Positions 1 to 64,000 of a stretch of 64,000 bases of DNA are shown here, piece by piece; the first letter of the stretch is position 1, and each line of letters opens with the position of its first letter. The DNA comes from Acidobacteriota bacterium (GTDB lineage Bacteria > Acidobacteriota > Thermoanaerobaculia > Multivoradales > Multivoraceae), in the NCBI GenBank assembly GCA_026707325.1, contig JAPOXA010000037.1, positions 186,001-250,000 on the forward strand, given 5' to 3'. The notes beneath the pieces are model-generated. The model saw nothing but the letters and a program-made list of their open reading frames with translations. It was not told the DNA's origin and ran no database searches. A program made the position numbers and the translations under genes.

Positions 1-246
1 CTCCGCGAGGATGGAGCGGTGGATGCGGGCCGCCTTCGCGAACTCGCGGAGAAGGTCGATCGCAAGATGCGGGAGGTCGCTGACCAGGCGCCGAACCTGG
101 AGCCGAGTCAGATCGCCGTCCTCGCCGCGTTGAATCTCGCCAACGAGGCCAACGGTGGAACAGAAGCGGACGGCGGGCGCTACCGGGAACTGGTGGAGCG
201 CGTCTCGATCCTGACCTCCGACCTGGAGGCCGCCCTCGACGCCTGA
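1..246 (+). CDS. zapA: Cell division protein ZapA, 3' part (5' end outside window)
   Basis: ZapA binds FtsZ and cross-links protofilaments at the division ring. The visible C-terminal part has the family hallmarks: a RELAEKVDRKMREVAD helix, then QIAVLAALNLANE, then a heptad-like C-terminal helix ending in LTSDLEAALDA. The reading frame is open to the left edge. The GTG at 19 falls inside the conserved RELA..VDRKM helix region, so it is unlikely to be the true start. The N-terminal beta strands, normally about 20-25 residues, are missing off the edge. A likely 6S RNA lies directly downstream, matching the zapA-ssrS neighbourhood known in many bacteria. Confidence 0.85.
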   Translation, partial: LREDGAVDAGRLRELAEKVDRKMREVADQAPNLEPSQIAVLAALNLANEANGGTEADGGRYRELVERVSILTSDLEAALDA

Positions 247-272
247 CTGTTGCTGAAAGGAACTTTGACCTT

Positions 273-460
273 GCATCCCCTGCGCGGTTCGTGATGAAAG
301 CCGTGGTTGGAACCATCGCTCTTCTCAAGGGAGTCCTTCAACTGCTCGCCCGTGCCAGCCCCGCTCGAACGGGGACGCTAACGGCGGGTGGCGCGGACAC
401 CCACCTGGTCCCGCTCTGGTTCTTTGTCGGGGCGCGTTCACACGGCCCCGCGGGGGATGC
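273..460 (+). ncRNA. ssrS: 6S RNA (SsrS), RNA polymerase-binding regulator
   Basis: The 188-nt span is closed by a 12-bp stem: gcatcccctgcg at 273-284 pairs with cgcgggggatgc at 449-460, with one G-U pair. The length matches the roughly 184-nt E. coli 6S RNA. Further in, cgcccg can pair with cgggtg. The tip is a CCCCG-CTCGAA-CGGGG hairpin at about 361-376. This long, interrupted rod is the expected 6S shape, which mimics an open promoter. The position right after zapA is the known synteny of ssrS. The 3' end is only 23 nt from the rny start, so rny may be read through from the 6S promoter. No covariance-model score was run; the call rests on fold, size and context. Confidence 0.7.
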
Positions 461-483
461 CCTTCTGCCCGGATCGAGGGCCG

Positions 484-2052
484 ATGACCGAAACCACACT
501 CATTGCCGCGGGCGCAGCTCTGGCTACGCTGGCGGCTGCCTGGCTGTTTTGGAGCCTTGCCGGACGGCGTAGCGCGGCGAAGCTGATCGAAGAAGCGAGG
601 CGCCAGGCCAGGAGCCTCGTTGAAGAGACCGAGCGCGACTGCGCGGCCAAACGTCGCGAACAGGAGCTGGCGGCGAAGGAGGAGTTGCTGACGCTTCGCT
701 CGGAGTTCGAGCGATCGACGGTCGAGCAGCGCCGGGCGATGGAAGAGCAGGAGCGGAAGCTCAGCGAACGCCGCGTGCGCTCACGTGAGAAGGCGGCCGC
801 GCTCGAGACGCTCGAGCAGGAACTGAACGGACGGCAGCGGACGCTGGGGGAGGCGGAGAGCCGGCTCGAGGTCGAGCGCGGCGAGGTCGGAGAACGGCTG
901 GAGGAGGTTCGCCGGCAACTGGAACGCGTGTCCGGACTGACCGTGCAGCAGGCCCGCGAGGAATTGAGCCACAGTCTCGAACACGAGGTGCGCATGGAGT
1001 CGGCGCACATGGCCAAGCGGATCGAGGACGAGGCGCGGGAGTCGGCGCAACGCGAGGCCCAGCGGATCATCAGCCTCGCCGTCGAACGTTCCGCGTCCGA
1101 CTACGTCTCGGAGACGACGGTATCCGTGGTCATGCTGCCGAACGACGAGATGAAGGGGCGGATCATCGGCCGCGAGGGGAGGAACATCCGGGCCCTGGAA
1201 CTGACCACCGGCGTCGACCTGATCGTGGACGACACGCCGGAGGCGGTCATTCTCTCGGGCTTCGACCCGTTCCGGCGGGAGATCGCCCGCGTCACCCTGG
1301 AACGGCTGATCGCCGATGGCCGCATCCACCCGGCCCGCATCGAGGAGGTGGCGGCGAAGGTCAAGTCGGAGTTCGAGGATCGAGTGCAGCGCGAGGGCAG
1401 CGAGGCCCTGCTGGAGCTGAACCTGTCCGGTCTTCACCCCGAACTGACCACGCTGCTGGGCCGGCTCCGCTTCCGCACGTCCTACGGCCAGAACGTCCTG
1501 CAGCACAGCAAGGAAGTCGCGTTTCTGGCGGGAACGATGGCGGGCGAGTTGAAAGCCGACGTCCATGTCGCCAAGCGCGCCGGCCTGGTCCACGACATCG
1601 GCAAGGCGGTGGACCGGGAAATGGACGGCACGCACCTGGAGATCGGCATCGACCTGCTGCGTCGCTACGGCGAGAGCGAGGAGGTGGTGCACGCGATGGC
1701 CTGTCACCACGGCGACTACGACCCGGAGACGGTCGAGGCGGTTCTCGTGACCGCCGCCGACGCGGTCTCCGCGGCCCGTCCCGGCGCCCGGCGGGAGGTC
1801 CTCGAGAACTACGTGAAGCGCCTCAAGAAGCTGGAGGACCTGGCATCGAAGTTCAAGGGCGTCCAGAAGAGCTACGCGATCCAGGCCGGCCGGGAAGTGC
1901 GGGTCATCGTCGACTGCAAGGAGCTCAGCGACGAGCAGGCCGTGTGGCTGAGCCGCGACGTGGCGCGCAAGATCGAGAGCGAGCTCACGTATCCGGGCCA
2001 GATCAAGGTCACCGTGATCCGTGAGTCGCGGTCGATCGAGTACGCGCGCTGA
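484..2052 (+). CDS. rny: Ribonuclease Y
   Basis: A membrane-anchored endoribonuclease that starts bulk mRNA decay. The 522-residue product has one N-terminal transmembrane helix (about 5-24), a long charged coiled coil (about 30-190), a KH RNA-binding domain with the IIGREGRNIRALE loop near residue 227, and an HD hydrolase domain with VHDIGKA near 368 and CHHGDYDPET further on. The length matches the family (about 520). ATG 484 was chosen because it starts right before the anchor helix and follows a GAGGG; in-frame starts upstream lie inside the predicted 6S RNA. YmdB follows 10 nt downstream, the usual rny-ymdB pair. Confidence 0.95.
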   Translation: MTETTLIAAGAALATLAAAWLFWSLAGRRSAAKLIEEARRQARSLVEETERDCAAKRREQELAAKEELLTLRSEFERSTVEQRRAMEEQERKLSERRVRSREKAAALETLEQELNGRQRTLGEAESRLEVERGEVGERLEEVRRQLERVSGLTVQQAREELSHSLEHEVRMESAHMAKRIEDEARESAQREAQRIISLAVERSASDYVSETTVSVVMLPNDEMKGRIIGREGRNIRALELTTGVDLIVDDTPEAVILSGFDPFRREIARVTLERLIADGRIHPARIEEVAAKVKSEFEDRVQREGSEALLELNLSGLHPELTTLLGRLRFRTSYGQNVLQHSKEVAFLAGTMAGELKADVHVAKRAGLVHDIGKAVDREMDGTHLEIGIDLLRRYGESEEVVHAMACHHGDYDPETVEAVLVTAADAVSAARPGARREVLENYVKRLKKLEDLASKFKGVQKSYAIQAGREVRVIVDCKELSDEQAVWLSRDVARKIESELTYPGQIKVTVIRESRSIEYAR

Positions 2053-2062
2053 GGGAGTCCGG

Positions 2063-2848
2063 ATGGCACGCTTCCTCTTCGTCGGCGACGTGGTCGGGAA
2101 GCCCGGACGGCGAGCGCTGTCGCGGCTGCTGACGGAGTTGATCGACCGCCGCCGGGTCGACGCCGCGGTGGTCAATGTCGAGAACGCCGCCGGCGGCAGC
2201 GGCGTGACTCCGGGCGTGCTCGAGGAACTCTCGGCCCTGCCGATCGACTGCATGACGACGGGAAATCACGCCTGGGCGAAGAAGGAAGGCGTGCCGTTCT
2301 ACGACCGGATCCCGAACCTGTTGCGGCCCGCGAACTACCCTGAGGGCAATCCCGGGCGCGGGGTCTTCGTCGGCGAGCTGCCGGTGGGCACTCCGTACGC
2401 GGTGGTCAACCTGGAGGGCCAGACCTTCATGAAGCCGCTGCCCTCGCCGTTCGCCGCCGCCGACTCCATCCTGGCCGGCCTGGATCCGGCGATCCGGATC
2501 GTCCTGGTCGACTTCCACGCCGAAGCGACGAGCGAGAAGCAGGCGTTCGCCTACCACCTGGACGGCAGGGTGACCGCGGTGCTCGGCACCCACACCCACG
2601 TGCCGACCGCCGACGCCCGCGTCCTGCCGCAGGGTACGGCGCTGGTGACGGACGTCGGCATGACCGGTCCCTACGACTCGGTGATCGGCGTGCGCGCCGA
2701 CCGGGCGCTCAAGCGCTTTCTCCTGAACACGCCGGCCGGCTTCGAGGTCGCAAAACGGGATGTCCGTCTGGCGGCCGCCCTGGTCGACGCGGACGAAGCG
2801 ACGGGCCGGGCCACCAGGATCGAGTCCCTGCTGCTCCCGGTCGACTGA
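2063..2848 (+). CDS. ymdB: YmdB-family metallophosphoesterase
   Basis: A 261-residue protein of the YmdB family, calcineurin-like phosphodiesterases active on 2',3'-cyclic nucleotides in Bacillus. Metal-binding and signature motifs appear in order: FVGDVVGKPGR near residue 6, VENAAGG, TTGNHAW near 67, DFHAEATSEK near 150, and GTHTHVPTAD near 175. The ATG at 2063 follows a GGGAG and sits 10 nt after the rny stop. A longer frame begins inside rny but has no family match. Both genes are probably one transcript concerned with RNA turnover. Confidence 0.93.
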   Translation: MARFLFVGDVVGKPGRRALSRLLTELIDRRRVDAAVVNVENAAGGSGVTPGVLEELSALPIDCMTTGNHAWAKKEGVPFYDRIPNLLRPANYPEGNPGRGVFVGELPVGTPYAVVNLEGQTFMKPLPSPFAAADSILAGLDPAIRIVLVDFHAEATSEKQAFAYHLDGRVTAVLGTHTHVPTADARVLPQGTALVTDVGMTGPYDSVIGVRADRALKRFLLNTPAGFEVAKRDVRLAAALVDADEATGRATRIESLLLPVD

Positions 2849-2866
2849 CGCGGCGGCGGCGACCCG

Positions 2867-3739
2867 CTACTTGGCGGTCCCGGGCTCGAGTTCGGCCAGG
2901 CCCCGCCAGGTGCTCTTGCTGTCGTCGAAGGAGGGCAGCGGCGGCTCGATGCCGCGCTTCTCGTTCACCTGCCAGGACCAGACGTAGGACCATTTGAGGT
3001 AGGTGCCGTAGGCCTGGAGCAGGCAGAACACGAGGCCGCGCATGCCGTCGAGCACGCCGAACTGCAGGCCGTACGTGCGCAGGAAGCGCCACAGGGAGCG
3101 CCCCAGGACCTCGGCGGGACCGGACCGGCGGCCGTCGCGCCAGAGCTGGGCCGCTCCCCACCAGCTGTAGCGCTGGATCCTCCGGGAGTAGGAGAGCAGG
3201 TCGTCGACCATGAAGTGGTCCATGGGACGCCGGAGCACCGGCGCCGGCGTCCGGGTCAGCATGTCCGCGTGGACGCGGCGGTTCGGGTACCGGCCCGCGT
3301 CGCGGCGCAGCAGGCGGACGACGCGGTCGTGCTGCCAGCCGGAGAAGCGGATCACCTTGCCCAGGAAGAACACCCGCCGCTTGATGGTGTAGGCGTCCTG
3401 GGCCGGTTCTCCACCCTGGAACAGCGCCTCGATCTCCGCCCGGAGTTCGGGTGTGCAGCGTTCGTCGGCATCGAGAATCAGCACCCACTCGTTCTGGGTC
3501 TGGTCCATCGCCCAGTTCTTCTGCGACGCGGAACCGTAGTAGGTGCGCTGGACGAAGCGGGCGCGCTCGCACCCGCGCACGATCTCCGGAGTGCGGTCGG
3601 TGGAGAAGGAGTCGACGACCAGCACTTCGTCGCACCAGTCGAGGGACGCGAGGCAGTCGGCGATGTGACGTTCCTCGTTGTAGGTGGTCACCAGGGCCGA
3701 AATCGGCGGCCGCCCTTCGTCTTCCGGCGTTCCGTCCAC
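2867..3739 (-). CDS. Family 2 glycosyltransferase (LPS core type, WaaE/KdtX-like)
   Basis: A 290-residue GT-A enzyme, probably adding a sugar to the LPS core or another surface glycan at the inner membrane. The fold starts at SALVTTYNEERHIADCL, followed by EVLVVDSFSTD and a DAD metal-binding triplet at residues 90-92 (LILDADERC). A YGSASQKNWAMDQ segment before it is typical of the WaaE-like subgroup. A hydrophobic patch near residue 220 may associate with the membrane. The start is GTG 3739, with a TACAAT box 6 nt upstream and no room for a Shine-Dalgarno sequence, so translation may be leaderless. It is divergent from a PagL-like gene and convergent with ymdB. The acceptor sugar cannot be told. 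Confidence 0.85.
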   Translation of the reverse strand: MDGTPEDEGRPPISALVTTYNEERHIADCLASLDWCDEVLVVDSFSTDRTPEIVRGCERARFVQRTYYGSASQKNWAMDQTQNEWVLILDADERCTPELRAEIEALFQGGEPAQDAYTIKRRVFFLGKVIRFSGWQHDRVVRLLRRDAGRYPNRRVHADMLTRTPAPVLRRPMDHFMVDDLLSYSRRIQRYSWWGAAQLWRDGRRSGPAEVLGRSLWRFLRTYGLQFGVLDGMRGLVFCLLQAYGTYLKWSYVWSWQVNEKRGIEPPLPSFDDSKSTWRGLAELEPGTAK

Positions 3740-3745
3740 GCGCGC

Positions 3746-3751
3746 ATTGTA
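3746..3751 (-). promoter_or_regulatory. TACAAT -10 box for the GT2 gene
   Basis: On the minus strand TACAAT ends 6 nt before GTG 3739. This is the spacing of a transcription start at the start codon. One of at least eight such boxes in this window. Confidence 0.45.
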
Positions 3752-3760
3752 TGCGGAGGG

Positions 3761-3766
3761 TAGGCT
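3761..3766 (+). promoter_or_regulatory. TAGGCT -10 box for the PagL-like gene
   Basis: TAGGCT ends 8 nt before GTG 3775. It forms a back-to-back pair with the TACAAT box of the divergent GT2 gene. Confidence 0.4.
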
Positions 3767-3774
3767 ACGCGGCC

Positions 3775-4326
3775 GTGCGCTACCCCGGTCCGCGCAACGT
3801 AGCGCTTGGTCTGCCGTTTGCCTGGCTGGCGTTGTTGGGGTTGCTGGGGAGCTTGGTGGCCCCGCGCGCCTTCGCCTGCAACGCGGAGGGGGAGCACGCC
3901 GGGCCCAGCCGCGCGGACGAGGCCGGTCTGAGAGTCAGCACCGGAGTGACCGACTTCGGCAGGGGCCACGAGACCGTCGAGGTCGGCATCGAGCATCGCT
4001 TTGCCACCGACTGGTGCCTGGGGCTGGGTCCCCATGTGGGCGCTTTCGTGACCCTCGACGAGTCGTTCTTCCTCTACGCGGGCACCGACCAGCGGATCAA
4101 CCTCGGACGTTTCTGGTTCATCGACACCGGCACCTCCGTGGGTTTCTACGAGAAGGGGGACGGCAAGGACATCGGCGGCGAGTTCGAGTTTCGCACCGGG
4201 ATCGCGGTCGGACGGCGGTTGCGGGACGGCTCGCGCCTGAGCTTCGGCTTCTTCCACATGTCCAACTCGTCCTACTATCGTCGCAACCCGGGAATGAACT
4301 CCCTCCTTCTTCGCTGGTCGAGGTAG
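3775..4326 (+). CDS. PagL-like lipid A 3-O-deacylase (acyloxyacyl hydrolase family)
   Basis: A secreted outer-membrane beta-barrel protein of 183 residues. A signal peptide (hydrophobic core LPFAWLALLGLLGSLV, cleavage near AFA-C) is followed by alternating beta-strand sequence. The C-terminal FGFFHMSNSSYYRRNPGMN contains the HxSN...NPG signature that carries the catalytic His and Ser of PagL enzymes. PagL removes an acyl chain from lipid A. The neighbouring core-LPS glycosyltransferase fits. GTG 3775 is preferred because of the TAGGCT box 8 nt upstream; ATG 3751 is in frame and would add eight residues, but that start overlaps the promoter box. The third catalytic residue (Glu) could not be assigned. 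Confidence 0.65.
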   Translation: MRYPGPRNVALGLPFAWLALLGLLGSLVAPRAFACNAEGEHAGPSRADEAGLRVSTGVTDFGRGHETVEVGIEHRFATDWCLGLGPHVGAFVTLDESFFLYAGTDQRINLGRFWFIDTGTSVGFYEKGDGKDIGGEFEFRTGIAVGRRLRDGSRLSFGFFHMSNSSYYRRNPGMNSLLLRWSR

Positions 4327-4334
4327 CGCGCAAA

Positions 4335-4622
4335 GTGGCCGTGGATCCGGAACTGCTCGAACTTCTGGTGTGCCCCAGGTCGAAGGGGGCGCTTCAACTC
4401 GTGCCGCTGCCGGCCGCCGTCTGCGGGCGGCTCGTCGCCCGCTACCGGGAGCACTTCGGCGAGGAGGAGCCCGAGGTGTCCGAGGGGCTCTGGTGCCGGG
4501 ACTCCGGTCTCGTCTATCCGATCGTGAGCGACGTCCCGGTGATGCTGGTGAACGAGGCTCTGCAGGCGACCGAGGTGCTGCCGGAAGCAGCCGAAGAGGG
4601 CGGGCAGGCGCCCGGCGCGTGA
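4335..4622 (+). CDS. Trm112-like (YcaR/UPF0434) protein
   Basis: A 95-residue protein of the Trm112/YcaR type. It opens with VDPELLELLVCPRSKGALQL, the usual LL.CP..KG start, and has the second half GLWCRDSGLVYPIVSDVPVML. The zinc site is degenerate: the first CxxC is CPRS and the second is reduced to one Cys (WCRD). In other systems such proteins activate methyltransferases; here the role is unknown. It starts at GTG 4335, 8 nt after the PagL-like stop, and its TGA overlaps the start of the prenyl synthase gene. Confidence 0.8.
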   Translation: MAVDPELLELLVCPRSKGALQLVPLPAAVCGRLVARYREHFGEEEPEVSEGLWCRDSGLVYPIVSDVPVMLVNEALQATEVLPEAAEEGGQAPGA

Positions 4623-5530
4623 GCGACTTTCCCTCCTTCCTGTCCGCCCTCAGGCCGGAGGTCGACGAGACGCTGGACCGGCTGCTGCCGGACGCGGGAA
4701 CCGAGCCGGCGGAACTCCACGAGGCGATGCGGTACAGCGTGTTCGCGGGCGGGAAGCGGGTCCGGCCGGCCCTGGTCGTCCTCGCCGGCGAAGCCTGGGG
4801 AGGCGCCCGCGAGGACCTGCTGGTGGGCGGAGCGGCCCTTGAGATGGTCCACACGTTCAGCCTGATCCATGACGATCTGCCGGCCCTGGACGACGACGAC
4901 CTGCGGCGGGGGAGGCCGACTCTTCACCGCGCGCGGGGAGAGGCGATGGCGGTGCTGGCCGGCGACGCGCTGCTGAACCGGGCCTACGAGGTTCTGGGCC
5001 GCGAACCGGCCGGGGCGCCACCCGAACGGCGGCTGGAGGCGGTGCGGGTGGTGGGGGACGCGGTCGGTACGGCGGGGATGATCGGCGGCCAGGTCTTCGA
5101 TCTCCGGCACGAGGGTGATCTTGCGGTCGGAGGACCCGCGCACCCAGGCACTGTCGGCTCGCTGGAGCGGATTCACCGTCTGAAGACGGGAGCCCTGATC
5201 GAGGCGAGCACGCGGCTCGGCGGCGTCTACGCGGGCGCGGGAACCGAGGGGATCGAGCAGCTCGGGCGGATCGGCGCCGAACTGGGCCTCCTGTTTCAGA
5301 TCGGCGACGACATCCTGGACGAGGTCGGCAGTTCGGAGGAACTCGGCAAGACGCCCGGCAAGGACCGGCAGGCCGGGAAGCTGACGTATCCGGGCCTGTT
5401 CGGCCTGGAAGTCAGCCGGAAGAAGGCGCTTCAGGCGGCGGACCGCTGCCTGGTGCTGATCGAGGGGCTGCCCTCCCGCGGCGACCTGTTCAGGGCCCTG
5501 GTCGCGTTCCTGGTCCACCGCGGCTCGTGA
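4619..5530 (+). CDS. ispA: Polyprenyl diphosphate synthase (farnesyl/geranylgeranyl type)
   Basis: Condenses isopentenyl diphosphate with allylic diphosphates for quinone, cell-wall carrier and hopanoid precursors. The 303-residue protein has both aspartate-rich motifs: DDLPALDD at 85-92 with the short-chain spacing, and GDDILD at 229-234. GGKRVRP (44-50) and RIHRLKTGALI (184-194) are also present. Between GGQVFDLRHEG and LERIHRLKTG there are 15 residues (167-181), about eight more than in E. coli IspA. This extra loop is encoded by a copy of a dispersed hairpin repeat. GTG 4619 overlaps the previous stop, and the gene's own TGA overlaps the tlyA start, so the four genes look translationally coupled. 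Confidence 0.92.
   Translation: MSDFPSFLSALRPEVDETLDRLLPDAGTEPAELHEAMRYSVFAGGKRVRPALVVLAGEAWGGAREDLLVGGAALEMVHTFSLIHDDLPALDDDDLRRGRPTLHRARGEAMAVLAGDALLNRAYEVLGREPAGAPPERRLEAVRVVGDAVGTAGMIGGQVFDLRHEGDLAVGGPAHPGTVGSLERIHRLKTGALIEASTRLGGVYAGAGTEGIEQLGRIGAELGLLFQIGDDILDEVGSSEELGKTPGKDRQAGKLTYPGLFGLEVSRKKALQAADRCLVLIEGLPSRGDLFRALVAFLVHRGS
5123..5145. repeat. Dispersed hairpin repeat, module A, inside ispA
   Basis: GCGGTC-GGAG-GACCCGC followed by GCACCC. It matches GCGGGTC-N4-GACCCGC-GCACCC of the copies at 29833 and 30992, less one G in the left arm. It is in frame and encodes the core of the extra loop in the prenyl synthase. Confidence 0.7.
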
Positions 5531-6255
5531 AGCGGCGGCTCGATCGACTGCTGGTCGAGCGCGGGCTGTTCGCCAGCCGGGAACGGGCGAAGCGGGCCGT
5601 GATGGCGGGCTGGGTCTGGGTCGACGGGGAACGCCGGGACAAGCCGGGGACGGCGGTGCCGAGCGCCGCCGCTGTCGAGGTGCGAGGCCGCGCTGAACCC
5701 TACGTGTCACGGGGCGGCCGCAAGCTCGAGCAGGCGCTGGCCGCGTTCGACGTGGACGCGACGGCCGCCGTCTGCCTCGACGTCGGCGCCTCGACCGGGG
5801 GCTTCACGGACTGCCTGCTGGCCCATGGAGCGGCACGGGTCTACGCCGTGGACGTGGGCTACGGCCAGCTCGACGCGGGTCTGCGAAACGATCCCCGGGT
5901 GGTCGTGATGGAGCGGATCAACGCCCGTCATCTGCCGTCTGACGCCCTGCCCGAGACCTGCGGCATCGCCACCGTCGACGTCTCCTTCATCTCGATCGTC
6001 AAGGTGGCGCCGGCGCTGCTTCCGCACCTCGCCGCCGGGGCCGACCTGCTGGTCCTGATCAAGCCCCAGTTCGAGGTCGGCCGGGATCAGGTCGGCAAGG
6101 GCGGCGTCGTGCGGGACGACGAGCTGCGGCGGGACATAGCCGCCCGGCGGATCGCCGAACTGGGCGCGCTGGGGCTCGAGTTCAGAGCCTCGGTAGACTG
6201 CGAGCTTCGGGGACCGGCAGGCAACCGCGAGATCTTCGCCCACTTCAGGACATGA
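5527..6255 (+). CDS. tlyA: TlyA-family rRNA 2'-O-methyltransferase / hemolysin A
   Basis: A 242-residue protein with an N-terminal S4 RNA-binding domain (RLDRLLVERGLFASRERAKR, residues 4-23, and VSRGGRKLEQAL near 60) fused to a Rossmann methyltransferase domain (LDVGASTGGFTDCLL near 80, then VDVGYGQLDAGLRND). The KPQFE motif (near 180) and late NREIFAHF are family-typical. TlyA enzymes methylate cytidines in 16S and/or 23S rRNA using SAM; some relatives lack this activity. GTG 5527 overlaps the prenyl synthase stop. nadK begins 4 nt after its stop, an arrangement common in many bacteria. Confidence 0.9.
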   Translation: MKRRLDRLLVERGLFASRERAKRAVMAGWVWVDGERRDKPGTAVPSAAAVEVRGRAEPYVSRGGRKLEQALAAFDVDATAAVCLDVGASTGGFTDCLLAHGAARVYAVDVGYGQLDAGLRNDPRVVVMERINARHLPSDALPETCGIATVDVSFISIVKVAPALLPHLAAGADLLVLIKPQFEVGRDQVGKGGVVRDDELRRDIAARRIAELGALGLEFRASVDCELRGPAGNREIFAHFRT

Positions 6256-6259
6256 GGTC

Positions 6260-7063
6260 GTGACCAGGATCCAGGAAGTCGCGGTCGTCGCCAAGCCGGA
6301 CAGCGCGCGCGCGGCCGCCACCGCCGCCGATGTGGAGAGCTGGCTTCGCGAGCGCGGCGTGACGCCAGGCGACGTCGAGGCAAAGGATCTGGGGCTGATC
6401 GTCGTCCTCGGCGGCGACGGCACGCTGCTCTCGGTCGCGCGCAGCCGGCCGGGCGTGCCGATCGTGGGGGTCAACCTCGGCAGCCTCGGCTACCTGGCGG
6501 AGATCGGTCTCGACCGGCTCTACGCGAACCTGGGGGCCATCCTCGAGGGGCGGTTCGAGGTCGAGGAGAGACTGCTCCTGGACGTCGAGTTGCGGCACGC
6601 GGCAGGCGGCATGGAGCGTTACCGCGCGCTCAACGACGCGGTCGTGCACAAGAGCGCCCTTGCGCGGATGATCGATCTGGCGGTGGAGATCGACGGCGAG
6701 CCGGTAGCCCGCTACCGGGCGGACGGCCTGATCGTCTCGACGCCGACCGGATCGACGGCGTACAGCCTGTCCGCCGGCGGGCCGATCCTCTACCCGACGC
6801 TGCCGGTCGCGTTGCTGACGCCGATTTCGCCCCACACACTGTCGATGCGGCCGATCGTGGTGCCGGAGCGGAGCACGATCGCGATGACGCTGGGCAGCCT
6901 GGACGAGGAGGTCTACCTCACGCTGGACGGCCAGGAGGGGGCCCGGCTGCATGGCGGCGACCGGGTGGTCGTGACTGCCTCCGAGTCGAGAGCCCTGCTC
7001 GCGAGAGTTGACGGCCAGACCCACTACGACGCCCTGCGCAGCAAGCTCCGCTGGGGCGAGTGA
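6260..7063 (+). CDS. nadK: NAD kinase
   Basis: Phosphorylates NAD to NADP in the cytosol. The 267-residue product has the catalytic GGDGT loop at 51-55, [13 protein letters not shown] (about 75), a [11 protein letters not shown] segment (near 120) and the nucleotide-binding [21 protein letters not shown] stretch that starts near residue 154. The N-terminus is short. The length is at the lower end for the family. Start GTG 6260 lies 4 nt after tlyA. A TAGACT at 6194-6199 inside tlyA could be an extra promoter, but this is weak. Confidence 0.95.
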
Positions 7064-7088
7064 CCCCCACGGCTGCGCCTTCCGCTGG

Positions 7089-7094
7089 TACGAT
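7089..7094 (+). promoter_or_regulatory. TACGAT -10 box for ribBA
   Basis: TGGTACGAT (extended -10) ends 7 nt before ATG 7102, putting transcription start at or next to the start codon. It supports ATG 7102 over the in-frame GTG 7060. Confidence 0.5.
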
Positions 7095-7101
7095 CGCAGC
7101 C

Positions 7102-8334
7102 ATGAAGGATCGAGACAACGCGCGGGAGTCATCCCACTTCACGCCGATCGAGGAAGCGGTCGAGATCTTCCGCGACGGCGGACAGGTGATCATCGTCGAC
7201 GACGAGGATCGGGAGAACGAGGGCGATCTGGCGATCGCGGCCGAGAAAGTGACTCCCGAGGCGATCAACTTCATGGCCACTCACGGCCGTGGGCTGATCT
7301 GTCTGGCGATGACCGAGGATCGCTGCGACGAACTCGACCTGCCGCTGATGGTCCGGGACAACACGGCGCCCTTCGAGACCGCATTCACGGTGTCGATCGA
7401 GGCCCGCGGCAAGGTCACGACCGGCATCTCGGCGGCCGACCGGGCGGCGACGATCGCCACCGCGATCGACCCCGCCACGCAGCCGCGGGACCTGCTGCGG
7501 CCGGGCCATGTCTTCCCGCTTCGCGCCAAGCGTGGCGGCGTGCTGAAACGCGCCGGGCAGACGGAGGCTTCGGTCGACCTGGCGACGCTGGCGGGGCTGG
7601 CGCCGGCGGGCGTGATCTGCGAGATCATGAACGCGGACGGGTCGATGGCGCGGGTCCCGGACCTCGTCGAGTACAGCCGCCTGCACAAGCTGCCGATGAT
7701 CACGGTGTCGGATCTGATCCGTTACCGGCTGAAGCACGAGAGCCTGGTCAGGCTGATCGCCTCGCCGACCATGCCGACGGGCTTCGGTCCGATGAGGGCT
7801 TTCGCCTACCACGCCGAACTCACCGGCGAGGAGCATGTCGCTTTGGTGATGGGCGAGCCGAAGCCGGACAAGGACATCCTTGTGCGCGTCCACAGCCAGT
7901 GCCTGACGGGCGACGTCTTCCAGTCCGAGCGCTGCGACTGCGGCGTCCAGCTGCACCATGCTCTCGCTACGATCGCCGAGGAAGGCGAGGGCGTTGTGCT
8001 CTACCTGCTGCAGGAGGGGCGGGGCATCGGCCTGTTCAACAAGCTGCGCGCCTACGATCTGCAGGACGAGGGGCACGACACCGTCGAGGCCAACCACAAG
8101 CTCGGATTCAAGGCCGACCTCCGCAACTACGGCATCGGAGCACAGATTCTCCGCGATATCGGCGTTCGCCGGATGCGGCTGATGACGAACAACCCGCACA
8201 AGTACATCGCCCTCTCCGGCTACGGCCTGGAGATCGTCGAACGCGTGCCGATCGAGATCGAGCCGACGGAGTCGAACCGCGACTATCTCCGGGTCAAGCG
8301 GGACAAGATGGGCCACCTGCTGAAGCTGGTTTGA
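7102..8334 (+). CDS. ribBA: Bifunctional DHBP synthase / GTP cyclohydrolase II
   Basis: Provides both precursors of riboflavin. Residues 1-205 are 3,4-dihydroxy-2-butanone 4-phosphate synthase ([53 protein letters not shown]). Residues 210-410 are GTP cyclohydrolase II, with the zinc cysteines in [18 protein letters not shown] (near 266-281) and the [14 protein letters not shown] and TNNPHKY motifs. ATG 7102 was chosen because a TACGAT box sits 7 nt before it; GTG 7060 would add 14 non-conserved residues. The TGA overlaps the next gene's TTG start. Confidence 0.96.
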
Positions 8335-9383
8335 GCGGGGACACCGCCGCGCGGCGGGCTCTCATCACCGGCGTGACCGGTCAGGACGGTTCCTATCTCG
8401 CAGAGCAGTTGATCGAGGAGGGCTGGGAGGTCTGGGGGCTCGTGCGGCCGGTCGCCCGGACCGGCGGCACCAGGCGGATCGACCGCCTGCTGGACGACCG
8501 CGGCCGCACGGGGCGGCGGCTCCGCCTGATCGCCGGCGATCTCACGGACGCCTCGTCCCTTCACCGCGCCGTCGCCGAGGTGCGGCCCCACGAGATCTAC
8601 AACCTCGCCGCGCAGTCCCACGTCCAGGTCTCGTTCGAGTTGCCGGGGGTCACCAGCCAGGTCACCGGCCTGGGCGTCCTGCACCTGCTCGAGGCGGCCC
8701 GGCGGCAGGCGCCGGAGGCGCGCTTCTACCAGGCGTCCTCATCCGAGATCTACGGCCTGGTGGAGGAATCGCCGCAGCGCGAGACGACGCGCTTCTATCC
8801 GCGCAGTCCCTACGCGGCGGCGAAGGCCTACGGTTTCCACATCACCCGGAACTACCGCGAGGCCTACGGCCTGTTCGCCGTGAACGGGATCCTGTTCAAT
8901 CACGAGTCGCCGCGGCGGGGCGAGAGCTTCGTCACGCGGAAGATCACCTTGGCGGCGGCCCGGATTCGGGCGGGTCTGCAGGAAGGCGTGGCGCTGGGCA
9001 ACCTGGACTCGCGCCGCGACTGGGGCTACGCCGGCGACTACGTGGAGGCCATGCGCCTGATGCTGCGGGCCGAGACCCCCGAGGACTACGTCATCGCCAC
9101 CGGCGAGACCCACAGCGTCCGCGAGTTCTGCGAGATCGCCTTCGCTCGTGCCGGGATGCCACTGACCTGGCGTGGCGAGAGCGTGGAGGAACAGGGGGTG
9201 GCGGAGGATGGCCGGGTGCTGGTCACCGTCGACTCCCGGCATTTCCGCAAGGCCGAGGTCCCGGCGCTGCGCGGCGACGCGAGCCTGGCCCGGGAGCGTC
9301 TCGGCTGGCGTCCGCGGGTCGCGTTCCGTCAACTGGTCGAGATGATGGTCGACGCCGATCTCGAAGCCGTCGGATGCGGTTGA
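8331..9383 (+). CDS. gmd: GDP-mannose 4,6-dehydratase family protein
   Basis: A 350-residue extended short-chain dehydrogenase. The NAD(P) motif TGVTGQDG is at 13-20. QASSSEIYG (near 132) supplies the catalytic Ser and Glu, and YAAAK (near 160) the Tyr and Lys. [16 protein letters not shown] and the [14 protein letters not shown] motif are diagnostic of GDP-mannose dehydratases, which make GDP-4-keto-6-deoxymannose for fucose or rhamnose-type surface sugars. A close relative with another GDP-sugar specificity is possible. Start TTG 8331 overlaps the ribBA TGA; no better start exists before the Rossmann motif. The 3' end overlaps the amidase by 10 bp. Confidence 0.88.
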
Positions 9384-10924
9384 CGCGCCGCAGGGCGCTC
9401 GGGCTGATCGGCACCGGCGCGGCCGTGCCTTTGCTTGGATCCTGCGCCGCGGACGAGCGGCCCGCCGGAACGCCGCGGGAAGGAGGTTCGATGCCCGACG
9501 TGCCGATCCACTACATGAGCCTGCGCGACGTTGCGCGCCTGATCGAGGCGCGGGAGCTCTCGCCGGTCGCCCTGACCGAGACGATGCTCGACCGGGTCGC
9601 CGCCGTCGACGGACGGCTCAGAAGCTACGCGACCGTGATGGCCGACGAGGCGCTTGCCGCGGCCCGGGCGGCCGAGTCGGAGATCGAGGCCGGGCGCTAC
9701 CGCGGGCCGCTGCACGGTGTCCCGATCGCCGTGAAGGACCTCTGCTACACGAAGGGCGTGCGCACCATGGGCGCCCTCTCGGTCCTGGCGGACTTCGTCC
9801 CTGACTACGACGCCACGGTGGTCGAGCGGCTGGCCGCTGCCGGCGCCATCCTCCTCGGCAAGCTGAACCTGACGGAGGGCGCGATGGGCGCCTATCACCC
9901 GGACTTCGACATCCCCGTCAACCCCTGGGACGAAGGCCTGTGGACGGGCGTCTCCTCGAGCGGCTCGGGCGTGGCGACGGCGGCGGGCCTCTGTTTCGGC
10001 TCGCTCGGCTCGGACACCGGCGGATCGATCCGCTTTCCGTCGGCCCAGTGTGGGATCGTGGGTCTCAAGCCGACCTGGGGGCGGGTCAGCCGCTACGGCG
10101 TGCTCGAACTGGCGGGGTCGCTCGACCACATCGGGCCGATGACGCGGACCGTCGCCGATGCCGCGATCATGCTCGAAGCGATCGCCGGCGCCGACCCGAA
10201 CGACCCGACGGCGCTCGACGCGGCGGTGCCGTCCATCCTGCCCGCGCTCGACGGCGACATCGCCGGCATGCGGCTCGGCTTCGACCGGCGGTACGCCTCG
10301 GAGGGCGTCGACCCCGCGGTCGCCGCCGCGGTGGAGGAGGCGCTGCAGGTGCTGGCCGGTCTGGGCGCCGAGGTGACGGAGGTCGAGATGCCGGCGGCGC
10401 CCTTCGACGACTGGTGGCCGCTCTGCTCCTACGAGGCCGTCCGGGCGCATGCCGCGACCTGGCCCAGCAGCGCTGCGGACTACGGGCCGTACTTCGGCGA
10501 GTTCCTGGCCTTCGGCTCAGAGGTGAGCGACGAGGCGTACGCCGAGGCCACCGAACGGCGCGCGGCGTTCGGCGAACGGTTCGAGGCGATGCTGTCGACC
10601 GTCGACGCGATGGTCTGTCCGTCCAACGTCGCCGCGCTGCCGATGACGGAGGCGATGGGATACGACACGGTCGGGGCGTTCAGGGAGGCCCTGGAGTCGT
10701 TTGCCGGGACCTTCGATCCGCCGCTCGGCAGCATCCAGCTCTTCACCGTGCCCGCCGACTTCGCCGGCACGCCGACGATCTCCCTGCCGTGCGGCTTCTC
10801 GGCCGCGGGCGCGCCGCACAGCCTGCAGCTCGTCGGCCGCGACCTGAGCGAGCCGACACTCTGCCGCCTCGCCTACGCCTACGAGCAGGCCACCGACTGG
10901 CACCTGCGGCATCCGGACCTCTGA
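9374..10924 (+). CDS. Amidase-signature hydrolase, predicted exported lipoprotein
   Basis: A 516-residue amidase signature enzyme that hydrolyses amide bonds; the substrate is unknown. The catalytic Lys is in IAVKDLCY (near 120), the cis-Ser in VSSSGSGV (near 195), and the nucleophile in [11 protein letters not shown] (near 218). The N-terminus [16 protein letters not shown] followed by LLGSC is a twin-arginine-like signal with a lipobox, so the enzyme is likely exported and lipid-anchored, unlike GatA. C-terminal [19 protein letters not shown] is family-typical. The start overlaps the end of gmd by 10 bp. A hairpin repeat follows the stop. Confidence 0.88.
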
Positions 10925-10930
10925 ACTGGT

Positions 10931-10991
10931 GCGCGGGTCTTCTGACCCGCTGCCGCCGGAGGCGGCCAGAAGAACGCGCCGCGAAGCGGCG
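10931..10991. repeat. Dispersed hairpin repeat, modules A+B+C
   Basis: Three successive perfect hairpins: GCGGGTC-TTCT-GACCCGC (10933-10950), GCCGCC-GGA-GGCGGC (10952-10966), and CGCCGC-GAA-GCGGCG (10977-10991). GGTGC precedes the first. It fills the whole gap between the convergent amidase and carboxylase genes, so it could also end transcription. Confidence 0.75.
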
Positions 10992-11001
10992 ACCGACTTG
11001 G

Positions 11002-12552
11002 CTACGGCATGTAGGGCGTCGGACTCGGCCCGAGCTGCGTCTCCAGAACCGCCTGGGCGGTGTCGATGAAGTCGCAGACCATCGGCCGGCTCTCGCGGGG
11101 ATCGATGATCTCTTCGATGTTGAAGGCCTCGGCGGTGCGGAACGGCGACGCCAGGGCCTCCAGACGGTCCTCGATCTCCTTCTGTTTCGCGGCGGGGTCG
11201 TCGGACTCCCGGATGATGCGCCGGTAGGCGGCGGTCACGCCGCCGGAGATGTGCATCGACCCCCAGTGGCCGGACGGCCACGCCACGCGCCGGAACATGC
11301 CGCTCGGGCGATCGTGGCACTGGCCGGCGACGCCGTAGAGCTGCCGGATGACGATCGTGAGCCACGGTACGCGGGTGCGAAGCGTCGCGCAGAGCATCTT
11401 GGCGCCGGCGCGGACGATCCCCTGGCGCTGCTGCTCGGGGCCGACCATGAAGCCGGGCTCGTCGGCGAAGTAGACCATCGGCAGGTGGAAGGTGTCGCAG
11501 AGCTGCAGGAAGCGGATCACCTTGGTGCCGGCGGCGACGTTCATCGAGCCGCCGAGATGGCTCGGGTTGTTGATCATCGTGCCGACCGGATAGCCGTTGA
11601 CGCGGGCGAGTCCGACGATGCGGGAGCGTCCGTAGTGTGGCGTGATCTCGAAGAAGGAGTCGCGGTCGAGCACCGCGTCGAGGATCGCTCTCGGGTCGTA
11701 GGCCTTGTTCTTCTCGCGCGGAATGGCGGACAGGAGCGCCGGCTCGCGGCGCCCCGGGTCGTCGTGGGTGTCGCCGCGCGGCGGCATCTGCCAGACGCTG
11801 TCGGGCAGGTAGCTCAGGAACTGCTTGAGCATCAGGAAGGCCTCTTCCTCGGAGTCGGCGAGATTGTCGATCACGCCGCTGCCGAACACCTGGGTGCGCT
11901 CGTCGCCGAGATCCTCCTTCGTGATGTCGATGCCGAGCGCGGCCTTGACGACGGGAGGACCGCCCGGGAACACCTGGCTCGTGCCCCTGACCATCACGTT
12001 GAAGTGGGCGAGGCACGCCTCGACCGCCGGCAGCCCGGCCACCGAACCGAGCACGGCGGCGACGACCGGCACCCTGCACAACAGGTCCTCGATACCGGGG
12101 GTGGCGGGGTTGGTCGGGATGTAGGTGCGTCCGATCTTCTCGAAGGTCTTGACGCTGCCGCCGGTCGAGTCGAGGAGCCGTACGTATGGCAGACGCCAGC
12201 CGAGCGCCAGCTTCTGGGCGTGGCCGCCCTTGTCGCCGACCGAGGCGTCGGAGGCGCCGCCGCGCACGGTGAAGTCGCCGCCGTTCAGGACCGCGCGGCG
12301 GCCGTCCAGGCGGGCGAGGCCGATGACCCGGTTCGAGGGCCGCACGTCCTTGAGTTCGTTGCCGTCGTAGTTGGCCACACCGGCGAGCTCGCCGATCTCC
12401 TGGAACGAACCCTCGTCGGTGAACAGGTCGAGACGCTCGCGGATCGTCAGCTTGCCGCGGCGGTGCTGCTCCGCGATGCCGGCTTCGCCGCCCATCTGCC
12501 GGGCGAACTCGCGGCGCCGCCTCAGTTCCTCGATCTCTCGCTCCCAGACCAT
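11002..12552 (-). CDS. Acyl-CoA carboxylase beta subunit (carboxyltransferase)
   Basis: A 516-residue biotin-dependent carboxyltransferase that transfers CO2 from carboxybiotin to an acyl-CoA such as propionyl- or methylcrotonyl-CoA. The N-terminus RRGKLTIRERLDLFTDEGSF is the standard beta-subunit start. The two crotonase-like halves contain GSVAGLPAVEACLAHF, FPGGPPVVKAALG, and in the second half NNPSHLGGSMNVAAGTK and DEPGFMVGPEQQRQG. ATG 12552 has a good Shine-Dalgarno (GGGAG, 5 nt). No biotin carboxylase subunit is in the window. The mutase, epimerase and MeaB genes 35-45 kb away make propionyl-CoA a reasonable substrate, but specificity is not proven. Confidence 0.88.
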   Translation of the reverse strand: MVWEREIEELRRRREFARQMGGEAGIAEQHRRGKLTIRERLDLFTDEGSFQEIGELAGVANYDGNELKDVRPSNRVIGLARLDGRRAVLNGGDFTVRGGASDASVGDKGGHAQKLALGWRLPYVRLLDSTGGSVKTFEKIGRTYIPTNPATPGIEDLLCRVPVVAAVLGSVAGLPAVEACLAHFNVMVRGTSQVFPGGPPVVKAALGIDITKEDLGDERTQVFGSGVIDNLADSEEEAFLMLKQFLSYLPDSVWQMPPRGDTHDDPGRREPALLSAIPREKNKAYDPRAILDAVLDRDSFFEITPHYGRSRIVGLARVNGYPVGTMINNPSHLGGSMNVAAGTKVIRFLQLCDTFHLPMVYFADEPGFMVGPEQQRQGIVRAGAKMLCATLRTRVPWLTIVIRQLYGVAGQCHDRPSGMFRRVAWPSGHWGSMHISGGVTAAYRRIIRESDDPAAKQKEIEDRLEALASPFRTAEAFNIEEIIDPRESRPMVCDFIDTAQAVLETQLGPSPTPYMP

Positions 12553-12608
12553 GGTTGCTCCCTGGGCCGATCCGTTCGGCTGGTAAGGACGGAACCTTAG
12601 CGGGCTGC

Positions 12609-12614
12609 TAGAGT
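12609..12614 (+). promoter_or_regulatory. Possible -10 box (TAGAGT) for sat-cysC
   Basis: TAGAGT lies 52 nt before ATG 12667 in the 114-bp divergent gap between the carboxylase and sat-cysC genes. On the other strand TAAGGT is a candidate for the carboxylase. Both are weak matches. Confidence 0.25.
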
Positions 12615-12666
12615 CCCCGCCCGGCCGGCGCTGCTGGGCCGCACTACGACGACGTCGACGGAGCAG

Positions 12667-14391
12667 ATGATGACCGAGCCGCAACTGGCGCGGCGCGGCG
12701 GCACGCCGCGGCCGCTGATCGCCGCACCGGAACGCCTGAACGAGCTGCGGGAGGGATCGCGCGAGTGGCCCTCCTGGACCTTGACGCCGCGCCAGATCAG
12801 CGATCTGGAGTTGCTGATGTGCGGCGGCTTCGCGCCCCTCGACGGCTTCATGAACCGGGCCGCGTTCGACAGCGTGTGCGAGACGATGCGCCTGCCTTCC
12901 GGGGCGCTGTGGCCGATTCCGATCACCCTCGACGTCACGCCGGAGGCTGCCGGCGGGCTGGAAGCGGGATCGAAGCTGGTCCTGCGCGACCTGGAGGGTC
13001 TGGCGCTGGCGGTGCTCACGGTCGACGACGTCTGGGAGCACGACCGGCGCAAGGAGGCGGAGCTCGTCTACGGGACTCTCGACCAGGCCCATCCCGGGGT
13101 TGCCCATCTCTACCAGCGGACGAACACCGTGTCCGTGGGCGGCAGGATCGAAGGGATCCAGCCGCCGCGGCACTACGACTTCCCCGGACTGCGCAAGACG
13201 CCCCAGCAGTTGCGGCGACGCTTCGCGCAACTCGGCTGGAAGACGGCGATCGCCTTCCAGACCCGCAACCCGATGCACCGGGCGCACTTCGAGCTGACCC
13301 TGCGGGCGGCCCGGGACCTGGAGGCGAACCTGCTGATCCACCCGGTCGTCGGCATGACGAAACCGGGAGACCTCGATCACTACACGCGGGTCCGCTGCTA
13401 CCGCAGGGTCCTGAGCCACTATCCGCGCCACACCGCCGAGCTGGCGTTGCTGCCTCTCGCCATGCGGATGGCGGGTCCGCGCGAGGCGCTCTGGCACGCC
13501 CTGATCCGCAGGAACTACGGCTGCACGCACCTGATCGTGGGCCGCGATCACGCGGGTCCGGGCCAGGACTCGCAGGGCAAGCCCTTCTACGGTCCGTACG
13601 ACGCCCAGGAGCTGATGGTCGAGCACGAGGCCGAACTCGGCGTGAAGATGGTTCCCTTCCGGTTGATGGTCTACGTGGAGGACCGGGACTCGTACGAACC
13701 GGTCGACGACGTGAGGGAGGGGGAGCGGACGCTGTCGATCTCGGGCAGCGACCTCCGCCGCCGGCTGCGCCGGGGCCTTCCGATCCCGGATTGGTTCACG
13801 TTCCCGGAGGTGGCCCGGGAGCTGCGCCGCAGCCACCCGGCGCGCAGCAGCCAGGGCTTCACCGTCTTCTTCACCGGGCTTTCGGGCGCCGGCAAGTCGA
13901 CGATCGCCAACGTACTGCTGGTCAAGTTCCTGGAGGCCGGCGGTCGGCCCGTGACCCTGCTCGACGGCGACATCGTGCGGACGAACCTGTCGTCCGAACT
14001 GGGGTTCTCCAGGGAGCACCGGGACATCAACATCCGCCGCATCGGCTTCGTCGCTTCGGAGATCACGAAGAACGGCGGCATCGCCATTTGCGCCCCGATC
14101 GCGCCCTACGAGAACGTGCGTCAGGATGTGCGGGAGATGATCGAGGCCGGAGGCGGGTTCATCCTGGTTCATGTGGCGACGCCGCTCGACGTCTGCGAGG
14201 AGCGCGACGTGAAGGGCCTCTATGCGAAGGCCCGGGCGGGACTGATCGACGCCTTCACCGGTATCTCGGACCCGTACGAGGCGCCGGAGAATCCGGACAT
14301 GGTCATCGACACGACGGACATCACGGCCGAGGAGGCCGCCCAGCAGGTCATCCTCCACCTGGAGAAGGAGGGGTTCGTCGGACCGCGCTGA
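12667..14391 (+). CDS. Bifunctional sulfate adenylyltransferase / APS kinase
   Basis: Activates sulfate to APS and then PAPS. The N-terminal ATP sulfurylase (about 1-385) shows QTRNPMHRAH at 198-207 and GRDHAGPG at about 292-299. The C-terminal APS kinase (about 390-574) has the P-loop GLSGAGKST at 404-412, DGDIVRTNLSSELGFSREHR, and the lid region GLYAKARAG. This sat-cysC fusion has both active sites intact. The start has a GGAG just upstream; ATG 12670 is equally possible. It could feed cysteine synthesis or sulfate esters on surface glycans. The stop is followed at once by a VanZ-like frame. Confidence 0.95.
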   Translation: MMTEPQLARRGGTPRPLIAAPERLNELREGSREWPSWTLTPRQISDLELLMCGGFAPLDGFMNRAAFDSVCETMRLPSGALWPIPITLDVTPEAAGGLEAGSKLVLRDLEGLALAVLTVDDVWEHDRRKEAELVYGTLDQAHPGVAHLYQRTNTVSVGGRIEGIQPPRHYDFPGLRKTPQQLRRRFAQLGWKTAIAFQTRNPMHRAHFELTLRAARDLEANLLIHPVVGMTKPGDLDHYTRVRCYRRVLSHYPRHTAELALLPLAMRMAGPREALWHALIRRNYGCTHLIVGRDHAGPGQDSQGKPFYGPYDAQELMVEHEAELGVKMVPFRLMVYVEDRDSYEPVDDVREGERTLSISGSDLRRRLRRGLPIPDWFTFPEVARELRRSHPARSSQGFTVFFTGLSGAGKSTIANVLLVKFLEAGGRPVTLLDGDIVRTNLSSELGFSREHRDINIRRIGFVASEITKNGGIAICAPIAPYENVRQDVREMIEAGGGFILVHVATPLDVCEERDVKGLYAKARAGLIDAFTGISDPYEAPENPDMVIDTTDITAEEAAQQVILHLEKEGFVGPR

Positions 14392-14458
14392 CGCCCCCCG
14401 GCGGCGCCTGGCGCCCACCTGGCGGCTGCTCTCGATCGGCGTCGCCGGCGCGATCGCG

Positions 14459-14824
14459 TTGTTTCTGCTCCTGCCGGCGCCGCTGTTCGCGGAGCCCCTG
14501 GAGCGGAGCATCGTCCGCCTCCTGGCCCTGCTCCTGGGCGATGCGCCTCGGGTGGCGGCGGAAGCTCCCTGGGACTGGGTCGCTCACGGCGTGCTGTTCG
14601 CCCTGCTCGCCTGGGTCTGGTGCGGACAGGCGGCCCGGGCGGGCCGGGCCCGCGGCGTGTTCCTGGCGGCGGCCGGCGCCGTCGCCTACGGCGGCGCCAT
14701 CGAGATCGCGCAGATGCTGCTCGGCTATCGATCGGGAGAGTGGATGGACCTGGTCGCCGACGCCTTCGGCGTCGCCGCCGGCGCCGTGCTCGCCACCAGG
14801 CTCTGGCCCCGACTCAAGCGGTAG
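14459..14824 (+). CDS. VanZ-family small membrane protein
   Basis: A small integral membrane protein of the VanZ fold, function unknown. Signature pieces are WDWVAHGVLFALLAWVW (the family's D..H..F pattern), AYGGAIEIAQMLLGYRSGE and WMDLVADAFGVAAGAVLATRLW, with three to four transmembrane helices. The reading frame stays open upstream of TTG 14459 through a further hydrophobic stretch (WRLLSIGVAGAIA) back into the end of the sat-cysC gene, with no ATG, GTG or TTG there. The true start may therefore be a rarer codon (CTG near 14420), coupled to the sat-cysC stop, with TTG 14459 cutting into the first helix. Family call is firm, start is not. Confidence 0.7.
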   Translation: MFLLLPAPLFAEPLERSIVRLLALLLGDAPRVAAEAPWDWVAHGVLFALLAWVWCGQAARAGRARGVFLAAAGAVAYGGAIEIAQMLLGYRSGEWMDLVADAFGVAAGAVLATRLWPRLKR

Positions 14825-14837
14825 GGATTGTCGGTAC

Positions 14838-14855
14838 GCCGGCCTTCCGGCCGGC
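14838..14855. repeat. Dispersed hairpin repeat, module C (GCCGGCC type)
   Basis: GCCGGCC-TTCC-GGCCGGC, perfect 7-bp stem, 14 nt after the VanZ-like stop and 93 nt before metH. Same stem as copies at 47354, 50177 and 51895. Confidence 0.7.
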
Positions 14856-14932
14856 ATGGAGGTCAAGCCGCGTAGCGGCGAGGCTAGAGGGGGCTTCTGC
14901 GTTAGCGTGTCCAACCGGCTGAACGACCAGCC

Positions 14933-14944
14933 GTTGGGCCCAAC
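14933..14944. promoter_or_regulatory. Perfect palindrome just before metH
   Basis: GTTGGGCCCAAC, a 12-bp perfect palindrome ending 3 nt before the metH ATG and occupying the Shine-Dalgarno position. A GGCTG-AACGAC-CAGCC hairpin lies just upstream (about 14917-14932). Together they could form a translational or operator control. I see no cobalamin or SAH riboswitch consensus. Confidence 0.35.
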
Positions 14945-14947
14945 GAA

Positions 14948-18475
<3,528 letters not shown>

Positions 18476-18517
18476 TCGAGGCGGCTGATCTCGACGAGGC
18501 GGCACGTCGCCTTGCGG

Positions 18518-19108
18518 TCAAAGATTGTCGTCCTCGAAGTACCGTGCGACGGCGCCGTTCGCCGCGAGTTCGTTGGCGGCGTAGCGGGTGGCGGTTCTCT
18601 CATCGGTCCACCTGCCGGCCTGCATGAGTTCGGCGGTGGATGCGCCGGCGGCGACGAGCGACTGGGCGCTGCCGACCCTTAGAGAGTGGCCGCTGACGCG
18701 GCCGGTAACACCGGCGGCCCTGGCTCTGCGCTGGATGACGGATCGCACGGCGGACGTACTCAAGGCGGAGTCGCCGGCTCCGTTCCGGAGCACGGGGCGA
18801 AACAGCGGTCCGTCCTCGATTCCGGAGACTCTCAGCCACGCGGCGACGGCCTGCATCGTCTCGCGGCAAACGTAGAGGCTGGAGCCCTCGCCTTCCTGGT
18901 CCGTCTTGCTTCGTGGCAGCGCAAGGACGCCGCTACCGCCTTCCCCCAGACCGAGATCCTCCACCTGAACGGCGGCCAGTTCGCTGATCCTCAGGAGGCC
19001 GTCGCTGCCGAGCAGCAGCAGGGCGGCGTCACGCAGACCAAGCGCGTTCCCCTCTTCCGCCGCCAGCCTGGCCGCGGCGAGGGCATCCTCCCGCTTCAGC
19101 CCCTCCAC
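18518..19108 (-). CDS. Tyrosine recombinase/integrase, N-terminally truncated
   Basis: The C-terminal catalytic domain of a phage-type integrase, which cuts and rejoins DNA at attachment sites. Box I is GLLRISELAAVQVEDL (catalytic Arg), box II is GHSLRVGSAQSL (His and Arg), followed by QAGRW and the nucleophile region TATRYAANELA. The protein ends NGAVARYFEDDNL. The N-terminal core-binding (SAM-like) domain of about 100 residues is missing. GTG 19108 gives 196 residues; the frame stays open to 19216, but residues beyond about 19140 are the antisense of the Ig-domain gene, so the 5' part has been replaced at a rearrangement junction. Probably inactive, or a remnant that can act only with help. 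Confidence 0.8.
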   Translation of the reverse strand: MEGLKREDALAAARLAAEEGNALGLRDAALLLLGSDGLLRISELAAVQVEDLGLGEGGSGVLALPRSKTDQEGEGSSLYVCRETMQAVAAWLRVSGIEDGPLFRPVLRNGAGDSALSTSAVRSVIQRRARAAGVTGRVSGHSLRVGSAQSLVAAGASTAELMQAGRWTDERTATRYAANELAANGAVARYFEDDNL

Positions 19109-19124
19109 CTGGCCCCGGCTCCGA

Positions 19125-21128
19125 GTGGCTGGAGTGCCGTCGCTTCTTGAGGCGACGCGGCTCTCCCTGCCGAGCATCCCGGACTTCCGGCTCCCGTCCG
19201 GCGGCTCCGTGAACACGGTGTTCCCGGCCGCAACGGGAGGCGCCGCCCCTTACTCCTACGGCGTGTCCGGCCTGCCTCCGGGGATCAGTTTCCATGCCTC
19301 CACTCGGGGCGCCTCCGGCACGCTCCCGACGGTCGCGTCGGAGACGACGTACTGGGTCACCTACGGCGTCACCGACGGCGCGGGCGCTTCTGCTTCCGTC
19401 AGCTTCAGCGCCACGGTCGTGCCGCCGCCCGCGCCTCCGCCGCCACCTTCACCTCCACCTCCGCCACCCCTTCCGCCACCGTCCTCCCTGTCGTTGCCGG
19501 CGATCTCGGACTTCACCCTGCCGTCCGGCGGCTCGGTCGACACCGTCTTCCCCGCAGCAACGGGAGGAGCTCCGCCCTACAGCTACGGCGTGTCCGGTCT
19601 GCCGCCGGGAGTCACGTTCGCGGCCGGGACGCGCCGCGCCAGCGGCACGCTTCCGACCGTGACCGTCGACACCGACTACACGGTGACGTACAGCGTCAGG
19701 GACGGCGCGGGCGCGACGGCTTCCGTGACCTTCACCACGACGGTCACCGCTCCGCCGCCCACGTCGGGTCCGGTCAGCCCTCCGGGGCCTCCGCCGCAGC
19801 CGGCGGACCCACCGACGGTACCCGTCGATGCCGTGAGGCTCCACAGCCTGCCGTTCACCGTGTCGGAAACCGGCTCAGGCCAGAAGGAGTATCGGTTCAG
19901 ACTGGAATCGCGTACTGAAGTGAGCGTGAGCCTCACGGGCATGGACCGGGACATCGACTGCCGGCTCAACAGCGCCCGCTGCACGAACCACAGCGGCACG
20001 AGGGCCGATTCCTGGAGCGGCACGCTGGAAGCCGGTACGCATACCGTGACGGTGTACCCGTACAACGCCGACTCGGGGAGCTGGACGCTGAGCGTCAGTG
20101 GTACGACCACGACCACGGCGCCTCCCCCGCCCACAACGCCGACGCCGTCTCCTTCGCCATCGCCGCCGACGAGAGTGCGACGCGTGCTTGAGACGCGGGT
20201 CGGGGTCGTGTACGCGGCCGAGACGAACAGCGCTGAGCGGACATACCGGTTCACGCTGGCGTCATCGCAGACGGTAAGCGTCTCCTTGACCGGCATGGAC
20301 CGCGACATCGACTGTTCGGTGAACGGTTCCCGCTGCTCGAACCGAGGCGGGACGAGGGACGACGACTGGAGCGGAGAGCTGCTGGCCGGGTTCCATAGCA
20401 TCCGGGTGTACCCTTACCGTGGAGGTACTGGCGACTGGACTGTCAGCGTGAGCGTCAACTGCCCCGCCGGTCACTTTGCTCTCGGCGGCGCCTGCTATCG
20501 CTACGTCGTGCCGGAACCGCCGACCGCGGCCCTCGGCGCCGATGGTCCCGAGCTGCTGAGTTGCGACGGCGATACGGAACTAGGCGAGGGCCAGGAGTGC
20601 GTGGACGGCATCGTCGTCTTCAGCGAGGAGATCGTCGTCACGAGCACGCCACGGATTCCTGTCCCGCCCCCGGGGACGTCCATTCCTCCGCCAACCGCGC
20701 CAACACAGCCGACCACGCCAACGCCGCCGTCATTCCCGCGCGCGCTGTGGCCGCAGCAACTCCGGGACGCGGTCGCCGACGCGATAACCAAGTCGGAGAC
20801 GTGTTCCGTGAGGACCAACAGCGGTGACCTGAAGAACGCCAACGCCAAACTCACGGCGGCTAAGGATGCAGGCCGGATAGTGCCCGGAGGACCTCTCTGC
20901 GGTGGTCCCCGCACCGTCGCTCATGTGGACGCGGTCCCGGGCACTACGATCCACATATGCTCGAGGTTCTTTGGCCAGTCGGCGTCCGAGAGGTCGCTGA
21001 CGATCATGCACGAGGGATTGCATCTGGAGGGGGTTCGGCATACTGACTTCGGCGGCGCCGACACGGCTCCGGACGACGACGGTCCAATGGACGCCGCCAT
21101 CAGGAGCGCATGCGGCTATGGCCAGTGA
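19125..21128 (+). CDS. Multidomain surface protein: Ig-like, PPC-like and metzincin-like domains (5' truncated)
   Basis: A 667-residue frame with a mosaic structure. Two putative-Ig domains (about 12-95 and 122-210, each with LPSGGSV.TVFPAATGG and SGLPPG) are joined by a polyproline linker. Two PPC-like beta-sandwich domains follow (about 235-325 and 350-445), each with SVSLTGMDRDIDC. Next comes a CPAGHFALGGACYRYVVP module. The C-terminal domain holds HEGLHLEGVRH at 629-639, which fits the metzincin zinc signature HExxHxxGxxH, with a Met 24 residues later (DDDGPMDA) as a possible Met-turn. There is no signal peptide: homology to the intact paralog at 24988 begins right after the paralog's signal, so the 5' end was lost at the integrase junction. 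It may be a pseudogene. Confidence 0.65.
   Translation: MAGVPSLLEATRLSLPSIPDFRLPSGGSVNTVFPAATGGAAPYSYGVSGLPPGISFHASTRGASGTLPTVASETTYWVTYGVTDGAGASASVSFSATVVPPPAPPPPPSPPPPPPLPPPSSLSLPAISDFTLPSGGSVDTVFPAATGGAPPYSYGVSGLPPGVTFAAGTRRASGTLPTVTVDTDYTVTYSVRDGAGATASVTFTTTVTAPPPTSGPVSPPGPPPQPADPPTVPVDAVRLHSLPFTVSETGSGQKEYRFRLESRTEVSVSLTGMDRDIDCRLNSARCTNHSGTRADSWSGTLEAGTHTVTVYPYNADSGSWTLSVSGTTTTTAPPPPTTPTPSPSPSPPTRVRRVLETRVGVVYAAETNSAERTYRFTLASSQTVSVSLTGMDRDIDCSVNGSRCSNRGGTRDDDWSGELLAGFHSIRVYPYRGGTGDWTVSVSVNCPAGHFALGGACYRYVVPEPPTAALGADGPELLSCDGDTELGEGQECVDGIVVFSEEIVVTSTPRIPVPPPGTSIPPPTAPTQPTTPTPPSFPRALWPQQLRDAVADAITKSETCSVRTNSGDLKNANAKLTAAKDAGRIVPGGPLCGGPRTVAHVDAVPGTTIHICSRFFGQSASERSLTIMHEGLHLEGVRHTDFGGADTAPDDDGPMDAAIRSACGYGQ
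19138..19157. other. Inverted repeat at the integrase / Ig-gene junction, possible recombination core
   Basis: CGTCGC-N8-GCGACG, located exactly where integrase-derived sequence gives way to Ig-gene sequence. Six-bp inverted arms around an 8-nt spacer is the layout of a tyrosine-recombinase core site. In GC-rich DNA such a short repeat can be chance; no second copy was found in the window. Confidence 0.35.
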
Positions 21129-21212
21129 TGCGCGTGAGGTTACGGGGACGGCCCACTTGCGGCCCGACCCATGCCCCACGAACCCCTCAAGTTCGTGAAC
21201 GAGGAGGAGACG

Positions 21213-22607
21213 ATGATCATGGTGCTTGAGGCGAGGTTTCCGCTGACCGTCGAAAGGCGTCGCCTGGAACGACTCCGGCTTAAGGGCCGGATGCTCTTGC
21301 TCGCTGGGGCGGTGCTTGCCGTGCCCGGGCAAGCTGATGGGGCAGCGCAGGTACAGTCCGACTGGTGGGAAATCAGCCCAGAAAGCTCGGTGTCCGTCCA
21401 GGCTGTTGGCGTTTCTCGCTCTGAGGCGCAGGGGTATCTGGATCGCCTAGGCCTGCCTATCGGCGCGGTGGCCGATCCGGATGTCAGCATCTACGGAAGC
21501 GACGCGTTTCACGGCGTTCAGGAGGCCAGGGCGGACTGGGCCACGAAACGGCTCGAACTCAATGGGAAGTTCGCGTTGCGGCAGACCACCGAGGTGCTCG
21601 GTCGAGCGATGACCGTGACGTCCATGATTGGTTCCGACGGCCTGTTGACGACGGACGATCGCGGAGGCTCCCGGATCGTGGCGTACAGGAAATTCCCGTT
21701 GGCCACATGCACCGTCAGCCGCGAGGGCAACTACTGCGCTGACGCGACATCGTTCGATGCGGCGTGGGACGACCGCGGCACGATCATCGCCTTCGTCAGA
21801 GATCGGGAGGGCCTTCCTAGCGGCGTGCGATTCGGCGAGACGCTGCTGCTTCGCTACGACTTCACGCCTCCGCTGCCGGATCCGCCCGCGCGAGCAGGTG
21901 ACCGCTGGCGCGAGCCCTCCTCTTGGGAGTTGATCGACCTTCGGACGTCGGAGATCGTGGTCGACTCCGCCGATGCCGCCAAGGTGGCCTCCGAACGTCC
22001 GCGGCTTTCCGTGTACTTCCGAGGCATCGGCGAAGTGCTGCGCATTGAAGATCGGCAGCCCTTTGCCGTGGCGGAGGGGATTCGGCAGGCGCCGCACGCC
22101 CTTATCCCTCTCGAGACTCTCCCGGACGTTTGGCGCAGCGTCTATGCCAACGGCGATTGGAGTTGGAAGTACAAGTTTCGCGTCGACTACACGGATGATC
22201 TCGTGCGGGCCGAGATCAAGGCTACGGAGTACGGGAAGAGCATCGTCGTGGAGGCGCCGAGAAGCCGCGACAGCGTGGCGCCGGCTTCCATCGTTCATCC
22301 CGGTGAGGACAGGTTGACGGACGCACTTCGGTCGGGGGTTCGGCTGCGAACTGCGGTCCCGGTCGAAACTTGGCTGGAGACCGGCTTTGACAAGGAGAGC
22401 CTTCCGATCGTGCTGAGACCGCTTCACTATAGAGGTACCGAAAGAGGTGCGGGTTCGGTTTTGGGTGTGAGCCGCGCGGCGGCCCGTGTGGCGGCGCCTG
22501 AGTTCGACTTCGGCCCGGCCGCTGGGTGCGAGGAAGAAGACGGCCGCATCGTCTGCCCGGGCGGGAAGGCCGACGTGATCGGCGAGGAGAGTTCCTACCC
22601 CTGGTAG
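21213..22607 (+). CDS. Uncharacterised, probably secreted protein
   Basis: I do not recognise this 464-residue protein. A basic N-terminus followed by MLLLAGAVLAVPGQADG suggests a signal peptide cut near residue 42. The rest is mixed, beta-rich, with few cysteines (TCTVSREGNYC pair near 170-177; AGCEEEDGRIVC near the end). ATG 21213 has a strong GAGGAGGAG just upstream; ATG 21219 is equally well placed. Codon use is a little less GC-biased than in neighbouring housekeeping genes, consistent with an accessory origin. It sits between the metzincin-like protein and a membrane glycosyltransferase-like protein. Confidence 0.6.
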   Translation: MIMVLEARFPLTVERRRLERLRLKGRMLLLAGAVLAVPGQADGAAQVQSDWWEISPESSVSVQAVGVSRSEAQGYLDRLGLPIGAVADPDVSIYGSDAFHGVQEARADWATKRLELNGKFALRQTTEVLGRAMTVTSMIGSDGLLTTDDRGGSRIVAYRKFPLATCTVSREGNYCADATSFDAAWDDRGTIIAFVRDREGLPSGVRFGETLLLRYDFTPPLPDPPARAGDRWREPSSWELIDLRTSEIVVDSADAAKVASERPRLSVYFRGIGEVLRIEDRQPFAVAEGIRQAPHALIPLETLPDVWRSVYANGDWSWKYKFRVDYTDDLVRAEIKATEYGKSIVVEAPRSRDSVAPASIVHPGEDRLTDALRSGVRLRTAVPVETWLETGFDKESLPIVLRPLHYRGTERGAGSVLGVSRAAARVAAPEFDFGPAAGCEEEDGRIVCPGGKADVIGEESSYPW

Positions 22608-22748
22608 CTCTCGGAGACCGAAGCCGCCCTCTGTTCCATCGGTTCGGCGGGGAGCCATACCTCACGGCTCCGACCGCGGCGTAGCGTGACAGCTTGCCGG
22701 ACGAGAAGCCCGGCAGAACCTTGACCTTGATGAGGGAGGTTGGCCCTC

Positions 22749-24920
22749 GTGCCGTTGCGGACAGGATTCGCGTCATCGAGAGTAGCTGTTCTTGGCGGCA
22801 GCTTGCCCTGGCTCGTCGTGCTGGCCCGGCTGGCGTCCGCGGCCTGGTTCCTGTGCGACGACGCCTTCATCAGCTTCCGCTACGCCCGCAACCTGGTGGG
22901 GGGCCACGGCCTCGTCTTCAATCCCGGAGAACGGGTGGAGGGTTACACCAACTTCCTGTGGGTGCTTGAGCTGGCGGCGCTCTGGAAGGTCTTCGGACTG
23001 CGCCCGGAGAACGTCGCGCCCTGGCTGTCGGCGGCCTGCACGATCGGCACGCTCGGGGCGGTTGTCTGGTGGGCGGCGCGGCTTCCCGGACTCCGGCGGC
23101 GCGGGCTCGTGATCTGGATGGCGCTGGGCCTCTTGTGCAGCAGCGCCACCTTCGCGGTGTGGACCTCGGGCGGCGGACTGGAGACGCGGCAGTTCACTCT
23201 CTTCGTCGTAGCGGCGGTGGTGTGCCTGAGCGTTCACGACGGCAGTCGCTGGGGGTTGCTTGCCGCTTCGCTGAGCCTCGTGGCGGCCGCGTTCACGCGG
23301 CCGGAGGGGTTACTGATCGCGGGTTGCTGCTTCGGCTGGTTCGTCGCGCAGCGGGCTAGGCGGTTGCGCGTCGACGTCCGGGAGCTGTCTTGGCTGGTGC
23401 TGCCGTTCGTCGCCTTCGTCGGGGCGCAGTTCCTGTTCCGGTACGGCTACTACGGTGAGTGGCTGCCGAACACGTACTACGCCAAGCACGTTCGACCCTG
23501 GTACGAGTCGGGCTTCAACTACCTGTGGGCCGCGGCGATCGAGACCGGGCTCTATGTGCTGGTGCCGCTGGCGGTCCTGGCAGTTCGACGAGCCTGGCGG
23601 GAGCGCGGCGACCTTCGCCTCGTCCTGCCGCTCGCCTGCATCGTCCCGCACATGGCCTATCTCCTCCGGATCGGCGGGGACTACTTCGAGTACCGGCCGC
23701 TCGACTTCTACTGGCCGCTGCTCGCGGTTCCAGCGGCTGCGGGGATCGTGCACCTGGGCTCGGTGGCGTCGGCTCTGTTGTGGCGGCTGCGGTCCGCGTG
23801 GTCCAGGTTCCCTACGCCCGGGCCCGCCGCCTGCGCCTTCGGCTTGTTCGTGCCGACTCTCTTCTACTGCGGCGCTCTGCAGGGCCAGCTCATGTTCCAG
23901 GGCGTGGCTACAGCGGACTACCAGGAACGGTTCCATCCGGAAGTGGACCAGGAGAACGCCGGCTGGTTGTTGGCGGCGCCCGGCATGCGGGCTCTCGCTT
24001 CGGTCTCCAACGACCTGCGTTCGCGAATGACGCGGCAACTGGTGGGACTGCGCTTCGCGGAACACAGGGAGGCCGCGAAGCTCAAGCTGGAGGAATGGGC
24101 GGACTACGGACGCCTGGGCGGTGGCGTGTTTCCGGAGGACGCCTTGACGGCGACGGGCGCCCTGGGCAGCCAGTCCTACTTCCTGCCGGACCTGAGAGTG
24201 GTGGACGGGCATGGCCTGGTGGACGCGGTGGTGGCGCGTAACCCGGTGACCTGGTCCAACGGCGAGCGACTGATGGCCCACGACCGGAGGCCGCCGCCGG
24301 AATACGTCCTGGAGGATCGCGGCGTGAACATCATGGTGCTTCCGTCGGCGAGCAGCGAGGACGAAGCTCTGTCGCGGGGCGCGTATGCCTTTCAGGTCGC
24401 TCCTGACCTGTGGATGCCGTTCGACGCCGCCGACCACAATTGGGTTCTCGCGGGCTTCGACCAGACGAGGCTGAGAGTGAGAGACGAGCCTGAGAGCAGG
24501 TGGCAACTCCAGGTTGCGTCGATCGAGAGCTACGAGGCGGGGCCGGCCGTGGTGCTCTGTGAGCCAGGGCCGACCGCCCTTTGCCTGCAGGATGGCCGCT
24601 ATCGAGTAACCCTCGACTGGACCGCGCAAGATGGAGGCGCCGCCGCCGTGCGCGTCTCCGACGCTCAGACCTCGGAGGCTGGCCTGTTCTTCTTCTTCGC
24701 GCCGGAGAACCTGGAGGTCCGGGTCAAGGTGCTCGACGGCTGCGATGTCAACGGTCATCACTGGGTCTCCGCAGCTTCGGCGACCGACATGGGGCTCGAT
24801 CTGGTCGTCAGCGACGTGAGGAGCGGGGCGGAACGGCGGTACGTGAAAACGGCCGGAGTACCGGAGGTCTTCACGGACACCTCCGCCTTTCGCGAGGCGT
24901 GCCGGGGGGCACCATCGTGA
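22749..24920 (+). CDS. GT-C-like membrane glycosyltransferase with C-terminal beta domain
   Basis: A 723-residue protein. The N-terminal half has about 9-11 transmembrane helices. After the first helix comes [20 protein letters not shown] and [12 protein letters not shown], the loop seen in lipid-linked-sugar transferases of the GT-C class such as mycobacterial AftB-like proteins. The last 110 residues (from about 615) are a separate domain: [42 protein letters not shown] and a final TDTSAF segment. I recall this module at the C-terminus of many acidobacterial secreted proteins, which is knowledge rather than a search result. GTG 22749 has GGAGGT 8 nt upstream; TTG 22740 is less likely. Donor and acceptor are unknown. 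Confidence 0.7.
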
Positions 24921-24987
24921 CCAGTTTCCCGAGTTGGGTACGCTTCGCGATAATCCCTATCCGGTTGGAGAGTGTAAGGAGAGCACC

Positions 24988-25791
24988 GTGACGCGACTGG
25001 CTGCAACTCCGCCCCTATCCGTCCTGCTGGTCTTCGGTGCACCGTGGCTGGCCGCAAACCCGCCGCCGCTGTCTCTTCCAGATCTTCAGGACTTCCGGCT
25101 GCCGTCCGCGAGCGTCTTCGATACGGTGTTTCCCACTGCCGGCGGAGGTACAGGTCCCTACGTCTACACCTTGACCGGGTTGCCGTCTGGGATCAGTTTC
25201 TCGGCGTCGACGCGGCGCGCGCAAGGCAGATTGCCGGCAGTCGGGGAGGAGACGACCTATGCGGCGACCTACGGCGTGACCGACCGTACGGGGGCGTCAA
25301 AGGCCGTGACCTTCGCGTTGACGGTGATGGCCCCGCGCTCGCCGCCGGTACCGGTGCGCCGGAGGCTGGAGACGCGCGTGGGGCTGGTGTACGCGACCGA
25401 AGTGGACAGCCTGGGACAGACTTACCGGTTCACCTTGGCGTCCCGTCAGACCGTCAGCGTCTCGCTGACCGGCATGAGCCAGAACTTCGACTGTTCCGTC
25501 AACGGCTTCTTCTGCTCGAATCGCGACGGAACACGCGACGATCACTGGACCGGCGAGTTGGAGGCCGGATTCCACAGCATCCGGGTGGCCCCCTCCGGTG
25601 GGGAAAGCGGCGACTACACCATCATGGCGGTCGTCTACTGTCCGCCCGGTCACTTCGCTCATGGTGGAACTTGCCGCCGGTACGTCGTGCCGAACCGCCG
25701 GGCACCCGCTCCTCCCGAAGGGGGAGGGTCGACCCCTGCAGGGGACGACACGGCACCTGACGCGGCACCCGAGGTCGAGTCCCCGCCCTGA
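24988..25791 (+). CDS. Secreted Ig-like / PPC-like domain protein
   Basis: A 267-residue exported protein, a short paralog of the product at 19125. Signal peptide (TPPLSVLLVFGAPWLAA) is followed by one putative-Ig domain (about 32-118, DFRLPSASVFDTVFP and TGLPSGISF), one PPC-like domain (about 125-215, SVSLTGMSQNFDCSVNG and DGTRDDHWTGELEAG), the CPPGHFAHGGTCRRYVVP module, and a Pro/Gly-rich tail. It lacks the metzincin-like domain. GTG 24988 has a good AAGGAG 5 nt upstream. Probably binds a surface or extracellular partner; the function is unknown. Confidence 0.7.
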   Translation: MTRLAATPPLSVLLVFGAPWLAANPPPLSLPDLQDFRLPSASVFDTVFPTAGGGTGPYVYTLTGLPSGISFSASTRRAQGRLPAVGEETTYAATYGVTDRTGASKAVTFALTVMAPRSPPVPVRRRLETRVGLVYATEVDSLGQTYRFTLASRQTVSVSLTGMSQNFDCSVNGFFCSNRDGTRDDHWTGELEAGFHSIRVAPSGGESGDYTIMAVVYCPPGHFAHGGTCRRYVVPNRRAPAPPEGGGSTPAGDDTAPDAAPEVESPP

Positions 25792-25800
25792 GAAGGGAGG

Positions 25801-27477
25801 CTACCCGGCCCGCGCCGCCGCCTTCTTCTCCCGCTTCTCCCGCTTGGCCCGCTCGAGCGCGGCCGTGCGGTCGAGGTGGTCGTCGCCCAGGCGCTCCAGG
25901 TACTCGTCGTAGCTGCCGAGGAAGTCGTTCACGCCTTCGTCCGAGATCTCGATGATCCGGGTCGCCAGCCGGCTCACGAACCAGCGGTCGTGGGAGACGA
26001 GGAGCAGCGTGCCCTGATAGGCGGAGAGGCCTTCGATCAGGGCCTCGATCGCTTCCAGATCGAGATGGTTGGTGGGCTCGTCCAGCACGAGCACGTTCGG
26101 CTTGAGAACGATGTGGCGGCAGAACAGCAGCCGCGCGGCCTCGCCGCCGGAGAGGCTGCCGATCCGCTTGACCGCCTCGTCCTTCGTGAACAGGACGGCG
26201 CCGAGCTGGCCGCGGACGAAGCCGATCGGCTCGCCCGGGCAGCAGTCCCAGAGCCAGCTCTCGACCGTCTTGCGCTCGGCGCCGTCCCTGTCGAGCAACT
26301 GCTGGCGGTGGTCCTGGGCGAAGTAGCCGGGGTGGGTCTCGTACCCCCAGTCCACCTCGCCGGCGTCGGCCCGGACCTCGCCGAGCGCGATCTTGAGCAG
26401 GGTGGACTTGCCGATGCCGTTCGGCCCGATCACCGCGACCCGTTCGCCGCGGCCGACCTCGAGCGAGACGTCGTCGAGCACCTGGTTGTCGCCGTAGCTC
26501 TTCGAGATCCCCTCCAGGGTCAGCACGCGCTTGCCCGACGGACGCCGCGAGTCGAAGCGGAACAGCGGGTAGCGGCGGGAGCTCCGGGGCAGGGGCTCGA
26601 TCGTCATCCGGTTGATCAGCTTCACGCGGCTCTGGGCCTGGCGCGCCTTGCTGGCCTTGTAGCGGAAGCGGTCGACGAACTTCTGGTGGTGGTCGATCTC
26701 TTGCTGCCGTTGCGCGATCTCGGCTTCCCGGCGGTCGCGCTCCTCGACCTTCTTCCGTTCGAAGTTGGAGTACGCGCCGGGATAGGCGGTCAACGTCTCG
26801 TAGTCGATGTCGAGGATCCGGGTGCAGACGTTGTCGAGGAATCGGTGGTCGTGGGAGACGACGACCACGACCCCCTTGAAGTCGGTCAGGAACTTCTCGA
26901 GCCAGCGGATCGAGAGGATGTCGAGGTGGTTCGTCGGCTCGTCGAGCAGCAGGACGTCCGGAGCGGCGGCCAGGGTCTGGGCCAGCAGCACGCGGAGCTT
27001 GAAGCCGCCGGAAAGGATCGACAGGGGCTCGCGGTGGACTTCCGTGTCGATTCCCAGTCCCTCCAGGATCTCGGCCGCGCGCGACTCCAGGGAGTAGCCG
27101 TCCCAGCGCATCACGACCTCCTCGAGCTCGGCGTAGCGGTCGCCGTCGAAGTGCTCGTCGGCCCGCTCGAGCAGGCGGTCCTTCTCGACCATCGCGTTCC
27201 AGAGTTCGGCGTTGCCCATCATGACGACGTCGAGGATGGGCACCGTCTCGTACTCGAAGTGGTCCTGCCTCAGCACCCCGAGCCGGCAACGCCTGGGGAT
27301 GGAGATCGAGCCCTCGCTGGCCGGTTCCTCGTCGCTCAGGATGCGCAGCAGGGTCGACTTTCCCGATCCGTTCGAGCCCACGATGCCGTACCGCTCGCCC
27401 TTGGCGAAACGGACGGTCGCGCCCTCGAACAGGGTCTGCTCGCCGAAGCTCTTGGCGAGGTTGGAGATGGAAATCAT
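25801..27477 (-). CDS. ABC-F family ATPase (YbiT/EttA-like)
   Basis: A soluble protein of 558 residues with two ABC ATPase domains and no membrane part. P-loops are GSNGSGKST (near 34) and GPNGIGKST (near 350); signature motifs LSGG occur in both halves (LSILSGGF and IGSLSGGE), each with a LLDEPTNHLD or LVLDEPTNHLD Walker B. The linker (about 240-310) is rich in Arg, Lys and Gln, as in ribosome-binding ABC-F proteins. It ends in a Lys/Arg/Ala-rich tail. These proteins bind the ribosomal E site and ease stalled translation or confer antibiotic protection; which applies here cannot be told. Confidence 0.92.
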   Translation of the reverse strand: MISISNLAKSFGEQTLFEGATVRFAKGERYGIVGSNGSGKSTLLRILSDEEPASEGSISIPRRCRLGVLRQDHFEYETVPILDVVMMGNAELWNAMVEKDRLLERADEHFDGDRYAELEEVVMRWDGYSLESRAAEILEGLGIDTEVHREPLSILSGGFKLRVLLAQTLAAAPDVLLLDEPTNHLDILSIRWLEKFLTDFKGVVVVVSHDHRFLDNVCTRILDIDYETLTAYPGAYSNFERKKVEERDRREAEIAQRQQEIDHHQKFVDRFRYKASKARQAQSRVKLINRMTIEPLPRSSRRYPLFRFDSRRPSGKRVLTLEGISKSYGDNQVLDDVSLEVGRGERVAVIGPNGIGKSTLLKIALGEVRADAGEVDWGYETHPGYFAQDHRQQLLDRDGAERKTVESWLWDCCPGEPIGFVRGQLGAVLFTKDEAVKRIGSLSGGEAARLLFCRHIVLKPNVLVLDEPTNHLDLEAIEALIEGLSAYQGTLLLVSHDRWFVSRLATRIIEISDEGVNDFLGSYDEYLERLGDDHLDRTAALERAKREKREKKAAARAG

Positions 27478-27593
27478 GCGTTAGTCTGCGCGGTTGTAGA
27501 GCGTCTCGCCCGGGCGACGGCGGGGCGGAACGAGCGGCGGGGCGGCGAGTCAGGATAACAACGGGATGGGCGGCAAAGAGGTGACGGTGAGCC

Positions 27594-28559
27594 ATGCCGA
27601 GTGAAGTGCGCCGCAAGACCCGCGCGGCGGCGCCAGGCGGGGCGTTGGACTCCGTGCTCCCCGTCGTCGGCTGGGCCGGAGGCGCCTTTCTGGGCGCCGT
27701 GCTGGTGTTCGGAGGAGTCGTCAAGGCGCTCGACCCACAGGCGTTCGTCAAGCTGGTCGAGATCGAGGGCCTCGACTTCCTGCTGCCGGCCGTCGTGGTC
27801 ACCGCGGTCGCGCTGGCGCTCGAGATGGGTCTCGGCAGCGCGCTGATCCTGGGGCTTCGCCGGGTGTGGGTGCTCGGGCCCTCGGCGCTCCTCGTCGCCT
27901 TCTTCCTGTTTCTCACCGGCCGCGCCTACTACCGCGACCTGCGGGGCATCGCGACCGAGGACGAAGCCGGCTGCGGCTGCTTCGGCAACCTGGTCGAGCG
28001 GACGCCGGCGGAGGCGTTCTGGCAGGACCTGGCGCTCATGGTGCCGGCGCTTGCGCTGGCGTTCCTTGGCCGGCGCGCGGCCGGGGGTGCGCCCTGGATC
28101 CGGCTCGCCGTCGTCGGCACCCTGACCGTGGGGCTGCTCGCCTTCGCCCGCGCCGCGCCGGACCTCCCGCTCGACAACCTCGCGACGCGGCTGAAGCCCG
28201 ACCTCACGATCGACGAGATCTGCAGCGGCGACGGCGACAGCCGGCTCTGCCTGAGCACGGTCGTGCCGGAACTGGAGGAAGGCGAGCACTGGCTGGTCAT
28301 CGCCGACCTCGACGAGGACCTCGGCAAGGCCGTCGACGGCCTGAACCAGCACGTCTTCGCCGGCGGCCGGATGTGGGTCCTGAGCTCCGCGACGCCGGAC
28401 GAGAACCGGGCGTTCTTCTGGTCGTACGGCCCCGCCTTCGAGATCCGCGAAGCGCCGCCGACGTTCCTGAGCCCCCTGTACCGCACGCTGCCTCGCTCGT
28501 TCCGGGTCGAGGACGGCGTCGTGGTCGAGACGGTGTCGGGGCTGCCGCCCGAGCCGTAG
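27594..28559 (+). CDS. MauE/DoxX-like membrane protein
   Basis: A 321-residue protein with about five transmembrane helices in the first 180 residues and a soluble C-terminal domain. The CGCFG motif at 127-131 is the hallmark of MauE-type proteins, which support disulfide formation in partner enzymes. GGVVKALDPQAF in the first segment is also typical. The outer domain contains two more cysteines (ICSGDGDSRLC), a possible disulfide. ATG 27594 was chosen; upstream GTGs lie in the divergent promoter gap shared with the ABC-F gene. The partner is not evident in the window. Confidence 0.75.
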   Translation: MPSEVRRKTRAAAPGGALDSVLPVVGWAGGAFLGAVLVFGGVVKALDPQAFVKLVEIEGLDFLLPAVVVTAVALALEMGLGSALILGLRRVWVLGPSALLVAFFLFLTGRAYYRDLRGIATEDEAGCGCFGNLVERTPAEAFWQDLALMVPALALAFLGRRAAGGAPWIRLAVVGTLTVGLLAFARAAPDLPLDNLATRLKPDLTIDEICSGDGDSRLCLSTVVPELEEGEHWLVIADLDEDLGKAVDGLNQHVFAGGRMWVLSSATPDENRAFFWSYGPAFEIREAPPTFLSPLYRTLPRSFRVEDGVVVETVSGLPPEP

Positions 28560-28565
28560 GAGCGG

Positions 28566-29807
28566 CTACTCCGCCAGACGTCGGAAGGCGCTGGCGTAGC
28601 GATCCTGCAAGCGATTCAGGCCGCGCTGGAGATTCGATTCGCGGTTGGTGCTGCCTGCGAACTCGGTGGCGAGATCGATGCCGTCGTTTCGCCAGGTGGC
28701 GTCGGTGGTCTGGAGTGCGCCGGCTGGGGCGAAGCGGGAGACTCCGGCTTTGAGGAAGGCCTCATGGACTGCGGGAGGCAGGTCGCCCGCGACGGCGAGG
28801 CCCTGGAGCCGGCCGTGCCACTCGTGGAGCGGCGGGACGTCGGCGGCAGGATGAATGCGGACGGTGCGGAGGCCGGGTGAGGGGCTTGTCCGCACGTCGT
28901 TCTCCAGGATGACCGTGCCGTCGTCGAGGGCCTTGCCGTACCAGGTCAGGCCGCGGAGATCGGCATCCTCGCGGGCGAGGCGGACGCCGGCGCGGTCGGC
29001 GGGGTCGGTGCGGCCGGGAGGCAGTTCGGTCGCGAGTTCGTTGAGGGCGCTGGCCAGGGCGGTGGCAAAGGCGCCGGCGATCGCTGGATCGGCGAAGACG
29101 GCGTGAACCGAGAGGCAACCGCGCTGGTCGAAGGTCGCGATGTCGACCGCCATGCCGCGGGCGGCCCGCTCCGGGTCGGCGCCCGGGCCGACCCAGCCGA
29201 GGCTGAGCTTCGGGCCGAAGACAACGCACCGGCCGGGAGCGGCGGCTTGCACCGCGCTGACGGTTTCTTCGCTGCCGTATGCGACGACGAGGCGGGCCGA
29301 GGCGTGGAGCGGCGCCTCGACTTCCGGGTCGCCGCCGGTCCAGGTGGCGACGGCGTAGGCGTGGAGGAGCGGCGGCAGACGGTGGCCCAGGGCAGTGAGG
29401 AAGGCTGGTACGAAGTGGGGCTCTGCACGGGAGGACTTGAACAGGACGGGAGCGCGGGCCGCGAGTGCGGGCAGGAGCGACTGGAGAATCAGGCCGGGGG
29501 GCTCGGCGGGCAGGACGACCAGGCTGAATCCGTCTTCGGTCTGGCGGTGCGGGCGCCGAAGTTCGGCTGCTGCGGGCTCTCCGAGCATGCCGCTGCCGAT
29601 GCTCTGGAGGCCGTGGTCGAGGCCCGCCGTAGAGAGGCCGGTAGTTTGCAGGAGGTAGGGGTCGAGTTGGCGGCGCTCGGCGCTCGTTGGATCGAGAAAG
29701 GCGGCGAGGGTGTTCCTCCAGGCGGCGAGGAGCTGGTCGTCGGAGGTGGCGCGCAGAGCCGGAGCCGCCGCGACCAGGCGTTGAGCGATGGCTACGGGTG
29801 AAGTCAT
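28566..29807 (-). CDS. LuxC-like acyl-CoA reductase
   Basis: A 413-residue protein of the LuxC family, which reduces fatty acyl groups to aldehydes with NADPH. It resembles aldehyde dehydrogenases; the nucleophilic Cys is C231 in FDQRGCLSV, and VAYGSEETV and FKSSRAEP are further family traits. A LuxE-like acyl-protein synthetase gene lies 79 nt upstream on the same strand. Bioluminescence LuxA/LuxB and LuxD are absent, so the pair more likely makes aldehydes or alcohols for another product, such as wax or a surface lipid. The gap between the two genes holds a hairpin repeat. Confidence 0.8.
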   Translation of the reverse strand: MTSPVAIAQRLVAAAPALRATSDDQLLAAWRNTLAAFLDPTSAERRQLDPYLLQTTGLSTAGLDHGLQSIGSGMLGEPAAAELRRPHRQTEDGFSLVVLPAEPPGLILQSLLPALAARAPVLFKSSRAEPHFVPAFLTALGHRLPPLLHAYAVATWTGGDPEVEAPLHASARLVVAYGSEETVSAVQAAAPGRCVVFGPKLSLGWVGPGADPERAARGMAVDIATFDQRGCLSVHAVFADPAIAGAFATALASALNELATELPPGRTDPADRAGVRLAREDADLRGLTWYGKALDDGTVILENDVRTSPSPGLRTVRIHPAADVPPLHEWHGRLQGLAVAGDLPPAVHEAFLKAGVSRFAPAGALQTTDATWRNDGIDLATEFAGSTNRESNLQRGLNRLQDRYASAFRRLAE

Positions 29808-29813
29808 GCGGAG

Positions 29814-29856
29814 CCGGCGCTTCGCGCCGGATGCGGGTCAGAAGACCCGCGCACCC
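29814..29856. repeat. Dispersed hairpin repeat, modules C+A
   Basis: CCGGCGC-TTC-GCGCCGG (29814-29830) followed by GCGGGTC-AGAA-GACCCGC (29833-29850) and GCACCC. It lies between the luxE-like and luxC-like genes. Confidence 0.75.
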
Positions 29857-29886
29857 AGCGAGCGACGACCTGGAGTGGCGGACCAG

Positions 29887-30930
29887 TCACGCGGCCCCCA
29901 GCTCCTCCGCGGTCAACGAGCAACCGCGGAGTTCTGCGCCGCTGGCTCGGCCGAGCAGGCGGAAGGCGCTGCCCTCGCGGACGCCGAGGTCCTCGGTGAG
30001 GACGTGGCAGACGGAGCCGAGGTTGGCGAGGTCGAAGAAGGCGAGAAGGCCGGTCTCGCCTTCCTCGACCTCTGCGAGCGAGTCCGGATCGAGAACGCCG
30101 AACGGCATCCACGGCGGCGTGCGCAGCCGCTCGCCGCCGGGGCGGGAGTAGGCCTGGCTGGTCAGTTCGGTCATGCCGTACTCGCGCACGATGGCGTCCG
30201 GGGCGAGGCCGAGCAGGGTGCGGGCGCGTCGCCGGACGGCCTCGGGCGTTGTTTCCAGCCGCTTGCCCTTGAAGCCGCCGGTTTCGAAGACGCGGCTGCC
30301 CGGCGGCAGCCGAATCGCGCACCCCGATTCGCCTTCGAGGCGGTCGAGCAGCAGGACGAGGGCCAGGGCGGTGGCGAGGACGAGGACGGGTTCGCCCTCG
30401 GCCCGCGCGCGGAGCCAGCGGCAGGCGAGGTCGAGATCGAAGCCGCTCTCCGAGGCTGCCCAGGCGCTGCCGTGCGCGGCGTGGCGCTTGAAGAGGTGGG
30501 CCGCCATGAACGACAGGCTCGAGTCGGGGGCGGTGGCGCGGTCCGGGATGAGGGAGAGGATCGGAAGACGTCCGGAGCCGGCCGACAGGCAGGCGGCGGG
30601 GAAGGTGGCGTCGATCACCGTCCGGTAGAGATCGGGGTAGGGGTGGTAGTGAACGCTCCGCCGTTCCGCGCCGCGGGTAGTGCCGCTGCTCCTGAAGATC
30701 TCGCGGGGTTCGGCGGCGGCGAACCGCAGCGACTTGAAGGCGGAAGTGGGCACGGCCGGGGCGAGGCGCCAGTCTTCGAGCGCCTCCGGCGTGATGCCTC
30801 GCCGGTCGCAGAGGCGGCGGTACGGCTCGACCCGCTCGTAGCCGAAGCGGGCCGCGGCCGCGGCGAGTTCATCGAAGGCGCCGTCGGCCCCGACGATGAA
30901 GCGTTCGATCCGGTGGAGGAGCTGTGTCAT
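29887..30930 (-). CDS. LuxE-like acyl-protein synthetase
   Basis: A 347-residue AMP-forming enzyme of the LuxE type, which activates a fatty acid and passes it to the reductase. RSSGTTRGAERRSVHYH (near 80) is the family's nucleotide motif; VFETGGFKGKRLE and VREYGMTELTSQAYS follow. ATG 30930 overlaps the helicase stop in an ATGA arrangement, so luxE is read from the helicase transcript. A longer frame begins upstream inside the helicase gene but has no family match. The C-terminal part (GLLAFFDLANLGSVCHVLTED) is conserved. Confidence 0.82.
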   Translation of the reverse strand: MTQLLHRIERFIVGADGAFDELAAAAARFGYERVEPYRRLCDRRGITPEALEDWRLAPAVPTSAFKSLRFAAAEPREIFRSSGTTRGAERRSVHYHPYPDLYRTVIDATFPAACLSAGSGRLPILSLIPDRATAPDSSLSFMAAHLFKRHAAHGSAWAASESGFDLDLACRWLRARAEGEPVLVLATALALVLLLDRLEGESGCAIRLPPGSRVFETGGFKGKRLETTPEAVRRRARTLLGLAPDAIVREYGMTELTSQAYSRPGGERLRTPPWMPFGVLDPDSLAEVEEGETGLLAFFDLANLGSVCHVLTEDLGVREGSAFRLLGRASGAELRGCSLTAEELGAA

Positions 30931-33458
30931 GACCGGTCTTGCGACGTGTCGTCCGGAGTGGAACCGGCCTTCGGCCGGTGCCCTGTCTTCAGCGGGTCGG
31001 AAGACCCGCGCACCCAGCTGAAGAAAGCGGCGGCGGCGGTGGCCGGATGGCCGGCAAGATCGACTTCCTCGTCGTCCACCGAATCGGGCCACCACTCGGC
31101 CGGAAGGTGGCGCCGGTACGGGCGCTGCAGGAACCGGCGGTCGAAGAGGGCGACCACGCCGCGGTCCTCGGCGGAGCGGATCAGCCGGCCGGCGGCCTGG
31201 ACAACGCGGGTCATTCCGGGAACGACGAAGGCGTACTCGAAGCCGCGCTCGAAGCGCTCGTCGTAGTAGGCCTGAAGCAGCTTCTGCTCCATCGTCACCG
31301 CAGGCAGGCAGGGGCCGACCACGGCCACGGCCAGCAGCGCGTCACCCGGGTAGTCGACGCCCTCCGAGAACACGCCGCCCGCCACGGCCAGGAGCAGGGT
31401 GTCGCCGGCGAGCGGACTGGTCAGCGTGTCGAGCACTTCCTGACGCCGCGCTTCGCTGGTCGTCTGCTGCTGGACGACAACGTTGCGGCCGCAGTCGGGC
31501 AGCCGTTCCTGGACTTCGGCGAGGAACCGGTAGCTGGGGAAGATCGCCATCGAGTTGCCGGGAACGGAGCGGGCGAACTCGGCCAACCGCTCGGCGATCG
31601 GGCCGTAGTTCTGGTCGCGGACCCGGTACCTGGTGGTGACCGAGGTGTCGACGACGACCCGCCGGTTCTCGGCCGGGAACGCGCTCGGCACCTCGAGGGT
31701 CGAGGTGCGGTCCGGGTCGAGGCCGAGCAGGTCGCGGTAGAACTCGAACGGCTGCAGGGTCGCGGACAGGCCGATCGTCGAGCGGCAGCGGTTGATCGTG
31801 GCCCCGAGGAAGGCGCTCGCGTCCTTGCAAAGGATGGCCAGGCTGGGCTCCCGGTCGATCCGCCGGAACAGGAAGCTGAAGGACTCCGCGCGCTTCGGCT
31901 GCGAGGCGAGCTGAAGCGTGTTCAGGAACCGCAGCAACTCGAAGTAGAGCTCGACGAATGCGTCGTTCGCCGCGAAGGAACGGGTGTCGCGGCGAAACTC
32001 CAGGTAGTCCACGAAGCCCCGGTCGAAGGCGGGCCGAAGGCGCCAGAGCTGCTCCTCCGGCGCCGCACCCTCCGCCACGGCGTTGCGGTCGGGTCCGTCG
32101 ATCTGCAGGTCGACCTCGCCCTGGATCAGTTCTTCCAGGGCGGCGCAGAGTTCCTGGAGACGCTCCGTCGGTCCGCCCTCCGTGCCGCGACCGGCCCGGC
32201 GCAGACCCGCCCGGGCCGTCCGGCAGCTTGCCGCCGAGAGCTCCGGGCTGTAGTAGCCGCGGCCCCGGTCGATCAGGTTGTGGATCTCGTCGATGATCAG
32301 GACGGTGCCGGAGAGGTCGGCGTCGCCCTGAAACTCGGTCAGCTTGACGAAGGGGTCGAGGGCGTAGTTGTAGTCGCCGACCACGACCTGCACGCGCCGG
32401 CCGAGTTCGAGGCTGATCTCGAACGGGCAGGCGCGGACCCCCTTCGAGACGTCGAAGATCGTGTCCGGTTCCAGCAGGCCGTGCCCCTCGAGCAGTCGTG
32501 GGATGACCTGGCTCCGCTGGAGTTTGACGTAGTAGTCGCGGGCGTACTGGCAGTAGTCCTCGTGGCAGATGATCTCGTCGTTCGCGCACATCCGCGCCTT
32601 GGCGCGGAGGTGCAGGGCGTGGAAGGCGCGTTCCCGGTTCAACAGGTCGATCACCCGGTTGGCCATCGCGGCTTGAGTGTTCTTCGCGGTGAGCACGAAC
32701 ACCCGCAGGTCGTTCGCCAGCGCCTCGCGGAGCACCGGGAACAGGACGGCAGCGGTCTTGCCCAAGCCGGTCGGCGCCTGGACCAGCAGGTGCTCGCGCT
32801 GCTCGACGGCGAGGCCCGAGCGGTCGATGATCTCCTGCTGGCCCGGCCGGGGGTGGTGGAACGGGAACTCGAGCCGTTCGGCGGCCAGCTCGCGGCGCTG
32901 GCGCTCCGCTCTCTCCGACTCGTACTCACGGACGAGGCGGTTGAGCCGCAGCCGGATGTCGGAGTCGAGCTCCTCGAAGTCGAGTTCCACGTCGAGGCGA
33001 TCGATCCCGGCGGTGCCGATCTCGATCAGCACGAGTTCGGCGCGGACCGGCAGCGCCGCGGCGACTCCCGAGCGGTGGACGATCCAGGCGTAGAGCGCGG
33101 CCTGCCGGCGGTAGGTCGAGAGCAGCGCCGGCGAAGGGTCGGCGTTCGGCCGCACGGACTTGATCTCCTCGATCGCCAGTCGGCCGTCGGCGTCCCGGTA
33201 GAGGCCGTCGGCCCGGCCGGTCAGGGTGACCCTCCAGCCCCGGTGCTCGAACTCGAACGAGAGCTCGACCTCTCGCCGGTAGCTCGGCTCGCGCTCCATC
33301 GCTTCTTCCTGGTAGCGGCTGTGGATCGCCTGGCCCACCCAGAGCCGCTCGAAACCGCCCCGGTTGGCGAACCCGAGATGCCTCGCGGCGCTGTGTTCGA
33401 GCAGGTCCGCCACGGACAGCCGAAGCGTCCTCGCGTCGTCGTCGAAACGCGGCGGCAT
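30927..33458 (-). CDS. RecB-like nuclease fused to XPD/DinG-type helicase
   Basis: An 843-residue fusion. The N-terminal PD-(D/E)xK domain (about 40-130) has H46, D84 (GRADG), E98 and K100 (AIEEIK), and a QAALY motif (Q119-Y123), the full RecB-family set. The helicase has Walker A APTGLGKT (228-235), four cysteines C291, C298, C303, C344 placed like the XPD iron-sulfur ligands, a DEIH box (390-393), and late motifs GVFSEGVDYPGDAL and QAAGRLIRS. Such enzymes process DNA in repair. ATG 33458 has a TAGTCT box 9 nt upstream. The last about 25 residues (after AAAAFFSW) are encoded by a dispersed hairpin repeat, so the original stop was lost or moved. Confidence 0.88.
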   Translation of the reverse strand: MPPRFDDDARTLRLSVADLLEHSAARHLGFANRGGFERLWVGQAIHSRYQEEAMEREPSYRREVELSFEFEHRGWRVTLTGRADGLYRDADGRLAIEEIKSVRPNADPSPALLSTYRRQAALYAWIVHRSGVAAALPVRAELVLIEIGTAGIDRLDVELDFEELDSDIRLRLNRLVREYESERAERQRRELAAERLEFPFHHPRPGQQEIIDRSGLAVEQREHLLVQAPTGLGKTAAVLFPVLREALANDLRVFVLTAKNTQAAMANRVIDLLNRERAFHALHLRAKARMCANDEIICHEDYCQYARDYYVKLQRSQVIPRLLEGHGLLEPDTIFDVSKGVRACPFEISLELGRRVQVVVGDYNYALDPFVKLTEFQGDADLSGTVLIIDEIHNLIDRGRGYYSPELSAASCRTARAGLRRAGRGTEGGPTERLQELCAALEELIQGEVDLQIDGPDRNAVAEGAAPEEQLWRLRPAFDRGFVDYLEFRRDTRSFAANDAFVELYFELLRFLNTLQLASQPKRAESFSFLFRRIDREPSLAILCKDASAFLGATINRCRSTIGLSATLQPFEFYRDLLGLDPDRTSTLEVPSAFPAENRRVVVDTSVTTRYRVRDQNYGPIAERLAEFARSVPGNSMAIFPSYRFLAEVQERLPDCGRNVVVQQQTTSEARRQEVLDTLTSPLAGDTLLLAVAGGVFSEGVDYPGDALLAVAVVGPCLPAVTMEQKLLQAYYDERFERGFEYAFVVPGMTRVVQAAGRLIRSAEDRGVVALFDRRFLQRPYRRHLPAEWWPDSVDDEEVDLAGHPATAAAAFFSWVRGSSDPLKTGHRPKAGSTPDDTSQDRS
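30963..31015. repeat. Dispersed hairpin repeat, modules C+A, inside helicase 3' end
   Basis: ACCGGCC-TTC-GGCCGGT (30963-30979) and GCGGGTC-GGAA-GACCCGC (30992-31009) with GCACCC after it. Read in frame on the minus strand it gives the tail WVRGSSDP and beyond. Confidence 0.75.
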
Positions 33459-33467
33459 AAGGCGGTG

Positions 33468-33473
33468 AGACTA
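33468..33473 (-). promoter_or_regulatory. TAGTCT -10 box for the helicase gene
   Basis: On the minus strand TAGTCT ends 9 nt before ATG 33458, leaderless-type spacing; divergent partner of the hflK box. Confidence 0.4.
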
Positions 33474-33508
33474 CCGCTCCGCCGGTTGTCTTCCGGCGGC
33501 TGATCGCA

Positions 33509-33514
33509 TAGCCT
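33509..33514 (+). promoter_or_regulatory. TAGCCT -10 box for hflK
   Basis: TAGCCT ends 8 nt before ATG 33523, leaderless-type spacing. Confidence 0.35.
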
Positions 33515-33522
33515 CGTTGGCT

Positions 33523-34560
33523 ATGCCTGACAACTTTCCCGGCACCGACAGCCCCCTCGATCTCGGCAACGTGACCAAGGCGCTGCGCGAGCGCCTGGGC
33601 GGTCTGAAGATCATCGCCGTGGTGGTGGTGGCCGGCCTCCTGGCCCTGTCCAGCGTGTACACGGTGCAGCCCGAGGAGGTGGGGGTCATCCTCCGTCTCG
33701 GCAAGTACGCGGGCACGACCGAGCCCGGCCTGCGCTTCAAGATCCCGTTGGTCGACGACTTGACCAAGGTGCCCGTGAGGCGCCAGTTGAAGCAGGAGTT
33801 CGGCTTCAGCAGCGAGAGCGTGGGGGTGCGAAGCTCCTTCGTGTCCAACCCGGACGAGGCGAACATGCTGACCGGCGACCTGAACGCCGCGGTCGTCGAG
33901 TGGGTGGTCCAGTACCGGGTCGTCGACCCCTACCAGTATCTCTTCCGGGTTCGCCGCCTGGACGCGACCTTCCGCGACATGAGCGAGGCGGTGATGCGCA
34001 AGGTGGTCGGGGACCGCACGGTGAACGAAGTGCTGACCGTCGGCCGGGCCGAGATCGAGGGCGCGGTGAAGGTCGAGCTGCAGGAGTTGTGCAACCAGTA
34101 CGAGACCGGGATTGCCATCGACCAGGTGGTGCTCCAGAGCAACAACCCGCCCGAGCCGGTCAAGCCGTCCTTCAACGCCGTCAACCAGGCCGAGCAGGAG
34201 CTCGAACGGCTGGTCAACGAAGCCGAGGCGGAGTACAACCGGGTCATTCCCCGAGCCGAGGGTCAGGCGCTGCAGACGATCCAGCAGGCTGAGGGTTACG
34301 CGCTCGACCGGGTGAACCGGGCCCAGGGCGACGCGACCCGTTTCAACGCCCTCTACGAGGAGTTCCGCCAGGCGCCGGAGGTGACGCGCAAGCGGCTGTT
34401 CATCGAGACGATGGAGCGCGTGCTGCCGAAGGTGGGCCGGAAGATCGTCGTCGACGAGGACGTCGACGGTCTGACGCCGATCATGAGCTTCGAGGGAGTC
34501 AGCGCCGCGAGGACCTCGCGGCAGGTCGCGGCCCAGCAGGCCGGGGAGGGAACGCCGTGA
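33523..34560 (+). CDS. hflK: HflK, stomatin-family FtsH regulator
   Basis: A 345-residue inner-membrane protein that with HflC forms the cage around FtsH protease. One transmembrane helix (about 29-47, IIAVVVVAGLLALSSVY) is followed by an SPFH/Band 7 domain (QPEEVGVILRLGKY, then PGLRFKIP) and a long helix with AEGQALQTIQQAEGYA. ATG 33523 is preferred over the in-frame TTG 33517, given the TAGCCT box 8 nt upstream. The N-terminal Gly-rich region typical of E. coli HflK is short here. GTG of hflC overlaps its stop. Confidence 0.92.
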   Translation: MPDNFPGTDSPLDLGNVTKALRERLGGLKIIAVVVVAGLLALSSVYTVQPEEVGVILRLGKYAGTTEPGLRFKIPLVDDLTKVPVRRQLKQEFGFSSESVGVRSSFVSNPDEANMLTGDLNAAVVEWVVQYRVVDPYQYLFRVRRLDATFRDMSEAVMRKVVGDRTVNEVLTVGRAEIEGAVKVELQELCNQYETGIAIDQVVLQSNNPPEPVKPSFNAVNQAEQELERLVNEAEAEYNRVIPRAEGQALQTIQQAEGYALDRVNRAQGDATRFNALYEEFRQAPEVTRKRLFIETMERVLPKVGRKIVVDEDVDGLTPIMSFEGVSAARTSRQVAAQQAGEGTP

Positions 34561-35513
34561 AGGTCCTGACCATCCTCCTGGTCCTGGTGGTGCTGCTCGT
34601 CGCGAGCAACGCGCTCTTCATCGTTCCCGAGGATCGCCAGGCGATCATCACGCAGTTCGGCGCTCCGGTTGGTGACGCGATCGATACTCCCGGACTGAAG
34701 TTCAAGCTGCCCTTCATCCAGAAGGCCCACTACTTCGACCGCCGCTTCCTGGAATGGCAGGGCTCCGCCGAGGAACTGCCGACGCGCGACAAGGTGTTCA
34801 TCTTCGTCGATACCTACGCCCGGTGGCGGATCTCCGACCCCCTGCTGTTCTTCCAGCGCCTGCGCGACGAGCTGGGCGCGCAGTCGCGGCTCGACGACAT
34901 CCTGGACGGCGAGACCCGCAACGCGATCGCCAACCACGACCTGATCGAGGTGATCCGCAGTTCGAACCGCGAGGCCGCGGCGGACGAGTCGTACCCGGAC
35001 GCCGGCGGCGGCCTCGACGAGGACGGAGGCGGCGGCCTTGAGGAGATCGTCACCGGCCGCGACAAGATCCGCCAGGACATCCTGGCCGCGGCCCAGGACC
35101 GGACCGCCGATCTGGGCATCGAGGTGCTGGACGTGCAGTTCCGGCGGATCAACTACGGCCAGCAGGTCGAGCCGGACGTGTTCAACCGGATGATCTCGGA
35201 ACGGCAGCGGATCGCCGACCGGTTCCGTTCCCAGGGGCAGGGTCAGGCCTCGGAGATCCTCGGCAACATGGATCGCGACCTGAAGCGGATCGAGTCCGAG
35301 GCCTACCGCCAGGCGACCGAGATCCGGGGCCGGGCCGACGCGGAGGCCACCGAGATCTATGCCTCGGCCTACAACCAGTCGGTCCAGGCGAGGAGCTTCT
35401 ACGAGTTCCTGCGCACGATGGAGGCCTTCGAGAAGACGATCGACCCGAACACCTGGCTGGTCGTGTCGACCGACAGCGACTACTTCAGCTTCCTGAAGGC
35501 GAGCGGCCCATAG
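34557..35513 (+). CDS. hflC: HflC, stomatin-family FtsH regulator
   Basis: Partner of HflK in the membrane, 318 residues. The N-terminal anchor (about 3-21) leads into the SPFH domain (VPEDRQAIITQFGAPVG, TPGLKFKLPFIQKAHYFDRR), and the C-terminal helix carries EIRGRADAEATEIYA. A Gly/Asp/Glu-rich insert (about 144-162, DESYPDAGGGLDEDGGG) sits between the Band 7 fold and the oligomerisation helix. HflC proteins often have a low-conservation loop there. GTG 34557 overlaps the hflK stop by 4 bp, so production is coupled. Confidence 0.92.
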   Translation: MKVLTILLVLVVLLVASNALFIVPEDRQAIITQFGAPVGDAIDTPGLKFKLPFIQKAHYFDRRFLEWQGSAEELPTRDKVFIFVDTYARWRISDPLLFFQRLRDELGAQSRLDDILDGETRNAIANHDLIEVIRSSNREAAADESYPDAGGGLDEDGGGGLEEIVTGRDKIRQDILAAAQDRTADLGIEVLDVQFRRINYGQQVEPDVFNRMISERQRIADRFRSQGQGQASEILGNMDRDLKRIESEAYRQATEIRGRADAEATEIYASAYNQSVQARSFYEFLRTMEAFEKTIDPNTWLVVSTDSDYFSFLKASGP

Positions 35514-35539
35514 CTGCCGGTTCGGCGGTCAGTCGATAG

Positions 35540-36739
35540 ATGACCGGTCTGATTGGACTCCTGGTCATTCCGGGCATTGCCTGGCTGCTCTCCACGAATC
35601 GCTTCAAGGTCCGCTGGCGGACCGTGGTCACGGGCATCGCGATCCAGTTCGTCCTCGCGCTGCTCATCCTGAAGACGGCTCCGGGGGAGGCGTTCTTCGC
35701 CGTCGCCACGGATGTCGTGACCACTTTCCTGACCTTTGCCGACGATGGTTCGCGCTTCGTCTTCGGCCAGGGGTTCGAGCTCGTTCCCTTCGCCTTCCGG
35801 GTGCTGCCGACGATCATCTTCTTCTCGAGCGTGGTCGCGGTGCTCTACCACCTCGGCGTCATCCAGCGCGTGGTCAAGGTCTTCGCCGTGGTGATGACGA
35901 AGGTGATGGGCACGTCGGGTCCCGAGTCGCTGTCCGCCTCGGCCAACATCTTCGTCGGCCAGACGGAAGCGCCGCTTCTCATCCGCTCCTACGTCGGCAA
36001 CATGACCCGCTCGGAGCTGATGGCGGTGATGACGGGCGGCTTCGCCACGGTCGCCGGGGGCGTGATGGCTGCCTACGTGGGCATGGGCATCTCGGCCGGC
36101 CACCTGATCGCCGCCAGCGTCATGTCGGCGCCGGCGGCGCTCGTGATGGCCAAGCTGATGGTCCCGGAAACGGAGACGGATCGGGTCTCGGCGGATACCG
36201 ACTTCAAGGTCAGGACGCCGTGGGCCAACATGATCGACGCCGCCGCCCAGGGCGCCGGCGACGGTTTGAAGCTGGCGCTCAACGTCGGGGCCATGCTGCT
36301 CGCCTTCATCGCGCTCGTGGCGCTGGTCAACGGCCTCCTCGGACCGGTGGGGGGCTGGATCGGCCTTCCCGGCCTGAACCTGGAGATGATCCTCGGCTTC
36401 CTGTTCCGGCCCCTGGCCTGGGTCATGGGGGTGCCGTGGGCTGAGGCGGACGCGGTGGGAACGCTCCTGGGTCTCAAGACCGCGGCCAACGAGTTCGTCG
36501 CCTACTCCCGCTTCGAGGACATCTCGGCCGATAACCAGTTGTCGGAGAAGTCCCGGGTCATCGCGACCTACGCCCTGTGCGGCTTCTCGAACTTCTCGTC
36601 GATCGCGATCCAGATCGGCGGCATCGGCGGCATCGCCCCGGAGCGCAAGAGCGAGCTGGCCAGCCTCGGGCTCCGCGCCATGATCGCGGGCACCCTCGCC
36701 TGCCTGCAGACGGCGACGATCGCCGGCCTGCTGGTCTGA
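35540..36739 (+). CDS. Concentrative nucleoside transporter (NupC/CNT family)
   Basis: A 399-residue inner-membrane symporter taking up nucleosides with Na+ or H+. Family motifs include [29 protein letters not shown], the [20 protein letters not shown] stretch that forms the nucleoside site, and [13 protein letters not shown] with [14 protein letters not shown]. There are roughly 8-10 membrane segments. ATG 35540 is the first good start. Gene is 26 nt after hflC and may be co-transcribed. Salvage of nucleosides fits the dcd and RNR genes in the window, but only loosely. Confidence 0.93.
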
Positions 36740-36765
36740 GACTGGACGTTCGGCAGCGGCGGCGC

Positions 36766-37608
36766 TCAAGTGCCCGCCGCGCTGGCGGCTGAGGGCACGA
36801 GGATCAGCAACTGGACCGCGTCGAAGAGGAAGTGGGCGGCGATGGCGGGCCAGATGTTGCCCCGCCAGCGCACGAGCAGGCTGAAGGCGACCGAGAGAAG
36901 CGCGACACCGAAGAGCTGGAAGGACTGCTGGTAGCTCGCGTGAGCGAAAACGAACAGCACGTTCGACGCCCAGAAACCGACCCTCGGCATCAGGAAACCG
37001 CGGAAGAAGAGCTCCTCGACGACACCGGCGGAGAGGCTGACCATGAGTCGGAGGAGGAGGGGCAGGCTGCCCATCCACAGCACCATTTCCGGCGCTTCGG
37101 TGGGCAGGTTCTCGAAGCCGCCGATCAGCCCGACGGCGAGCGCCGCGAAGAACACGGCGGCCAGCACCCCCACCCAGAGGACCAGGCCGGCAAGGATGCC
37201 GAGGCCGGTCTCCTTCGGCACGCTGGTGCCGGTCGGCGTTCGCAGGCCAAGCTGGCTCTGGATCACCTCGCTGGCTCGGTGGCCACAGTTCCAGTAGCCG
37301 AGTACGAGCCAGCCCGCCAGCGTCACGATCAGGATCGCGTGCGATTGGAACAGGAGGAAAGGCGAGAGGTTCTCGAAGTCCATCTCGGGTGACGGCAGGC
37401 CGATCTGGCCGGCGGCGGCGAACACGCCGACCCAGAGCACCGCGGCGAGCAAGGCGATCGCGGCGAGGCGGCGAACGTCTCCCCACGCGGGGTCGGCGAA
37501 GCGCGGCGGCAGGAGCCCTCGCGCCGCCGTCGAGCGGTCGATCCACCAGGCGCAGGCGACGCCGGCCGCCAGGGGAAGCGCGAAACGGAGCAGGGTCACG
37601 GCCGGCAT
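36766..37608 (-). CDS. CPBP-family intramembrane metalloprotease (Abi/CaaX protease-like)
   Basis: A 280-residue membrane protein with about eight helices. Catalytic motifs are VVEELFFRG (E198-E199 and R203), H223 in FVFAHASYQ, and a third His region HFLFDAVQ near 261. CPBP proteases include Rce1-like enzymes and bacteriocin-immunity proteins; the substrate is unknown. ATG 37608 is next to a CCTAC-TG-GTAGG hairpin. It is divergent from the acyl-CoA dehydrogenase gene. Confidence 0.88.
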   Translation of the reverse strand: MPAVTLLRFALPLAAGVACAWWIDRSTAARGLLPPRFADPAWGDVRRLAAIALLAAVLWVGVFAAAGQIGLPSPEMDFENLSPFLLFQSHAILIVTLAGWLVLGYWNCGHRASEVIQSQLGLRTPTGTSVPKETGLGILAGLVLWVGVLAAVFFAALAVGLIGGFENLPTEAPEMVLWMGSLPLLLRLMVSLSAGVVEELFFRGFLMPRVGFWASNVLFVFAHASYQQSFQLFGVALLSVAFSLLVRWRGNIWPAIAAHFLFDAVQLLILVPSAASAAGT

Positions 37609-37655
37609 CCTACTGGTAGGGTTCGGCGCTGCCGCGAACCACCCGGGAGAGGGCT

Positions 37656-38903
37656 TTGGACCGATTTCCAGGCGTTGATTTCATGAACTTCGACTCGCTG
37701 CTCAGCGGCGAGGAACGACTCATGCGGGACACCGTCCGGCAGTTCGTCGACGAACGCGTGAAGCCCATCATCGAGCAGTGCCATCGCGAGGCGAAGGCGC
37801 CGATGGAACTCGCTCCCGAACTGGGCGATCTGAACCTCTTCGGGGCGAACTTCACCGAGTACGGGCTGCCGGGCCTGGGCGATGTCGCGTACGGCCTCGT
37901 CATGCAGGAGCTGGAGCGCGGGGACTCGGGCGTCCGCAGCATGGTCTCGGTTCAGAGTTCCCTGGTCATGTACCCGATTCTCACGTTCGGCTCTCAGGAG
38001 CAGAAGGACCGGTTCATTCCCGGGCTGGCGAGCGGCCGGATGATCGGCTGCTTCGGACTCACCGAGCCGGACTTCGGTTCGAACCCGTCGGCTATGCGCA
38101 CGCGGGCGCGGCGGGACGGGGACTGCTGGGTGCTGAACGGCGCCAAGCAGTGGATCACGAACGGCAACGTCGCCGATGTGGCCGTCGTCTGGGCGCGCAC
38201 CGACGAGGGGATCCGGGGCTTTCTCGTCGAGAAGGGGACGGAGGGCTTCACCAGCGCCGAGATGCACGGCAAGTTCTCGTTGCGGGCCTCGGCGACCGGC
38301 GAACTCTCGTTTCAGAACTGCCGGATTCCGAAAGGCAACATCCTGCCGGGCACCCGGGGCGTCGGCTCAGCGCTGCAGACCCTGAACCAGGCGCGCTACG
38401 GCATCTGCTGGGGCGGCCTCGGATCGGCGATGGAGTGCTACCACACGGCGCTCGAGTACGCCCGGCAACGGGTGCAGTTCGCCGGTCAGCCGATCGCCAG
38501 CCACCAGCTCGTCCAGGAGAAGCTGGCCTGGATGATCACCGAGATCACCAAGGGACAGTTCCTCGTCTACCAGTTGGCGGGGCTGAAGACGGCGGGGACG
38601 ATGGAGCCGCAGCACGTCTCGATGTGCAAGCGGAACAACGTCTGGGTGGCGCGTGAATGCGCGAAGCTGGCGCGCGAGATCCTGGGCGCCAACGGCATTT
38701 CCGACGAGTACCCGGTGGTCCGCCACATGCTGAACATCGAGTCCGTCTACACCTACGAGGGGACGCACGACATCCACGGTCTCGTGATCGGCCAGGCGAT
38801 CACCGGCATTCCCTCCTTCAACCCGCCGATGAGCCGCGATCAGGCGCGCGAGGCCGTCGACCGGCCGGCGCCGGCCGCTGCCGCCGCGGGGGCCGGCTCG
38901 TGA
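37656..38903 (+). CDS. Acyl-CoA dehydrogenase, glutaryl-CoA dehydrogenase-like
   Basis: A 415-residue FAD enzyme. Motifs: [17 protein letters not shown] (flavin/substrate), [25 protein letters not shown], and [18 protein letters not shown] with the catalytic Glu of glutaryl-CoA and short-chain dehydrogenases. Similarity is highest to the glutaryl-CoA dehydrogenase group (lysine/tryptophan catabolism), an inference from motifs. TTG 37656 has a GGGAGAGGG just upstream, whereas ATG 37683 lacks one; a TAGGGT box at 37617-37622 is a possible promoter. A Pro/Ala-rich tail ends the protein, and the TGA overlaps glpX. Confidence 0.87.
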
Positions 38904-39874
38904 CCGGGGAACTCCGCGACCACGACTTCGTCGCCGTCACCGAGGCCGCCGCGGTCGCGGCGGCCCAGACGATGGGATACGGCGACCGCCACCACTCGGA
39001 CCACGTCGCCGTCGAGGCGATGCGCGGGGTCCTGGCGGACATGGCGATCGACGGCCGGGTGGTGATCGGCGAGGGGGAGCGGGACAAGGCGCCCATGCTC
39101 TACGTCGGCGAGGAAGTCGGCCGCAGGGCGGCGGGCGATCTGCAGGTGGACTTCGCGGTCGACCCCCTGGAGGGGACGAATCTCTGCGCCACCGGGGCTT
39201 CGGACGCGATGGCGGTGCTCGCCGCCTCCGAGCGCGGCGGTCTGCTCCACGCCCCCGACATCTACATGGACAAGATCGTCGTCGGCCCGACCGCTCGCGG
39301 GAAGGTCGACCTGGACGCTCCGGTAGAGGACAACCTGAAGGCGATCGCCGGCGCGTTCGACTGCGCCGTCAGCGCCCTGACCGTGGTCGTTCTCGACCGG
39401 GACCGGCACCGGGGCCTGATCGACGACATCCGGACCGCCGGAGCGCGCATCAAGCTGATCGGCGACGGGGACCTGTCGACGGCGATCGCGGCGGCGGTCC
39501 GCGGCACCGGCGTCCACGCGGTGATCGGCGCCGGCGGCGCGCCGGAGGGCGTGATCACCGCGGCGGCGATGCGTTGCCTCGGCGGGGAGATCCAGGGGCG
39601 GCTGTCGGCGCTCTCGGACGAGCAGAAGCGGCGGCTCGCCCAGTTCGACATCGAGGATCCCGACCGCGTCTACACCACCGAAGAGCTTGCGCCGGGGGAC
39701 GACATCCTCTTCTGCTGCACCGGCGTCACCGGCGGCGACCTGCTCCGGGGCGTCCGCTTCTTTGGCGACGGCTTCCGGACGTCGACGTTGACCATGTCGC
39801 TCAGGGAGGGCGTCATTCGCTTTGTCGAGACGATTCACCGTGGCGAGGACGGCGGTCCCGTCTACTTCTACTGA
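38900..39874 (+). CDS. glpX: Class II fructose-1,6-bisphosphatase
   Basis: Gluconeogenic phosphatase of the GlpX type, 324 residues. Metal-binding motifs are [12 protein letters not shown] (near 55) and [10 protein letters not shown] (near 84), followed by [27 protein letters not shown] and [19 protein letters not shown]. All expected acidic residues are present. GTG 38900 overlaps the dehydrogenase stop by 4 bp. A longer in-frame extension upstream runs antisense-like within the dehydrogenase gene and is not conserved. Confidence 0.93.
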
Positions 39875-39910
39875 GGTGGGGAACGTGGACGGCACCGTGA
39901 CGGAGCGGCC

Positions 39911-40399
39911 GTGATCAAGCCGGACCACTGGATCCGTGCCTGGGGCGAGGCGGGCGGCGTCGACCCCTTCGAACCGGACCAGGTGAACGCGGCCAGCTAC
40001 GACGTCCGTGTCGGCGACCACTGGATCTGCCCCACCCGCGACCCGGAGGAGTTCCACGGCGACCGGATCAAGCTGTTCCCGAACGAGGTCGTGCTCGCCA
40101 CCACCCTCGAGTTCGTGCGCATTCCGCGTTCGGTGGCCTGCGACCTGAAGCTCAAGTCGACGCTGGGCCGGTTGTGGATCAACCACTCGCTGGCCGGCTG
40201 GTGCGACCCGGGATTCGAGGGGAACATCACCCTGGAGCTGCAGAACCTGGGCCCGGTGCCCTTCGTGCTCGACGCGGGCCGCCGGATCGCCCAGATCATC
40301 TTCATCGCGATGGAGTCGGAGCCGCGGACCGCCTACGGCGAACCGGGCGCTGGAAGCCGGTACCAGCACCAGCGCGGCGCGACCCGCGCCCGCTCCTGA
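39911..40399 (+). CDS. dcd: dCTP deaminase
   Basis: Deaminates dCTP to dUTP, the route to dTTP, 162 residues. Motifs: NAASYDVRVGDHWI, LATTLEFVRIPRSVACDLKLKS with KSTLGR (substrate phosphates), WCDPGFEGNITLEL with the catalytic Glu, RRIAQIIF, and the C-terminal GSRYQHQRG flap. It is shorter than E. coli Dcd (193). The start is GTG 39911 in a 36-nt gap after glpX. It could be the bifunctional dCTP deaminase/dUTPase type; the sequence alone does not decide. Confidence 0.85.
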   Translation: MIKPDHWIRAWGEAGGVDPFEPDQVNAASYDVRVGDHWICPTRDPEEFHGDRIKLFPNEVVLATTLEFVRIPRSVACDLKLKSTLGRLWINHSLAGWCDPGFEGNITLELQNLGPVPFVLDAGRRIAQIIFIAMESEPRTAYGEPGAGSRYQHQRGATRARS

Positions 40400-40412
40400 G
40401 GCGGAGGCTGCC

Positions 40413-40886
40413 GTGCCGGAACCCGTTCAGCAGACGATTCGGCTCTCCATCGGCAGTCGGTACGAGAACATCGAGCTGGTGCAGGCGGTGCTCGACGAAA
40501 CGCTGGAGTCCCTGCCGATCGACGAGGAGACCGCCTACTGGATGGAGATCGCGTTACGGGAGGCGCTGACCAACGCGATCAAGCACGGCAACGGCCTCGA
40601 TCCGGAGAAGAAGGTCGACGTGTGTCTGGCGGTGGGCAAGAGCGGGATCGACATCACCGTCGAGGACCAGGGCAGCGGCTTCGATCCTGGCGCCGTGGCG
40701 GACCCGCTGGCGCCCGACAACCTGCTCAAGACGGAAGGCAGAGGCATCTTCTACATGCGGAAGTTCATGGATAAGATCGACTACGATTTCGGCGCCGGCG
40801 GCGGCACGAAGGTTCGGCTTCACAAGAAGTTCGACGCCCCGGCCAGCAGCGCCGAAGCAAACCAGGGAGGAGCGAATGAAGATTGA
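40413..40886 (+). CDS. Anti-sigma factor kinase (RsbW/SpoIIAB-like)
   Basis: A 157-residue GHKL-fold ATPase. The N box is ALREALTNAIKHGN (near 47-60), the G1 box EDQGSGFDP, and the G2 region GRGIFYMRKFMD. Such kinases bind a sigma factor and phosphorylate a STAS antagonist. The next gene is just such a STAS protein, overlapping by 11 bp. No sigma factor gene is nearby, so the controlled target is unknown. GTG 40413 has a GGCGGAGG upstream. Confidence 0.85.
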   Translation: MPEPVQQTIRLSIGSRYENIELVQAVLDETLESLPIDEETAYWMEIALREALTNAIKHGNGLDPEKKVDVCLAVGKSGIDITVEDQGSGFDPGAVADPLAPDNLLKTEGRGIFYMRKFMDKIDYDFGAGGGTKVRLHKKFDAPASSAEANQGGANED

Positions 40887-41214
40887 CAAGCGCCAGCGGG
40901 ATGGAGCGACGATTCTCGATCTCCAGGGCAGGATCACGATCGGCGAGGGCGACGTTGCCTTGAGAGAGGCTGTCCTCGCGGCGGTCGGCGAAGGCGCGAC
41001 GAACATCCTGCTCAACATGGGGCGCGTGCGCTCCATCGACTCCTCCGGCGTCGGTGAACTGGTTGCCGCCTACACCACGGTCACCAACCGGGGCGGCAAG
41101 CTGCGTCTGTTCTCCATGCCGAAGAGGGTTTTGGGCGTGCTCGAGATCACCCAGTTGATCACCGTCCTGGACATCCTGGAGGACGAGGCCGAGGCCGTCG
41201 CTTCGCTCGCCTGA
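40876..41214 (+). CDS. Anti-sigma factor antagonist (STAS domain)
   Basis: A 112-residue single STAS domain. The phosphorylation site is in VRSIDSSGVGEL (near 52-63); DLQGRITIGEGDVALREAV and LRLFSMPKRVLGVLEITQL are standard. In the partner-switching scheme the unphosphorylated form releases the sigma factor from its kinase. ATG 40876 has a GGGAGGAGCG just upstream and lies within the kinase gene's 3' end, so the two are coupled. A predicted membrane PDZ/S41-like protein follows 7 nt later. Confidence 0.9.
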   Translation: MKIDKRQRDGATILDLQGRITIGEGDVALREAVLAAVGEGATNILLNMGRVRSIDSSGVGELVAAYTTVTNRGGKLRLFSMPKRVLGVLEITQLITVLDILEDEAEAVASLA

Positions 41215-41221
41215 GAGAGCG

Positions 41222-42439
41222 GTGAACGCGGAAGGCAGGGGGCGGTCGCGGGAGCATCGCCGCCACGGGGTCGGCGGCGGCCGTCAGGCTGTCGTCTGGC
41301 TGTCCCTGCTCCTGGTTCTTGGTCTCGCCGGCGGCGCCTGGCTGGGCGCCAGCGACGACGCGGAAGACGGCGGACGGGACTCGATCTACAAGTACCTCAC
41401 GCTGTGGGAAGAGGTACTTCGGCTGATCCGGGGCTCGTATGTCGAGGAGACCGACGGACGCAGCCTGACGGCGGGCGCCATGGATGGGGTGACGGATGCC
41501 CTCGATCCCTTCTCGGTCTACGTGCCGCCGGGCGAGGTCGAGTCGTACCGGGCAGCGCGTGAGGTAGGCCGCCGGCATTCGGGCGTCCTGGTGCTGAAGG
41601 AGCGCGGCACTGCCTATGTGGTCGCGGTCGACGGCGGCAGCCCGGCCGAGGCCGCGGGTCTGGAGCGGAACGACATCGTCGCCGGTATCAACGGTCGCTC
41701 TTCGCGGGCGATGCCCCTCTGGGAACTGCGGCGTCAGCTCGCCGGCCCGGTTGGTTCCGAACTGGACCTGGAACTGGTGCGGCGCGGCAACAGCGTGGAA
41801 GCGAGCCTGACCCTGGACGAGTACGAACCGCTGCAACCCGAGTTCGAAGAGGTCGACGGTGTCGGCCTGCTGAGGATCCCGAGCTTCGGTTCCGGCACGG
41901 TCGCACAGGTGGAGGCGTTGCTCGACGGCTACGCCGGCGACTCCCTGCTGATCGATCTCCGCGGCGTGGCGGGGGGTTCCGCGGAGGCTGCCTACGCGGT
42001 AGCGGGCCTGTTCGCGGAGGGCGAGCTGGGCAGCCTGATCGACCGGGACGGCCGGAAGCTCGCGACCTTCCAGGGCGCGGGGGGCCTGTACTCGGGCGAT
42101 ATCGGCGTCCTGACCGATCGCAGTTCCCAGGGACCGGCCGAGATCCTGACCGCCGTCCTGCGTCAGTCGGTCGACGCGGACCACTACGGCGAGTCGACCT
42201 TCGGCTACGCCGGAACGCTGCAGCAGATCGAGCTGCCGAACGGCGGCGGCCTGCTGGAAACGACCGCGGCCTTCTACACGGACCCGGAAGGTGAACGGCT
42301 GAACGGCCGTATCCGCGTCGCCAACGAAGACCGCCTGAGCGCGCTCTTCTTCGGCGAGAGGGACGAGGGAACGGATCCGATGCTGGAAGGCGCCCTGGAG
42401 CTCATCCTCGAAGCTCCCGCCGAGCCCGCGCAGTTGTAG
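41222..42439 (+). CDS. PDZ/S41-like periplasmic protein, predicted pseudoprotease
   Basis: A 405-residue membrane-anchored protein with the shape of a C-terminal processing peptidase: signal anchor (about 23-42), N-terminal helical part with AMDGVTDALDPFSVYVP, PDZ domain (about 115-200), and an S41 core. The catalytic serine position is Gly (G304 in RSSQGPAEIL), and the catalytic lysine position is Tyr (Y329 in STFGYAG). The 25-residue spacing of these positions matches the Ser-Lys spacing of S41 enzymes, so the alignment is secure. It is probably a non-catalytic scaffold or sensor. It sits right after the kinase/STAS pair. GTG 41222; the 3' end overlaps mazG by 38 bp on the other strand. Confidence 0.82.
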   Translation: MNAEGRGRSREHRRHGVGGGRQAVVWLSLLLVLGLAGGAWLGASDDAEDGGRDSIYKYLTLWEEVLRLIRGSYVEETDGRSLTAGAMDGVTDALDPFSVYVPPGEVESYRAAREVGRRHSGVLVLKERGTAYVVAVDGGSPAEAAGLERNDIVAGINGRSSRAMPLWELRRQLAGPVGSELDLELVRRGNSVEASLTLDEYEPLQPEFEEVDGVGLLRIPSFGSGTVAQVEALLDGYAGDSLLIDLRGVAGGSAEAAYAVAGLFAEGELGSLIDRDGRKLATFQGAGGLYSGDIGVLTDRSSQGPAEILTAVLRQSVDADHYGESTFGYAGTLQQIELPNGGGLLETTAAFYTDPEGERLNGRIRVANEDRLSALFFGERDEGTDPMLEGALELILEAPAEPAQL

Positions 42440-43253
42440 CCCGCTTCGCCCGCTCCCACAGCCGTTCCAGTTCCTCCATCCGGTGGTCGCCGCCGGGCCC
42501 GAGCTCCGCCTCCATGGCCGCGAAGCGGCGACGGAACTTGCGGTTCGCCGCCGCCAGCGCGCGCTCCGGGTCCACCTTCAGGTGGCGGGCCAGGTTGGCG
42601 ACCGCGAACAGCACGTCGCCCAGTTCCTCTTCGACCCGCGCCTTTGCCCCGGCGGATCGGCTGGCCCGGTCGCCGGCCGTCTCGCGGTCCAGCTCGCCGA
42701 GTTCCTCGGCCACCTTGGCGCGCACGGCTTCGGTCGAGTCCCAGTCGAAACCGATACCGGCCGCTTTCTGGCCGAGACGGTAGGCGCCGACCAGGGCCGG
42801 CAGGGAGATCGGGACGCCGTCCAGCGCGGAACGCTCGCCGCCGGAGTTCCGCTTGCGCTGTTCCCACATCGCCGCGACTTCGGCCGCGGAACCCGGCCCT
42901 GCCTGGTCCTTCTCGTCGCCGAAGACGTGAGGGTGGCGCACGACCATCTTGTCGATCACGGTGCGGATCGCTCCGCCGAGGGGTATCTCCTCCAGTTCGG
43001 CGCCGGCCAGCCGGGCGACGTACACCGCCTCGAACAGCAGATCGCCCAGTTCCTCGTTGATCGCGGCGGGATCGCGTTCGTCGATCGCCGCGGCCAGTTC
43101 GTGGGCTTCCTCGATCAGATAGGCCCGAAGATCCGCCAGTGACAGCTCACGGTCCCAGGGGCAGTCGATGCGCAGCCGATCGATCAGCTCGGCGATCGGA
43201 GCGAGCGAGCAGGAGTCGGTTCCCGCGCCGTCGCCTTTGTTACGATCTTGCAT
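42402..43253 (-). CDS. mazG: Nucleoside triphosphate pyrophosphohydrolase MazG
   Basis: A 283-residue two-domain MazG. It hydrolyses NTPs and dNTPs to monophosphates, clearing abnormal nucleotides. The first domain has DCPWDRELSLADLRAYLIEE and ELGDLLFEAV; the second has VAEELGELDRE and EEELGDVLFAVANLARH with NRKFRRRF. ATG 43253 was chosen at the first residue consistent with a normal length. It converges with the S41-like gene and is divergent from the DUF1844 gene. Confidence 0.92.
   Translation of the reverse strand: MQDRNKGDGAGTDSCSLAPIAELIDRLRIDCPWDRELSLADLRAYLIEEAHELAAAIDERDPAAINEELGDLLFEAVYVARLAGAELEEIPLGGAIRTVIDKMVVRHPHVFGDEKDQAGPGSAAEVAAMWEQRKRNSGGERSALDGVPISLPALVGAYRLGQKAAGIGFDWDSTEAVRAKVAEELGELDRETAGDRASRSAGAKARVEEELGDVLFAVANLARHLKVDPERALAAANRKFRRRFAAMEAELGPGGDHRMEELERLWERAKRATTARARRELRG
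43241..43246 (+). promoter_or_regulatory. TACGAT -10 box for the DUF1844 gene
   Basis: TTACGAT lies 29 nt before GTG 43276, overlapping the divergent mazG start. Here a Shine-Dalgarno follows, unlike the leaderless cases. Confidence 0.35.
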
Positions 43254-43275
43254 TCGTTGGGAGCGGAGGTCGGAA

Positions 43276-43764
43276 GTGAAGGTAACCGACAGAAGGATGT
43301 TCACGGACGACGGCGAACTGCGCGAAGAGTACCGCTTCCTCGAGCAGCAGAAGGCCGGGGGAGCCGCGCCGGCCGCGGAGCAGCCGCCCCCGGTCGCTGG
43401 CCAGGACAACGCGCCTCGTGCGAGCGAGTCGCCGGCCGGCGGGGCTGGACAGGCCGCATCCGCGACGCCGTCCCAGGGCGCCGGAGCCGCCGAGGCTCCG
43501 CGGATGCCGCCGGGCGGGGCGCAGTCTCCGGGCTTCATGGACCTGGTCGCCGTTCTGGCCGAGCCGATCGCCTTCCTGCTCGGCGATGCCCAGTTGCCGG
43601 ACGGTCAAAGCGCCCAGGATCTGCCGCGGGCCCGGCTCCACATCGATTTGCTGGCGGTGCTGCAGGAGAAGACGCGGGGCAACGTCCCCGAGCAGGAGAC
43701 GGCCGTGCTCGAGGATCTTCTCGCGCAGCTCCGGATGCGGTACGTCGAGAAGAGCCGGACCTGA
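43276..43764 (+). CDS. DUF1844-domain protein
   Basis: A 162-residue protein. The N-terminal MKVTDRRMFTDDGELREEY is charged; a Pro/Ala/Gly-rich linker follows; the C-terminal part, FMDLVAVLAEPIAFLLGD with LHIDLLAVLQEKTRGNVPEQE, is the DUF1844 domain. Function is unknown. GTG 43276 has GGAGGT 5 nt upstream. The following 224 bp contain only promoter elements of dnaK. Confidence 0.75.
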   Translation: MKVTDRRMFTDDGELREEYRFLEQQKAGGAAPAAEQPPPVAGQDNAPRASESPAGGAGQAASATPSQGAGAAEAPRMPPGGAQSPGFMDLVAVLAEPIAFLLGDAQLPDGQSAQDLPRARLHIDLLAVLQEKTRGNVPEQETAVLEDLLAQLRMRYVEKSRT

Positions 43765-43808
43765 TTGCCGGCCGATCCCGGCACGCTCGACGACGATGCC
43801 TTGTCCGT

Positions 43809-43833
43809 AATCTGAGCGTTTAGAAGTCAGATT
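43809..43833. promoter_or_regulatory. Inverted repeat upstream of the dnaK promoter
   Basis: AATCTGA-N11-TCAGATT, perfect 7-bp arms, 15 nt before the -35 box. It is AT-rich against a GC-rich background, so chance is less likely. It is not a CIRCE or a HAIR (CTTGAGT-N7-ACTCAAG) site; it may bind the HspR-like regulator encoded downstream or another factor. There is no T run, so a terminator is less likely. Confidence 0.4.
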
Positions 43834-43848
43834 GTCGCCTCCCCGGAC

Positions 43849-43877
43849 TTGACAACGGATCGCTTAGGTCTTAGTGT
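43849..43877 (+). promoter_or_regulatory. Housekeeping-type promoter of dnaK
   Basis: TTGACA at 43849-43854 is followed after 17 nt by TAGTGT at 43872-43877. This is the clearest sigma70-like promoter in the window. Transcription would begin near 43884, leaving a leader of about 105 nt. Confidence 0.5.
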
Positions 43878-43988
43878 TCACGTGGCATCGGGCCAGGCAG
43901 GCGGTTGACGCCGCACCCGTCCGAAGCGCCGCAAACAGAGAACCGACCCGTTCCCGCTCACTGGGCGGACGATTCAGGAGAGAGAGTC

Positions 43989-45938
<1,950 letters not shown>

Positions 45939-46370
45939 GTGGCGCCGCCGCGGTCGTCGCGTGAGCGCCGTCCCCCGTCCCGCCGTCGGCGGGTGGGGGG
46001 CGGCCGTTACGTGATGATCAGCAAGGTCGCCGAGCGCTACGACATCCATCCCCAGACGCTCCGGCTGTACGAGCGGGAGGGCCTTCTCGAGCCGCAACGG
46101 AGCGACGGCAACACCCGCCTCTACGATCAGGACTCCCTGAACCGGCTGGAGTCGATCCTGACCCTGACCCGGGACATGGGGGTCAACCTGGCGGGAGTCG
46201 AGGTCATCCTCACGCTGCAGGAACGGCTGGCGCGGCTCGAAGCCGAGCGGGACCGGCTACTCTCGATCGTCGAGCGCGATGCGGCGGACCGCCGCCGGGG
46301 TGTCCGGCGGCGGCACGCCCTGGTCTGGGTGCGGAGCGGCGCGCTGGTCAAGGTCGAGGACGAGGAGTGA
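45939..46370 (+). CDS. HspR-like MerR-family regulator
   Basis: A 143-residue MerR-family DNA-binding protein. The helix-turn-helix region is VMISKVAERYDIHPQTLRLYEREGLL; the LTRDMGVNLAGVEVIL stretch is characteristic of HspR, the repressor of dnaK operons. A C-terminal coiled-coil helix follows. HspR normally ends with hydrophobic residues; here the tail is acidic (KVEDEE). GTG 45939 immediately follows the dnaK stop and gives an Arg-rich extension; GTG 45993 would begin at GGGRYVMIS and is equally plausible. Being read with dnaK suggests autoregulation. Confidence 0.75.
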   Translation: MAPPRSSRERRPPSRRRRVGGGRYVMISKVAERYDIHPQTLRLYEREGLLEPQRSDGNTRLYDQDSLNRLESILTLTRDMGVNLAGVEVILTLQERLARLEAERDRLLSIVERDAADRRRGVRRRHALVWVRSGALVKVEDEE

Positions 46371-47116
46371 ACGAGGAAGGCTGCGAACTCTGTGGCGGGC
46401 GCGGTTGGATCGTGGACCTCGCCACGAACCGCGCCCGCCGCTGCACCTGCCACTCGGCGCGTGTTCGCGGCCGCCGCCTCGACGACCTGGGCATTCCGCC
46501 CAAGTACCAGGGTTGCCGGCTTACCAACTTCCGGCTCGCGGGAGACGTGGGCGACCAGCTCCTCACCGCGCGCCGCGACTGCGACCAGTACATCGAGGAG
46601 TTCATGGAGTTCGACGGATCGCTGAACGAAACCGGACTGGTGTTCATCGGCCCGAGCGGCCGGGGCAAGACGCACCTTGCCGTGGCCGTGCTGATCGAAC
46701 TGGCCGAGCAGTACGGCGTCGGCGGCCGCTTCGTCGACTTCACCAGTCTGGTCGCCGACATCCAGGCGACGTTCCAGCCCGACGCTCCGCGGAACCAGGC
46801 CGACCTGCTGCGTCCGCTCCAGGAGGCGGAGGTGGTCGTCGTCGACGAACTCGGCGCGCGGCGGCCCTCGCCCTTCGTCTCCGACACGCTGTACCTGCTG
46901 ATCAACGGCCGGTACATGGCCCGCCGGCCGACTCTGTTCACCAGCAACTACTACCTGACGTCCGAAGCCGACGGCGACCCCGCCGATGCTGCCCGGACCC
47001 TGGCCGGCCGCGTCCCCGCCAGCCTGATCAGCCGCCTCCACCAGATGGCGAAGCCGATCCTCATCGACGCCGTCCGCGACTTCCGCCACGAAATGCAGGC
47101 GCATCAGCATCGGTAG
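46367..47116 (+). CDS. DnaC/IstB-like AAA+ ATPase with N-terminal zinc motif
   Basis: A 249-residue AAA+ protein. The Walker A is GPSGRGKT at 95-102, the Walker B VVVDELG near 152, sensor 1 FTSNYYL near 180 and a C-terminal SLISRLHQMAKPILI arginine-finger region. The N-terminus has C6, C9, C26 and C28 (CELC and CTC), a likely zinc site as in primosomal DnaC/DnaI. It may load the replicative helicase. GTG 46367 overlaps the HspR-like stop, tying it to the dnaK operon. No replication gene is nearby. An IstB-type transposition helper is less likely, since no transposase is present. Confidence 0.72.
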   Translation: MNEEGCELCGGRGWIVDLATNRARRCTCHSARVRGRRLDDLGIPPKYQGCRLTNFRLAGDVGDQLLTARRDCDQYIEEFMEFDGSLNETGLVFIGPSGRGKTHLAVAVLIELAEQYGVGGRFVDFTSLVADIQATFQPDAPRNQADLLRPLQEAEVVVVDELGARRPSPFVSDTLYLLINGRYMARRPTLFTSNYYLTSEADGDPADAARTLAGRVPASLISRLHQMAKPILIDAVRDFRHEMQAHQHR

Positions 47117-47414
47117 CGGTGGCACCCGTCCCGCGGCGTCGGCCGGAGGGGAGGGTCCCAGAGGCACGCTCGCGCTGTCTCGGAGTCTGGAGAGCCGTGC
47201 GCTCGCTGTTGTCGGTCGACGCCGCAGGACTGGACGCTTGCACTTCGACGTAGCGCCGCGTCGCCTGCTGTAGAGGAATCCAGAGTACTGACCCCGTACC
47301 TCCGGGTGCGCGGGTCCTCTGACCCGCCGCCGCCGAAGGCGGCTGACGAGCGCGCCGGCCGCCAGGCCGGCACCTCTCGAGGAAACCACCGTTTCGTCGT
47401 ATTTCCAATAACGT
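47117..47414. other. 298-bp intergenic region
   Basis: No gene seen. It holds a hairpin repeat (47308-47371), and near 47275-47298 an odd gaggaatccagagtactgac stretch that may be a mobile-element remnant (not shown). AT-richer DNA at 47395-47414 (TATTTCCAATAACGT) directly before the SpoIID-like gene may be its promoter. Confidence 0.5.
47308..47371. repeat. Dispersed hairpin repeat, modules A+B+C
   Basis: GCGGGTC-CTCT-GACCCGC (47310-47327), GCCGCC-GAA-GGCGGC (47329-47343), GCCGGCC-GCCA-GGCCGGC (47354-47371). Same order and orientation as the copy at 10931. Confidence 0.78.
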
Positions 47415-49268
47415 ATGGAACGGGCGATGGGAGTGAGCGGATCACAGAGGGTTGAGCGGTGGATGACCGACTTGGGTCTGGGCGTTGCGGCCTGTCTGCT
47501 GCTGGCGACGGCGCCGGCAGTGCATCCCGGTGCGGCGACGTCTCCTCCGTCGATCGTTCTGCCGGAGGAGATTCGGCTGGGGCTGGCCACGGACCTTGAG
47601 CGGGTCGAGGTTGCCTGCTGCGATGGCCCTTCGTGGCTTGTGGACGAGACCGGCCGGCGGTACGAGGTTGCCGGCTCCTTCGAGGTGCTGGCGGCGCCGG
47701 GGACGGCGAGCCCGGGGGTTCATCGCCTGCAGGTGGCGGCGTTGCGGGATCGGGTGCAGGCGGAGAAGCTGGCCGGCCGGCTGGCGAGTCTGCTCGATCA
47801 GCAGGCGGACTCGGTGCTCGACGCGGGCACCGGCCTGTACCGGGTCCGCGTGGGCCGCTTCGGTGACCGGGCGGCGGCGGAGAGGGCTCGTGGCCGGCTT
47901 CATGTCGAGGGGTTCGACGACGTCTGGATCACCATCGAGGGCCAGGTTCTGGAGCATCCCGGATTCGAGGTGGATGGAGTCGGCTGGGTCGCGGGACGGA
48001 GGCTGCGGCTCGAGTCGCGGGACGGTGTCGTCCACATCCTGGACCGCCGCTACCGGGGGGCGCTCGAGGTCTTCCTGAGCGACCGGTCCGGGCTGAATGT
48101 CGTCAACGCGGCGCCGCTCGAGGACTACCTGCGCGGCGTCGTGCCGGTCGAGCTGGGACCGGACCTGTACCCGGAGCCTGAGGCGATCAAGGCGCAGGCC
48201 GTGGCCGCGCGCACCTATGCGGCAAAGCGCCTGGGCGAGTTCGAGGGGGAGGGGTACGACCTCTGCGCCACGCCGCTATGCCAGGTCTACGGCGGTCTGG
48301 ACGTGGAGCACCCTGTCTCGGACCGCGCGATCGCGGCGACCGGCGGCGAGATCCTGCTTCGTGACGGCGCGCTCCAGGAGGCACTGTTCACGGCGAGTTG
48401 CGGCGGCAGTACCGAACTCGTCGATCACGTCTTTCCTCTTCTGGCGGGCGGAGGCCCCCTGGCAACGGCCTGTGTCGAAGGGGGAGTCGTGACCCTGGCG
48501 GGCGGCGCCGAGGGCTCGCCCGCCAGGCACCTGCTGAGGTCCATCGGCGCTCGCGGGGTGCGCGAGAGACGGGTCGATGAGCGACTCGACCGCGCCCGTT
48601 CCGGCGGCGATCTGGAAGTCGTCCATGGGAGCCTGGGCGGTCTCGACGGCGGCTGGCTCGACCTGCGCCAGCAGGGTCGCCGCCGGCTGGTGCCGTTGGC
48701 CTCCGAGTCGGCGCTGTTGGTGACCAAGGTTCCGCCGGGGACCCGCCCTGGCGATCTCGGCGTGCCTGCGCCGTCCGTGACGGCCGCGCCGGGCGACCGG
48801 CTGCGCGTCTACCTGGTCCGCGGCCAGGTGGTCCTGCTCGTTCACGAGACGCCGCGAACTGGAGATCAACCGAAAGCGGAGCCGTGGTCGCTCTGGCGGT
48901 CGCACGCTTTCCTGCGCGCCGCGGTCGAGAAGCGCTTTCCCGGCCTGGGACTCAGGTCCATGAGAGTGCTGGAGCGCGGCGTCTCGGGTCGGGTGGCGCG
49001 GCTCGACCTGGTCGGTGAGCGGAGTTCGGTCGAGTTGCAGGGTCTGGCGATCCGCTGGCTGCTCGACATCCCCGAACACCTCGTCCGGCTGACCGCCGAA
49101 GCGGGAGAGGGTGCCGTTCCCGGCTGGCGCTTCGCCGGCCGCGGCCGGGGCCACGGCGTCGGCATGTGCCAGGTCGGCGCGTATCTCATGGCGCAACGCG
49201 GTCTGACCTACCGCGAGATCCTCTGGCACTACTACGGCGCGGTCGAGATCGGCGAGTTCGCATCTTGA
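47415..49268 (+). CDS. SpoIID/LytB-type lytic transglycosylase with SPOR domain
   Basis: A 617-residue exported protein. The signal (LGLGVAACLLLATAPAV) is followed by a SPOR peptidoglycan-binding domain (about 105-180). The SpoIID core has NVVNAAPLEDYLRGVVPVE with the catalytic Glu, IKAQAVAARTYAAK, and the C-terminal GRGRGHGVGMCQVGAYLMA with ILWHYYG. SpoIID enzymes cleave denuded glycan strands. Non-sporulating bacteria often carry them for cell-wall remodelling. ATG 47415 is used; ATG 47427 or 47463 are possible, as no Shine-Dalgarno decides. The TGA overlaps the meaB TTG. Confidence 0.87.
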   Translation: MERAMGVSGSQRVERWMTDLGLGVAACLLLATAPAVHPGAATSPPSIVLPEEIRLGLATDLERVEVACCDGPSWLVDETGRRYEVAGSFEVLAAPGTASPGVHRLQVAALRDRVQAEKLAGRLASLLDQQADSVLDAGTGLYRVRVGRFGDRAAAERARGRLHVEGFDDVWITIEGQVLEHPGFEVDGVGWVAGRRLRLESRDGVVHILDRRYRGALEVFLSDRSGLNVVNAAPLEDYLRGVVPVELGPDLYPEPEAIKAQAVAARTYAAKRLGEFEGEGYDLCATPLCQVYGGLDVEHPVSDRAIAATGGEILLRDGALQEALFTASCGGSTELVDHVFPLLAGGGPLATACVEGGVVTLAGGAEGSPARHLLRSIGARGVRERRVDERLDRARSGGDLEVVHGSLGGLDGGWLDLRQQGRRRLVPLASESALLVTKVPPGTRPGDLGVPAPSVTAAPGDRLRVYLVRGQVVLLVHETPRTGDQPKAEPWSLWRSHAFLRAAVEKRFPGLGLRSMRVLERGVSGRVARLDLVGERSSVELQGLAIRWLLDIPEHLVRLTAEAGEGAVPGWRFAGRGRGHGVGMCQVGAYLMAQRGLTYREILWHYYGAVEIGEFAS

Positions 49269-50380
49269 GCGTCGACCGGACTGCCGACGCCTGGCTGGAC
49301 GACCCCGAGCCTTGGCGCGAGACCAGACGTCTGGGCCGGGCGTTGACCGCCATCGAGGGCGGCGGCGCGACGGGGGCTCTCGCCAGGGCGGCCTGGCGGC
49401 GGGCCGGGCGCGCGATGACGATCGGTCTGACCGGACCGCCCGGGGTCGGCAAGAGCACGTTGACGGCCGCTCTGGCCCAGGAGCTCCGGCGACGGGGGGA
49501 GCCGGTGGCGGTTCTCGCCTTCGACCCGACCAGCCCGCTGACCGGCGGCGCCGTGCTCGGCGACCGAGTGCGGATGTCCGCCCTGGAAACCGATCCGGGC
49601 GTCTTCATCCGGTCGATGGCCTCGCGGGGCGCCGGCGGCGGACTGGCGCAGGCCGCCGCGGCGGCGACCGACCTGCTCGATGCCGCGGGCTTTCCCTGGA
49701 TCCTGGTCGAGACGGTGGGCAGCGGTCAGGCGCAGACCGCCATTCGCCGGAACTCGGACCTGGTCGTCCTGGTAACGGCGCCCGGCCTGGGCGACGGCGT
49801 TCAGGCGATCAAGAGCGGGACGATGGAGATCGCGGACGTGTTCGTCGTCAACAAGAGCGATCTGCCGGGCGCCGCCGCCGCTCGCCGGTCGATCGTGGAG
49901 ATGCTCGACCTGGCGGACGGAGTCGGCGGTGAGCCGCCGGCCGTGCTGCCGACCGTGGCGCGGACGGGCGAGGGCGCGGCGGAAGTCCTGGACGCGGTGT
50001 CCGCGCGTTTCGAATGGCTGCGGGCCGGAGGCGAGATCCGCGCCCGGCGGGCGGCCCGCCTGCGGCGCCGGGTGCTGGACCTGTACCGCGCCGAGGTCCT
50101 CCGGCTCGCCATGGGCTCGGTCGACGACGACCGGTTCGCGCGGGCGCTCCTCGCCGCCAGCGCGACGACGCCGGATGCCGGCCAGAGGGCCGGCGCACCG
50201 ACAGAGACGCCGCCAGGCGGAGCTGTCGGTCTGGACGGGGAGGCCGATTCGCAGCAGAATCGGGCGCCGCTGGAAGCCGGGCCGGCCGGCGATCCCTTTG
50301 ATCCGGTCGACCCCTACGAACTGGCGGACCGTTTGGTCGGCGAGTTCGTAGGCGGATTCCGGCAACACCGAGGCGTCTAG
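49265..50380 (+). CDS. meaB: MeaB/ArgK-type G3E GTPase, methylmalonyl-CoA mutase chaperone
   Basis: A 371-residue GTPase protecting and loading methylmalonyl-CoA mutase. P-loop GPPGVGKST at 57-65, AFDPTSPLTGGAVLGDRVRM with RSMASRGAGGGLA, VETVGSGQAQTAI (MeaB normally has ETVGVGQ; here SGQ), and VNKSDLPGA for guanine recognition. TTG 49265 overlaps the SpoIID-like stop by 4 bp. The region 303-340 carries a Gly/Pro-rich insertion starting PDAGQRAGAP, encoded by a dispersed hairpin repeat, before the conserved DPFDPVDPYELADRLV. The epimerase gene follows 3 nt later. Confidence 0.92.
   Translation: MSVDRTADAWLDDPEPWRETRRLGRALTAIEGGGATGALARAAWRRAGRAMTIGLTGPPGVGKSTLTAALAQELRRRGEPVAVLAFDPTSPLTGGAVLGDRVRMSALETDPGVFIRSMASRGAGGGLAQAAAAATDLLDAAGFPWILVETVGSGQAQTAIRRNSDLVVLVTAPGLGDGVQAIKSGTMEIADVFVVNKSDLPGAAAARRSIVEMLDLADGVGGEPPAVLPTVARTGEGAAEVLDAVSARFEWLRAGGEIRARRAARLRRRVLDLYRAEVLRLAMGSVDDDRFARALLAASATTPDAGQRAGAPTETPPGGAVGLDGEADSQQNRAPLEAGPAGDPFDPVDPYELADRLVGEFVGGFRQHRGV
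50177..50194. repeat. Dispersed hairpin repeat, module C, inside meaB
   Basis: GCCGGCC-AGAG-GGCCGGC, a perfect 7-bp stem, in frame within the variable C-terminal region of meaB. Confidence 0.7.
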
Positions 50381-50383
50381 CTA

Positions 50384-50785
50384 ATGATTACGGGTCTGGA
50401 CCACGTCGCGATCGCCGTCCCTTCGATCGAAGAGGCGAGAGCGTTCTACGAGAAGCTGGGCCTGGAAATCGCCGCGATCGAGGTGGTCGAGCACGAGGGG
50501 GTACGGGTAGCGATGATCCCCTGCGGCGGCACGCGGATCGAACTCCTGGAGCCGCTCTCGGGCGATTCTCCGGTGGGGCGCTTCCTCGAGCGCCGCGGCC
50601 CGGGCATACACCACCTCTGCATGCGGAGCGACGACGTTCACGAGGACGACGGGAAGCTGCGCGAGGGCGGACTGTTTCTCCTGCGCGAGCGGCCCGGCCC
50701 CGGCGCCGAGGGCGCCACGGTTCAGTTCGTCCACCCGAAGAGCGCCGGCGGCGTGCTGCTGGAACTGTCGGAGCCGGCGCGGTGA
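50384..50785 (+). CDS. mce: Methylmalonyl-CoA epimerase
   Basis: Interconverts R- and S-methylmalonyl-CoA. The 133-residue VOC-fold protein starts MITGLDHVAIAVPSIEEA (metal ligand H7), has GTRIELLEPLSGDSPVGRFLERRGPGIHHLC (ligand His in IHHLC) from about residue 46, and ends GVLLELSEP with the ligand Glu. The late ERPGPGAEGATVQFVHPKSAGG segment is typical. It is 3 nt after meaB, and its TGA overlaps carA. The mutase catalytic subunit gene is at 57036. Confidence 0.93.
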   Translation: MITGLDHVAIAVPSIEEARAFYEKLGLEIAAIEVVEHEGVRVAMIPCGGTRIELLEPLSGDSPVGRFLERRGPGIHHLCMRSDDVHEDDGKLREGGLFLLRERPGPGAEGATVQFVHPKSAGGVLLELSEPAR

Positions 50786-51852
50786 CGGGTCGTCTGATTC
50801 TGGAGGACGGTTCCGTCTTTCACGGCGAGAGCCTGGTCGAGGGCAGCCGCTTCGCGGAGGTCGTCTTCAACACTTCGATGACGGGTTACCAGGAGATCCT
50901 GACGGATCCCTCCTACCGGGGTCAGATCGTGATCATGACCCAGCCCCACATCGGCAACTACGGGACGTACGACGACGCGGCGGAGTCGCACCGGGTCTGG
51001 GTGGAAGGGTTCGTCGTGCGCGAGTTCACGGCCCGCCGCTCGGGACTGGGCGATGGCGAGCTGGGCGCCTACCTGAACGCGGCCGGTGTGCCGGCGCTCG
51101 CGGGTATCGACACGCGGGCCGCGGTGCGGCGCCTGCGCGACCGCGGCGCCATGCGGGGGTTGATCACGAGTTGCGACCGGCCGGACGGCGAGCTGGTCGA
51201 GGAGGTGCGGCGGCAGCCGACGATGGAGGGACGGGCCCTGGTCGACGAGGTGACCTGCGAGGCGCCGTACGAGCTCGAGCCGGAGGGCGAGGAGAAGGTC
51301 CGCCTGGCGGTGTACGACTTCGGCGTCAAGCGGAACATCCTTCGCTCGCTGGTCCGGCAGGGCGCCCGGGTCGTCGTGCTGCCGGCGCGCACACCGGCTC
51401 GCGAGTGCCTCGCCCTGGAGGTCGACGGCGTGGTGCTCTCGAACGGGCCGGGAGACCCGGAACCGCTCCACGAGATCATCGGCGAGGTGCGGGAACTGGT
51501 CGAGTCCAGGGTGCCGCTGTTCGGCATCTGCCTCGGCCACCAGCTCCTGGGTCTGGCTCTGGGCGGCACGACGTTCAAGCTGAAGTTCGGGCACCACGGC
51601 GGCAACCAGCCGGTCCGGGACGAGGAGACCGGCGAGGTTTCCATCACGAGCCAGAACCATGGCTTCGCCCTCGCCGGCGACAGCCTTCCCGACGACTGCC
51701 AGGTGGCGGCGATCAATCTGAACGACGGAACGGTGGAGGCCTTCAAGGCGACCGGACGGCCGATCTTCTCGGTCCAGTACCACCCGGAGGCGGCGCCGGG
51801 GCCGCACGACGCCGCGCGACTCTTCGGGGAGTTCCTCGACGTCTGTGGGTGA
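50782..51852 (+). CDS. carA: Carbamoyl-phosphate synthase small subunit
   Basis: Glutaminase subunit that supplies ammonia to CarB for arginine and pyrimidine synthesis, 356 residues. The N-terminal half has EVVFNTSMTGYQEILTDPSY; the class I amidotransferase has C250 in FGICLGHQLLGLALGG, KFGHHGGNQPV, and QYHPEAAPGPHD with the catalytic His and Glu. GTG 50782 overlaps the epimerase stop. carB is 1.65 kb downstream, separated by a permease gene. Confidence 0.95.
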   Translation: MTGRLILEDGSVFHGESLVEGSRFAEVVFNTSMTGYQEILTDPSYRGQIVIMTQPHIGNYGTYDDAAESHRVWVEGFVVREFTARRSGLGDGELGAYLNAAGVPALAGIDTRAAVRRLRDRGAMRGLITSCDRPDGELVEEVRRQPTMEGRALVDEVTCEAPYELEPEGEEKVRLAVYDFGVKRNILRSLVRQGARVVVLPARTPARECLALEVDGVVLSNGPGDPEPLHEIIGEVRELVESRVPLFGICLGHQLLGLALGGTTFKLKFGHHGGNQPVRDEETGEVSITSQNHGFALAGDSLPDDCQVAAINLNDGTVEAFKATGRPIFSVQYHPEAAPGPHDAARLFGEFLDVCG

Positions 51853-53122
51853 TCCTCAGGAACCGGCGGAGGGAACTGGTCGCGTACCGGGCGCGCCGGC
51901 CGAAAGGCCGGCGTCCTCTTCGGTGGTCTGGTGGATCGCCGCGCGCTACCTGCTCGGGGGACGAAGCCGGCTTCTGACGGGGACCGCGAGGTCGGCCCTC
52001 GGGTCGACCGGCCTGGGCGTGGCGGCGATGGTCGTCTCGATGGCGCTGATGAGCGGTTACACGGGCTCCGTCGAGACGCGGCTGCTCCAGAGCGGGCCTC
52101 TGGTCGTCACGCCCCTGGGAGAAGCCGCGGGGGATCTCGCCGCGGCCGACGAAACGGCCGGCCGGTTGCGACGGTTGCCCGGCGTGGACCGTGTGGGTGT
52201 GACGCTGGCCGGTCAGGGCGCGCTGGCGAGCGGGACGAACCCGGCCGGCGTCGATGTCTGGTTCCGGGGCGTTCTGCCGGGGGCTTCCTCCTTCGGGGCC
52301 GGCGAAGAAGAACTCGAGCGGAACGCCGACGGCTTCGACGCGGTCGTCCTCGGCCGCCAGCTTCAGCGGACGCTCGGCGCGGCGGACGGGGACCTGCTGC
52401 GTTTGACGGCGATCGTCGGTTCGCCATCGGGCCGGCCGCGCTTCGCTTACCGCACGCTCCGGGTTGCCGGCGCGTTCGAGACCGGATTCTCCGAGTACGA
52501 CCGGGGCTACGCCGTCCTCCACCGGGACGCGGTCGAGGCTCTCGGCGCGGTCGGGGTCGTCCTGGAAGTGGCGACGTCGCCGGGCGCCGACCCGTCGGTG
52601 GTGCACGGGAGAATCGAGGAGCTGGTGGGCGCCGATGCGCTGGTCACCGACTGGCGCCGGGGCAACCGGGACATCTTCGCGGCGCTTCGGCTGCAGAAGT
52701 GGGGCCTGTTCCTGGTGCTGGGCCTGATCGTGCTGGTGTCGACCTTCAACATCGCCGCCGCGCTGGTCGTCATGGTGCGGGAGCGGGGCAGGGACACGGC
52801 GGTGCTCGCGGCCCTCGGCCTGGGTCCCCGCCGGCTGCGGGGCGTGTTCCTGTCCTGCGGGCTCTGCCTGGGCGCCGCGGGAACGGGTCTGGGACTCCTG
52901 CTGGGTTCCACGGTGAGCTGGCTGATCACCCGCTACGAACTCGTGAGGTTCGATCCCGGCGTGGCGGAGATCTACTTCATCAGCAGCGTTCCGTTCGACG
53001 TGCGGGCGCTGGACCTGCTGGCGGTGGCCGGCTTCAGCCTCCTCGTCGTCGGGCTCGCGTGCTGGTGGCCTGCCCGGCTGGCGTCGTCGCTCGAGCCGGC
53101 GCGGGCGCTCCACTGGGAGTAG
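51845..53122 (+). CDS. LolC/LolE-like lipoprotein-release permease
   Basis: A 425-residue FtsX-type permease with four transmembrane segments: one near 42-66 (GLGVAAMVVSMALMSGY), a large periplasmic domain, then helices at about 280-305, 325-355 and 390-410. VVMVRERGRDTAVLAALG is the LolC/E coupling segment. LolCDE releases lipoproteins from the inner membrane; the LolD ATPase is not in this window. GTG 51845 overlaps the carA stop and encodes a Pro/Ala-rich start including a repeat; GTG 51923 (VVWWIAARYLL) may be the real start. Single copy here, so LolC and LolE cannot be told apart. Confidence 0.82.
   Translation: MGDPQEPAEGTGRVPGAPAERPASSSVVWWIAARYLLGGRSRLLTGTARSALGSTGLGVAAMVVSMALMSGYTGSVETRLLQSGPLVVTPLGEAAGDLAAADETAGRLRRLPGVDRVGVTLAGQGALASGTNPAGVDVWFRGVLPGASSFGAGEEELERNADGFDAVVLGRQLQRTLGAADGDLLRLTAIVGSPSGRPRFAYRTLRVAGAFETGFSEYDRGYAVLHRDAVEALGAVGVVLEVATSPGADPSVVHGRIEELVGADALVTDWRRGNRDIFAALRLQKWGLFLVLGLIVLVSTFNIAAALVVMVRERGRDTAVLAALGLGPRRLRGVFLSCGLCLGAAGTGLGLLLGSTVSWLITRYELVRFDPGVAEIYFISSVPFDVRALDLLAVAGFSLLVVGLACWWPARLASSLEPARALHWE
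51895..51912. repeat. Dispersed hairpin repeat, module C, at the 5' end of the permease gene
   Basis: GCCGGCC-GAAA-GGCCGGC, a perfect stem with GAAA loop, in frame between two candidate start codons of the LolC-like gene. Confidence 0.72.
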
Positions 53123-53159
53123 CGCCGCGCCGCCCGCCATCCGCCGGCCGCACGTGGAA

Positions 53160-53187
53160 GGAGGGGCTGCTCGAAAGCAACCCCTCC
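53160..53187. terminator. Strong hairpin, possible terminator after the LolC-like gene
   Basis: GGAGGGGCTGC-TCGAAA-GCAACCCCTCC, an 11-bp stem with one mismatch, 37 nt after the permease stop. Only a TTT follows within a few bases, so termination by slippage would be weak. On the minus strand it has no gene to end. Confidence 0.4.
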
Positions 53188-53489
53188 CGGGTTTGAATCG
53201 CGCCTCAGTCGGCTCGTGGCCGCTGAGCGGAAGTTGAGGGTTAAGGCAGGTCCGGACTGTGTCCGGGGGTGGGTCGCAGTTCCGCTGGCCGCGAGTGCGT
53301 CCAGTCGCAACCCGGTGGGTGACGGCACGGGAGCCAGGGCGCGAAGTCGACTGGCTGGTTGCCGATCGATCCTTGCCTGTGGTTCGGTGTCGCCTCTGAC
53401 AAGGAGTATACGCGACCCGGCGCCAAAGTGTTTCCTCCGCGTCGTGTTTCGGTGCGCGCCGCGATCCGGGAACGCGTCCGGTTTGCCTG
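53188..53489. other. Long 5' region before carB
   Basis: This approximately 300-bp part of the 383-bp gap shows no coding frame I can support. It has hairpins such as CTCAG-TCGGC...GCCG-CTGAG (about 53203-53227) and no match to pyrimidine attenuator, tRNA, RNase P, tmRNA or SRP RNA that I can see. The pattern could be a regulatory leader or a small RNA. Confidence 0.35.
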
Positions 53490-53495
53490 TACACT
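53490..53495 (+). promoter_or_regulatory. TACACT -10 box for carB
   Basis: TGTACACT (extended -10) ends 10 nt before ATG 53506, so the leader would be only a few bases long. Confidence 0.4.
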
Positions 53496-53505
53496 CCGCG
53501 CGCTC

Positions 53506-56751
<3,246 letters not shown>

Positions 56752-56758
56752 GCCGGCC

Positions 56759-57031
56759 TCAGCCGCGACGGATGCGCTCGATGTCGCTCTCCAGGCGCTC
56801 GCCGAGACGCCGCAACTCGACGCGGTAGTTTTCTTCCTCCTCGAGCCGCCTGGCCGGATCCGCGGCGAGGTTCTTGCGGTGGAGGATCTCGAGTTCGGCC
56901 ACTTTCGCCTGGTGGCGGCTGCGGGCGTCTTCGATCCGCCGCCGCTGATCTTCGTCGAGAGCGTCCTGCCGGGGCGCCGCGATGCCCCGGTTCTCGAGCT
57001 TCTCGAGCGCTCTCTCGTAGGCCGACTTCAC
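56759..57031 (-). CDS. Small coiled-coil protein next to the mutase
   Basis: A 90-residue protein of unknown function, starting at GTG 57031 (KSAYERALEKLENRG). It is highly charged and almost entirely helical: DEDQRRRIEDARSRHQAKV, AELEILHRKN, then ARRLEEEENYRVELRRLGERL, a likely coiled coil. The start is 4 nt beyond the mutase stop, so it is the last gene of that transcript. It may be a mutase accessory factor, but the position is the only hint. Confidence 0.65.
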   Translation of the reverse strand: MKSAYERALEKLENRGIAAPRQDALDEDQRRRIEDARSRHQAKVAELEILHRKNLAADPARRLEEEENYRVELRRLGERLESDIERIRRG

Positions 57032-57035
57032 CGGC

Positions 57036-58604
57036 TCACCGTTCGTACTCGCCCCAGACCGCGCGGAGGCGATCCGAGATCTCGCCAAGGGTGGCCCGCT
57101 GCCGGACGCAGTCGAGGATGCGGGGAACGAGGTTGTCTTCGCCCGCCGCCGCCTGCTGGAGCCGGTCCAGGGCCGCGGTCGCGGCGCTCGCGTCGCGCTC
57201 TTCGCGGACCTTCCGCACCCGTTCGACCTGCCGGGCTTCGGCGGCCGGGTCCACGGCCAGGAACGTCGCCTCCTCGCCTTCTTCCTGGGTGTAGGCGTTG
57301 ACGCCGACGATCACCTCGTCCCTGGATTCGACCGCCAACTGGTGACGGTAGGCCGCGTTCGCGATCTCGTTCTGCTGGTAGCCCTGTTCGATCGCCCGGG
57401 CGGCGCCGCCGAGCTCCTCGATCTGTTCGATCATGCTCCGGGCCTTGGCCGCGAGCTCCCCGGTGAGCGCCTCGATCGCCCACGAGCCGCCGAGCGGATC
57501 GGCGACGTCGGCGACTCCGGTCTCGTGGGCGACGATCTGCTGGCTGCGCAGCGCCACCCGCGCGGAGGTCTCGGTCGGCAGGCCGAGGGCTTCGTCGGCC
57601 CCGTTCGTGTGCAGGGACTGTGTGCCCCCGCAGACGGCGGCCAGCGCCTGGATCGCGACCCGGGCGACGTTGTTTTCGGGTTGCTGCGCGGTCAGGGTCG
57701 AGCCGCCGGTCTGCGTATGGAAGCGCAGCCAGCACGAGCGTTCGTTGCGTGGCTCGTAGCGCTCGCGGACGAGTTCGGCCCAGAGGCGGCGGGCGGCGCG
57801 GAACTTGGCGACTTCCTCGAGGAAGTTGTTGTGGGCGTTGAAGAAGAAGGACAACCGGGGGGCGAAGCTGTCGATCTCGAGCCCGCGCGCCAGCACCAGG
57901 TCGACGTAGCAGAGGGCGTTGGCGAGGGTGAAGGCGATTTCCTGGGCGGCGGTGGAGCCGGCTTCGCGGATGTGGTAGCCCGAGATCGACACGGGATTCC
58001 AGCGCGGAACGTGCTCGGAGCAGAAGGCGATCAGGTCGGTGACCAGGCGCAGGGACTGGGGCGGCGGATAGATGTGGGTGCCGCGGGCGATGTACTCCTT
58101 CAGGATGTCGTTCTGCACCGTGCCGCCGACGTTCGACCAGGGCGTACCCTGCTCCTCGGCGACCGCCAGGTACATGGAGAGGAGGATCGACGCCGTCGAG
58201 TTGATCGTCATCGAGGTGGTGACCTGACCAAGCGGGATGCCGTCGAACAGGGTCCTCATGTCCTCGACGCTGTCGATCGCGACACCGACGCGCCCCACCT
58301 CGCCGCGGGCGGCTCGGGCATCCGAGTCGTAGCCGATCTGCGTAGGGAGATCGAAGGCGACCGAGAGGCCGGTCGTGCCCTGCTCCAGGAGATAGCGGTA
58401 GCGGCGGTTCGACTCGGTGGCGCTGGCGTAGCCGGCGTACTGGCGCATCGTCCACAGCCGCTTGCGGTACATGTCCTGGTAGAGGCCGCGCGTGAACGGG
58501 AACTCGCCGGGCGCGGCCTGAGCCCCGTTCTCCCGCGGCAGGTCGTCCGGCTCGAAGAACGGCGGCAGATCGATACCCGAACTCGTGGCGCGGTTCCTGG
58601 TCAC
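57036..58604 (-). CDS. Methylmalonyl-CoA mutase catalytic subunit (large, B12-binding domain separate)
   Basis: Converts methylmalonyl-CoA to succinyl-CoA via adenosylcobalamin. The 522-residue TIM-barrel subunit lacks the C-terminal cobalamin domain, which must be a separate polypeptide outside the window. Motifs: [68 protein letters not shown]. The specificity residues Y56 and R174 align with Y89 and R207 of Propionibacterium mutase (118 apart in both), and H211 matches H244 (37 apart). Isobutyryl- and hydroxyisobutyryl-CoA mutases have other residues at these sites, so methylmalonyl-CoA is favoured. GTG 58604 has a TAAGCT box 8 nt upstream. Confidence 0.93.
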
Positions 58605-58612
58605 GGCAGAGG

Positions 58613-58618
58613 AGCTTA
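58613..58618 (-). promoter_or_regulatory. TAAGCT -10 box for the mutase gene
   Basis: On the minus strand TAAGCT ends 8 nt before GTG 58604, leaderless-type spacing. Confidence 0.35.
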
Positions 58619-58670
58619 TCGCCGCCCCGAATCCGCAGGATCCAGTGCTTCTCTCCGAAGGCGCTCCGCA

Positions 58671-58682
58671 TTTATCGATAAA
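58671..58682. promoter_or_regulatory. Perfect AT-rich palindrome in the mutase/nrdJ gap
   Basis: TTTATCGATAAA, flanked by GCGCT on each side at slightly different distances. Twelve AT-rich symmetrical bases in this GC-rich DNA are unlikely by chance; a repressor site is plausible. Regulator unknown. Confidence 0.45.
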
Positions 58683-58700
58683 GCGCTATAGAACGATGAA

Positions 58701-58716
58701 TGCCCATATCTAGTGG
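58701..58716. promoter_or_regulatory. Candidate NrdR box upstream of nrdJ
   Basis: TGCCCATATCTAGTGG matches the NrdR consensus (aCaCwAtATaTwGtgt) at about 10 of 12 core positions. A weaker relative (CTATAGAACG) starts 18 bp before it; two boxes are usual but the spacing is not typical. The downstream gene is a ribonucleotide reductase, which NrdR controls. It is 51 bp upstream of the promoter -35. Confidence 0.4.
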
Positions 58717-58766
58717 CGACCGGGGTCTCCTGGGGCTACATGAAGTGGTTTTCGCGGCGATTCTGC

Positions 58767-58796
58767 TTGCGCCGGAGGGGTGTTCTGAGCTACAGT
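58767..58796 (+). promoter_or_regulatory. Possible promoter of nrdJ
   Basis: TTGCGC (58767-58772), 18 nt, then TACAGT (58791-58796). Leader of about 58 nt to ATG 58860, which carries GGGAGGGA before it. Confidence 0.4.
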
Positions 58797-58859
58797 TCGC
58801 CATTCACCGCTTATGCGCACGGGACCACGCCGGGACCGTGCCGACCAGGGAGGGAGCAG

Positions 58860-61736
<2,877 letters not shown>

Positions 61737-61754
61737 CCGAGAGCGGCCATTCAT

Positions 61755-61852
61755 CCCGCCCAGCGTCGTTGCTCCTCGGTCGGCGTGTCCAACTTCGATT
61801 GCTTCGCAATACTGCCCGCTATGTGCTCCCTCGTCGCGCCTTGCTGGGCGGG
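61755..61852. other. Structured 166-bp gap after nrdJ
   Basis: CCCGCCCAGC (61755-61764) is exactly complementary to GCTGGGCGGG (61843-61852), 78 nt apart. It could fold as a closed stem of an approximately 100-nt RNA, or be part of a transposable remnant. No known RNA consensus is visible. Confidence 0.35.
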
Positions 61853-61890
61853 CGCCTGACCACTCTCGGGGCGACGCGCCCTTCCACTGT

Positions 61891-61896
61891 TAGTCT
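61891..61896 (+). promoter_or_regulatory. TAGTCT -10 box for the TlpA-like gene
   Basis: TAGTCT ends 6 nt before ATG 61903, leaderless-type spacing. Confidence 0.4.
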
Positions 61897-61902
61897 GCCG
61901 GC

Positions 61903-62454
61903 ATGACGAGACGTTTGGCGGTCGGTCTGCTGGTCGGCCTGGGCGTGGCCGGAGCCGTCCTGGTGGCGGTGTTCGGCTTCCTCGTGTCGAGCATCCTCGC
62001 GGGTGCCGAGCCGCCGGAGGTCTCGGAACTCGATCCGATCCTGACCAGCTTCCAGTTGGACACGCTGGACGGGTCGCGGCTGGGTCCGCCGGACCTGCGG
62101 GGCGATGTCGTCGTGGTCGACATGTGGGCGAGCTGGTGCAAGCCCTGCGTCGTCCAGGCGGAGATCCTCGAGCGGCTGCGCGAGGAGTACGCCGGCCAGG
62201 GTGTGTCCTTCCTCGCCCTGAACAGCGGGGAGGACCTGGAAACGGTCCGCGGATACGTCGAGAAGACCCCGTTCAGCTACCCGGTGCTGCTGGACCCCGA
62301 CGAGGAGGTGATGGGCGCGGCGGGACTCTACGCCTTGCCGACGCTCCTGGTGCTGGACCCGCGGGGCGACCTCTCCTACATCTCGATCGGCATCACCGGG
62401 GCCAGCGTGGTTCGCAACGCGATCGAGGAGGCGCTCGCGTCCGCGACCGGCTGA
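61903..62454 (+). CDS. TlpA/ResA-like thioredoxin-fold protein
   Basis: A 183-residue membrane-anchored, periplasm-facing thioredoxin. N-terminal anchor helix (about 5-30, LAVGLLVGLGVAGAVLVAVF) is followed by a TlpA domain. The active site WCKPC has C79 and C82 in MWASWCKPCVVQ. The C-terminal AGLYALPTLLVLDPRG has the cis-Pro loop. Such proteins reduce disulfides for cytochrome c maturation or act on other exported proteins. ATG 61903 has a TAGTCT box 6 nt upstream and no Shine-Dalgarno. Confidence 0.87.
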   Translation: MTRRLAVGLLVGLGVAGAVLVAVFGFLVSSILAGAEPPEVSELDPILTSFQLDTLDGSRLGPPDLRGDVVVVDMWASWCKPCVVQAEILERLREEYAGQGVSFLALNSGEDLETVRGYVEKTPFSYPVLLDPDEEVMGAAGLYALPTLLVLDPRGDLSYISIGITGASVVRNAIEEALASATG

Positions 62455-62502
62455 GGTCCGGGACGGGCGGCGGCTCCCGCGAACCGGGAGGGCCATCGCG
62501 TC

Positions 62503-62739
62503 GTGATCAACATCCGCAACCTCTCGATCAAGTGCGGCTACTGCGACACCTACCAGACGCTCTGCGCCTACCGCCGTCGGGACGACTGGAACGTCTACGT
62601 CTACGAGTGCGAGAACGATGTCTGCGATCCGGAGCGCAGCCGGACCCTCGTCGAAGTGCCGGGCGAACTCGATGAGTTCGCGCGCCGGGATCCGGCCTGG
62701 GAACACGGACGGCGCCATACCGGCGGCGGCCACGACTGA
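62503..62739 (+). CDS. Small zinc-ribbon-like protein
   Basis: A 78-residue protein of unknown function. Cysteines are arranged as CGYCDTYQTLC near 11-21 and CENDVC near 36-41, plausibly one zinc site. A charged tail ends HGRRHTGGGHD. GTG 62503 begins just after a GGGAGG. Its last 68 bp overlap the N-terminal part of the following methyltransferase gene in another frame, so the two may be coupled. Confidence 0.6.
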   Translation: MINIRNLSIKCGYCDTYQTLCAYRRRDDWNVYVYECENDVCDPERSRTLVEVPGELDEFARRDPAWEHGRRHTGGGHD

Positions 62740-64000
62740 GTCGACTCGCCGGAAGCGGCCGCTGTCGGCCGAGCGCCTGGAAGCGCTGGCGGCCCTGGCC
62801 GGCATCAATCGCCTCGAACTGACCATCGAGAAGCTTGTGCTCGGCGGCGACGGCCTCGCGCGGTGGCGCGGGATGCCGGTCTTCGTGCCGCGGGCCGCCC
62901 CCGGCGACGTGGTCGAGGTCAGGATCACCGAGCGTCGCCCGAGCTACGCCCGCGCGGAGATCGAAGAGGTGAAGACCCCGGGGCCACTACGGCGGGAGGC
63001 GCCGTGTCCGTACTACGAGCGTTGCGGCGGCTGCCAGCTCCAGCACATCGAGGACGCGGCGCAGTTGGGACTCAAGGCGGCGGCGGCCATGGAGACGTTG
63101 CGCCGGCTGGGCGGCATCGATCCGGCCCAGCTCGCCGCGTGCCGCTTCGAGGAGCCGGTGAGCGAGAGGGCGTGGGGCTATCGGCTGCGGGCGCAGGTCC
63201 ATGTCGACGCGAGTGCGGAAGAGTCGTTCGGCGTCGGCTTCCGGCGGCGTCGCAGCCATGATCTGGTTTTGGTCGACCGCTGCGCGGTGCTGGCTCCGGC
63301 GCTCGAGAACGAGCTGCGCGGTCTGTCCTCGCTGCTGGGCGACGCGGCTGCAGCTTCCAGGACGCCGCCGAGCCGCCTCAGTCTGGCGACGGCGGGCCTG
63401 GAGCGGGACTCCCCGGTGGTCGCGGCGCCGCCGGTCGACGGGCTGCCGGGCGGTGAACTTGAGATCGACCTCTTTGGAAAACGGCTCAGCTACGACGCCC
63501 GCTGCTTCTTCCAGGCCCACGGCGGGCTCCTGGAGTCGCTTCTGTTGTCGGCGGTCGGACCCTTCGAGGGCGAGGCCGCCGTGGAGCTCTACGCCGGCGT
63601 TGGCTTCTTCACCGTCGGTCTCGCCGACCGCTACCGGTCCGTCACGGCCGTGGAAGCCGAGTCGGTCGCTGCACGCTACGCGCGGAACAACCTGCGCCGC
63701 AACGGTCTCCGCCACTGCCGCGTCGACCGGTCGGCGGTCGAGAGCTGGATCGATCGACGTCGCGGCGGCCCCGGTCTGGAAGCCGGCCTCGACCGTGTCC
63801 TCGTCGATCCGCCCCGCGCCGGCCTCTCGCGAAAGGTCCGCAGCGCCCTCCTCAGCGCCGCGCCCCGCCGCCTGACCTACGTCTCCTGCGACCCCGCCAC
63901 CCTCGCCCGCGACCTCGGCGACCTGACCCGCGACTTCGACCTCGAGTCCATCTCCTTCTTCGACGTCTTCCCGCAGACCGCCCACCTCGAAACCGTCGCG
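62672..64000 (+). CDS. RumA/RlmD-type 23S rRNA (uracil-5-)-methyltransferase, 3' end outside window
   Basis: A SAM-dependent m5U methyltransferase; 443 codons are visible and the frame is open at the right edge. A TRAM-like start (LTIEKLVLGGDGLARW) is followed by CPYYERCGGCQLQH, with iron-sulfur cysteines C112, C118, C121 (a fourth ligand would be C141 or further). The methyltransferase domain has ELYAGVGFFTVGLA, DRVLVDPPRAGLSRKV and YVSCDPATLARDL with nucleophile C406. ATG 62672 is the first good start in frame, overlapping the zinc-ribbon gene by 68 bp; its first about 45 residues are poorly conserved. Whether it acts on U1939 or U747 is not decided. Confidence 0.9.
   Translation, partial: MSSRAGIRPGNTDGAIPAAATTESTRRKRPLSAERLEALAALAGINRLELTIEKLVLGGDGLARWRGMPVFVPRAAPGDVVEVRITERRPSYARAEIEEVKTPGPLRREAPCPYYERCGGCQLQHIEDAAQLGLKAAAAMETLRRLGGIDPAQLAACRFEEPVSERAWGYRLRAQVHVDASAEESFGVGFRRRRSHDLVLVDRCAVLAPALENELRGLSSLLGDAAAASRTPPSRLSLATAGLERDSPVVAAPPVDGLPGGELEIDLFGKRLSYDARCFFQAHGGLLESLLLSAVGPFEGEAAVELYAGVGFFTVGLADRYRSVTAVEAESVAARYARNNLRRNGLRHCRVDRSAVESWIDRRRGGPGLEAGLDRVLVDPPRAGLSRKVRSALLSAAPRRLTYVSCDPATLARDLGDLTRDFDLESISFFDVFPQTAHLETVA

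Follow-up and report, generated by a model that had tools for sequence, protein, structure and literature searches.

The protein psS41, encoded in the window (the whole 64,000-nucleotide stretch of Acidobacteriota DNA that was analysed), belongs to the S41 C-terminal processing protease (CTP) family by its fold and PDZ domain, and it lacks the Ser-Lys catalytic dyad. We propose with moderate confidence that psS41 represents the CtpA member of a cell-wall operon, envC-ctpA-sddA, that has become a pseudoprotease, and that it would act as a PDZ/CTP-fold binding protein regulating peptidoglycan hydrolysis. Our reservation mostly concerns the mechanism; judged from the sequence comparisons, it is nearly certain that the dyad has been lost and that relatives carry the gene in this operon. 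We found no description of an S41 pseudoprotease lineage of this kind in the open-access literature.

The psS41 reading frame starts with GTG and encodes 405 amino acids, with no internal stop in the translation of the window (Table 1). The Pfam profile Peptidase_S41 (PF03572) matched the protein with an E value of 7e-17 (61.9 bits; cut-off 24). Ahead of the S41 core, PF17820, PF13180 and PF00595 all scored above their cut-offs (PDZ_6, E value 2e-8), in agreement with the initial annotation, which had described a retained PDZ domain. S41 annotations deserve checking, given that proteins of the psS41 type score as peptidases well above the curated Pfam cut-off. The CtpB_N-like profile PF22694, covering the N-terminal dimerisation region, reached 25.9 bits, just below its cut-off of 27, and the structure model places helices there at residues 55–72 and 79–94, partly with low confidence. 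The N-terminal region is the most conserved stretch of the dead form. Residues ~22–43 are a putative signal peptide or anchor, and the predicted cytoplasmic part is only ~20 residues long. The host genome belongs to the class Thermoanaerobaculia, and a protein from Candidatus Multivorans thiocomprendens is 99% identical to psS41.

Table 1. Features of psS41 and its neighbours, with positions in the window
Feature	Position	Strand	Evidence
HATPase_c_2 anti-sigma-type kinase (context, outside the conserved operon)	40413..40886	+	PF13581
STAS-domain protein (context, 7 nt upstream of psS41)	40876..41214	+	PF01740
psS41, CtpA-type S41 protein with a PDZ domain and no catalytic dyad	41222..42439	+	Translation, Pfam, orthologues, model core pLDDT >90
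Hydrophobic N-terminal segment, residues 22–43	41285..41350	+	Read from translation; conserved in orthologues
PDZ domain, residues ~115–200	41564..41821	+	PF17820/PF13180/PF00595; structure match to PDZ of DegS, DegQ and CTPs
S41 core, residues 214–362	41861..42307	+	PF03572 match
Gly304 codon GGA, catalytic Ser position	42131..42133	+	Alignments, including PDB-anchored
Tyr329 codon TAC, catalytic Lys position	42206..42208	+	Alignments, including PDB-anchored
MazG-like gene, convergent, overlapping the psS41 3' end	42402..43280 (start approximate)	-	Name from sequence reading and synteny

The predicted structure, with a core pLDDT above 90, matched CtpA of Helicobacter pylori, CtpA of Pseudomonas aeruginosa and CtpB of Bacillus subtilis with Z scores of 32.2, 31.2 and 31.1, respectively, over 330–340 residues. 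The H. pylori and B. subtilis proteins share the psS41-like fold with its PDZ domain and S41 core, but both are active proteases. P. aeruginosa CtpA (7rpq, 8sxe) has the same domain order as psS41, and the gene of psS41 relatives likewise lies between those for EnvC and SddA; however, the P. aeruginosa enzyme is proteolytically active and has LbcA as its activator, whereas psS41 has Gly and Tyr at the Ser and Lys positions.

The initial annotation had held that both catalytic residues are lost and that their 25-residue spacing makes the changes real, and both statements were borne out. The best PDB sequence match of the orthologue profile was P. aeruginosa CtpA (7rpq; E value 3e-46), whose active-site serine falls opposite G304 and whose FGKG lysine falls opposite the FGYAG region of psS41. 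This serine has been named Ser-302 (PMC8764530), and in the crystallised S302A mutant the alanine falls in the G304 column. The canonical CtpA of the host genome carries Ser and Lys in the same columns. A one-residue indel adjoins the Lys column (FGKG-LVQ versus FGYAGTLQ), and the residue there can be read as Y329 or A330; neither alignment has a lysine. The PDB-anchored alignment ruled out misalignment of the catalytic residues, 25 residues apart at G304 and Y329, as did two MAFFT alignments that agreed in their residue calls.

Could psS41 still be a protease with a rearranged active site? Dead forms keep Ser or Thr at position -2 and Glu at position +3 of the Ser column, and the relatives in family f10 (family codes f1 to f74 are labels internal to this analysis) retain Ser and Lys as well as the Gln of GKSIVQ. 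However, the -2 and +3 residues are equally conserved in normal, active CtpAs, where they are not the nucleophile; they are thus structural and do not mark a new active site. In dead forms, the Lys column holds H, L, M, D, W, Y, R or F, and many rows have W, F, L or M there. Since most of these residues are unable to act as a general base, the group has no alternative dyad in common, and we consider a rearranged protease highly improbable.

We compared 125 rows from the class Thermoanaerobaculia and other Acidobacteriota classes, most of the genomes being metagenome assemblies. The Ser-Lys pair was missing in 115 of the 125 rows, and two alignments gave the same residue calls. The Ser column held Gly (97), Ser (12), Arg (8), Ala (3), Asn (3), Gln (1) and Asp (1), and the Lys column His (28), Leu (18), Lys (15), Met (15), Asp (13), Trp (11), Tyr (10), Arg (6) and a few others. 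Both residues occurred together in only 10 rows, all of them from f10 (10 of its 16 rows) and none from other Acidobacteriota classes; by contrast, the canonical CtpAs that were read had Ser and Lys in 8 out of 8 cases. On these alignments, the dead form extends through almost all of the class and into other classes of the phylum. Family f10 itself also contains Ala+Lys, Gly+Lys, Gly+Arg and Ser+Arg forms, and its sister family f11 has Gly+Lys. The phylum offers a natural series for studying how a protease becomes a regulator, running from Ser+Lys through Ala+Lys, Gly+Lys, Ser+Arg and Gly+Arg to Gly paired with Met, Asp or an aromatic residue.

Closer to the window, same-genus relatives (84–99% identity) have G304 together with Y or H at position 329. 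Across the window's order, Gly occupied the Ser column in 37 of 38 rows, the remaining row (R/D) coming from a genome with 9% contamination, and the Lys column held H, Y, W, L or F. Of the two residues highlighted initially, the Gly is thus shared by orthologues in the order and the Tyr is not constant. The initial annotation had also named orthologues with Ser and Lys as the sign of a recent pseudogene or an alternative catalytic arrangement; these were absent from the window's whole order but present in the sister family f10. Because the order lacks Ser and Lys while f10 has them, the change to the dyad is ancient, and probably repeated, and not a recent decay.

The sequence of these events can be told in two ways. 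The fewest irreversible Ser losses were 6 on the class tree and 14 on the phylum tree. In the ancestral state reconstruction, a model allowing regain, with one extra parameter, fitted slightly better than one without regain (lnL -20.06 versus -21.74), and it makes the common ancestor of the class a dead form. Repeated loss may account for the pattern, and so may re-activation in f10 of a protein that was already dead in that ancestor. It is a speculative and rather unlikely possibility that the operon-linked CtpA of the class ancestor was already a pseudoprotease and that f10 has since recovered the catalytic Ser, with or without the Lys, as a natural re-activation in the original operon.

Homology searches returned matches in 40 of 41 relatives and in 145 of 149 genomes of the class Thermoanaerobaculia, counts that include the separate canonical CtpA; the orthologue proper was read row by row. 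Within the genus, dN/dS for psS41 was 0.15–0.35. As these values exceed those of the neighbouring genes, the constraint is moderate: psS41 is under purifying selection, weaker than that on its neighbours. A recent pseudogene was ruled out by the open frame, the Gly conserved in the order and a dN/dS well below 1. We also rejected a frameshift. The single split copy (L058, in genome G015) is divided over three frames and sits in a locus where the neighbouring CNT, CAAX and acyl-CoA dehydrogenase genes are split too, which looks like an assembly error, probably from indels.

By degrading peptidoglycan hydrolases, CTP proteases (CtpA and Prc, for example) keep these enzymes under control. Gene order in relatives points to this setting for psS41. 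Outside the window's genus, across genera, families and orders of the class, psS41 orthologues lie between an upstream gene for an EnvC-like amidase activator, with a coiled coil and an M23/LytM domain, and a downstream gene for a PF04748 divergent polysaccharide deacetylase (SddA/YibQ), which follows directly in most relatives. In other Acidobacteriota classes, where PF04748 adjacency alone was checked, an S41 protein adjoins PF04748 in 29 of 30 fetched loci. The corresponding P. aeruginosa operon is envC-ctpA-PA5135, in which CtpA degrades peptidoglycan endopeptidases and PA5135 is the orthologue of Escherichia coli YibQ/SddA (PMC12569750); E. coli SddA, encoded beside envC, deacetylates denuded peptidoglycan strands (PMC12440217).

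The window's genus departs from this arrangement. Neither EnvC directly upstream nor PF04748 directly downstream of psS41 was present, the PF04748 protein was absent from all 21 genomes of the genus, and a profile search of the genus did not find full-length EnvC. Retention of EnvC elsewhere in the window's genome was considered and rejected, as the matches were confined to the C-terminal M23 domain in other proteins of the M23 type. The MazG-like gene that follows psS41 in the window stands beyond SddA in relatives. Loss of EnvC and SddA in the genus, which would have left psS41 beside STAS, is the simplest explanation.

The initial annotation had instead linked psS41 to the adjacent kinase and STAS genes, suggesting a periplasmic peptide-binding sensor for partner switching. 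The 7-nt gap that it gave is correct (the STAS stop codon ends at 41,214 and psS41 starts at 41,222, on the same strand), co-transcription of psS41 with STAS in the genus is possible, and several families of the window's order have HATPase-STAS genes ahead of EnvC. They were seen at the locus in that order only, however, usually with EnvC between STAS and the psS41 orthologue. Other orders have no HATPase-STAS pair there and yet keep EnvC and SddA, and the direct 7-nt adjacency was observed in no genus but the window's, in which no full-length EnvC was found. The conserved neighbours are thus EnvC and SddA/YibQ, not the anti-sigma kinase and STAS, and it is these that travel with the gene across the class. 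Given also the short predicted cytoplasmic part, we consider a sensor of the HATPase-STAS pair very unlikely. The other half of that suggestion, binding without proteolysis, remains reasonable in view of the old, conserved loss of the dyad and the retained fold and PDZ domain.

A canonical CtpA-like match accompanies the dead form in nearly every genome, at another genomic site, and it can cover normal CTP work. In quick trees with SH-aLRT support only, the window's sequence fell inside the clade of the operon members of the class, and the branch to canonical CtpA received SH-aLRT values of 99–100. P. aeruginosa CtpA grouped with the long canonical CtpAs, so the equivalence between psS41 and P. 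aeruginosa CtpA rests on gene order and not on phylogeny. The presence of an intact copy raises the main rival to our reading: psS41 may be a dead regulatory subunit that joins intact CtpA in one complex by way of the dimerisation regions at the N and C termini, so as to tune the activity of CtpA or direct it to targets. Bacterial CtpA forms a trimer of dimers that is inactive until activated (PMC8764530), and the N-terminal region, the most conserved part of the dead form, would suit such a partner. Against this, psS41 shares only ~28% identity with the intact CtpA of its genome, whose reading frame is longer and lies elsewhere. Overall, we regard co-assembly as rather unlikely, though as the strongest of the alternatives.

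The S41 fold is also used for binding in the vertebrate IRBP/RBP3 modules, which matched the psS41 model with Z scores of 14–17 and bind retinoids (PMC2000878); these proteins are animal, multi-module and unrelated in context. Following retinol-binding IRBP, the psS41 cleft might have been repurposed for another ligand, such as a small molecule, glycan, lipid or metal, and families do carry specific sets of residues at the former active site (e.g., E303/H329/H332 in f13 and R/D pairs in f14). These residues differ strongly among families, which makes one common ligand unlikely, and the PDZ domain has been kept. We therefore consider a repurposed cleft improbable. Among other dead proteases, iRhoms (rhomboid pseudoproteases) and CspC/CspA are precedents for retention as regulators, but their folds and biology are unrelated to psS41.

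Taking the operon context together with the retained scaffold, we return to psS41 as a binding protein of the cell-wall operon. In active CTPs, the PDZ domain binds substrate C-termini (PMC8764530). psS41, predicted to be exported or anchored, keeps the PDZ and CTP scaffold without the means to cut, and its PDZ/CTP cleft may bind C-terminal tails or unfolded segments of periplasmic proteins and leave them uncut. psS41 could in this way restrain, localise or present peptidoglycan hydrolases or LytM-type activators during septal cell-wall remodelling. We propose peptidoglycan remodelling at division because of the gene's place in the envC operon; since SddA and, at profile sensitivity, EnvC are missing from the window's genus, this link to division comes from other families. 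In that genus, psS41 would act without SddA and, as far as was found, without canonical EnvC, so it cannot depend strictly on either. A dead CtpA conserved in its operon across the phylum suggests that part of hydrolase control is possible by binding alone.

Several side observations concern individual families and genomes. One genome (G033) carries two dead S41 copies, one of them beside canonical CtpA, which may reflect duplication or contamination. In f13 (12 loci), a conserved Glu (TEG) and an HxxH motif (GHAPHM or AHADHM) stand where Ser and Lys were lost, possibly forming a new metal or ligand site; at one locus (L204), all three f13-type residues have changed together. Four f14 loci combine Arg or Gln at the Ser column with an Asp at the Lys column, and the two residues might form a salt bridge in place of the dyad. 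Six f18 loci have an insert of up to ~45 residues between the Ser and Lys columns. Finally, a PDZ-loop Arg (R162 in the window, 41,705–41,707) recurs in almost every dead form of the class, whereas f10 and f11, the families in which Lys or Arg is retained, have Gln, Glu or Thr at the same position.
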